DNA from: Nitrososphaerota archaeon
GTDB taxonomy: Archaea > Thermoproteota > Nitrososphaeria > Conexivisphaerales > UBA164
Assembly (NCBI GenBank): GCA_029786595.1
Contig: JAFLXO010000007.1
Coordinates: 1-36,570, forward strand
Length of the DNA: 36,570 nt
Reading direction: 5' to 3'
In this document: one piece after another, positions 1-36,570 of the stretch
How the letters are laid out: each line of letters starts with the position of its first letter
Position numbering within the stretch: position 1 is the first letter of the stretch
Position numbers and translations under genes: made by a program
The notes under the pieces: model-generated
What the model was told of the DNA's origin: nothing
The model's database searches: none
Seen by the model: the letters and a program-made list of their open reading frames with translations, nothing else

Positions 1-1
1 A

Positions 2-529
2 ATTGATTGTATGTGGGATGAGACGGAGGGGATGGAGCTGTCCCTTCTGACCGTGGATTCGATAAATGATGTAAGTGGCATCAGCGGGATACCTGCATTC
101 GATATCCTCAGGAATTACGCGTTTATGGATGAGCCGGACCCTCACCTCATTTATATCGTTGATGAAAGGGACTTGGCAAGGATGTCAAGCTCTAGTGATT
201 TTGTAGTCCAGTTCAGCGGCCTGTTAAGAAAGGGGAAGTTCTCTTCAGGGGGCCCATGGCAGATCAGGTCACCCACTCCATATGACCTTCTTGTGAGCAC
301 CGAAGTGGGTCTTGTAACCGCCCAGCAGGTCCTGCTAGAAATGGCTGCTCTGGGACGCGGCAACGCTATGAGGGTAATAAGGGAAGTAGATAGGGGAATC
401 CTTGAAGTGTTTGGCACAGAACCTGAAGCGCTGAAGCCTGCCTTGAAGGAGGGCTCGAAGCTCAGCCCTTCAAAATCGCTCAAACTGCTAGAAAGGGTGA
501 TCAGGGAGCTGTACAGTCTACCATTATAG
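2..529 (+). CDS. Unrecognised protein, probably 5'-truncated by the window edge
   Basis: The frame is open to the left edge and ends in TAG at 527-529. An ATG at 11 could start a 172-residue protein, but the codons before it (Ile-Asp-Cys) continue the frame, so the real start may lie outside the window. The product looks soluble and mixed alpha/beta, with no membrane segment. A helical C-terminal third rich in Lys, Glu and Leu (about residues 105-172) ends in a basic-hydrophobic tail. I see no motif that names a family and assign no function. Base use and amino acid composition resemble neighbouring genes, so it is probably a real gene. Confidence 0.6.
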   Translation: MDCMWDETEGMELSLLTVDSINDVSGISGIPAFDILRNYAFMDEPDPHLIYIVDERDLARMSSSSDFVVQFSGLLRKGKFSSGGPWQIRSPTPYDLLVSTEVGLVTAQQVLLEMAALGRGNAMRVIREVDRGILEVFGTEPEALKPALKEGSKLSPSKSLKLLERVIRELYSLPL

Positions 530-860
530 GGATTTGGAGGTAGCGGTAAAACATAAGCGTTTGGTACATATATTTCTCAACGGATGCAGTGCATCATTGC
601 GTGAATTAATAACAAAGGCATTCCGCCTCCGAGATCGCGCCGATGCTTGATGTATAAAAGCGCGCTTTTCTAAATTTCATTTTTTATATACCCATCGCGG
701 TATAATTCCATGCGTGTCAATTTAGTGAAGGTTAGTTGAGATGAACAGGTACATAAAGGGGCAGTACTTCAAGGATCGCCCTAAGAAGGAACAATTTATC
801 GAATCGGAAAGCAATTTCCCCCGACTGATGAATCCATTGATGCCTAGTCCTCAGATGGGC
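530..860. other. Intergenic stretch with a palindrome and two TATA-like boxes
   Basis: About 330 bases lie between the first gene and the 3' end of the opposite-strand membrane protein gene. It holds a perfect 14-base palindrome at 656-669 that overlaps a TATA-like element (653-660). A second TATA-like stretch lies at 681-690. A short plus-strand frame starts with ATG at 741, but it runs antisense into the neighbouring gene and shows no family signal. I see no tRNA or other recognisable RNA gene. Confidence 0.4.
656..669. repeat. Perfect 14-base palindrome overlapping a TATA-like box
   Basis: The sequence aaaagcgcgctttt equals its own reverse complement, and its left end shares bases with a tataaaag element. 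A perfect inverted repeat at a promoter could be an operator for a dimeric regulator. It could also form a short hairpin that ends transcription of the upstream gene. No regulator can be named from the sequence. Confidence 0.4.
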
Positions 861-1514
861 TTATGCGCTTGGACCCTTCTTCTTGCGGGAGAAGAAGCCC
901 AACCAAAGAAGCAGTATACCGATAAATTCCGCATAATAAAGGAACGCAGGGAATTGAACTATATATAGCGTCCCTGCTATGCTTACAACCACCGTTCCAG
1001 CTATAATGGAAAGCATCTTTTTTGAATGAGTTCTCCAGTAGCTGACCGCGGCAACGGCCACGAGGACCACGGCAGCTGGGAATGTGATTATCGAGGATAC
1101 CAGAGTGACCGATAATGGTAGCAGCCCGAAGACGACATAGCCAGTTATGATATCGCCTATATATGAAACGGCTACAAAGTAGAGAGCCGCAAAGGTCGAA
1201 AGTACGGTAAATATATAATACGAGTACCTTATCGCTCTGGAGCCGACTAGCTGGATAGAGCCAAGCGCTAGAAGTTCGACAAGCAAGGAGACCAAGAACA
1301 GATATGATTTTATCAACGGCTGGCTGTATATACCCAGGGCAAATACTATCTCCAGCATTACACTGATCGCAAATACGCACATCCCAGCGCTCCAGTACAA
1401 AAGGCTCCGTGTCTTCTTTGCAACGTAATTCATCGTTAGATAGGCGGCCAGTATGGCGCTTAACACGAAGATCAGGCCTGTTGAAAACAGGACAAGAGAC
1501 TGCTCAAACAGCAT
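861..1514 (-). CDS. Seven-helix integral membrane protein of unknown function
   Basis: The 217-residue protein is almost entirely hydrophobic, with about seven predicted membrane helices. Short charged loops (KKTR near residue 34, RTHSKK near 161) suggest cytoplasmic sides by the positive-inside rule, and it ends in a basic cytoplasmic tail (SRKKKGPSA). There is no signal peptide, cofactor motif or conserved acidic pair that would name a transporter or enzyme. It begins with ATG, and a TATA-like stretch (tatatta) lies about 30 bases upstream. It is 57 bases downstream of the endonuclease IV gene on the same strand, so the two could be co-transcribed. Proteins of this size and helix count are common lineage-specific membrane proteins in acidophilic archaea. 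Confidence 0.7.
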   Translation of the reverse strand: MLFEQSLVLFSTGLIFVLSAILAAYLTMNYVAKKTRSLLYWSAGMCVFAISVMLEIVFALGIYSQPLIKSYLFLVSLLVELLALGSIQLVGSRAIRYSYYIFTVLSTFAALYFVAVSYIGDIITGYVVFGLLPLSVTLVSSIITFPAAVVLVAVAAVSYWRTHSKKMLSIIAGTVVVSIAGTLYIVQFPAFLYYAEFIGILLLWLGFFSRKKKGPSA

Positions 1515-1571
1515 GTAAGGAGCGTCCTATCGGCCGTTAATATACTGTTTGATTATATTGTATGGTTTGAT

Positions 1572-2408
1572 TTATTTAAGCACAAGCTCCTCGGCTGTTT
1601 TCTTTTCGTCGATATATTCGTGGTAATCTTGCACCGGCGTCTCCAGTATCATGGGCCTCTGCTGTATTATTCCGTTGTTAAGAAATACCCCGAACCCCTT
1701 CCTTCCTATGAATCCCCTCCCGATCCTAGCATGTCTATCAAGGCCTGATCCAAGCCCTTTCATAGAATCGTTAAGGTGAATCAACCTGAACCGCTTTAGC
1801 CCAATGAACCTATCGATATCCTCTATCATGCCTAAAAGCCCTTTTTCTAAGGTCAGATCGTAACCAGCAGCGTAAGCATGGCATGTATCCAGCACCAGCC
1901 CTACGCGCTCATCCCCAACCTCATTGATTATCCATCCTATATCCTCGAACCTCGACCCCACACTATTGGCCTGTCCGGCCATATTTTCAAGCAAAACCAT
2001 GGTACCTCCCGTCATTGAGCCGAGCGCCTTCCTTAGACAGGTAACTACCCGCCTTTTACCGTAGTCAATCCCCTTGCCCAGATGGCTGCCTACGTGCGCA
2101 ACTATAAAGTCGAGCTGCAACTGCTCAGCCCGCCTGATCTCTTCGGAAAGCGAAGCTATTGACTTCTCAAATATGTCATCCCTTGGTGAAGCCAGATTGG
2201 GCAGATATGGCATGTGCGAATTTATTGAAACAAATCGGTTCCCCCTCTTTCTTTTAAATTCGTCAGCGCCGTTAATTGGTGGGTATCCCCATCCCCTGGG
2301 GGATCTGGTGAAGATCTGAAACGTTTTGAACCCTAATTCATCAGCCCTATCTATCGAACTGTCTATACCGCCAGCAATTGGAAGATGCGCACCGATGGTA
2401 GTCTTCAT
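1572..2408 (-). CDS. nfo: Endonuclease IV (AP endonuclease)
   Basis: This is an apurinic/apyrimidinic endonuclease of base excision repair, a TIM-barrel enzyme with three metal ions that cuts DNA 5' to abasic sites. The 278-residue length is typical. The start MKTTIGAHLPIAGG matches the family N-terminus. The metal ligands are visible in order: His65, His105 (FIVAHVGSH), Glu141 (LLENMAG), Asp174 and His177 (LDTCHAYAAG), His211 and Asp214 (IHLNDS), Asp224 and His226 (LDRHARIGRG), and Glu256 (ILETP). All nine expected positions are occupied, so the enzyme should be active. The ATG lies about 26-34 bases after a TATA-like box on the minus strand, which fits a leaderless transcript. Confidence 0.95.
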   Translation of the reverse strand: MKTTIGAHLPIAGGIDSSIDRADELGFKTFQIFTRSPRGWGYPPINGADEFKRKRGNRFVSINSHMPYLPNLASPRDDIFEKSIASLSEEIRRAEQLQLDFIVAHVGSHLGKGIDYGKRRVVTCLRKALGSMTGGTMVLLENMAGQANSVGSRFEDIGWIINEVGDERVGLVLDTCHAYAAGYDLTLEKGLLGMIEDIDRFIGLKRFRLIHLNDSMKGLGSGLDRHARIGRGFIGRKGFGVFLNNGIIQQRPMILETPVQDYHEYIDEKKTAEELVLK

Positions 2409-2433
2409 ATGCGACCAGGCACATACGTTCCTG

Positions 2434-2442
2434 AAATATCTT
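2434..2442 (-). promoter_or_regulatory. TATA-like box for endonuclease IV gene
   Basis: Read on the minus strand this is aagatattt, about 26-34 bases before the ATG at 2408. The spacing fits an archaeal TATA box driving a leaderless or very short-leader transcript. Confidence 0.5.
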
Positions 2443-2471
2443 TACCCTGATCTGTGTTAGCCGGTTTAAAT

Positions 2472-2915
2472 CTAGCTTTCATCCTTCTGCTGCTGCGCCT
2501 TCAGTTTCCTTGATGCACGCTGTTTTGGCGCAGCCGCCGCATTTTCAGCCGGCTGGCTCGTTGTATTATTTGCAGGCGCAGCTGCCGTTGTGTTTGGCTG
2601 TTCTGGTGGAGTGGCGGTCGCGTTTGACTGTGTTTCAGATGCGACAACGGTGGTGGCTGGACTGTCCTGTCCTGCGGCGTCGGCCGGTTTGGCTGGTTCT
2701 TCCACAATAGGCTTCGGCGCTGGGGTGGTCATAAGAGTGTAACCTATCCACGCCAGAATCACCAGCACCGCTGCAATCGCTATGAAAGCGGTAATCTGAA
2801 GGACTATCAGTGGAAAGTAGATATCAACAAATGCATAAAATATTATCACTATTATGCTTGCAATCATTATAAGGGCGCCCAAGGCTTGATCTTTACTCAA
2901 ACTACATCGATGCAT
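2472..2915 (-). CDS. Two-helix membrane protein with Ala/Thr/Pro-rich tail
   Basis: The 147-residue protein has two adjacent membrane helices (about residues 12-32 and 36-60). A low-complexity region rich in Ala, Thr, Pro, Asn and Gln follows (about 66-130), and the C-terminus is basic (RASRKLKAQQQKDES). No enzyme motif is present. The charged flanks suggest that both termini are cytoplasmic and the tail is disordered. The start is uncertain. ATG at 2915 lies only 17-24 bases from the TATA-like stretch ttaaatat (2932-2939), while an in-frame TTG five codons later gives a better leaderless spacing and begins MSKDQALGALI. The function is unknown; anchoring or multivalent binding through the tail is a guess. 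Confidence 0.65.
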   Translation of the reverse strand: MHRCSLSKDQALGALIMIASIIVIIFYAFVDIYFPLIVLQITAFIAIAAVLVILAWIGYTLMTTPAPKPIVEEPAKPADAAGQDSPATTVVASETQSNATATPPEQPNTTAAAPANNTTSQPAENAAAAPKQRASRKLKAQQQKDES

Positions 2916-3018
2916 CCTTCTTTAAATTGGCTTAAATATCTTTCGTCGCCTCGGTTTATAATATCTTTTCATATGGTCATACCCATTATATCAATTAAAA
3001 TCAGGCGGTTCGGATAAG

Positions 3019-3026
3019 GATTTAAA
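3019..3026 (+). promoter_or_regulatory. TATA-like box for the TIGR00304-like gene
   Basis: The stretch gatttaaa lies 24-31 bases before the GTG start at 3050. This is the spacing expected for an archaeal leaderless promoter. Confidence 0.5.
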
Positions 3027-3049
3027 CAGGTCTATCGGTCCTTTTACAC

Positions 3050-3295
3050 GTGCGACTGCGCCCGCTCCTGCTGTTGTTTGGTTTCATGCTTATCATAGCC
3101 GGCATTGTACTGGTCTTGATAAGCTCAATAAGTGGCGGCGCGAACGTAGGGGGCGCGTTCTTTGTATTTCCAATTCCGATCATCATCGTCTTCGGCAAGG
3201 ATAACGGATTGATCTATCCCATTATAGTGCTGGCGTTGCTCATCTTCCTGATAATGCTTGTGATCTCCATCTTAGGCTTCAGACGCGCGGATTGA
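3050..3295 (+). CDS. Small TIGR00304/DUF131-like membrane protein
   Basis: The 81-residue protein has two hydrophobic helices (about 4-26 and 56-76) around a central segment reading VGGAFFVFPIPIIIVFG. A glycine-rich turn followed by a hydrophobic PIPI patch between two helices is the pattern I recall for the archaeal TIGR00304 (DUF131) family, whose function is unknown. It starts with GTG, 24-31 bases after a TATA-like element, and ends two bases before the stop of the convergent gatE gene. The family assignment rests on remembered motif layout and length only. Confidence 0.6.
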   Translation: MRLRPLLLLFGFMLIIAGIVLVLISSISGGANVGGAFFVFPIPIIIVFGKDNGLIYPIIVLALLIFLIMLVISILGFRRAD

Positions 3296-3297
3296 TA

Positions 3298-5121
3298 TCA
3301 GATGCCGAGTTTCCTCCTTACCTCTTCGTTTACAATGCTACCATCTATCTTTCCTCGAACGCGCTCCATGACCCTGCCCATCAGGATTCCATACGCCTTT
3401 TTATTGTCCATTCCCTTAAGCTTTTCCAGCTCCTCGGATATGATGGTACGCAGGTCGTCGGTGGAGATACCGGTTAGCCCTAGTCTTTTGATGGATTCCT
3501 TAACCGACAGGCCATCCTTGAGGGAAATGCGTAGTATCTCGGCGATGGCCTCCTTTCCTATCGACCCCTTATTCAGCAGGTCAAATACCTCAAATACGCT
3601 ATCCCTTTGTAGCTGGCCAAGCCCTTCACGTCTGAGCATTATGGCTACCTCCGTGAGCGTTGTGGCCACTATCGATGGAGGCATATCATACCTCTCCATC
3701 GCCTCGGTGAACCAGTTCAGATAATCGGAATCAAGGATGTTCACGGCCAGGTCCCTAGATAACTGATATTTCTCCATGAACTCCTTGACGGTCTGGTCCC
3801 AGTCCTTTATCTGTAAGCTGAATTCCCGTTTCATAGTCTCTGAAACTACAGTTGTGGGTATGTCGGTCTCTGGATACATCCTGGAGGAGCCGGGCCTTGG
3901 CCTGAGGAACCGTGTCGAACCATCGGCCATCGCCATTCTGGTTTCCGATGGAGGGCCCCTGAGCGCCATCATGAGCCTTGCCCTGAGGCTCTTAAGACAG
4001 CTGATGGCTGCCTCCCTTTCCCCCTTCAAAATGATATAAGCATCGCCGTCCCTTATGTTCATTGCCGCCGATATCCTCTCCATGGCGGCCTCGTCTATGT
4101 TATAGGCCGGCAGCTCATCAGAATGAATGACGCCGTTGAACCCCATGAACCTGGAGATATCCGCCAGGTCCTTGCCAAGCCTTCCATCCTTAACCGTTTC
4201 CCTCTTCAGGAGGCCTGAGAAGCCGGGCGCCCTTAGGCAGAATGCCCTTAGGTTTCCCTTCAGCCCTTCCCCAAGGGTATCGGTTATGTCGAGGGGCTCT
4301 CCCTCAAAGTCCTTCTCCGATACCCCTCTCTGCTTTAGTATTTCGGCAAGCTCTACCAGCCACAGCTGCCTCCCTTGTTCATACGATATGACCTTGCTTA
4401 TAGTTTCAAGCTTCTGCACCCCTTTGACCTCTACAATGCCGCTTTCGCCCACAGAAACGTTAACGTCCTGCCTTATGGTTCCGAGGCCGCTTGCAAACAG
4501 CCCCGTCAGTTTAAGCGTCCGGCCCAGAGATTCAGCCATTGATTGTACATCCTCAGATTTCATTTCAACCGGCTCGAGCGCGATCTCCACCAATGGGATG
4601 CCCAGCCTGTCAAGATCGTATTTTGGACCTGCAGCGGTCCTTTCGATCAGCCTTGCAGCATCCTCCTCAAGGCATATTGATTGGACGCCAACCGATGTAC
4701 CCTTGTATCCGAACGCCCCTCCAAGGGCTACTACCGCAGTCCTCTGGAAGCCGGCCGTGTTGGAGCCATCTATAACCGTCTTGCGCATGACGTGAATTTC
4801 GTCCATGATATCGGACTGAAAGATATTGGCGGTTATTATCGCCGTCCTCAGCGCCTCCTCATTGAGGGGGTGTGGCGGCTCTTCATCGGCCTCCACCAGA
4901 CAGCTGGTTCCCTCTTCGCTTACATAATCTATGACTACGTTCTTTCTCATTTCAAACTCTGCCGCCGGGTCCAGGGTTCCGAGTTCCCCAGCGGTAGCAC
5001 GGAGCACCCTCCTGAATTCAACCCTTCCCTGCCCTGCCTGCGGATCTGGGCAGTTACAGAACAGCTTGTGTTGCGTGTTTAGCTGGAGGTGTATTTCCAG
5101 CCCTACCCTAATCCTGCTCAA
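3298..5121 (-). CDS. gatE: Glu-tRNA(Gln) amidotransferase subunit E
   Basis: GatE binds misacylated Glu-tRNA(Gln), activates the glutamyl group with ATP and receives ammonia from GatD, giving Gln-tRNA(Gln) in the archaeal indirect pathway. The N-terminus IRVGLEIHLQLNT and the following Cys-containing stretch are typical of the GatB/GatE core. SCLVEADEEPPHPLN, VIDGSNTAGFQRT, LDRLGIPLVEIAL and GLGTIRQDVNVS are recognisable core motifs. A GAD-type insert and the helical YqeY-like tail follow (the tail from about residue 470 to the end). I place the start at the TTG at 5121, which follows a strong aggaggtgg ribosome site. This gives 607 residues, near the usual length, and a 14-base overlap with gatD. 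The open frame reaches 5193, but that extension would be buried in gatD. Confidence 0.93.
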   Translation of the reverse strand: MSRIRVGLEIHLQLNTQHKLFCNCPDPQAGQGRVEFRRVLRATAGELGTLDPAAEFEMRKNVVIDYVSEEGTSCLVEADEEPPHPLNEEALRTAIITANIFQSDIMDEIHVMRKTVIDGSNTAGFQRTAVVALGGAFGYKGTSVGVQSICLEEDAARLIERTAAGPKYDLDRLGIPLVEIALEPVEMKSEDVQSMAESLGRTLKLTGLFASGLGTIRQDVNVSVGESGIVEVKGVQKLETISKVISYEQGRQLWLVELAEILKQRGVSEKDFEGEPLDITDTLGEGLKGNLRAFCLRAPGFSGLLKRETVKDGRLGKDLADISRFMGFNGVIHSDELPAYNIDEAAMERISAAMNIRDGDAYIILKGEREAAISCLKSLRARLMMALRGPPSETRMAMADGSTRFLRPRPGSSRMYPETDIPTTVVSETMKREFSLQIKDWDQTVKEFMEKYQLSRDLAVNILDSDYLNWFTEAMERYDMPPSIVATTLTEVAIMLRREGLGQLQRDSVFEVFDLLNKGSIGKEAIAEILRISLKDGLSVKESIKRLGLTGISTDDLRTIISEELEKLKGMDNKKAYGILMGRVMERVRGKIDGSIVNEEVRRKLGI

Positions 5122-6379
5122 CCGACAACCACCTCCTTCCGGTGACCTCTCCTCGAAGGTCCAATGGCATTTGTCCTGTGGCGTTGAGCCCATTGCCCAG
5201 CACCCACATGGATTTTGCCAGCGCTACTTCAGAAAGCATATCGCCCAGCGGAACTACACCGGCGGACAGCAGGTCACGCCCGGTTTCATAGACGTTCAAG
5301 TTCACCGACCCCCAGATACACTGGGATGTCATCCCAAAGAATACCCCCTTCTTGATCCCTTCCGTTATAGGCTGGATAAGGTCTTCAGAAACGTGGCCTA
5401 GCCCGCCGCCCTCAATTATTATGGCCTTGATGCCCTCGTCCACCAGGAATTTAAAGTAACTCCCTTTCATGCCAGGGAAGAACTTCACCAGTGCTGCACG
5501 ATCATCGAAGTTAGGCCTCACGATGAATTCCCCCTTGCCCCCTATGACCGTGTTTTCGTTAAGGGTCAGGCCCTTGATATAGGCTACAGGCCGCCTATTG
5601 ACCGAGTGAAATGCGTTTCTCCGGCTGGTATGGTTCTTTCTGACACGGACACCCAAATGGATGGCGATGGAATCATCGCTGAGTCCAGAATGCATGGCAA
5701 TGAACACCCCCCTTGATCGTGAAGATGAAGCGAATTTGAAGGCGCCAATAAGGTTGGTCGCAGCATCTGATGACGGGCGATCAGAGGACCTCTGTGAGCC
5801 CACCAGCACCACCGGCCCTGGCGGATTTTCAAGTGCGAAGGAAAGCGCCGCGGCGGTGTAGTGCATGGTATCCGTTCCGTGGGCTATAACCACGCCTCTG
5901 AACCCGGCTAGAAAGGCCTCCTGCACCGCCTTGGCTATCATAGTCCAGTCCGATGGCCTGATGTTCTCGCTAAGAACGCTCATGAGCGACCTTATTGAAA
6001 AGGAAGCTATGGATCCAAGCTCCGGTATAAGCGCCGCTAACTCCTTTGAAGAAAACGCCGGCTTGACGGCCCCGGTCCTGTAATCAACTCTGCTTGCTAT
6101 TGTCCCGCCGGTGCTTAGCAGGAGTATATCACCGTGAACTTGGCCGCCCTCACTGGGAATAACCGTGGCTTCGCTGCCCTTAGCTTCATCGCCCCGCTTA
6201 ATTACACTGGATTCCAGTATCCTGTTCAGCGACAGGCCTATATTGTAGCCGTTCTTCAACTTGATTGTTATATGCTCCGGCCCTTCATACTGGGTCCTTG
6301 GCATGACCAGTCCTTCGTAAGATTGGCTCTTTACCTTGATCCTGACAAGATCCCCCGGTTTAAAGTCGATTGTATTCAA
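5108..6379 (-). CDS. gatD: Glu-tRNA(Gln) amidotransferase subunit D
   Basis: GatD is the glutaminase subunit of the archaeal GatDE complex; it hydrolyses glutamine and channels ammonia to GatE. The 423-residue protein has a small N-terminal beta domain (about 1-75) and an L-asparaginase-type domain from about residue 83. That domain shows STGGTIAS with catalytic Thr93, AHGTDTMHYTAAAL with Thr169-Asp170, and VLVGSQR. The start is TTG at 6379. A minus-strand gatatatcc element lies about 20-25 bases upstream, compatible with a leaderless message. The gene overlaps gatE by 14 bases, so the two subunits are probably translated together from one message. Confidence 0.93.
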   Translation of the reverse strand: MNTIDFKPGDLVRIKVKSQSYEGLVMPRTQYEGPEHITIKLKNGYNIGLSLNRILESSVIKRGDEAKGSEATVIPSEGGQVHGDILLLSTGGTIASRVDYRTGAVKPAFSSKELAALIPELGSIASFSIRSLMSVLSENIRPSDWTMIAKAVQEAFLAGFRGVVIAHGTDTMHYTAAALSFALENPPGPVVLVGSQRSSDRPSSDAATNLIGAFKFASSSRSRGVFIAMHSGLSDDSIAIHLGVRVRKNHTSRRNAFHSVNRRPVAYIKGLTLNENTVIGGKGEFIVRPNFDDRAALVKFFPGMKGSYFKFLVDEGIKAIIIEGGGLGHVSEDLIQPITEGIKKGVFFGMTSQCIWGSVNLNVYETGRDLLSAGVVPLGDMLSEVALAKSMWVLGNGLNATGQMPLDLRGEVTGRRWLSVEQD

Positions 6380-6532
6380 TGACCCCGTTCTATGGGATAT
6401 ATCCTTTTAACCATATCGCTGTCCCGCCATCTTCTCCCTCACAGGTCCTTTTCTAGTGGATACGCGAGCCGATAACCACTGGTTAAGGCATCCTCCGGAC
6501 CGTCATCCTTTAGCTGAGCCACCGTAAAACGC

Positions 6533-6540
6533 TTATATAT
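6533..6540 (+). promoter_or_regulatory. TATA box for the HTH-CBS regulator gene
   Basis: The element ttatatat is 22-29 bases before the ATG at 6562, with no ribosome site between. This fits a leaderless archaeal transcript. Confidence 0.6.
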
Positions 6541-6561
6541 TAACTGGTTTCATTCAGGACT

Positions 6562-7095
6562 ATGCTGCCCGATCTGAGCGAGCTGAGGGAAATGCGTAAT
6601 GAACTGGGGTTAAGCGTCCAGCAGCTTTCAAGGGCATTGAACATACCGGAAAGGACCATACTCATGATAGAGGGGGGAAAAACCTGCAGGTCCTATGCGA
6701 CCATCAAGAAGATCTTCGATTTCCTTGAAGCCAGTAAGGCCGGTGACAGGAGGACAGTCCAAGAGATAGCAAATACCGGAATAGTCTGGGGCAACCCGAC
6801 CATGAAGGTCAAGGAGGCTATGGGCGTCCTGCTGGAGAAGGGCTTCTCTCAGTTGCCTGTAAAGGATAAATTTGGAAGGGTGGTGGGCATAGTAGGCGAA
6901 AAAAAGCTCCTGGATGCAAAGAACGGCGGGGAGCCCATAATGGACTTCCTTAGCGATGACTTCATCATAGTTGATGGCCAGATGCCTGCGCGCATAGCCA
7001 GGGACCTGCTTAAACATCTATCCGTCATCCTCGTTAATGAACGAGGGTCGATTTCCGGAATAGTAACGAGGTCGGACTACCTTAAGAGCCTGTGA
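6562..7095 (+). CDS. HTH (XRE-type) regulator with two C-terminal CBS domains
   Basis: This 177-residue predicted DNA-binding protein has an XRE-like helix-turn-helix at about residues 7-57 (LREMRNELGLSVQQLSRAL, then IPERTILMIEGGK) and a CBS pair at about 79-177 (TMKVKEAM, GFSQLPVKD, VGIVGEKKLL, then ISGIVTRSDYLKSL). CBS pairs usually bind adenosyl ligands such as AMP, ATP or S-adenosylmethionine, so DNA binding may respond to energy or methyl-donor state; that is inference from the domain class. This architecture is a known archaeal regulator type (COG3620-like). It stands alone with its own TATA box, transcribed away from gatDE. Its targets cannot be told from the sequence. Confidence 0.85.
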   Translation: MLPDLSELREMRNELGLSVQQLSRALNIPERTILMIEGGKTCRSYATIKKIFDFLEASKAGDRRTVQEIANTGIVWGNPTMKVKEAMGVLLEKGFSQLPVKDKFGRVVGIVGEKKLLDAKNGGEPIMDFLSDDFIIVDGQMPARIARDLLKHLSVILVNERGSISGIVTRSDYLKSL

Positions 7096-7210
7096 TCCAG
7101 CATATGAGAAATTTTGTTGATTTTACGCCGCACGCCCTGCGGCATAAGTGGGGGACGCCATCTGCTACATCAATTGTTAATAAGGGGAACAACGTTGGTG
7201 GATTGAACAG

Positions 7211-7927
7211 TTGAAGGAATTCTGGTTCATGGGCCATAACGATTACATCAACCTGCTTTATCTTCCCTACACCGCTATAGTATTCAGTTTCATAATAGAT
7301 GGGATGGTGCTCTCCGGGGTCCCTGATATCATGAGCGATATCCTGCTGCTGGTGGCATATTTCTTCGGCCTGGGCATTTCGGCCCATTACCTCAACGAAG
7401 CATACTCCCACAGGCTGATGGATAGGGGAAGGGCATCGGTTCTAAAGATCATAGGGACAGCGTCCCTTATAGTAGCGGCTGGCCTAGGAGGCTATCTGGT
7501 GGTCACGCTCTCAAACGTGCCTCTGATGATAATAGGCATAATCGAAGTGCTGGCTGTAATATTATATAACCATCCTAGGTTTAACGCGGCCCATAATGAC
7601 TTCTTCTTTTCAGTGGCCTGGGGGGGGCTTCCGTCGCTTGCCGGATTTATGCTCGGCCACGAAGTGATTACGGTAAGCGCTCTAGCCCTGTTTGCCGTGA
7701 CCTCCATCTTGGGTTCCCTGGAAATAACGCCTAGCAGGCATGTAAAATACTGGAGACGCAGGGATGCAGATATTGAGAAGGTGCTTTTTAAGGATGGCAA
7801 GGAAATGCAGTCAAGCGTCGAACTGATGATCAAAAGGCCTGAGAGGTCCATCAAGCTCCTGAGCGTGCTTTGTTATATCATGCCAGTCCTTCTCTATCTG
7901 GTTATTTATAGCCGCTTGACCATATAA
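7211..7927 (+). CDS. Polytopic membrane protein, UbiA-superfamily-like
   Basis: The 238-residue protein has about seven membrane helices. The segment GLGISAHYLNEAYSHRL resembles the first substrate-binding loop of divergent UbiA-type prenyltransferases, whose equivalent reads roughly HALDELxGRPL. The leading Asp is Asn here, and I cannot find the second Asp-rich motif of active enzymes. It may be a divergent prenyltransferase of lipid or quinone synthesis, or a member that lost catalysis. It starts with TTG at 7211. Its last 22 bases overlap the 3' end of the convergent elp3 gene. Confidence 0.5.
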   Translation: MKEFWFMGHNDYINLLYLPYTAIVFSFIIDGMVLSGVPDIMSDILLLVAYFFGLGISAHYLNEAYSHRLMDRGRASVLKIIGTASLIVAAGLGGYLVVTLSNVPLMIIGIIEVLAVILYNHPRFNAAHNDFFFSVAWGGLPSLAGFMLGHEVITVSALALFAVTSILGSLEITPSRHVKYWRRRDADIEKVLFKDGKEMQSSVELMIKRPERSIKLLSVLCYIMPVLLYLVIYSRLTI

Positions 7928-9489
7928 GGGCCATCGAGGTAGTATCCCAGGCGCTGGTAGTAAGCCCTAGTTCCCACCGCGCTTATAACTACCGCCTTCC
8001 TCCCGCCGAACTCCTCACGCGCGATCCGCTCGGCCTCCTCCATCAGATTTTTTCCTATTCCCCTGTGCTGCCACTGGTCCTCATCTCTCTCCCCAAAGCC
8101 CAGCTCTTTGCCGTACACCCTTAATTCCCTTATCAGCACGGCATCCTTTCCCCTGATCTCTTCCCTGTGCGCGCTATCTGAAGGGATCCTGAGCCTGAGG
8201 AAGCCAGCTATATGGCTTTCTTCATCCTCCCACGAAAGGAAGACCTCCGACCCTCCAGATGCGGGGTAATCGATCCGTTTCATCCTGAAGGAATCAGGGT
8301 TGACAGCGCTTATTCCGTTTAGCCCGACCTCCCTGCACCGTATGCAATTGCATTTCTTTCCGTCAGCCTTCAACCTTCTGTGAACTAGTTCCCTGAGGTT
8401 GCCGGCCTTGACCCCGCCCTCGATCATATAGGCCGGTATATCCCTCTGAATTCTCATGATCCTTATCCACGGCGGAACGATCTCCTTTACCTTGACTAGA
8501 AGCTCTACCGCGTCGTCTTCATCAAGCGGCCTGTAAAGGCCTTTGGAATACATATCATAGAGCTTAGCGGACCTGATCACAAGCGTCGGATAGATTTTTA
8601 GCATATCCGGCTTGAAGTCATCTTCAAAAAAGAGCCTCTTAAATGATGCAAGATCCCGTTCGGGGCTTGTAAACGGCAGCCCCGGCATCATATGCGCTAC
8701 GATCTTGAACCCCGCGTCCTTAGCCACCCTGAAAGCCTCCCTGATGTCCTTCACCGTATTGCCTCGATGCACCTTTAATAGCACTTCGTCATCGAGGATC
8801 TGGACGCCCAGCTCCACCCTCGTGGCGCCATAATCCAGCATTAAATCCACATGCCGCTGTCGGCAAAAATCCGGCCTGGTTTCAAACGTCAGGCCTACGC
8901 AACGCCGTGCCGCGTTAACGTTCTTCTCCATGGCGGCCTCCATACTTTCGCTGACATCACCGTTCAGCCCATCGTATATGCCCTTGATAAACGACCTCTG
9001 GTAATCGTCTGGGAAGCTGAGAAACGTGCCTCCCATTACCACAACTTCGCTCTTCGAAGTCCTGTGTCCTAACGCCTCAAGTTGCCCTACCCTGCTCCTA
9101 ACCTGCATGAACGGGTCATAGTTATTCTGAGCGCCACGCATTGCAGCCGGCTCCTTCCCCGTGTAGGATTTTGGGGAGTCGAAGTCTACACCACCCGGGC
9201 AGTATATGCACTGGGCTTGCGGCGGGCAGGGCATGGGCTTCGACATAACAGCTATAACGGAAATTCCGGATAGGTTGCGCACCTGCTTGATCTTCAGCGG
9301 GGTTAACATCAGCTTCCTGTCATATCCTGATTGCTGTAAGACTTCCGAGTTCTTTGGAACCCGTGTTAGCCCGTATTTTCTTGTTACGCTGAGCTTTATT
9401 CTCTCTATTTCATCTGCATCTAGATGCTCGTGTTTAAGGAGCATTTCTGATATTTCCAGCAACGCCTTCTGATAAGACACTGTTCTCAA
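7906..9489 (-). CDS. elp3: tRNA uridine(34) acetyltransferase Elp3 (radical SAM + GNAT)
   Basis: Archaeal Elp3 alone modifies the wobble uridine of certain tRNAs, joining a radical SAM domain with an acetyl-CoA-binding GNAT domain. The 527-residue length fits. Cluster cysteines are Cys88, Cys94 and Cys97 in PMPCPPQAQCIYCPGG. Other family motifs are TFETRPDFC, VELGVQ and AHMMPGLPFTSPERD, plus a zinc-type CNCIRC near the domain junction. The C-terminal GNAT part shows QHRGIGKNLMEEAE for acetyl-CoA binding and ends YYQRLGYYLDGPYMVKRL. The first cluster loop is C-x5-C-x2-C and lacks the His-Gly of the usual CPHGKC. The start is TTG at 9489, with a TATA-like gttaaataat about 25 bases upstream. Confidence 0.93.
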   Translation of the reverse strand: MRTVSYQKALLEISEMLLKHEHLDADEIERIKLSVTRKYGLTRVPKNSEVLQQSGYDRKLMLTPLKIKQVRNLSGISVIAVMSKPMPCPPQAQCIYCPGGVDFDSPKSYTGKEPAAMRGAQNNYDPFMQVRSRVGQLEALGHRTSKSEVVVMGGTFLSFPDDYQRSFIKGIYDGLNGDVSESMEAAMEKNVNAARRCVGLTFETRPDFCRQRHVDLMLDYGATRVELGVQILDDEVLLKVHRGNTVKDIREAFRVAKDAGFKIVAHMMPGLPFTSPERDLASFKRLFFEDDFKPDMLKIYPTLVIRSAKLYDMYSKGLYRPLDEDDAVELLVKVKEIVPPWIRIMRIQRDIPAYMIEGGVKAGNLRELVHRRLKADGKKCNCIRCREVGLNGISAVNPDSFRMKRIDYPASGGSEVFLSWEDEESHIAGFLRLRIPSDSAHREEIRGKDAVLIRELRVYGKELGFGERDEDQWQHRGIGKNLMEEAERIAREEFGGRKAVVISAVGTRAYYQRLGYYLDGPYMVKRL

Positions 9490-9565
9490 AGCTTATTTAC
9501 AGTTAATTATTTAACTTTTGTGCGATATTTAACCTTAAGACGAAGTCTGTAGATGATTTATAGGC

Positions 9566-9698
9566 GCGGCAGCGTATGTGTGCAACCGGGCTGTCTGTGC
9601 CGTACGCCTTTTCCCTTATCGCTCCAAGCGCTTCTCCGGAGCCATCCTATCCACGATTTCTCCAGTCTTTTATCATAAGTGGTAGAGCGGCAGCGTAT
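9566..9698. repeat. 12-base direct repeat pair
   Basis: The word gcggcagcgtat occurs at 9566-9577 and again at 9687-9698, each time inside a longer, imperfectly matching stretch of about 25 bases. The spacing is 121 bases. The copies may be a regulator-binding site or remnants of a small repeat. Confidence 0.4.
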
Positions 9699-9756
9699 AA
9701 ATTGACCCGTATCCGCTCACAAGTGGGTCACCATCCTTTATAGTAAGCTCGATAGC

Positions 9757-9770
9757 CGGCTCTAGAGCCG
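9757..9770. repeat. Perfect 14-base palindrome upstream of moaC
   Basis: The sequence cggctctagagccg is its own reverse complement. It lies about 157 bases before the moaC start, too far for a core promoter element. It could be an operator or a hairpin in an unannotated transcript. Confidence 0.35.
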
Positions 9771-9892
9771 TCATAATATCTTACTATCGTTTTATGCTAA
9801 TTATATCTGTGGGCTGGAATGGGCATACCCGAGTTTGCGCCCTTGGAGATGCCTCTGGTGGTATATCAGACAGTAGGTCATATCTGGGAAAC

Positions 9893-9903
9893 GTTAATTA
9901 AAA
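9893..9903 (+). promoter_or_regulatory. TATA-like box for moaC-moaB
   Basis: The stretch gttaattaaaa lies 24-34 bases before the ATG at 9927, at leaderless spacing. Confidence 0.5.
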
Positions 9904-9926
9904 GCCATGTCATGTAAAGTCAGAAT

Positions 9927-10361
9927 ATGAAGATGGTGGATATATCGGACAAAAGGGAGGTAAGCAGAAGGGCCACCGCGATCGGTGAAATCAAGTTGAA
10001 ACAAGAAACATGCACGCTGATCAAGGCTGGGAAGATTGAAAAGGGGGACCCATTGACGGTTGCAGAAATTTCTGCAATAAATGGCGTCAAGGAGTCATCC
10101 AGGCTGTTGACCTTCTCACACCAGATACCCCTGGAGTCGGTTACGGCGCAGGCCAAGTTAACGGATTCTGGCGCAAGCCTGGTCGTTAGCGCGTCAGCCC
10201 ATTACAGAACGGGGGTCGAAATGGACGCGCTGACAGGCGTCGCTATAGGGCTTTTGAACCTCTGGGATATGGTCAAGAAATATGAAAAGGATGAAGAAGG
10301 GCAATACCCCTCCACGGTAGTGCATAACCTCCGCGTGCTAGAGAAGGTCAAGGAAAAATGA
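9927..10361 (+). CDS. moaC: Cyclic pyranopterin monophosphate synthase MoaC
   Basis: MoaC forms cyclic pyranopterin monophosphate, the first stable intermediate of molybdenum (or tungsten) cofactor synthesis. The 144-residue protein shows family motifs in order: MVDISDK, ETCTLI, KGDPL, the loop SHQIPLESV with His65, GVEMDALTGVAIGLLNLWDMVK (quoted in two parts in the family as GVEM-ALT and WDMVK), with Asp114 and Lys117. The usual Cys before the His is Ser. Translation may begin at the ATG at 9927 or two codons later at 9933. The gene overlaps moaB by four bases (ATGA), so the two are translationally coupled. Confidence 0.93.
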   Translation: MKMVDISDKREVSRRATAIGEIKLKQETCTLIKAGKIEKGDPLTVAEISAINGVKESSRLLTFSHQIPLESVTAQAKLTDSGASLVVSASAHYRTGVEMDALTGVAIGLLNLWDMVKKYEKDEEGQYPSTVVHNLRVLEKVKEK

Positions 10362-10951
10362 GCAAGCACGTGCCAAGCAAAAATCAAAAGCGCACGGGGC
10401 GGGCTGAACACCGGTCCACTGCACAGTTGCGGTCAGAGCACGACCATCACGATAAGGACGTATTTACCCATATTTACTGTTCCCTGATTACCGTAAGTAC
10501 GTCCCGGTATGATGGGCTGCAGAACGGGAAAAGGCTTAAGGATGAAAGCGGGGATATGCTGGAGAAGCTGCTGAAAGGAGCGGGGCACAAGGTGGCGTCT
10601 AGGGCGCTGGTACCTGATTCCATAGCTCAAATAAGAAGCGCGGTACTATCCGCTACCCGTCTGAGGGATGTAAAACTGATCGTCCTTGTGGGTGGCACCG
10701 GTATGTCACGAACCGATGTCACCTATGATGCCATAAGGCCTCTGTTCCAACGTGAGATGTTCGGGTTCGGTGAAGCTTTCCGTTCAGCCAGCGTTTTACA
10801 GGTGGGGCTGGACGGTATGTTCACCAGGGCGGCCCTCGGAATAACCGACGATGACAAGGTCTTGGTATCGCTGCCAGGATCTATCAACGGCGTCCGAACC
10901 GGGGCGGAGCTGCTGGTTAAGATAATCCCACATCTTATGTCATTTACATAG
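10358..10951 (+). CDS. moaB: Molybdopterin adenylyltransferase / MoaB-type protein
   Basis: MoaB/MogA-type proteins bind molybdopterin and adenylylate it before metal insertion. The 197-residue protein has the family core LIVLVGGTGMSRTDVTYDAI (GGTG motif with conserved Asp), FGFGEAFRSAS, and the C-terminal LVSLPGSINGVRTG, LLVKIIPHLM. The first ~33 residues, before the beta-strand HIYCSLITVSTS, form an extra basic and His-rich extension (including HDHHDK) not usual in the family. There is no alternative ATG to remove it. The ATG overlaps the moaC stop. Confidence 0.9.
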   Translation: MSKHVPSKNQKRTGRAEHRSTAQLRSEHDHHDKDVFTHIYCSLITVSTSRYDGLQNGKRLKDESGDMLEKLLKGAGHKVASRALVPDSIAQIRSAVLSATRLRDVKLIVLVGGTGMSRTDVTYDAIRPLFQREMFGFGEAFRSASVLQVGLDGMFTRAALGITDDDKVLVSLPGSINGVRTGAELLVKIIPHLMSFT

Positions 10952-11067
10952 TAAACCTAAATAAGTTGGTGGCATCGAACCATTTGCGCAATTTGTTACA
11001 TTTATTCTCATAAAGGGCTTAGGAACTAGGCATAGAAGCAAAGTATTTTAATGGCGCTAAGGTTAGA

Positions 11068-11355
11068 ATGATGATCTATTTGGCCAAAAGGACCTTTACT
11101 ATAGAAATGAGCGATCAGACTATACAGATCGATGGATATGACCATAGGAAGGTGCTTATCAAATATCTGATGAAAAGAAGGAGGAGCCTCCTGTCAACTA
11201 GGGATCCTAAGAAGGTAGAGCTCCTGTGGGAGAAATTGCCGAAGAAGGCCACCGTCAAAAGCGTCAGAGAATCTAAAACCTTTGACATAAATTGGAAACT
11301 TAAGGGGGAAGGGGAATTGACGGGCGCCAGATTTGTGTTTGACCTCGTACCTTAA
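11068..11355 (+). CDS. Small conserved-looking protein of unknown function
   Basis: The 95-residue protein is soluble, Lys/Arg-rich in its middle (KYLMKRRRSLLSTRDPKKVE) and begins and ends with likely beta strands (AKRTFTIEMS, ARFVFDLVP). There are no cysteines and no helix-turn-helix I can name. A beta-alpha-beta layout with a basic centre might bind nucleic acid, but that is a guess. The ATG at 11068 follows a TATA-like tattttaa about 17-24 bases upstream. An in-frame TTG at 11077 would drop three residues. It sits between moaB and the nuo operon and appears to be its own unit. Confidence 0.6.
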   Translation: MMIYLAKRTFTIEMSDQTIQIDGYDHRKVLIKYLMKRRRSLLSTRDPKKVELLWEKLPKKATVKSVRESKTFDINWKLKGEGELTGARFVFDLVP

Positions 11356-11514
11356 TCAACACAAATTATATAATATATTCTGATCTAAGATTTTTTTATT
11401 AAAATATTTTGCAAATACACGTTCTAATATATTAATCCCTGAGATTTATCCATTCAATGAGTTAATATAAATGATAAATAAAGTTAAATATGAACGCTAG
11501 ATTCATATGATGAT
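11356..11514 (+). promoter_or_regulatory. AT-rich promoter region of the nuo operon
   Basis: These 159 bases are far richer in A and T than anything around them. A TATA-like gttaaata at 11483-11490 is 25-32 bases before the nuoA ATG, giving a leaderless start. A T-run near 11391-11397 could end transcription of the preceding gene. Further AT words (tatataatatatt, taatatatta) could be alternative promoters or sites for chromatin proteins. This is the only sizeable non-coding gap before 11 tightly packed genes. Confidence 0.6.
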
Positions 11515-11889
11515 ATGCTGCAGTGGGGCGGAGTCATAATCGACGTGGGGATCATCATGTTGATCGGCATCGCCGTTCCCATATTATCGTATCTTATAGG
11601 CAAGGCCCTCGCTTCCCCCGACTATCCATCAAAGACCCGCAGGTTCGAAAGCGGAAACGAACAGATCGGCAGGGCCAGGGGCATATTCCTTATGCAATAT
11701 TACCCGTATGCGCTCCTTTTCATGACGGTGGAGCCGTTTGTAGTATTCATATTTATACTGCTTCTAGTGCTCGGGGTGAGCACGACGATCGCCTTCGTTG
11801 TGGGTGTGGGGGTAATGGTTCCGTCTATGCTTTACGCTACGAAGAACGCAAAGGTGGCGGCGAGATGGGTGGTGGAGCAGACGGAGTAG
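11515..11889 (+). CDS. nuoA: NADH:quinone oxidoreductase-like subunit A
   Basis: NuoA is a small membrane subunit of complex I-type enzymes, lying near the quinone pocket. The 124-residue protein has three membrane helices. After the first comes the family loop with KTRRFESGNEQIGRARG, corresponding to the conserved YECG-type loop, but Cys is replaced by Ser (FESG). The second and third helices carry the usual acidic residue (MTVEPFVVF). The 3' end overlaps nuoB by 25 bases. It is the first gene of the operon and has the operon's TATA box 25-32 bases before its ATG. Confidence 0.9.
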   Translation: MLQWGGVIIDVGIIMLIGIAVPILSYLIGKALASPDYPSKTRRFESGNEQIGRARGIFLMQYYPYALLFMTVEPFVVFIFILLLVLGVSTTIAFVVGVGVMVPSMLYATKNAKVAARWVVEQTE

Positions 11890-12449
11890 CCTACTTTGGA
11901 AATTTGGAGAAGGTCTCCAAGAAGGCGGTCTCCTTTCTGAAGAAGCAAGGATATGTAAAATCAATGATAAATTGGGGAGACAAGTTTTCCCTCTGGCCCG
12001 TGCATCTTATGACCTCCTGTTGTGGTACCGAGTTTGCAGCTGCTTCCGGGCCTCGTTTTGATCTTGAGAGGCTGGGCTTTCTTCCATTTGGGGGCCCACG
12101 TCAAACTAACCTCATAGTGATCGAAGGCACAACCACGCTCAAGATGGCCCGAAGCGTAAGGATAGTCTGGGAGCAGATGCCGGCGCCAAAATGGGTCATA
12201 GCTATGGGGGCCTGCGCTATGGATGGCGGTATATTCTATGATAGTTATAATACCGTTCCGGCCAGGGATATAGTTCCCGTCGATATTTTTCTAGCCGGTT
12301 GTCCGCCTAGGCCCGAAGCGCTGGCCAGGGCTGTTGTTATGCTACAGGAAAGCATAGTGAAGAATCGGCCTCCAGCGGCCGATATCCAGGTGACAGCAGC
12401 GCCCGCAACATCAGGTTCCAAGGATGTGGTCGAGGCGGTGTCCAAGTGA
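11865..12449 (+). CDS. nuoB: NADH:quinone oxidoreductase-like subunit B
   Basis: NuoB carries the terminal iron-sulfur cluster N2 that passes electrons to quinone. I start it at ATG 11865, after an aaggtgg ribosome site and inside the end of nuoA; the open frame reaches further upstream only as a nuoA shadow. The 194-residue protein has the four cluster ligands: Cys52-Cys53 (TSCCGTEF), Cys117 (MGACAMDGG) and Cys146 (LAGCPPRPEAL). The DSYNTVPARDIVPVDIFLAG stretch is typical. The last ~30 residues are an Ala/Val-rich tail. Its stop overlaps nuoC by four bases. Confidence 0.95.
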   Translation: MGGGADGVAYFGNLEKVSKKAVSFLKKQGYVKSMINWGDKFSLWPVHLMTSCCGTEFAAASGPRFDLERLGFLPFGGPRQTNLIVIEGTTTLKMARSVRIVWEQMPAPKWVIAMGACAMDGGIFYDSYNTVPARDIVPVDIFLAGCPPRPEALARAVVMLQESIVKNRPPAADIQVTAAPATSGSKDVVEAVSK

Positions 12450-12907
12450 CGGCCGCAAGCCGGGTCATCACGGGGATTACCTTTACCACCGATGAAGCCA
12501 AGAGGATATTCGAAGTTGAGGCGTCTGATGGCGCCCATCTGCTGGACCTTGCGACCCGGCTTAAGGCCGCTGGGTTCGACCACTGCCTTTCGGTGACCGC
12601 CGAGGACCTTGGTGATAGGCTGGCCGTGCTATGGCACATATCTAGTTACACTAACAAGGAGCTTTCAGGCATGAACGCCCAAATTAGGCTGATCGTATCC
12701 AAATCAGATAATGTCGAAGTTCCAACGCTAACCGGCATCTGGGAGAGCGCCAATTTCCTGGAGAGAGAAACCTATGAAATGTTTGGAGTAGTGTTTAAGG
12801 GCCATCCCGATATGAGGCGTCTTTTACTTCCTGATGACTTCACTGGCAAGTGGCCTATGAGGAAGGATTTTCCATTGAAAAAAACTCCGTGGAGGGTGCA
12901 AAAATGA
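12446..12907 (+). CDS. nuoC: NADH:quinone oxidoreductase-like subunit C
   Basis: NuoC is a soluble subunit of the connecting module, bound to NuoD. The 153-residue protein ends with the family signature: WESANFLERETYEMFGVVF, then GHPDMRRLLLPDDF and MRKDFPL. The start is GTG at 12446, overlapping the nuoB stop as GTGA, and the end overlaps nuoD as ATGA. NuoC and NuoD are separate here, not fused as in some bacteria. Confidence 0.94.
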   Translation: MTAASRVITGITFTTDEAKRIFEVEASDGAHLLDLATRLKAAGFDHCLSVTAEDLGDRLAVLWHISSYTNKELSGMNAQIRLIVSKSDNVEVPTLTGIWESANFLERETYEMFGVVFKGHPDMRRLLLPDDFTGKWPMRKDFPLKKTPWRVQK

Positions 12908-14130
12908 GCGCGTCCCAGGACCGGGCAACTACGGCCAACCTGACTTACGATGAGCTGGCAGGACTGAAGGCTGAGCGGGAACTGGTGCTGCTGATAGGCC
13001 CAGCTCACCCAGGCTCCGGGCATATGAAGATTAAGGTATGGATGGATGGCGATATAATCCAGAGGGTTGACCCCGACATCGGTTTCGTGCATCGTACCAC
13101 GGAAAAGCTGAGCGAGAACCGCCTATACATAAAAGCCATTCCCATTGTGGAACGGGTTATGCTGCCCGACACCATCAATGCCAATCTGGCGTATGTCATA
13201 GCTCTGGAAAGGCTGTTGGGAATAGAGCCGACCCCCCGTGCACAGTATCTCAGGACGCTGACGTCCGAAATCAACAGGATAACGAGTCATCTTTACGGAA
13301 TAGGGCTGTACGGGATATTCCTCGGTTCATCGACGGTGTATATGTGGGCCTTTGCAGACAGGGAGCCCCTCATAGACTTGCTCGAAGAGATCAGCGGCGC
13401 AAGGATAACCTATTCATACATAATTCCCGGCGGGGTTCGATGGGATCTGCCAGCAGGTTTCAAAGAAAGGGCGGAAACGGTGCTGCAGTACATGGAGGCC
13501 AGGCTGAAGGACTATGAAAAGATCTGGGTCAAGAATCCGGTTGTGATGGATAGGACCGAGGGTGTTGGCATCGTAAGCAAATCAGACGCCATCCGCCTTG
13601 GGATAACCGGGCCAAACCTGAGGGCGTCCGGGGTTGATTACGATACAAGAAGGGCCAAACCGTATGCTGCGTACCCTAACCTCGACTTCAATGTCCCTAC
13701 ATTCAGTGAGGGGGACTGCTATGCCAGGTTGCTTCAGAGGGTTGAGGAGATAGAGCAGAGTATCAGGATCATAAGGCAGGTGCTAAAGGATATCCCTGAT
13801 GGCAGGATAATCAGCGACGATATCTACTCAAAGATGAACCCGCTCCAGAAGAGGATGTATGAAATGAAACACCGGGTGATGTTTCCCGCATATATGGCCA
13901 GCATGAGGCCTGCGGCCGGAAGGTCAACGGCGAGCGTCGAAGCCGGGCGGGGGGAGATCTTTTTCTACCTGGTAAGTAACGGGGATAAGGTGCCATTCAG
14001 GTTCAGATGGGTGACCCCTTCGTTTCTCAATCTCCCGTTCTTCACACATGTGATGGTAGGGCAGCACCTTGCCGACCTGCCTGCGATATACGGTAGCTCC
14101 GACTACTTCCCTCCGGAGGCTGATAGGTAA
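12904..14130 (+). CDS. nuoD: NADH:quinone oxidoreductase-like subunit D
   Basis: NuoD forms the quinone-binding cavity with NuoB and descends from the large subunit of NiFe hydrogenases. The 408-residue protein, started at the ATG overlapping the nuoC stop, has IGPAHPGSGHMKIKV at residues 31-45, IGFVHRTTEKL, EINRITSHLYGIGL, and a C-terminus with SVEAGRGEIFFYLVSNGDK and an ending rich in family residues (IYGSSDYFPPEADR). It lacks the paired CxxC motifs that bind nickel in hydrogenases, so it is the quinone-type subunit. In the N-terminal hairpin the second His is displaced by one residue from the usual HPxxHG. nuoH starts directly after the stop. Confidence 0.95.
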   Translation: MSASQDRATTANLTYDELAGLKAERELVLLIGPAHPGSGHMKIKVWMDGDIIQRVDPDIGFVHRTTEKLSENRLYIKAIPIVERVMLPDTINANLAYVIALERLLGIEPTPRAQYLRTLTSEINRITSHLYGIGLYGIFLGSSTVYMWAFADREPLIDLLEEISGARITYSYIIPGGVRWDLPAGFKERAETVLQYMEARLKDYEKIWVKNPVVMDRTEGVGIVSKSDAIRLGITGPNLRASGVDYDTRRAKPYAAYPNLDFNVPTFSEGDCYARLLQRVEEIEQSIRIIRQVLKDIPDGRIISDDIYSKMNPLQKRMYEMKHRVMFPAYMASMRPAAGRSTASVEAGRGEIFFYLVSNGDKVPFRFRWVTPSFLNLPFFTHVMVGQHLADLPAIYGSSDYFPPEADR

Positions 14131-15195
14131 ATGATTCAGATCCTCTCCCTGTTGGTGTCGGTTTCATTGCTGTCGTTCATCGAATACATCCTGCCGCCGA
14201 TCCTTTACATAATAGTCTTCCCTGGGCTTATAGTTGTCCTGTTGATGCTCTTCTTTATGATCTGGCTGGAGAGGAAGGTTGCAGCAAAGACACAGCTAAG
14301 GTTTGGGCCCCTCTACGTTTCAAAGAGGTTTGGAGGAGTAATTCAAACCGTGGCGGACCTGATACGCTTTAGCTTCCAGGAATTCATAATTCCAGCCGGC
14401 GCTGACGTCTTCGCCTATATTCAGGCTCCGGGCTTACTCATGGCGTTCGGGCTTCTTCCTCTGATATTTATTCCGGTTGGCCCCTATTATGCGAACATCT
14501 TTCCGGCCAACTATTCACTGCTGATCGTAATTCCTCTCATAATAATAACGCCAATTTACGTCATACTCCTTGGATGGGCCAGCGATAACAAGTTTTCATT
14601 TGTAGGTTCGATAAGGGAGGCATTCCTTGTCATATCCTATGAGATTCCATTAATCCTCTCCATCCTTTCCATGATACTTCTTTATGGAAGCGTCAACGCG
14701 ATCAACGGAGTGAGCTTTCAGATAGGAAGGGGTATACCGGGAATCGTGCTAAACCCCATAGCCGCCTTCCTCTTCTTGGTGGTGATGATAAGGACCACCG
14801 GCCGATTTCCATTTGAAATAAGCGAGGCTGAAAGCGAGGTTGTCATGGGCCCGTATACAGAGTACAGCGCGCTGTTCTTTGGGATAGGTATGAGCCTGCC
14901 GTACATCGAGCTCTATTCGTTCAGTCTGCTCTTTTCCGTGCTGTTCCTGGGAGGGTGGTGGCCTATTGTACCTTCTGCGGCAGCGGCCTCAGGGGTGGTG
15001 GGCGGGCTCCTGCTGCCGGGCCTGGTGGTCTTTATAAAGGCGCTGATCGTGATGGCTTTCCTTGTGTTTTTAAGGGCCGTATACCCAAGGTACAGGATAG
15101 ATCAGGCGATAACGGTTGGCTGGGATCAGGCGCTGTACCTTGGATTTGCGGCTGTGGCACTTTCAATAGCCCTAGTTTGGAGTGGTCTGGTTTGA
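14131..15195 (+). CDS. nuoH: NADH:quinone oxidoreductase-like subunit H
   Basis: NuoH is the membrane subunit that links the quinone cavity to the proton channels. The 354-residue protein has about eight helices. It carries the family signatures MIWLERKVAAKTQLRFGP in the first loop, GWASDNKFSFVGSIREA, and GRFPFEISEAESEVVMGPYT with its string of acidic residues facing the quinone site. It starts on the base after nuoD and overlaps nuoI by four bases (TTGA). These features and the length agree with an intact subunit. Confidence 0.95.
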   Translation: MIQILSLLVSVSLLSFIEYILPPILYIIVFPGLIVVLLMLFFMIWLERKVAAKTQLRFGPLYVSKRFGGVIQTVADLIRFSFQEFIIPAGADVFAYIQAPGLLMAFGLLPLIFIPVGPYYANIFPANYSLLIVIPLIIITPIYVILLGWASDNKFSFVGSIREAFLVISYEIPLILSILSMILLYGSVNAINGVSFQIGRGIPGIVLNPIAAFLFLVVMIRTTGRFPFEISEAESEVVMGPYTEYSALFFGIGMSLPYIELYSFSLLFSVLFLGGWWPIVPSAAAASGVVGGLLLPGLVVFIKALIVMAFLVFLRAVYPRYRIDQAITVGWDQALYLGFAAVALSIALVWSGLV

Positions 15196-15746
15196 CTGGG
15201 CGAAAAAATAACCGTATAAGGGGGCACGTCGACGCGCTAGCCACCGGCTTCAAATACCTGGCCGAGCCCAACAGGATGACGCTGAACTACCCGGACGAAT
15301 CCATGAATCTCAAGGATAACTACAGGGGGTTCTTCGCAGTTAAGGATAAAACGTGCATAGGGTGCAGCCTGTGCGAGATAGTCTGTCCACCGAAGGCCAT
15401 ATCCATGCTTGACCTGACAGATGCCGGAGGAAAGAAGAAGAAGAGGCCGATGATCGACTGGGGTCTCTGCATATTCTGCTATTTCTGCGTAGACATATGT
15501 CCTACAGACGCCTTCCAGACTTCGCAGGTTCATGATAAGGCCTTCTACTCGGAAACCGAATATCAAACGGTCCATGGCGAGCCGATGCAGTATCCTTATG
15601 ACTACAGCAAGCGGCCTGATTATAAGGAAATATATGAATCATTTCACGATGTAGCGCCGGACGATCCGTCGGCCGGCTCGAAGAAGGTGGTTCCAAAGTT
15701 CGACAAAAAGAGGGGGATAAAATATGAGCATCCTGGTCAGCCTTAG
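15192..15746 (+). CDS. nuoI: NADH:quinone oxidoreductase-like subunit I (2x[4Fe-4S])
   Basis: NuoI carries two [4Fe-4S] clusters that lead electrons to NuoB. I choose the TTG at 15192, which overlaps the nuoH stop as TTGA and puts the usual amphipathic helix before the first cluster. The frame extends upstream only as a shadow of nuoH. In the 184-residue protein the ligands are Cys55, 58, 61, 65 (CIGCSLCEIVCPP) and Cys93, 96, 99, 103 (CIFCYFCVDICPTDAF). The C-terminal ~75 residues are an acidic then basic tail rich in Tyr and Pro (MQYPYDYSKRPDYKEIY). With no NuoE/F/G in the operon, this subunit is the likely entry point for electrons, for example from ferredoxin, as proposed for related archaeal complexes. 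Its end overlaps nuoJ by 23 bases. Confidence 0.93.
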   Translation: MTGRKNNRIRGHVDALATGFKYLAEPNRMTLNYPDESMNLKDNYRGFFAVKDKTCIGCSLCEIVCPPKAISMLDLTDAGGKKKKRPMIDWGLCIFCYFCVDICPTDAFQTSQVHDKAFYSETEYQTVHGEPMQYPYDYSKRPDYKEIYESFHDVAPDDPSAGSKKVVPKFDKKRGIKYEHPGQP

Positions 15747-16203
15747 CGTCATTGCCTCTTCAGTGGCCGCAGTAGCCTTCTCCTGGCTGACTGTAACCCA
15801 CAGGTCTCTGATTTATTCGGCCCTGTTTCTTTCGTTGCTGGGCCTGGCCAATGCTGCCATCTTTTTCATCCTGGGCTTCATCCTGGTCGCCTTCATGCAG
15901 ATAATAATCTATGTTGGCGCCGCCGTCCTGTTCATAATAATGTCGGTATCAATGATGAAGGAGCCTCCAAAGATGTACATGGGCGTCAAGTATGCGGCGT
16001 TTGGCGCTGCAGCCGCGCTGGCCATAGTTTTCTTTATGGTGCTGTTCGCTAACTCGCGCCTTTCACTGGCTCCCATCTCCGTGAGCATTACATCTATGGT
16101 CAACTACCTGGTCAGCTACGGTTATGCCGGCCTGCTCGTCCTATTTATCATGTTGAGCATAGCGCTTCTGGCTTCAATAGCCATAGTTAGGAGGGATGAC
16201 TGA
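15724..16203 (+). CDS. nuoJ: NADH:quinone oxidoreductase-like subunit J
   Basis: NuoJ is a five-helix membrane subunit next to NuoK. The 159-residue protein keeps the conserved third-helix segment with AFMQIIIYVGAAVLFIIMSV (Tyr and Gly of the family's pi-bulge). It is one intact gene, unlike the split J genes of some methanogens. It starts inside the end of nuoI and is followed after five bases by nuoK. Confidence 0.92.
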   Translation: MSILVSLSVIASSVAAVAFSWLTVTHRSLIYSALFLSLLGLANAAIFFILGFILVAFMQIIIYVGAAVLFIIMSVSMMKEPPKMYMGVKYAAFGAAAALAIVFFMVLFANSRLSLAPISVSITSMVNYLVSYGYAGLLVLFIMLSIALLASIAIVRRDD

Positions 16204-16208
16204 GCATC

Positions 16209-16526
16209 ATGAACCCTGTTTTCTATATCGTCCTTTTTACGTCTATATTCATGATCGGCATGGGTTTCGCAGGTTCGGTGGGAAACCGTAACCCGGTTAA
16301 GATGCTGCTATCCATAGAGGTTTCATTCAATGGGGTGCTGTTGCTGCTGCTGTATCTGGCTACGTCTTTGGATGCTGCGCTTCTGGGCGCCGACCTGTCC
16401 ATACTGGCAATAGGCCTTTCAATAGGGGAAATAGCGATAATAATGAGCGTCATGATAGCGCTGTTCAGGACAGGCATGATAAGGGAGCTAGATGAAAAGG
16501 AGTTCAGGGAGGAGGAGGCCGAATGA
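16209..16526 (+). CDS. nuoK: NADH:quinone oxidoreductase-like subunit K
   Basis: NuoK is a three-helix membrane subunit in the proton path. The 105-residue protein has the two buried glutamates expected: Glu37 (LLSIEVSFNGV) and Glu74 (GLSIGEIAIIMSVM). The C-terminus is short, charged and cytoplasmic (LDEKEFREEEAE). It overlaps the next gene as ATGA. Confidence 0.93.
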   Translation: MNPVFYIVLFTSIFMIGMGFAGSVGNRNPVKMLLSIEVSFNGVLLLLLYLATSLDAALLGADLSILAIGLSIGEIAIIMSVMIALFRTGMIRELDEKEFREEEAE

Positions 16527-18007
16527 CAGTTACAGCATTGCCCCTTGGCCTCAGCGTCCTGCTGGTCCCCTTCGTGGTATCCGTCCTGCTGCTGGTGATA
16601 GGGGGAAGGCTCAGGCCGCGGCTTCTTGCGTACATATCTGCTGCTTCGCTGGGGGTGCCCTTAGTATTCACGTCCGCCGTCATGGCGCTTTACAGATCTT
16701 ATAGCGCTACCTTGCTCGCCGTAGGAGGGCTCGGGTCATTTATGGTGGTCATAAACGGGCTGAACTGGCCGGTCCTCCTGGGTATAATGGCCGTGACCAT
16801 GGCCATTGCTATATATTCAGTCCCCTATATGAAGAGGAGATTCGAAGAGCTCGGGAAGGAACACTGGGGCACGTATTTCTTCCTCTATACGTTCTTCTCC
16901 GCTTCTATGGTTGGGATTGTGGAGTCAAACAATTTTATAATGTTCTATCTGTTTCTTGAGCTGAGCCTGATAAGCTCTTTCCTTCTCATAGCCTTCTATG
17001 GATATGGGGACAGGGGCAGGGTTTCCTTCATATACCTAATATGGACCCATCTGGGTGCCTTCCTTTTCCTCCTTGGCGGGTTCATATACGGAATGATCTT
17101 GGGAACCTTCAACTTCTATCCCGTTCCACCCAACCTGAGTTCCATATTCCCATATGTGTACGTGATCATAGCACTTATACTTCTTGGGCTTTTTATCAAG
17201 ATGGCAATCTTCGGGGTGCACGTATGGCTCCCCTATGCTCACGCTGAAGCGCCGACCCCGATATCTGCACTGCTGTCGCCAGCGCTCATCGGGATCGGTG
17301 GATACGCGATTATCAGGATCCCTTATATTTTGTTCTTTTCGTATATGATCAAGCTTCAGTGGGCGCTCATAGTGCTGGCGCTGGTTACCATAATATACAG
17401 CGGGCTTCTGACCTTCCATCAGAAGGATCTAAAGCGGCTTCTGGCATATTCCAGCATAGCACAGATGGGATATATGCTTCTAGGAATAGCATCGTTCAAT
17501 CCTCTGGGCATAGTTGGAGCGATCCTGCAGTTCTATGCGCACGCCGTCGGCAAGTCACTTCTCTTCTCCTCCTCCGGTGCCATTATAACCGAAAACAATG
17601 GGTTACGGGATATAACGAAGATGGGTGGCATGGCCAAGGAAATGCCTATGACGACCTCCATGGCTATGTTGGGATTCATGGACATATCGGGCCTTCCTCC
17701 AACCGTGGGCTTCTTCAGCAAGCTATTCATCCTGCTGGGCGTAGGCAGCTTCTTGGTGAATTCAGGCGTATACGGCTTCATCATGCTGATATTCCTCGTA
17801 GTGGGGTTCGGCATAACCCCTGCATATTCCTTCACGGCCATGAAAAGGGTCTTCTTCGGACCGTCGAAGAAGGGGTTCAAGGACGCGGGCCTGATGATGA
17901 TGGCTCCGCTTATTTTCATAGCTATACTCGGCATAATCACCTTTATTTTTCCAGGATTGCTAATCACGCCGCTCTACCTTTATGTACATTCTCTTATGGG
18001 GGGCTAA
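16523..18007 (+). CDS. nuoM: NADH:quinone oxidoreductase-like subunit M (antiporter-like)
   Basis: This 494-residue antiporter-like channel subunit has about 14 helices. I see the conserved Glu146 in FYLFLELSLI, the trans-membrane Lys226 in GLFIKMAIFGVHVWLPYAHAE, His residues in the same stretch, and APTPISALLSPALIGIGGYA. Length and these motifs fit NuoM better than NuoL, which is longer. It precedes nuoL, so the distal order is K-M-L-N rather than the common K-L-M-N. Three bases separate it from nuoL. Confidence 0.9.
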   Translation: MTVTALPLGLSVLLVPFVVSVLLLVIGGRLRPRLLAYISAASLGVPLVFTSAVMALYRSYSATLLAVGGLGSFMVVINGLNWPVLLGIMAVTMAIAIYSVPYMKRRFEELGKEHWGTYFFLYTFFSASMVGIVESNNFIMFYLFLELSLISSFLLIAFYGYGDRGRVSFIYLIWTHLGAFLFLLGGFIYGMILGTFNFYPVPPNLSSIFPYVYVIIALILLGLFIKMAIFGVHVWLPYAHAEAPTPISALLSPALIGIGGYAIIRIPYILFFSYMIKLQWALIVLALVTIIYSGLLTFHQKDLKRLLAYSSIAQMGYMLLGIASFNPLGIVGAILQFYAHAVGKSLLFSSSGAIITENNGLRDITKMGGMAKEMPMTTSMAMLGFMDISGLPPTVGFFSKLFILLGVGSFLVNSGVYGFIMLIFLVVGFGITPAYSFTAMKRVFFGPSKKGFKDAGLMMMAPLIFIAILGIITFIFPGLLITPLYLYVHSLMGG

Positions 18008-18010
18008 AGC

Positions 18011-20008
18011 ATGAACTATCTTCCTTACCTTATCTGGTCCTCGCCCTTTGTGGCTTCCGCCTTTGTACTGGCTCTGCACAACAGGAAGGCTGCCGGGGGC
18101 ATCTCCATTGGATCAATAGCCATAGCCACTCTCATATCAGCCTATGAGCTGGCCGGCCTGAGCGGCCATCCGGTGGTTCTGAATATCAGCTGGTTCTCCC
18201 TGGGTGCTCTGCAGGTAAACTTGGGCATGCTGATGGACGGGCTATCCACCATCATGGCCCTGGTAGTGGCGGTGATATCCCTGCTGATATCGATATACAG
18301 CTACAGGTACATGGAAGACGATGATGGAATAAACAGGTACTGGTTCTTCTTTACGTTCTTCGTAGGCTCCATGCTGCTCCTTGTCCTCAGTAATAACTTG
18401 CTGCTGCTGCTGATAGGCTGGGAGGGGACCACGCTTTCTTCGTACGCGCTAATAGGGCACTGGTACACGGACGAGCCTGAAAGGTGGGTGGGTGATGCCG
18501 ACAGACATACGCTAGGCGTGCCTGCTTGGTCAACACCAAGTGAGGCTGCCATAAGGGCCATTGTATTTACCTCCCTTGCTGACGTTGCGTTCATAACCGC
18601 CATAGGCATGCTTTATTCGGTATCTGGGACCTTCAGCATAAGCGTTCTTGCCTCTTCCATGCCGCACGTGCTTACCGTGATGCAGAGCAGGGGGATACTG
18701 ATTCCATTTCTGATAGCCTTCACCCTTGGCGCATTTGCAAAATCGGCCCAGTTCCCATTCCATGAGTGGCTGGTAACTGCCATGACCGGGCCCAGCAGCA
18801 TAAGTGCGCTCATACACGCTGCTACAATGGTTAACGCAGGCGTTTATCTGTTGCTCAGGTTCACTCCCATGTTCATAAGCGGTTCCCTGGCGGATGGCCT
18901 GTCGGCCCAGATCGAGCCTTTCTTCATCTATATGCTAATAATTGGAGCCCTTACGGCCTTCATGATGGCCAGCCAGGCAACTGTAGCAAAGGAGCTTAAG
19001 CTGATCCTCGCGTATTCCACCGCATCCCAGATCGGCTATATGTTCATGGCCATAGGGGCCTCCTTCTTCATCTTGCCAACGGTGGCTCTGTTTGCCGCCT
19101 TTTCACACATGATAAGTCAGGCCATATTTAAGGCGGCGCTCTTCCTTGTAGCAGGGGTCCTGATTCACCAGTTCGGATCCAGGTACATAGGGGATATACG
19201 CGGGATCTGGAAATACATGAAGTACTCTTCAATAGCCTTCTTTCTGGCAGCGCTTTCCCTCTCGGGCATACCCCCATTTTCCGGCTTCTGGGATAAGGAC
19301 CTTATCCTTGACCTTACATCGTCAGCCGGACTCTGGGCCGCCTATGCGGTGGGAATGGTTGTGGCCTTCCTGACGGCCTTCTACATTTTCAGGGTGATAG
19401 TTATGACCTTCCAGGCTGGACCAAGGGGGGAGGTGAAGGAGGCAAAAAGAAGCATGATGTGGCCATACCTGTTGCTTGGAGTGGCGGCATTGCTGTTCGG
19501 TATCCTTTGGCCTTATGCTCTGGGAAACATCTCTGGTCGGATCTACATCGCCATGACCTTCGATTCGATAATCAAGTGGGTCCCCGCTCAGGTGGTGTCT
19601 CAGATTCCGTTCAACTTGGTGATGTCAGTCCCATCGGTGGCAGTAAGCCTGGCGGGAATATTCCTTGCGTATTTCCTGTACAGAGGCGGAAAGCAGCCGT
19701 CTATTTCAAAAGGTAAGGCCGGAGGGATGTTCGGCGCGATATACGCCTTCCTCTATGACAGGTGGTTCATAAACGCCGTCTATTACAGGGTTTTTGTTAA
19801 CGGACTTTTGGAGGTATCAACCTTATTGGGGGTTTTCGTCGAGGCTAAGTTCTTCGATGGCATATATCATAATTATATCCCGAACGCGTTCGCCAGGGTG
19901 AGTGGAAGGTTCAGGAGGTTGCAGTCCGGAGATTTCGACCGTTTTATAGGGCTGATGTTCCTTGGACTGCTGGCGCTAATCATAATATTTCTTATATTTT
20001 TGAGGTGA
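18011..20008 (+). CDS. nuoL: NADH:quinone oxidoreductase-like subunit L (antiporter-like)
   Basis: NuoL is the distal antiporter-like subunit and carries the long lateral helix. The 665-residue length and motifs identify it: LLLIGWEGTTLSSYALIGHW, FPFHEWLVTAMTGPSSISAL, IHAATMVNAGVYLL, and GIPPFSGFWDKD near the discontinuous helix. The C-terminal ~120 residues contain an amphipathic segment and a last helix, as expected for the lateral arm. It is one base from nuoN. Confidence 0.94.
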   Translation: MNYLPYLIWSSPFVASAFVLALHNRKAAGGISIGSIAIATLISAYELAGLSGHPVVLNISWFSLGALQVNLGMLMDGLSTIMALVVAVISLLISIYSYRYMEDDDGINRYWFFFTFFVGSMLLLVLSNNLLLLLIGWEGTTLSSYALIGHWYTDEPERWVGDADRHTLGVPAWSTPSEAAIRAIVFTSLADVAFITAIGMLYSVSGTFSISVLASSMPHVLTVMQSRGILIPFLIAFTLGAFAKSAQFPFHEWLVTAMTGPSSISALIHAATMVNAGVYLLLRFTPMFISGSLADGLSAQIEPFFIYMLIIGALTAFMMASQATVAKELKLILAYSTASQIGYMFMAIGASFFILPTVALFAAFSHMISQAIFKAALFLVAGVLIHQFGSRYIGDIRGIWKYMKYSSIAFFLAALSLSGIPPFSGFWDKDLILDLTSSAGLWAAYAVGMVVAFLTAFYIFRVIVMTFQAGPRGEVKEAKRSMMWPYLLLGVAALLFGILWPYALGNISGRIYIAMTFDSIIKWVPAQVVSQIPFNLVMSVPSVAVSLAGIFLAYFLYRGGKQPSISKGKAGGMFGAIYAFLYDRWFINAVYYRVFVNGLLEVSTLLGVFVEAKFFDGIYHNYIPNAFARVSGRFRRLQSGDFDRFIGLMFLGLLALIIIFLIFLR

Positions 20009-20009
20009 T

Positions 20010-21452
20010 ATGGACATGCAAATAATTCTGTTCTACTCGATCGCTCCGCTCGTAATATCAGGCCTGCTGATTCCACTGCTACGCAACAGGCAATACATCA
20101 GAATGAAGGGGATCATAGGGGCCGCGGCTTTGGTCATCACCCTCGGCATCTGGGCGTATGAATATTTTTCAGGCGCCATTTCCAGCTGGTTGATCTCCAG
20201 TTCCCCAGTGAGCGACTTGGCGCGCTATTTCCTGCCGGACTGGCTATCCCTTTTGGTGGCCGTTGTAGCTGTTATGGGCGGGTTGTTAGCCCTGCCCCTG
20301 GCCAGAAGGCTCACCGGCAACCAGACCGTATACATTTCCATCGTGCTGATAGGCGTGGGCGGGACCATCGTGCTCGCATCAACACTGAACCCATTCCTAA
20401 TAGTCGCATCGTGGGGACTGGTATCTGTGGCCAGCTATGCGCTGGCGTCAATAGCCAAGGACAGGGATTCGCTTATTAACTCTGTGAAGTACGCCATTAT
20501 GGGTGCCATAGCGTTTCAGTTCCTTGTAATAGCAGTCTTCCTGATCTATTCCTCAATTGGGAATCCTTCTGGAGCCCTCCTACTAGACCTAGGGTTGCTC
20601 CTTCTGATGGCGGCCATAGGTTTCAAGATCGGAATCCCGCCATTTCATATGTGGCTGCCGGACCTCTACGGATATTCTGAACCTCTTTCGGTAGCCCCGC
20701 TGTCCGCCATAATGAAGCTGGGGCCAATTGCGCTGCTCCTTAGGCTTATGCTTGCCCAGGCGCCGTCCGGGCCTGAAATGGAAGCCCTCCTTGCAGTGTT
20801 GGTTGTCCTTTCGATCGTTGCCATGACGTTCGGCAACGTGACGGCGCTGGTACAGAAGAATATCCAGAGGATGATGGCTTATAGCAGCATGGCTCAGGTT
20901 GGATATATGCTGATGGCCATCACGGTAGCCTTTGCATCATTTTCCACCAGGGACTATACATCATTTTACTTTTCAGTGGGCGGGCTGCTGATTTACCTGC
21001 TTGCCTATTCGGCGTCAAAAGCTGGGATATTTACGCTAATAAAGGGGGTAAGATCGGGCAGAGAGGTGACGTTAACGGATATCAGGGGACTTTCTGCTAC
21101 CAATGGGGCGCAGTCAGCTTCATTCACCATCCTTCTGCTTAACCTCATAGGGCTTCCTCCACTTGTGGGCTTTTGGGGTAAGCTGCTTATCTTTGCATCG
21201 GCGGCGAACCCTGAACTGTCATTCTTTTATATTGGCGGAGTTCCGTGGTTCGCCCTGATAGGAATAATAAACAGCGTTATATCGGTGTTCTATTATATGA
21301 AAATAGTCAGGTCCATGTACGGTGATTCCGAGAAGGTGCGTGGCCACGACGCGCCAGCGCGCAGGTTTGAAGGCCTTAATCTGGTGATATTTGCATCTAC
21401 TATAATAGTAGTTGTTGTAGGGATAATAGTCCCTGTGTTGCTTGTGATTTGA
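20010..21452 (+). CDS. nuoN: NADH:quinone oxidoreductase-like subunit N (antiporter-like)
   Basis: NuoN is the third antiporter-like subunit of the membrane arm. The 480-residue protein has about 14 helices, with GFKIGIPPFHMWLPDLY (membrane Lys and His), EPLSVAPLSAIMKLG, RMMAYSSMAQVGYMLMA and GLPPLVGFWGKLLIF. The ATG at 20010 follows a gaggtga ribosome site that overlaps the nuoL stop. It is the last gene of the operon; 78 bases and a new TATA-like box separate it from the next gene. Confidence 0.94.
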   Translation: MDMQIILFYSIAPLVISGLLIPLLRNRQYIRMKGIIGAAALVITLGIWAYEYFSGAISSWLISSSPVSDLARYFLPDWLSLLVAVVAVMGGLLALPLARRLTGNQTVYISIVLIGVGGTIVLASTLNPFLIVASWGLVSVASYALASIAKDRDSLINSVKYAIMGAIAFQFLVIAVFLIYSSIGNPSGALLLDLGLLLLMAAIGFKIGIPPFHMWLPDLYGYSEPLSVAPLSAIMKLGPIALLLRLMLAQAPSGPEMEALLAVLVVLSIVAMTFGNVTALVQKNIQRMMAYSSMAQVGYMLMAITVAFASFSTRDYTSFYFSVGGLLIYLLAYSASKAGIFTLIKGVRSGREVTLTDIRGLSATNGAQSASFTILLLNLIGLPPLVGFWGKLLIFASAANPELSFFYIGGVPWFALIGIINSVISVFYYMKIVRSMYGDSEKVRGHDAPARRFEGLNLVIFASTIIVVVVGIIVPVLLVI

Positions 21453-21495
21453 GCAAGCATTACTAGCAATATTCTAATAGGAATAATAAGATAGG

Positions 21496-21503
21496 TTTTT
21501 ATA
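21496..21503 (+). promoter_or_regulatory. TATA-like box and G-rich leader for the PLP enzyme gene
   Basis: The element tttttata is 28-35 bases before the ATG at 21531. A run of six G at 21518-21523, seven bases before the ATG, can serve as a ribosome site. This gene therefore probably has a short leader rather than none. Confidence 0.5.
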
Positions 21504-21530
21504 CAATAATGGAATAAGGGGGGACTGTAA

Positions 21531-22682
21531 ATGAGGGACAGCACGGAGGCCATTCATGGCCACGGATTTTTCGATGAATCAACTGGTACGTTCATACCAC
21601 CCATTTTCATGTCAGCCATGTTCGAACAGCCGGGGTGGACTAGGAGCACGGAACGCGGCGTTGACCTGAAGTATAGCAGGGAGGAGAACCCATCCGTCTC
21701 TTCTCTGGAAAGGATTATGACAAAGCTGGAGGGGGCTGAGGACACGCTCGCCTTTTCCAGTGGAATGTCGGCCATCTCCAGCATTTATATGTCTAAACTC
21801 AAGGCCGGCGCAGCTGCCGTCGTGATATCTGAAGCTTATGCAACTTCTATCAAGCTACTGGAGGATTACAGGAAGTTCGGGGTAGATGTGAGGACGGTCT
21901 GGCCAAGCACAGAAGAAATAATAGCATCAATCAAGAAGGATGTTGCATTTGTGCTCCTGGAGAGCATGACCAATCCATCCCTTAGGGTATTCGATATAGA
22001 AGAAATAGCAAAGGCAGCTCATGAAGCTGGCACGGAGCTGATAGTTGATAACACCTTCCTGAGCCCGATCCTGTACAAGCCCCTAGCCCATGGTGCAAGG
22101 CTCGTCATAGAAAGCAGTACCAAATACCTGAATGGCCATAATGACGCCATAGGCGGGATAGTCTCTGGTAATAAGGAAGACATCAGAGGGCTCTGGGACT
22201 GGAGGCGAAAAATGGGCTCCATCATGTCACCGCTAACCGCTTACCTTACGAGCAGGGGGCTGAAGACGCTGGAGTTGAGGGTCAAGAGGGAATCCGATAG
22301 CGCGCTACGAATAGCCAGATGGCTCTCAGAGAGCGGCATGGTAAAGGAGGTTATATATCCCGGGCTTGAAGATAACCCATATCATAAGCTGGCAAAGAAG
22401 CAGTTCACAGGATTTGGAGGGGTCCTTTGCTTCAGGGTCCGGGGTGGAGGAGCCGCTGCCAAGCTTTTGCTAAAGTCAATAAAGCTGATCAAACCAGCGC
22501 CGAGCTTAGGTGGCACGGAGAGCCTGATAAGCTATCCAATCATTTCGGCCTCCTCCTCCCTGGATCAGGCCAGCCGACAGAAGCTGGGGATAACCGATGA
22601 CCTGCTCCGCCTTTCATTGGGGGTTGAAGATCCGGAGGACCTTATGGCGGACCTCAGGCAGGCACTGGGCAGGACCGGCTGA
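21531..22682 (+). CDS. Cys/Met metabolism PLP enzyme (cystathionine gamma-synthase/lyase type)
   Basis: This fold-type I PLP enzyme belongs to the trans-sulfuration family, which makes or cleaves cystathionine or related sulfur amino acids. The 383-residue protein has the family motifs YSREENPSVSSLER, FSSGMSAISS, LLESMTNPSLRVFDI, VDNTFLSP, and ESSTKYLNGHNDAIGG with Lys198 as the PLP lysine. SLGGTESLISYP is the substrate-side C-terminal motif. The family's gamma-synthase, gamma-lyase, O-acetylhomoserine sulfhydrylase and methionine gamma-lyase cannot be told apart reliably by eye, so I give no symbol. It is monocistronic between the nuo operon and a minus-strand cluster. Confidence 0.9.
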   Translation: MRDSTEAIHGHGFFDESTGTFIPPIFMSAMFEQPGWTRSTERGVDLKYSREENPSVSSLERIMTKLEGAEDTLAFSSGMSAISSIYMSKLKAGAAAVVISEAYATSIKLLEDYRKFGVDVRTVWPSTEEIIASIKKDVAFVLLESMTNPSLRVFDIEEIAKAAHEAGTELIVDNTFLSPILYKPLAHGARLVIESSTKYLNGHNDAIGGIVSGNKEDIRGLWDWRRKMGSIMSPLTAYLTSRGLKTLELRVKRESDSALRIARWLSESGMVKEVIYPGLEDNPYHKLAKKQFTGFGGVLCFRVRGGGAAAKLLLKSIKLIKPAPSLGGTESLISYPIISASSSLDQASRQKLGITDDLLRLSLGVEDPEDLMADLRQALGRTG

Positions 22683-22910
22683 ACGCCCACAGGACTTCCG
22701 AGCTCCACATTAAAGCAAGATCATCCTGCCTGACAGGCCATCATCTTATGGCCGAAGAGTACAAGCCTTTCTGAGGGCTATTCCCTTGTGGGTTAGCTAG
22801 CCACCAGGGAGTCTGTTTTGTGATTCAGCCATACGTTGCTTGCGATGATACATAACAGCGCCATCATTTCCCAAATAAGGGCAGTCGCTCTAATATTTCT
22901 TGTTCTATGG

Positions 22911-23348
22911 TCAGGAGCCCTTCAGGTAGCTGCCATCAATTGTCACCTGAAGCTGATAGCGTGTATCTAGCAGGCTTACAGTGGCCTCCTTCTTGTCCTT
23001 GTCAAACCTTACTATCCGCGCTTTCATCCCCTTAAATGGGCCCGTTATGACCTCCACCACCTGCCCTTCGGCGAAGGACATTTCGACCTCCATGGGTTTG
23101 ATTATGCTCTGAATATCGCTAACCTTCATCAGCCCCGGAACGGTGGACCTGACGTTCTTGGTTCCGGTGGACAGGTCGGCAACTACATTTATTTTTTCGG
23201 CCTCTATAAGGAGGTATCCCTTCATTTTACTTGCATATATTATGGAAAAGATAGGAAGTCCCTTTGTTTTTACCCTTTCAGCTATGCTTTCAGCTATGTT
23301 CTTCTCGTGCCCGCCGGCTACCTTAAGAACGAATATCTTAGATGTCAT
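22911..23348 (-). CDS. spt5: Transcription elongation factor Spt5 (NusG-like)
   Basis: Spt5 binds the RNA polymerase clamp and makes elongation processive, usually together with Spt4. The 145-residue protein has an NGN domain (about 1-83: KIFVLKVAGGHEKNIAESIA, SIIYASKMKGYLLIEAE) and a KOW domain (about 92-145: FAEGQVVEVITGPFKGMKAR). I use ATG at 23348, which follows GGAG seven bases upstream and lies one base after the stop of the preceding gene. A GTG at 23360 would add four residues and overlap that gene. The archaeal order secE-spt5 is conserved, which supports the SecE call next door. Confidence 0.93.
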   Translation of the reverse strand: MTSKIFVLKVAGGHEKNIAESIAERVKTKGLPIFSIIYASKMKGYLLIEAEKINVVADLSTGTKNVRSTVPGLMKVSDIQSIIKPMEVEMSFAEGQVVEVITGPFKGMKARIVRFDKDKKEATVSLLDTRYQLQVTIDGSYLKGS

Positions 23349-23349
23349 A

Positions 23350-24312
23350 TCATGCTCCACCTAGTAGGGCTGCCACTAAATGGATAATAAACCCTATGCC
23401 GCCGGTCAGCGCTAATGCCAGGATGACCAACTTAAGGTAGAGGTTGTATTCCTTTTTTGTGGACTTCTTGCTATAAGAGAGGATAGTCATCATGCTCCTT
23501 CCCATTTCCTTAACGTTCTCTGTCCTCCGTATCATAAAGGCTGCGGTACCACCTATGATCACGGCAACCAGCCCCAGACCGATGTATAACTCAATCGGGT
23601 TGCTGTATGCAAATGCGACTTCAACCGATGCGCCGGCCTGATTAACGGTTACTGAGCCCTTCGAGGGGGTTGGCACAAAATTCTTGTTTACAGATGATAT
23701 AGTATAATTGTAGGCACCGTTAGCTTCATTTATGCTTATGGTGGCGTTGTCCGAATAGAATGTATTACCGTTGATGGTCACCGACCAGTTTCCACCGCTT
23801 ACTAGCCCGGTCTCGCTAAACACTACGGCATATAATACGGGGGCAAATGTGATCGTCTCTTCTACTGGTGTGCCTGTTACGTTGACAGTACCAGATGATG
23901 GGGTCGCCGTATAACCAGGTATGGAGAGGACGGTAAATGCATAGGACCCGTTGACCTCCTGTAATATCGTGCTATCGCTCGTTATGTTGATTATGTTTTC
24001 ATTGACGGTTATCTCCCAAGAAGTATTAGGCGGTAGCCCAACTTCAGTAAAGTTTACTGGGTAGTTGGTTAACGCGGTTGCAGCCGCAGACAAATCGGCA
24101 GGCATCCCATTAGTCTGGGCAAGGGAAACGCTGCTGGGATTTCCGCTGAGGTTAAACGACCCCAGTAAGGGGTAAAGCCCTGCTTCAGCATGCTGCAGGC
24201 TGGGCCCGCCTGAGTTCTGTGCAATCATCTGTTGCCCGCCTGCAACGACGATGGCACATAGCAGGATGAGCATCAGAAGCACTGTAAGTCTTTGGGTGTA
24301 ATCCGGCTTCAT
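23350..24312 (-). CDS. secE: Secreted beta-repeat domain fused to SecE (Sec61 gamma) translocon subunit
   Basis: The 320-residue protein starts with a cytoplasmic basic segment and a membrane helix (about 10-30). Two thermopsin-type repeats follow (about 83-158 and 160-236), each beginning like VNFTEVGLPPNTSWEITVN or VVFSETGLVSGGNWSVTIN. A second helix spans 241-261. The last 60 residues look like a complete archaeal SecE: a basic cytoplasmic helix, KKSTKKEYNLYLK, then GGIGFIIHLVAALL. The outer part carries about nine N-glycosylation sequons. Signal anchor out, second helix back in, SecE helix out: this gives SecE its normal orientation. The gene sits directly before spt5, the usual place for secE. 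In-frame Met260 and Met270 could start a free SecE, but neither has a clear ribosome site. I judge the SecE identity likely and one fused product probable. Confidence 0.8.
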   Translation of the reverse strand: MKPDYTQRLTVLLMLILLCAIVVAGGQQMIAQNSGGPSLQHAEAGLYPLLGSFNLSGNPSSVSLAQTNGMPADLSAAATALTNYPVNFTEVGLPPNTSWEITVNENIINITSDSTILQEVNGSYAFTVLSIPGYTATPSSGTVNVTGTPVEETITFAPVLYAVVFSETGLVSGGNWSVTINGNTFYSDNATISINEANGAYNYTISSVNKNFVPTPSKGSVTVNQAGASVEVAFAYSNPIELYIGLGLVAVIIGGTAAFMIRRTENVKEMGRSMMTILSYSKKSTKKEYNLYLKLVILALALTGGIGFIIHLVAALLGGA

Positions 24313-24494
24313 ACCATATCACACATCTGGTAAAGGTAGTGGTAACCCGTCGAGTAGCTGTTAACGTACAGTTTTCTTATGCATACGGTAAATCTGCAGC
24401 CCAATATGGCACCGTTCATTTTATATCAGCTTATAAATATTCCGAGGAATAAATTTGCCCCAATAGAATCTGGTTTTTTCCATGCAATAGGGCT

Positions 24495-25184
24495 TCATTT
24501 CCTCTTTTCCCTGATCCGCAGTATACCATCGACTAGCCCCTCTACTGCCTTTGCAGGGTCAGCGCTTTTCATGACAGCCGATGCCATGGCCGCTCCATCG
24601 GCCCCTAACTCGATTGACCTGTAGACGTCTTCGCCCGTGACTATACCGGCACCGGCGAGGAGGAATACCTTTCCACCTTGTCTGTTGGCATCCACGGCCC
24701 TAGTTATAACTTCGGGTTTTTCCCTGGATATTGCCCTTCCGGTGCCAATAAGTTCAGGCGGTTCGATCAGGAGCGCCGTTGGCTTGAGAAGCCCGACCGG
24801 GGCCACCAGTTCGTACCGGTCCACGCATACAACGCTTTCCAGCCCGGACACCTTCATCATATTTATAGCATCAGAAAGTTCAGAGAGCTTCATGCTTCTT
24901 TCGCTGTGGTTTAGGATTGATCCCTTGGCGCCGGCCTCCTTTATGAGCTCGGGGGTTATGCTCCCCGTGGCAGCCCCGAGGGGCGACGCATCTACATGCT
25001 GAGCGAACACTGGTATCGATATCTCCTCCGCCAGCCTGTTTATCATAGTGGCCGGCACGGAAATTATTATTTCCACGGATCGCTCCAGGCTTATCCTCTC
25101 CAGGATACGAGAGAACGATATGGCCCCTTCTCCATATGAATTGTTGTACAGCTTAAAGTTTATCAAAAGTAATGGCGGCTTCAC
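24495..25184 (-). CDS. tpiA: Triosephosphate isomerase
   Basis: This enzyme interconverts dihydroxyacetone phosphate and glyceraldehyde 3-phosphate. The 229-residue length is the short archaeal form. Active-site residues are Asn9 and Lys11 (LINFKLYNN), His92 (ILNHSERSM) and Glu140 (LIEPPELIGTG). The phosphate loop GAGIVTGEDV and GADGAAMASAV are present. The start is GTG at 25184, with a TATA-like catatttt about 28-35 bases upstream. A 182-base gap separates its end from the next gene on the same strand. Confidence 0.95.
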   Translation of the reverse strand: MKPPLLLINFKLYNNSYGEGAISFSRILERISLERSVEIIISVPATMINRLAEEISIPVFAQHVDASPLGAATGSITPELIKEAGAKGSILNHSERSMKLSELSDAINMMKVSGLESVVCVDRYELVAPVGLLKPTALLIEPPELIGTGRAISREKPEVITRAVDANRQGGKVFLLAGAGIVTGEDVYRSIELGADGAAMASAVMKSADPAKAVEGLVDGILRIREKRK

Positions 25185-25299
25185 GCTATAGTATAGCTTC
25201 TATTGAAAATATGCTTTTCTGTGACGGGCCATTCATCCTCTCTGCCGACGACCTGCCGTCCTGTGCAGTTCCATACTATTTTAGAATTTTTATATTTCT

Positions 25300-25340
25300 G
25301 AATTAATTAGCGAATATTTTATATATATATAAATTAATCC
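25300..25340 (+). promoter_or_regulatory. AT-rich promoter with extended TATA element
   Basis: The stretch contains attttatatatatataaatt, with the TATA core about 25-45 bases before the ATG at 25361. It is one of the most AT-rich spots in the window and probably drives the whole group through 27425. Confidence 0.5.
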
Positions 25341-25360
25341 CCACAGTAAGGTAAATTATA

Positions 25361-25912
25361 ATGGAAGAAAAGGTAACATTAGAAACCAAGCCCACAGTAA
25401 GCAGGTGGGCCAACAGGTTCATATGGGCATCGATAATACAGGGATTATTCGCTGTGGCATGGACAATTCCCATAGTGCTCCCAAATATCAGACCCTCGGT
25501 GGCGCAGGTTATAGCAAGCGGTAGTGCGGGGACATGGTTCCTAGTCGGATACACCATGTACATAGTTGTCGGCGTATTCGGCGCCGCGGTTACAGCTCTC
25601 TTCTATCACCACCTTGAGGTTGAAATGAAGAAGACCATCAAGGGATTCTCGAACGCGTTAGCCTGGGTTCATCTTGTGGTGATGAACGTAGGGGCGGCAG
25701 CCGTAACATGGGCTCTCATGTTTGCAGGGTACTTCGGTGAGGCCGATCTTATGCCGGTGAGCGAAGGTGGGAAGGGGTTAAATGCTGGTCAGGTTCATGT
25801 GATACTATTGTCGCACTTCATTGATCCTGTTGGAGCGCTTCTAATCATAACAGCACTGGGCGTCCTAGCTGGTGGACTGGTTTTTGTATTGACGTATTTC
25901 CGTAAAGGATAA
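25361..25912 (+). CDS. Four-helix membrane protein, paralogue of the next gene
   Basis: The 183-residue protein has about four membrane helices and a short charged N-terminus. Residues in and near membranes include FYHHLEVEM, AWVHLVVMNVG and VHVILLSHFIDP, so up to five His lie near helix ends. The WxHLxxMNVG pattern recalls part of heme-copper oxidase subunit I proteins, but four helices are too few and I regard this as weak. The segment SGSAGTWFLVGYTMYIVVGV is repeated in altered form in the following gene. A very AT-rich promoter precedes the ATG at 25361. Confidence 0.65.
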   Translation: MEEKVTLETKPTVSRWANRFIWASIIQGLFAVAWTIPIVLPNIRPSVAQVIASGSAGTWFLVGYTMYIVVGVFGAAVTALFYHHLEVEMKKTIKGFSNALAWVHLVVMNVGAAAVTWALMFAGYFGEADLMPVSEGGKGLNAGQVHVILLSHFIDPVGALLIITALGVLAGGLVFVLTYFRKG

Positions 25913-25956
25913 ATCATCCACCTATTTTTTATCAATCATATGCCGGTGTCAAACGA

Positions 25957-26448
25957 TTGACCATATGGTATAGTCTCTTTAGAAACGCCGCTTATTCTTA
26001 CCTTGCGGGGTTTATAATCTGGACGGCTCTATTTATACTACCCTTCAGTCCTTTCACATATCTTCTCCCGATACTGGTACGCGGGGGGCCAGGGATTTGG
26101 TTAATTCTGGGCTATATGCTCAACCTTACGGTAGGGGTGATCGGTTCTGGGATGCTGTCATCACTTATTTACACCATCGAAATGCATGAGAAACGTGTTA
26201 TAAATAGAAAGCTCATGATTTCCGGATTTACGCTTCTGAACGTGGGCATAATCTCAAGTTGCGTGCTTCTCGCTACGGCCGGTGCCCTTGGGGGATACGC
26301 CATCGATATAGGCGGCGCATCCGAGCTGGCGGCACAGGGGCTTCTTACGGCGTATGTTTATCCCATCACCATCACTGTCATCATGGCCATAGTGGGGGCA
26401 ACCTTAACTCTACTAACTATGATCGGTGCAAAGGCGCCTGTAGCTTGA
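25957..26448 (+). CDS. Four-helix membrane protein, tandem paralogue
   Basis: The 163-residue protein has about four membrane helices. Its middle, GGPGIWLILGYMLNLTVGVIG, aligns with SGSAGTWFLVGYTMYIVVGV of the preceding gene, followed in both by a charged loop and a helix containing LNVG or MNVG. It lacks the His pair of its neighbour (HH becomes TI). The start is TTG at 25957; no in-frame ATG lies near. It is 44 bases after its paralogue and overlaps the next gene by four bases (TTGA). I read the pair as a tandem duplication with divergence. The function is unknown. Confidence 0.65.
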   Translation: MTIWYSLFRNAAYSYLAGFIIWTALFILPFSPFTYLLPILVRGGPGIWLILGYMLNLTVGVIGSGMLSSLIYTIEMHEKRVINRKLMISGFTLLNVGIISSCVLLATAGALGGYAIDIGGASELAAQGLLTAYVYPITITVIMAIVGATLTLLTMIGAKAPVA

Positions 26449-27425
26449 TCGGACTGGGTGGGGCATGGCGGAGGAGAAAGGCTTGGCTAATCGCGCTTTT
26501 GATGATCCTAGTCTTATCTATGGTTACTTCGCAGATATACATAGGCAATGCGAAGTCGCCGGAGCGTCTGGCTCCGTCATCAGGGGCGAATTACTATAAT
26601 GGTGGCGCCTCTTGGGGCGCTGGGCTCGTAGTGCCTGAAGGCTCACGTACAGCAAATGGCGGCAGGGTTGACTGGGCCGACGTGCAAAACGTTTCGGCCA
26701 TCCTCCGGCTTCCGGACATCAATGAGACCGACGGCACAATTTATATGATAATGTCTCTGATGACTTCAAACGGTTCAATAATCCAAGCTGCAGCGGGCCT
26801 GTATCCAAATTCGAGCTACTGGGGCACTTACGCTATGTATGTAGCCAATCCAGCAAAACAGGTATACGCGCCGATAATTTCAACCGAAGCCCCTTACATG
26901 GCGCCTGGTGACATCATATCCATGTCCATATATTTCCTACCTGGTAACGGTTGGAACCTTCTTCTCCTGGATCTTACAAATGGACTATCGGCCAGCGCAT
27001 CGTTTGGGCCTGGGTTGCCAGCATCACTAAAGGTAGGGGATCAGTTCGTATTCGCGCTGGAATCATATACTTCTACCCTTTCCGTATTTGAAAATATGGG
27101 CAACGTTACGCTTTATGCGCTTCTGATCAATGGGGAGGCGGTTATAAACGGCAGCTACCTCTACAGCGGGTGGAATAACCTCCGCTATCCGCTATTCATG
27201 GTTGGAGGAGCCAGTGTGCCGAACTTCATGGCCATGAACCTGACTGCGTCAGGTGGGGTGGTCTGGAGCTACAGGAGCCAGTGGGGTTCCCCATCTTCAG
27301 GCCCACCCGCAGGGCTAGATCTAATCTTCTTGGCACTGGCCGCTGCCGCCGCAGTCAACGTGGTGATATTGGTTCTGCTCCTATGGAGCAGGGGTAAGGC
27401 TAAAGAGAGGATTAGCGTGCGATAA
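26445..27425 (+). CDS. Membrane-anchored exported protein resembling G1 (glutamic) peptidases
   Basis: Starting from the TTG that overlaps the previous stop (TTGA), the protein has 326 residues. It has a signal anchor (13-33), a large external beta-rich domain (about 40-285) with six N-glycosylation sequons, and a C-terminal helix (291-314) with a basic cytoplasmic end. The external part resembles the eqolisin/G1 peptidase layout: WADVQNVSAILRLPDI; a Gln in SIIQAAAGLY (Gln114); YMAPGDIISMSI; LLLDLTNGLSASASF; and FVFALESYTSTLSVFENMGNV, where Glu206 matches the catalytic Glu of the family's WIVE motif. A Gln-Glu pair is the known catalytic dyad of these acid proteases. The similarity is a motif-level reading and could be a related lectin-like fold. 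Confidence 0.6.
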   Translation: MIGLGGAWRRRKAWLIALLMILVLSMVTSQIYIGNAKSPERLAPSSGANYYNGGASWGAGLVVPEGSRTANGGRVDWADVQNVSAILRLPDINETDGTIYMIMSLMTSNGSIIQAAAGLYPNSSYWGTYAMYVANPAKQVYAPIISTEAPYMAPGDIISMSIYFLPGNGWNLLLLDLTNGLSASASFGPGLPASLKVGDQFVFALESYTSTLSVFENMGNVTLYALLINGEAVINGSYLYSGWNNLRYPLFMVGGASVPNFMAMNLTASGGVVWSYRSQWGSPSSGPPAGLDLIFLALAAAAAVNVVILVLLLWSRGKAKERISVR

Positions 27426-27432
27426 GGATAAA

Positions 27433-27440
27433 CAAATTAA
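27433..27440 (+). promoter_or_regulatory. TATA-like box for the MFS transporter gene
   Basis: The stretch caaattaa is 22-29 bases before the ATG at 27462. This suggests that the transporter has its own promoter although only 36 bases separate it from the previous gene. Confidence 0.4.
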
Positions 27441-27461
27441 CCGCCTCTCCAGACCAGTGGC

Positions 27462-28631
27462 ATGTCAGTAAGGCGGGCTTACCTGATCAACGCCTTCGCC
27501 AATGTATACTTCGCAATGATGCTATTCATCCTTGGCATATACGTCATTGCGCTGGGGGGCTCGTCCGTAGCTGTTGGAATCGCCTATGCAGTCTACAATT
27601 TGATGATCTTTATTTCGGGATTGCTGGCCGGCCCAGTAATAGACCGTAATATGCTGAAGGCCATCATGTACATCGGGGTTGCAACAATGTTCTCAGGCCT
27701 GGTAGGCATGGCCATTGTCATCTCCATATCCGGTGTATATGTTTCAATAATCCTAATAGGGTTTGGCGCAGGCTTTATAGCCACAGGCCTTCTTGTGTTT
27801 GCTAGCCACGCTGGTGGGCAGGCCGACGCGAACGTTTATGGTAAGCTCATCTCCTATTCTGCCATCGGTTCTGCCATAGGCGGAGGGATAGGGTACCTTA
27901 TCCTCATATTTGGCGAACTCCTATCAAGAGAGTTATTAGGGGTGCGAATGATATTTCTGGCTTATGCATTCCTTTCGATGATCCCCAATGTCTACCTGAT
28001 CTGGCGAACCGATATGGCTTATACGAAAAGGGAGGAAAAGGGACCTGCAGGAAGGTTGAACCTGAAAGCCATAGGCGGCGCGCTAATGGCTACATCATTT
28101 CAGGCATTGGCCCAAGGGATAACGTACCCGATGATATTTCCGTTCCTAACTGAGAGATTTCACGCTTCCTTTCTGATCGTAGCTTTAGCTTATGCCCCTT
28201 CTGGAGCAGCCTGGCTGCTGTTCAGCAGGAGGGCAGGATCACTTCTGAACCGCTATGGAATACACCGCAGGTTTGCCCTCGCCACTATAGTCAGCGCGGT
28301 TATAGTGATGATCATACCGTTCTCAAACAGTCTGATACTTCTGAGTGCCCTCTGGGCTATTGAGGGGCTTGGGCTTGTACTGTGGAACGTCGTCATAAAC
28401 GCGCTCATATCAACGATCACTCCGAAGGACGTCTGGGGCAAGTCATACGGCCTGGAGAACGCCACGTATTACCTGCCTTATGCGCTTGGCGCTGTAGTGG
28501 GCGGGGTCGTGTTCCTATATTATGGCGTTGTAGCTGCATTCTACTTGGGAGCGCTGTTCTTTTTCCTTGCACCTATTCCGTTCGTACTGAGTTACAATAG
28601 GGGGAAGAAGGTCCCTGCAGCCAATGCATAA
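27462..28631 (+). CDS. Major facilitator superfamily transporter
   Basis: The 389-residue protein has about twelve membrane helices in two halves, split by a charged central loop near residues 185-205 (TDMAYTKREEKGPAGR). The loop after helix 2 reads GLLAGPVIDRNMLKAIMYIG, the usual G-x-x-x-D-R-type MFS signature, and RRAGSLLNRYGIHRR is its second-half counterpart. The substrate cannot be predicted. The final 8 bases overlap the longest version of the next gene. Confidence 0.85.
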   Translation: MSVRRAYLINAFANVYFAMMLFILGIYVIALGGSSVAVGIAYAVYNLMIFISGLLAGPVIDRNMLKAIMYIGVATMFSGLVGMAIVISISGVYVSIILIGFGAGFIATGLLVFASHAGGQADANVYGKLISYSAIGSAIGGGIGYLILIFGELLSRELLGVRMIFLAYAFLSMIPNVYLIWRTDMAYTKREEKGPAGRLNLKAIGGALMATSFQALAQGITYPMIFPFLTERFHASFLIVALAYAPSGAAWLLFSRRAGSLLNRYGIHRRFALATIVSAVIVMIIPFSNSLILLSALWAIEGLGLVLWNVVINALISTITPKDVWGKSYGLENATYYLPYALGAVVGGVVFLYYGVVAAFYLGALFFFLAPIPFVLSYNRGKKVPAANA

Positions 28632-29025
28632 AGTAAATATCCATAGCATGGGTAAGCCGGAGCAGATGAGCTTCAGATTTAAGCAGGTTATAGTGGTCAG
28701 GACCGATATAGGGATGGGGAAAGGAAAGGTGGCGGCTCAGGCCGCCCACGCGTCCCTTGGGGCTGCGCTCAAGGTCATGAAAAATAAGAAGGAGTGGTTT
28801 GAATCATGGGAGGAGGAAGGACAGGCAAAGGTTGTCCTGAAAGTGACCGACCTGGATGCTCTGTTTGAACTGAAGGATCGCGCGCTCAAGGACGGGCTAC
28901 CGGTTCAGGTTGTAGAAGACAGGGGGCTTACGCAGGTACCCGAGGGTACGGTGACGTGCATCGCTATTGGACCTGCGCCTTCAGAAAGGATCGATATAAT
29001 CACCGGGGGCCTTAAGCTTCTCTAA
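28624..29025 (+). CDS. pth2: Peptidyl-tRNA hydrolase, Pth2 type
   Basis: Pth2 frees tRNA from peptidyl-tRNA that dropped off the ribosome. The protein carries FKQVIVVRTDIGMGKGKVAA and QAAHASLGA, which hold the catalytic Lys, Asp and Gln region of the family. It ends with GLTQVPEGTVTCIAIGP and TGGLKLL. The open frame from ATG 28624 gives 133 residues. ATG at 28666 (MSFRFKQVIVV, 119 residues, just after a ggag) is closer to the usual family length and would avoid the overlap with the transporter gene, so the true start may be there. truD follows after eight bases. Confidence 0.92.
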   Translation: MHKVNIHSMGKPEQMSFRFKQVIVVRTDIGMGKGKVAAQAAHASLGAALKVMKNKKEWFESWEEEGQAKVVLKVTDLDALFELKDRALKDGLPVQVVEDRGLTQVPEGTVTCIAIGPAPSERIDIITGGLKLL

Positions 29026-29033
29026 TTGGAAAC

Positions 29034-30044
29034 ATGGCGGCCTTTGAAGATTACGGTATCACTGAAAGAAGGATCAATTACAGGCTGACCAGCGGGATCA
29101 TAAAGGAATATTATGAAGACTTTATCGTCTGCGAGATACTAAAGAAGGGGATCAAGTTCTCCGCCCACGGCCATCCGCTGTTAAGGATAAAAAAAAGGGG
29201 GATCGGCCATGTTGAACTGGTCAGGTCGCTTCCTAATGCTAACCTATTCGGTATCAAGGACAAGGTATCAATAGCGTATCAGTTCGCATCCATGAAATCT
29301 AGAAGGCCACCCATAGAATTTAGCAGGGATGGCCTTGAGGTCTCGACGGTGGGGTTTACGACTGAGGCCCTAGGAAGGGGTCAGCTTCTGGGGAACGCCT
29401 TCGGGATAAGGATAAGGCGATGGAGGGGGGATGATGAAGCCGTTCGGGAATGGGAAAGGTTAATGTTGAAGGGTTTGATGCCGAATTACTTTGGTCCCCA
29501 GAGGTTTGGCGGCAACAACATCAGGATAGGTATGGATATAGTAAGGAGGAACTTCAAAGCGGCCGAGGACCGCCTTAACGAGGACGGTTACCGGAGCATA
29601 AGGGATGTGCCGCTATGGCTACGCCGGCTTTTAGTTCAATCATATCAATCTTACCTCTTTAACAGGAGCCTATCAAGGGTCGTTGATGAAGGTACTAAGG
29701 GAAAGGTCATCAATGTAGCCGTGGATGAAGGTCCGTTCAAAGGATACATCAACATGGCTCCACTGGCCGGTTACTCGTTCAGGGCCAAGGATGACATCTA
29801 CTCAAAGGCCCTTGTTGCCGAGTTGGAAAAGGAAGGGCTCAAAGCCAGGGATTTCTATATAGATGAATACCCTGAACTGAGCGTGGAAGGGGGTTATAGG
29901 CCTGCAGCCATCATCTCGGCCAAAGCATACCATATAACAGAGGAGGATTCCCTTTGGGTCGGCTTCCTTCTTCACAGGGGGAGCTACGCTACATCGGCGC
30001 TTCAGGAGCTACTTGATCATCAGCGTACGCTGGAATCGCGTTGA
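29034..30044 (+). CDS. truD: tRNA pseudouridine(13) synthase TruD
   Basis: TruD turns uridine 13 of tRNA into pseudouridine. The 336-residue protein has the N-terminal EYYEDFIVCEI, the catalytic motif LFGIKDKVSIAYQ with Asp76, LMPNYFGPQRFGGNN, and LLVQSYQSYLFNRSLSR. It is somewhat shorter than many archaeal TruD proteins, mostly through a compact insert domain (about 210-260). It probably forms an operon with pth2 eight bases upstream: both serve tRNA quality and modification. The 3' end faces the phosphoesterase gene with a 13-base gap. Confidence 0.93.
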   Translation: MAAFEDYGITERRINYRLTSGIIKEYYEDFIVCEILKKGIKFSAHGHPLLRIKKRGIGHVELVRSLPNANLFGIKDKVSIAYQFASMKSRRPPIEFSRDGLEVSTVGFTTEALGRGQLLGNAFGIRIRRWRGDDEAVREWERLMLKGLMPNYFGPQRFGGNNIRIGMDIVRRNFKAAEDRLNEDGYRSIRDVPLWLRRLLVQSYQSYLFNRSLSRVVDEGTKGKVINVAVDEGPFKGYINMAPLAGYSFRAKDDIYSKALVAELEKEGLKARDFYIDEYPELSVEGGYRPAAIISAKAYHITEEDSLWVGFLLHRGSYATSALQELLDHQRTLESR

Positions 30045-30057
30045 AACACGGCCTTTA

Positions 30058-31017
30058 TCAGCCCCTGGTCAAGGCGTACGATTTTATTCGGTCCTCTTCT
30101 AGGTCAAGGATTAATCCCCTTAATACCCCGCTTGCGCATTCGCTTCCTGGATTGAAGCATGTAGTTCGGCCAATCTTAACTACCCCCCTGGCTTCGTGTA
30201 TGTGACCATGCAGGCCCACCAGAGGCTGGTACCGCTCTATGCTCTCCCTGACCGCTGTGCTACCGGCTGGCGCCATTACAACATTTCCACCGATTATTAC
30301 AGGTTTAAGGTCCTCATCCAGCTTAGGTGCCTGGTCTATCAGTGAATTGATCGGCGGTGCATGAAAGTTAAAAATGGCGTTGCTCATGCCTTTAACCTGC
30401 TGTGCCAGCTTCTCGATCATTTCTCCAAGCGCCTTTTCATCAAGCTCCCGGGGGGTGTGCCAGGGCGTGTAGTTGGTATAACCCACCGTTATCATTTGGT
30501 GGTGGCCGTCTATGTTAACCACCTTTCCTTCAGGGTTGACCACATAATCACTGGAGTTCAGGGTTTCATCTATTTCAAGAGGGTCATCATTGCCAGGCGA
30601 TATATAGCACTTGATTTCAGAACCCCTTAATCTTTCCTCCGCCAGCTTTATCCAATTACCGATGCTATCCTTGGCCAGCTTCTTGAATAGGGCTTCAATC
30701 ATTGCTGGCTTTGCGGTAAGCTCCTCAACCTCCTTTTCATCTGTTATATATGGATAATAACCGGAGTCCCTTATTGATTTTGACATTCCCTCCACTTCTT
30801 CATGATTTTTCATGATATGCTCTTTTCCTGCATAAACGCATTTCCAGGTACCGTCTGGCATCCTTAAAATTGATATGGCAGTCTTACCGCTTATGTCGCC
30901 TCCGAGTATCAGAACGTCGGCGCTATAGAACCTGCCACCGTTTATGAACTTCCTAAAGCATCTATCGGACCCGTGTAAGTCAGATACGAAGAATACCCTT
31001 GTCTTCAAATGATTCAA
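30058..31017 (-). CDS. Calcineurin-like metallophosphoesterase
   Basis: The 319-residue protein has the metal-binding set of this superfamily: Asp13 and His15 (VSDLHGSD), Asp41 (LGGDISG), Asn143-Asp144 (SPGNDDP), His219 (FNFHAPP), and the GLHGHIHE motif with His270, His272 and His274. All ligands are present, so it should hydrolyse a phosphoester. The substrate is unknown; members act on proteins, nucleotides or nucleic acids. An insert of about 90 residues (45-135) between the second and third motifs is partly helical. The start is TTG at 31017, about 20-27 bases after tttaataa on the minus strand. Confidence 0.85.
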   Translation of the reverse strand: MNHLKTRVFFVSDLHGSDRCFRKFINGGRFYSADVLILGGDISGKTAISILRMPDGTWKCVYAGKEHIMKNHEEVEGMSKSIRDSGYYPYITDEKEVEELTAKPAMIEALFKKLAKDSIGNWIKLAEERLRGSEIKCYISPGNDDPLEIDETLNSSDYVVNPEGKVVNIDGHHQMITVGYTNYTPWHTPRELDEKALGEMIEKLAQQVKGMSNAIFNFHAPPINSLIDQAPKLDEDLKPVIIGGNVVMAPAGSTAVRESIERYQPLVGLHGHIHEARGVVKIGRTTCFNPGSECASGVLRGLILDLEEDRIKSYALTRG

Positions 31018-31053
31018 GTCTGTATAAGTGCTTATTAAAGCGTTTATGAGGCC

Positions 31054-31839
31054 CTACGAGGAGTTTGGCCTGTCAGCTGAATAATCGATGATTTGATTTT
31101 CCGGCTCAGGGAGCTCGTACCACCTTCTTTTGTCGCCTATGACCGCTCTGATCTTCCACCTCAAGCTCTTCGGCGCATTCTCGATCAATTGAAGGAGCTG
31201 AGCAATTCTGGCCCTTACCAGCTCCTTTTTTTCGCGTTCTATATCCATTCGGGTTAAGGCATCATCAACTGTGGCGAGCGTCAATTTAAAGGTCCTGTAG
31301 ATGCCCCAATTATCACGACAAAGCCCGGCTATGTAACCACCGTTAATCATTTCATCATCAATGTCGCCTACGTCATAATCAATCAGAAGGCTGATTATAT
31401 CCTTGACGTCCTTCTCATTTATCTCGACAATCTGAAGTTTTGTAACAAGCATATCGGCCAGGGAAATTGTGTACTTATCAATTTCCAGCCTTTCCATGAA
31501 ATTGAACCTGTGACACATCTCCAAACTGTCTAGGAAGACGTCGACCCGCCACCTATTAGCTGCATCCTTGAATAGAAGCCGCCTCAAACCATATATGGCG
31601 TTAAACCTCTCCTCTGGGATATAACCCATATCAATAAATAGCTGCAAAAGCTTCTTGGCCTGTACTGCATGCGCCATAAAGTCCAGGTCGGTATAGTTCC
31701 TCTGCAGGCTCCCCTGTCTTGCGGACGGACAACGAAGCAAGAATGAAACTCCACCCATGAGCCTAAGAATGACCTTCCTTGACTCGGCAGCATCGATGAT
31801 CCTCTTTGCTTCATCAGCTGGGTCCGATAGAGGTCGCAT
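31054..31839 (-). CDS. Nucleotidyltransferase-fold protein
   Basis: The 261-residue protein has the layout of a minimal nucleotidyltransferase. A Gly-Gly in ILRLMGGVSFLLRC (29-30) is followed by an Asp pair in RNYTDLDF (Asp51, Asp53) and a third Asp in WRVDVFLD (Asp100). A helical C-terminal half follows with KTSLADMLVTKLQ-like features (SLADMLVTKLQIVEIN). This resembles the AbiEii/MNT group and proteins annotated as nucleotidyltransferase-like in archaea. The C-terminus is basic and may bind nucleic acid. Its ATG has a TATA-like ggttaaata about 25 bases upstream. No antitoxin-like partner is adjacent; the neighbouring phosphoesterase lies 36 bases downstream on the same strand. Confidence 0.6.
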   Translation of the reverse strand: MRPLSDPADEAKRIIDAAESRKVILRLMGGVSFLLRCPSARQGSLQRNYTDLDFMAHAVQAKKLLQLFIDMGYIPEERFNAIYGLRRLLFKDAANRWRVDVFLDSLEMCHRFNFMERLEIDKYTISLADMLVTKLQIVEINEKDVKDIISLLIDYDVGDIDDEMINGGYIAGLCRDNWGIYRTFKLTLATVDDALTRMDIEREKKELVRARIAQLLQLIENAPKSLRWKIRAVIGDKRRWYELPEPENQIIDYSADRPNSS

Positions 31840-32079
31840 TCATCGCTTCTGGACCGTATTTGTATTTAACCATTGCTACCCATCCAGACAGCTCATTAGT
31901 ATAAATGGCATGGAACCCGAATTTTTCAGATAACGCGCTGGGCCTACGGCGCCGGCCGTAAGGACTCAGCTGCAAATGGCAATTATTTCTATCGGCCGCT
32001 CTGGGCTTGCAGTTAGGCCATCTCGATTTTCCTACGGCTTAGGGGTTGATTAAAGTCCAAGGCTGGACTCCTAATAACG

Positions 32080-32088
32080 TTTTTATAT
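32080..32088 (+). promoter_or_regulatory. TATA box for scpB
   Basis: The element tttttatat is 19-27 bases before the ATG at 32107 and no ribosome site intervenes. This is consistent with a leaderless transcript. Confidence 0.55.
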
Positions 32089-32106
32089 GCAGTGCTCCTG
32101 TAAACG

Positions 32107-32625
32107 ATGAGGAATCAATTGAGTGAACTGGCCAAAGTAGAGGCGGCCCTATATGCATCCGGGAGGCCCCTTTCGTTGGATGAACTGATAAGGATCACCG
32201 GAGTTCCAAAGACCAGAATTAAACCCCTTTTAACCGAGCTTGAGAATAATGTTAAGGCCTACTCTCAGGCCCTGGAGCTGGTTCAGGTTAGAGGTGACCT
32301 TTATGCGCTCAGGCTTAAACAGGACTTCGTGTATATAGCCAAAAGGTCATCACTAAGGCCTGTAATATCCAAGGCTGTATTGAGAACGCTGACCATGGTA
32401 GCATACTACCAGCCTATATCGTCGCTGGACCTCTCCCTCAGGAGGGGCACTCAGGTTTATGGGCACCTGAAGCTTTTGGAATCTCTGGGTTATCTCAGGC
32501 ATGAAGTAAAAGATAGGAGACGATATTTCTATACAACGCCATACTTTTCTTCTTACTTTGGCGTGCCGGATGATACGGATGGTATAAAAAAGAAACTTTC
32601 AAGCCTATTCAAAGCTACGCACTAG
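32107..32625 (+). CDS. scpB: Chromosome segregation/condensation protein ScpB-like
   Basis: ScpB is the winged-helix partner of the SMC-ScpA condensin. The 172-residue protein has the two tandem winged-helix domains: VEAALYASGRPLSLDELIRI and ALELVQVRGDLYALRLKQDF in the first (about 1-85), then VLRTLTMVAYYQPISSLDL, RRGTQVYGHLKLLESLGYL and RRRYFYTTPYFSSYFGV in the second. The last motif is the usual end of the family. No smc or scpA is in the window, so in this genome it stands apart from them. Confidence 0.88.
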   Translation: MRNQLSELAKVEAALYASGRPLSLDELIRITGVPKTRIKPLLTELENNVKAYSQALELVQVRGDLYALRLKQDFVYIAKRSSLRPVISKAVLRTLTMVAYYQPISSLDLSLRRGTQVYGHLKLLESLGYLRHEVKDRRRYFYTTPYFSSYFGVPDDTDGIKKKLSSLFKATH

Positions 32626-32782
32626 TCGGCTGTCTGGGGCACCATGTAATCTGCCCTGATTGGCTAACAACATGCTAACGCTGTCAAAAATAGAAAGCGG
32701 GCAAAAAGGAGCCCCTGGAAATGTTGGAGATGGCTGGCCTGCGCGTTCAGGCCTCTGGTGATAGAACCCGAGTCCAACTAGC

Positions 32783-32790
32783 TTTAATTT
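32783..32790 (+). promoter_or_regulatory. TATA-like box for the EamA transporter gene
   Basis: The stretch tttaattt is 24-31 bases before the ATG at 32814, at leaderless spacing. Confidence 0.4.
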
Positions 32791-32813
32791 AACATCAGAT
32801 CATCAAGATCTCC

Positions 32814-33725
32814 ATGGGTAAATCTATTTTAAAAATGCTTTTAACTTACATCTTCCGGACTAGATCGTTGTTAAGCTACATTTATCAGGGGCTGGCCTTT
32901 GGAACGTTTGCGCTGGTATTTTACACGGTCGCGGACTTACTTGTTAAATATCCTGCCGCCAAGATTGGAAACAGGGCGGTCTCGATCATAACCCTTGGAG
33001 TCTCAAATGTACCCATAGTTATTGCCCTGGTGCTGACAGCTAACGGCGCTCATTTTAGCTATATGATGGTGGCGCTATCAGCTATAAGCGGCATATGCCT
33101 TGGGGGCGGTACGCTGATGGTACTAAAGAGCCTTGAAAGTCAGCAGGTCACTAATACAATGGCCTTAATCGAACTTGGGCTCGTACTTACGGTCGTATAT
33201 GGCATATTTATCCTGCACGAATCGGAGCGCATTCTCGGCTACGTGGGGGTGGCGGGCATATTTATAGGATCTTTGTTGGTATCAACGAAGGGCTTGAGCA
33301 TAAATACTAAACTCATACCGGCCATGGTGGGAAACATCATATGGGGAGGCCAGTTCATAGCAATATATTACGCCATCTATTATACTGATAATATTTTATT
33401 CCCAGCGTTGATCTCTTCAGTGACCGCGGTGGTCACAGTAGAGCTATATGTCCTGCTCTCGGGTGGTCATCATTTTCCCTTCAGGCCCGGCATGAGGAGG
33501 CCACTTTTTGTTGGCATTATTTCCGGTGCGTTCCTGGGGCTGGGCCTCATCGCTGTGATGTTCATAATGGAATTCCACGTCCTCCCTACGGGCATGTCCC
33601 TGATGGCTGTCGAGCCCGTATTCATAACCGTATTAGGCGTAGTCTTCTACAAGGATTCCATAACCAAGGTGCAGGCCCTGGGCATACTTCTTGCCACATT
33701 AGGAGCCATACTGCTTGCCGGATAA
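32814..33725 (+). CDS. EamA/DMT-superfamily transporter
   Basis: The 303-residue protein has about ten membrane helices arranged as two five-helix halves, the EamA pattern. Near the end of each half is a conserved stretch in which a helix rich in small residues precedes a short polar turn: LGLVLTVVYGIFILHESERI in the first and FITVLGVVFYKDSITKVQA in the second. The family includes exporters of amino acids, sugars and nucleotides; the substrate is not predictable here. The first ~20 residues before helix 1 are basic. It stands alone between scpB and the convergent pilin-like gene. Confidence 0.8.
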   Translation: MGKSILKMLLTYIFRTRSLLSYIYQGLAFGTFALVFYTVADLLVKYPAAKIGNRAVSIITLGVSNVPIVIALVLTANGAHFSYMMVALSAISGICLGGGTLMVLKSLESQQVTNTMALIELGLVLTVVYGIFILHESERILGYVGVAGIFIGSLLVSTKGLSINTKLIPAMVGNIIWGGQFIAIYYAIYYTDNILFPALISSVTAVVTVELYVLLSGGHHFPFRPGMRRPLFVGIISGAFLGLGLIAVMFIMEFHVLPTGMSLMAVEPVFITVLGVVFYKDSITKVQALGILLATLGAILLAG

Positions 33726-33919
33726 ACGGTAGGCGATAGCGGCCAAGATGAACTGTCACCAGTTAACGCTGAAGCAAATTCTAACCTTCAATTTGGGCGC
33801 TCAGGAACGATTAATTTATTGATGGCTGAAACGTGCATTAAAAGTGTTTGGCTAAGGAAATAGTCGTAGCCTCCCCTTGCTTGCCGTGCATAATCGGCTC
33901 TGCTAAATCCGCATATTTC

Positions 33920-36163
33920 TTAATTAAAAAATGTGAACGTATTACCAAGGCTAGTTACCAGTTTGACTTCGTAGACGCCATTTTCAAAGAAGGGGGAAAG
34001 ATCATATATGCTTCCGCTGGGTATGATTATGGAGACGTTTTCGTGGGTTGCGGATGCGTTTGAAATAAGCCATGCGCTAATTACGGTTATCGTCTGAGGG
34101 CCCTCGTTCTCTATCAGGACGGCTGATTCATTAGCCAGAAGTGTGGCCTGATCCACCTCGGTTATAGCCGTGGGTTGAATCGAAATGATCGTCGAATTGC
34201 CTATGACAGGTACAGGAATGAGCAATTGAGTTTCCTGTCCGGCCGAGACTTTCACACTTTCTAGCAGGTCCATATGGTTGGTTGATATGTTATGCATGGA
34301 AATGCTTATGGTATCGGCGGATACGGATCCAAGGGTAATGAGGGCTGTTAAAGACGTAGAACTTGATGGAATAGCAAAAGACATGTTAGTAAAAGAACTA
34401 CCAGGTAACATAAATGATTGTCCATCTCTTAAAAAGAGATCCTGTATCTGCATGGGAATAGATTCAGGAAGGCCGAAACTGAGAGAAGGCATTATTCCAT
34501 TGGGAGGGTAAGCACGAATTACAAAACCATTCCAGTATGTTATGTAGCTGCTTCCCAAGGCATCTCCAACCAGCCCCAGATATTTACCATTTGCAGATAC
34601 AGTTAAACTATTGGCAGTGCTGCCAAATGTAGCCAGATTGTTAGATGCTGCTCCTATATAGGCGGTAGCGCTGGAGCCTGATACTACTATATCGTATTTA
34701 TACCATGTATCCGGCCTCTCATCTAATCCAGACGATGGCGCTGTCCAACTCGTCCAGGAATTAGTTGTGGCCAGTCCGGAGTAATAGGCTCCCCCTCTGC
34801 TATCGAGCCTTGCCATTTGCCCTGCCCCATTGGCGTTCGTAAGAAAGTAAACATTGCCGAGGCCTGTGGTATAAACGTCGAAACTTATTATCTCATTTTT
34901 AGCTAATAACGGCACATATGTGTACATATAATCCCCGCTTGCGGAATTTGCATAAAACGCGTTACCTGTGGAGTAATGGCTGCCGGATGGCGCGGTGGCC
35001 GTAATCCCCGCTATTCCCGAGATATTCCAGTCGGTAACAGAAGTCGGATTCACTGCATAATAATCGAACACGTTCTTGCCATTATCGTATTGGCCATAAA
35101 CAGATGAAAGCTCGGGGGCCTCGCCCAGATATATACCATTGAAGTTTACAGAAGAGTTTTCCACTGCCATCCACAGTGTTATTTGTGAATTGCCAGGTAT
35201 CCCCCCTGGAATCTTAACCCAATAAGTAGCTACACCACCGTTTATGCCCTCAAGCCATGCATAGAGTTCTGAATTAAATGATAATGATGAAGAAGCGAAG
35301 AACCTTACGTTTGACCCGTTTGTATTTATTGCGTTGAAACCATCAGATAGCAGGATCTTATTTTCATTATTTATATTAACGGTGATCATCTCTTGGAAAG
35401 GAGAAGGGGTAGGTGATGCCTGCCCATTATCTATTGTAATCGGTATAGCCTCAAATTCGGAGTAGTTGGCAGCGGATGGGTTTATGGGGGCGATTTTAAA
35501 TTCAGCAGCGGTCGTAGAGGCCGTAATATATGCATCCGTCAAATTTAAGTAACTTAGGCTGAGGTTCAGGGGGTTTGATTCTAGGGAGGAAAGGTAAGTG
35601 CCGTTTAGCAATATGGAAGTGTCATAAGCCGATACATATGTGCTAGGTAGATCGATCAGGAAGTTGAAGTTTTCATTTGGTTGGAGGCTAAAGGAAAATA
35701 TCGCTTCCCATTTGTCATTTATATGGTTAAAGGAGTAAACGTTGATAAACGATTCGTTAGGATCATTGATGTATTTTCCGCCTATCGCTAGCTTATAGGT
35801 TTGATATCCCGAACCTGTGTTGAAATTGAAAATACACTCATATGTAGACAAGGAGAGGCCATTATGGCCATCGAATTTGTACAGATATGGAGGTGTATTG
35901 GTATAATTGGAAAACTGCCCATTATCGTTGGCTACCTCAATGTAAGAGACGTTATATTGCTGTGTTACTAGCGTATTCGAATTTGGAAGTTGGATCAAGT
36001 TTTCTTCGGATTTAGCTACTTGATTATTGAATATCTGATTCTGAGTATTAAAGAAGCTGAAGTTAGCGTCAATTATTTCATACATAGAAACTATCGCTAT
36101 AACTATGATCAGGATTACAAATATTGCAGCTATTATCCCGGCCTGCCCGCGCCTATTTTTCAA
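33920..36163 (-). CDS. Large type IV pilin-like surface protein with DUF2341- and lectin-like regions
   Basis: The 747-residue protein begins KNRRGQAGIIAAIFVILII, a basic-Gly-Gln start followed by a hydrophobic helix (9-27). This is the class III signal of archaeal pilins, with probable cleavage after Gly6. The rest is external: a region of unknown fold (30-235), a DUF2341-like part at about 240-350 (PITIDNGQASP, WLEGINGGVATYWVKIPGGI), a LamG/concanavalin-like part at about 360-555 (DTWYKYDIVVSGSSATAYIG), and an Ser/Thr/Asn-rich beta region at 565-747. Many sequons are present. The start is TTG with a ggtgat ribosome site just upstream. Normal pilins are 100-200 residues, so this is probably an adhesin or minor pilin tip. 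Its base use is more AT-rich than its neighbours. Confidence 0.8.
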   Translation of the reverse strand: MKNRRGQAGIIAAIFVILIIVIAIVSMYEIIDANFSFFNTQNQIFNNQVAKSEENLIQLPNSNTLVTQQYNVSYIEVANDNGQFSNYTNTPPYLYKFDGHNGLSLSTYECIFNFNTGSGYQTYKLAIGGKYINDPNESFINVYSFNHINDKWEAIFSFSLQPNENFNFLIDLPSTYVSAYDTSILLNGTYLSSLESNPLNLSLSYLNLTDAYITASTTAAEFKIAPINPSAANYSEFEAIPITIDNGQASPTPSPFQEMITVNINNENKILLSDGFNAINTNGSNVRFFASSSLSFNSELYAWLEGINGGVATYWVKIPGGIPGNSQITLWMAVENSSVNFNGIYLGEAPELSSVYGQYDNGKNVFDYYAVNPTSVTDWNISGIAGITATAPSGSHYSTGNAFYANSASGDYMYTYVPLLAKNEIISFDVYTTGLGNVYFLTNANGAGQMARLDSRGGAYYSGLATTNSWTSWTAPSSGLDERPDTWYKYDIVVSGSSATAYIGAASNNLATFGSTANSLTVSANGKYLGLVGDALGSSYITYWNGFVIRAYPPNGIMPSLSFGLPESIPMQIQDLFLRDGQSFMLPGSSFTNMSFAIPSSSTSLTALITLGSVSADTISISMHNISTNHMDLLESVKVSAGQETQLLIPVPVIGNSTIISIQPTAITEVDQATLLANESAVLIENEGPQTITVISAWLISNASATHENVSIIIPSGSIYDLSPFFENGVYEVKLVTSLGNTFTFFN

Positions 36164-36434
36164 TCATATCACCATTATGTAGATATTTCTTCCAGATTAT
36201 ATCTGGTCCCTTCCAAGTGTAAACATATAATTTGTCATTATTTCCCAGTTCGTTTATAGAAAAGGATGCGGGTAATCTATTTTTATTATGCAACCAATGC
36301 CACTTGAACATCCTGTTAATCGCTATTCCTTTTTATATAAGTATTACGTTGAACCTCCTTTGTTGCACAATTTGACATAGTTGTATAATATTTTTGATTT
36401 CATAATAATTTAGGCACGTTAAACAAAATCAATT
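36164..36434. other. AT-rich gap between pilin-like gene and transposase
   Basis: The 271 bases hold the promoter and ribosome site of the minus-strand pilin-like gene at the left. At the right is probably the left end of an insertion sequence. I cannot identify a terminal inverted repeat, since the other end lies outside the window. No gene is visible. Confidence 0.4.
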
Positions 36435-36570
36435 ATGACAAACTGGCCAGAATACAACGAGAAGCTGGTTAATGAAGCAGTTGACGTATTTGTCAGCACC
36501 GACCTATTGGTTGACCAGGAGAAGCAGCTTAAGCGCATGAACAGGGATAAGAGGGGCAGACCGTACAGTT
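36435..36570 (+). CDS. N-terminus of an IS5-type transposase, cut by the window end
   Basis: From ATG 36435 the frame stays open to the end, giving 45 residues. It reads MTNWPEYNEKLVNEAVDVF and then, after a spacer, MNRDKRGRPYS. The start [ND]WxEYN..LV and the KRGRPY step before the helical region are typical of archaeal IS5-family transposases. The catalytic DDE domain lies beyond the window, so it is not known whether the element is intact. Confidence 0.7.
   Translation, partial: MTNWPEYNEKLVNEAVDVFVSTDLLVDQEKQLKRMNRDKRGRPYS

Follow-up and report, generated by a model that had tools for sequence, protein, structure and literature searches.

A SecE translocon subunit fused in frame to a predicted outer repeat domain in one archaeal genus

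The window analyzed here, a stretch of 36,570 nucleotides, contains a secE gene fused in frame to an upstream part that encodes a signal anchor, a pair of thermopsin-type repeats and a further transmembrane helix. It is the only secE detected in each of three genomes of the genus, and to this extent the preliminary description of the gene stands. The product is probably the organism's sole SecE, made as a three-helix membrane protein; this reading covers its anatomy and its SecE function, and leaves aside any role of the added domain at the channel exit.

Results

The fused gene spans positions 23350..24312 of the reverse strand (320 aa), with an ATG at 24312 and a TGA at 23350-23352, exactly as described before. 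The next gene on the same strand is spt5 (22911..23348), which encodes a transcription elongation factor with NGN and KOW domains (PF03439, E 2.7e-17; TIGR00405, 99.8 bits; profile search). A single nucleotide separates the stop codon of the fused gene from the spt5 ATG at 23348, and a Shine-Dalgarno-like GGAG is located at 23355-23358, with a 6-nt spacing to that ATG. The fused gene does lie directly before spt5, a position that had counted initially, next to its C-terminal sequence, for reading it as secE. The usual order in this region, secE-spt5-rpl11-rpl1, is interrupted after spt5 in this family: a convergent gene of the PLP-dependent Cys/Met-metabolism type (21531-22682, forward strand) follows spt5 in the window, and a nucleotidyltransferase-like gene is found beyond spt5 in two other genomes (G003 and G008).

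On the upstream side, about 180 bp separate the fused gene from a gene on the same strand (24495..25184), which reads as triosephosphate-isomerase-like from its sequence only. A TATA-like box (24432..24437, reverse strand), recognized by consensus match only, is kept in a second genome of the genus (G001); in both genomes a perfect TTTATA stands 125 nt ahead of the fused gene. The interval from this conserved box to the gene (24313-24437, reverse strand) thus measures about 125 nt. The secE genes of the lineage mostly have a box about 31-36 nt before the start, and the comparison suggests that the leader of the fused gene is unusually long. A small ORF between the box and the fused gene shows mostly non-synonymous-looking substitutions between congeners, and the region was taken as leader. 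An Rfam search of 22800-24600 found no RNA element. Further upstream, positions 26259-27425 (forward strand) encode what is predicted to be a surface protein, either secreted or anchored in the membrane, with many sequons and with a helix and a basic tail at its C-terminus; two small ORFs for four-helix membrane proteins (25361-25912 and 25957-26448) adjoin it.

The SecE domain comprises residues 264-320 (23353..23523, reverse strand): profiles, AF2 helices and the hydrophobic moment delimit an amphipathic helix at residues 267-281 and a transmembrane helix at 286-319. TIGR00327 matches residues 264-319 with 33.5 bits (E 2.6e-8) in an hmmscan of the whole protein and reaches 37.2 bits in a genome scan, over the cut-off of 36.2, a borderline value given the hmmscan score. 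PDB SecE chains match residues 263-319 at E 0.0015. A class-level SecE profile (A1), built from 17 SecEs, matches the fused ORF at E 2.9e-26, equal to stand-alone SecEs, although the score is somewhat favoured by the SecE region of the query being one row of the profile. By contrast, PF00584 gives the fused protein 13.2 bits, below its cut-off of 22.7 and too weak alone to call a SecE, and a PF00584 scan of the whole genome recovers no SecE. The model misses SecE here because the sequence is too divergent for it, and it was replaced by TIGR00327 and the class-built profile for SecE detection. The assignment of the C-terminus to SecE is borne out by TIGR00327, the class profile and the PDB chains.

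The predicted helices follow the archaeal SecE layout of a cytoplasmic amphipathic helix and then one transmembrane helix. The amphipathic helix has a hydrophobic moment of 0.50, against 0.49-0.61 in relatives. The length of 320 aa departs from the usual single domain of about 55-90 aa, which is a usual rather than a defining trait of SecE. Stand-alone SecEs of sister genera share up to 59% identity with the fused SecE and precede spt5 wherever the neighbourhood was read; the secE-spt5 order is kept across the class.

The A1 profile finds exactly one match in each of the three genomes of the genus (G000, G001 and G002), and each match is the fused gene. A second, separate secE, a possibility raised in the preliminary description, was not found by profile search in these genomes, which are 83, 73 and 74% complete. 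The chance of all three MAGs missing such a gene is about 1.2% if the misses are independent. SecE was matched in 378 of 400 genomes of the class, and a single copy is the rule. SecY is likewise present in one copy in each of the three genomes, full length and normal-looking. Given the gene order, the sole-copy status and the intact SecE sequence, the fused gene very likely does ordinary SecE work.

The frame is uninterrupted in all three MAGs of the genus. In G001 it is complete on a 119-kb contig and 95% identical over its full length (L002). In G002 it is split over two overlapping contig ends, with 96% identity over residues 40-320 (L003) and 91% over residues 1-81. The congeneric MAGs (isolates DX2.bin21 and TL1-5.bin24) were assembled separately, and since both keep the frame intact, the fusion is no assembly error. 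The dN/dS ratios of the N-terminal part in the three genome pairs (0.20, 0.12 and 0.09) indicate purifying selection; the SecE part, with 0 or 1 amino-acid change between congeners, is also under purifying selection. These low ratios and the near invariance of the SecE part indicate that the whole frame is translated and selected.

As far as seen, the fused SecE is specific to the genus. Among 20 genomes searched in the order, it occurs in 3/3 of the genus, while 15 others have a short SecE and two (66-68% complete) have none detected. The fused gene is by far the longest SecE coding frame among about 160 matches listed from the 400 class genomes, and again among all matches listed from 151 genomes of the phylum; the other SecEs listed in these searches are short or have no usable upstream frame. 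The same fusion was not found in the several hundred other archaeal genomes checked at the levels of order, class and phylum. Several other long frames were discarded: the next in length, 259 aa stop-to-stop in G144, is a non-coding extension that is Arg/Pro-rich and runs largely antisense to a 252-aa ORF, with the SecE starting near GTG 203, and the long frames in G015, G056 and G011 were likewise judged to extend upstream without being used. A search for a donor gene encoding the N-terminal part on its own found only larger repeat proteins, and open-access papers yielded no SecE fusion. The host had originally been placed in Thermoplasmata, which is probably wrong: the surroundings of SecE and spt5 in the nearest genomes resemble those of Nitrososphaeria, and no other genus of the order has the fusion. 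The host is probably a relative of Nitrososphaeria, the nearest genomes forming one order in a class whose other members resemble that group; DX2 and TL1-5 may come from acid mine drainage.

Hydropathy places three helices in the protein, centred on residues 8-26, 242-260 and 295-313. The first is a signal anchor (residues 5-27; 24232..24300, reverse strand; hydropathy up to 2.49, AF2 helix 5-27), and the sequence makes cleavage of the signal after about residue 26 plausible. The second (residues 239-263; 23524..23598, reverse strand; hydropathy 2.13, pLDDT about 58) is predicted to run from outside to inside and ends in MIRR. The segment between them includes a predicted disordered extracellular linker (residues 34-80; 24073..24213, reverse strand; pLDDT <50 over 24-71 and 73-79), the fastest-evolving part besides the signal (dN 0.03-0.04). 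The outer residues 34-239 contain 2 K/R and 13 D/E, and the loop 260-297 contains 9 K/R. This distribution of charges fits a protein with helix 1 N-in, the repeats outside, the SecE loop inside and the C-terminus outside, and the topology proposed at the outset is, as a prediction, consistent with both hydropathy and charges.

The linker is followed by two thermopsin-type repeats, recognized by repeat scores and predicted by AF2 to form beta-sandwiches: repeat 1 at residues 84-160 (23833..24063, reverse strand) and repeat 2 at residues 161-237 (23602..23832, reverse strand), the latter with a same-genome paralogue in G000:C22. The AF2 model of the whole protein has a mean pLDDT of 71.5, with about 90-92 in the two beta domains (91.8 when modelled alone) and helices at 239-263, 267-281 and 286-319; confidence is modest (56-80) for helix 2 and the SecE helices. 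Compared with each other, repeats 1 and 2 score 118, where shuffled sequences give 31 +/- 7 and at most 68, and each repeat scores 103-107 against the C-terminal repeat of a thermopsin protease from the same genome (PF05317, E 6.5e-74), with shuffle means of 29-31. Neither Pfam nor NCBIfam has a curated repeat model that matches them. The N-terminal part gives a weak CoaP_CTERM match (E 0.017). Three thermopsin genes are encoded in the genome; the one in L037 (3643-5418, reverse strand; G000:C22) carries a single repeat of this type and ends in a helix with an RRRR anchor.

Foldseek matches the predicted outer region to tandem Ig-like and CNA-B-like surface domains (TIE, TM 0.68; SdrD B domains, 0.66; pilins), and weakly to a chain of the human BOS complex (9c7u_B, TM 0.36). 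The predicted fold is generic for surface proteins, and such matches say nothing on function. The estimate of about nine sequons in the outer part proved exact: nine were counted, all in the ectodomain, where shuffling gives 4.9 (P 0.027). With STT3/AglB, the N-glycosylation enzyme, encoded in the genome, glycosylation of the region is possible.

Discussion

We propose the following arrangement for the fused protein. Helix 1 would act as a signal anchor and carry the linker and the two beta-sandwich repeats outward, and helix 2 would lead the chain back into the cytoplasm, after which the ordinary amphipathic and transmembrane helices of archaeal SecE would clamp SecY as usual. Each export channel would thereby bear on its outer face an acidic arm of roughly 200 residues, rich in sugar-acceptor sites. 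Hardly any linker separates repeat 2 from helix 2, which should keep the arm close to the membrane beside SecY. From there it could act locally, either as a binding site for proteins that are emerging or have just been exported, or as an attachment of the channel to the surface coat. By analogy with exit-side proteins of other Sec channels, we tentatively favour a use of the arm at the exit, as a tether or a chaperone. In its wider form, with the arm as chaperone, receptor or surface-coat tether and as a one-chain counterpart of TRAP or PpiD, the proposal is a conjecture that may well prove wrong.

Nearly as likely, and a serious rival although itself doubtful, is a real fusion whose product functions as SecE but whose arm does nothing at the channel, being a surface-protein module that is tolerated or serves an unrelated surface task. 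Such a module (signal, two repeats and helix) could have joined secE, for example by placing secE under the promoter of a surface protein. The same repeats do occur in unrelated surface proteins and in a thermopsin protease of the order, the N-terminal part is laid out like an anchored surface protein, with a helix plus RR as hinted at by CoaP_CTERM and seen in L037, and the fusion is restricted to one genus. In addition, the SecE part is not preceded by the CTTAAA-like box that stands 31-36 nt ahead of the start in most stand-alone secE genes of the order. The purifying selection on the N-terminal part argues against a passenger, as it implies that this part does something, and so does its attachment to SecE in all three genomes of the genus.

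An internal restart of transcription or translation would also reconcile the long frame with a canonical SecE, which would then begin at Met260, with 61 aa, or at Met270, with 51 aa, the long product being a separate surface protein or a by-product. A product from Met260 would have about the length of the relatives' SecEs, a TTTATG matching the TATA-like consensus at 5/6 positions lies 33 nt ahead of Met270, and all three genomes keep M260, M270, M274 and M275, which coding conservation can explain. We nevertheless regard this as unlikely: no CTTAAA box stands at the expected spacing ahead of M260, where the best match agrees at 3-4 of 6 positions, neither M260 nor M270 has a well-spaced Shine-Dalgarno sequence, whereas spt5 has one, and the junction shows no excess of synonymous constraint (longest invariant codon run 22, shuffle P 0.44). 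Less probable again is that the full-length protein is cut after helix 2 and before the SecE helix, or in the linker, so that the mature channel holds an ordinary SecE. Thermopsin proteases are encoded and the signal could plausibly be cut, yet no motif is recognised at residues 262-266, and thermopsins act outside the cell, which does not suit a loop predicted to be cytoplasmic. Finally, it is very improbable that the SecE part is a mere membrane anchor with the true secE unassembled, or that the frames were misjoined: the incompleteness of the three MAGs leaves some room for a missing gene, but it would have to be lost from all of them in a lineage where one secE per genome is the rule and the frame occupies the secE locus before spt5, and the three assemblies agree on the fusion.

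The fused protein shares with archaeal SecE/Sec61-gamma (TIGR00327; M. jannaschii, PDB 1RH5/1RHZ) the amphipathic helix and one long transmembrane helix, the profile match, the locus before spt5, the single copy and the presence of a SecY partner. It differs by about 262 additional N-terminal residues, since the stand-alone SecEs of relatives have about 56-90 aa and no outer domain. The three-helix SecE of bacteria, as in E. coli, offers an analogy of layout only: two extra helices precede the conserved part, in an N-in/C-out topology, and in E. coli they form a hairpin without a large outer domain, while the fused SecE has one between helices 1 and 2. The acquisition of a transmembrane hairpin in some SecEs (PMC8675477) is a precedent for extra N-terminal helices; for a large outer domain on SecE we found none. 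Thermopsin-type repeat surface proteins (such as G000:C22, PF05317) have the repeat unit in common with it, as well as the succession of signal, repeat, helix and basic residues, but the fused SecE lacks a protease domain and its chain runs on into SecE.

Outer-face domains at the Sec channel, as proposed for the arm, are found in PpiD/YfgM of bacteria (PMC8082313), in TRAP, a separate exit-side partner in eukaryotes and Asgard archaea (PMC11417166), and in NOMO, which belongs to the human BOS complex. They are analogous to the arm in position only: these are separate subunits, whereas the arm would be a covalent part of SecE, and no Pfam or NCBIfam match links the outer domain to TRAP, PpiD or NOMO.

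Few parts of the universal Sec channel are as small and as uniform as SecE, which in the hundreds of relatives scanned consists of a short helix pair standing alone. A lineage with a 200-residue outer arm on SecE would indicate that a covalent domain on the exit side can be accommodated, and perhaps exploited, at the back of the channel. The fused SecE would offer a ready test of a link between the translocon and the surface coat, glycosylation or acid-side folding, and may serve as a natural scaffold on which other domains could be held at the exit of the channel.
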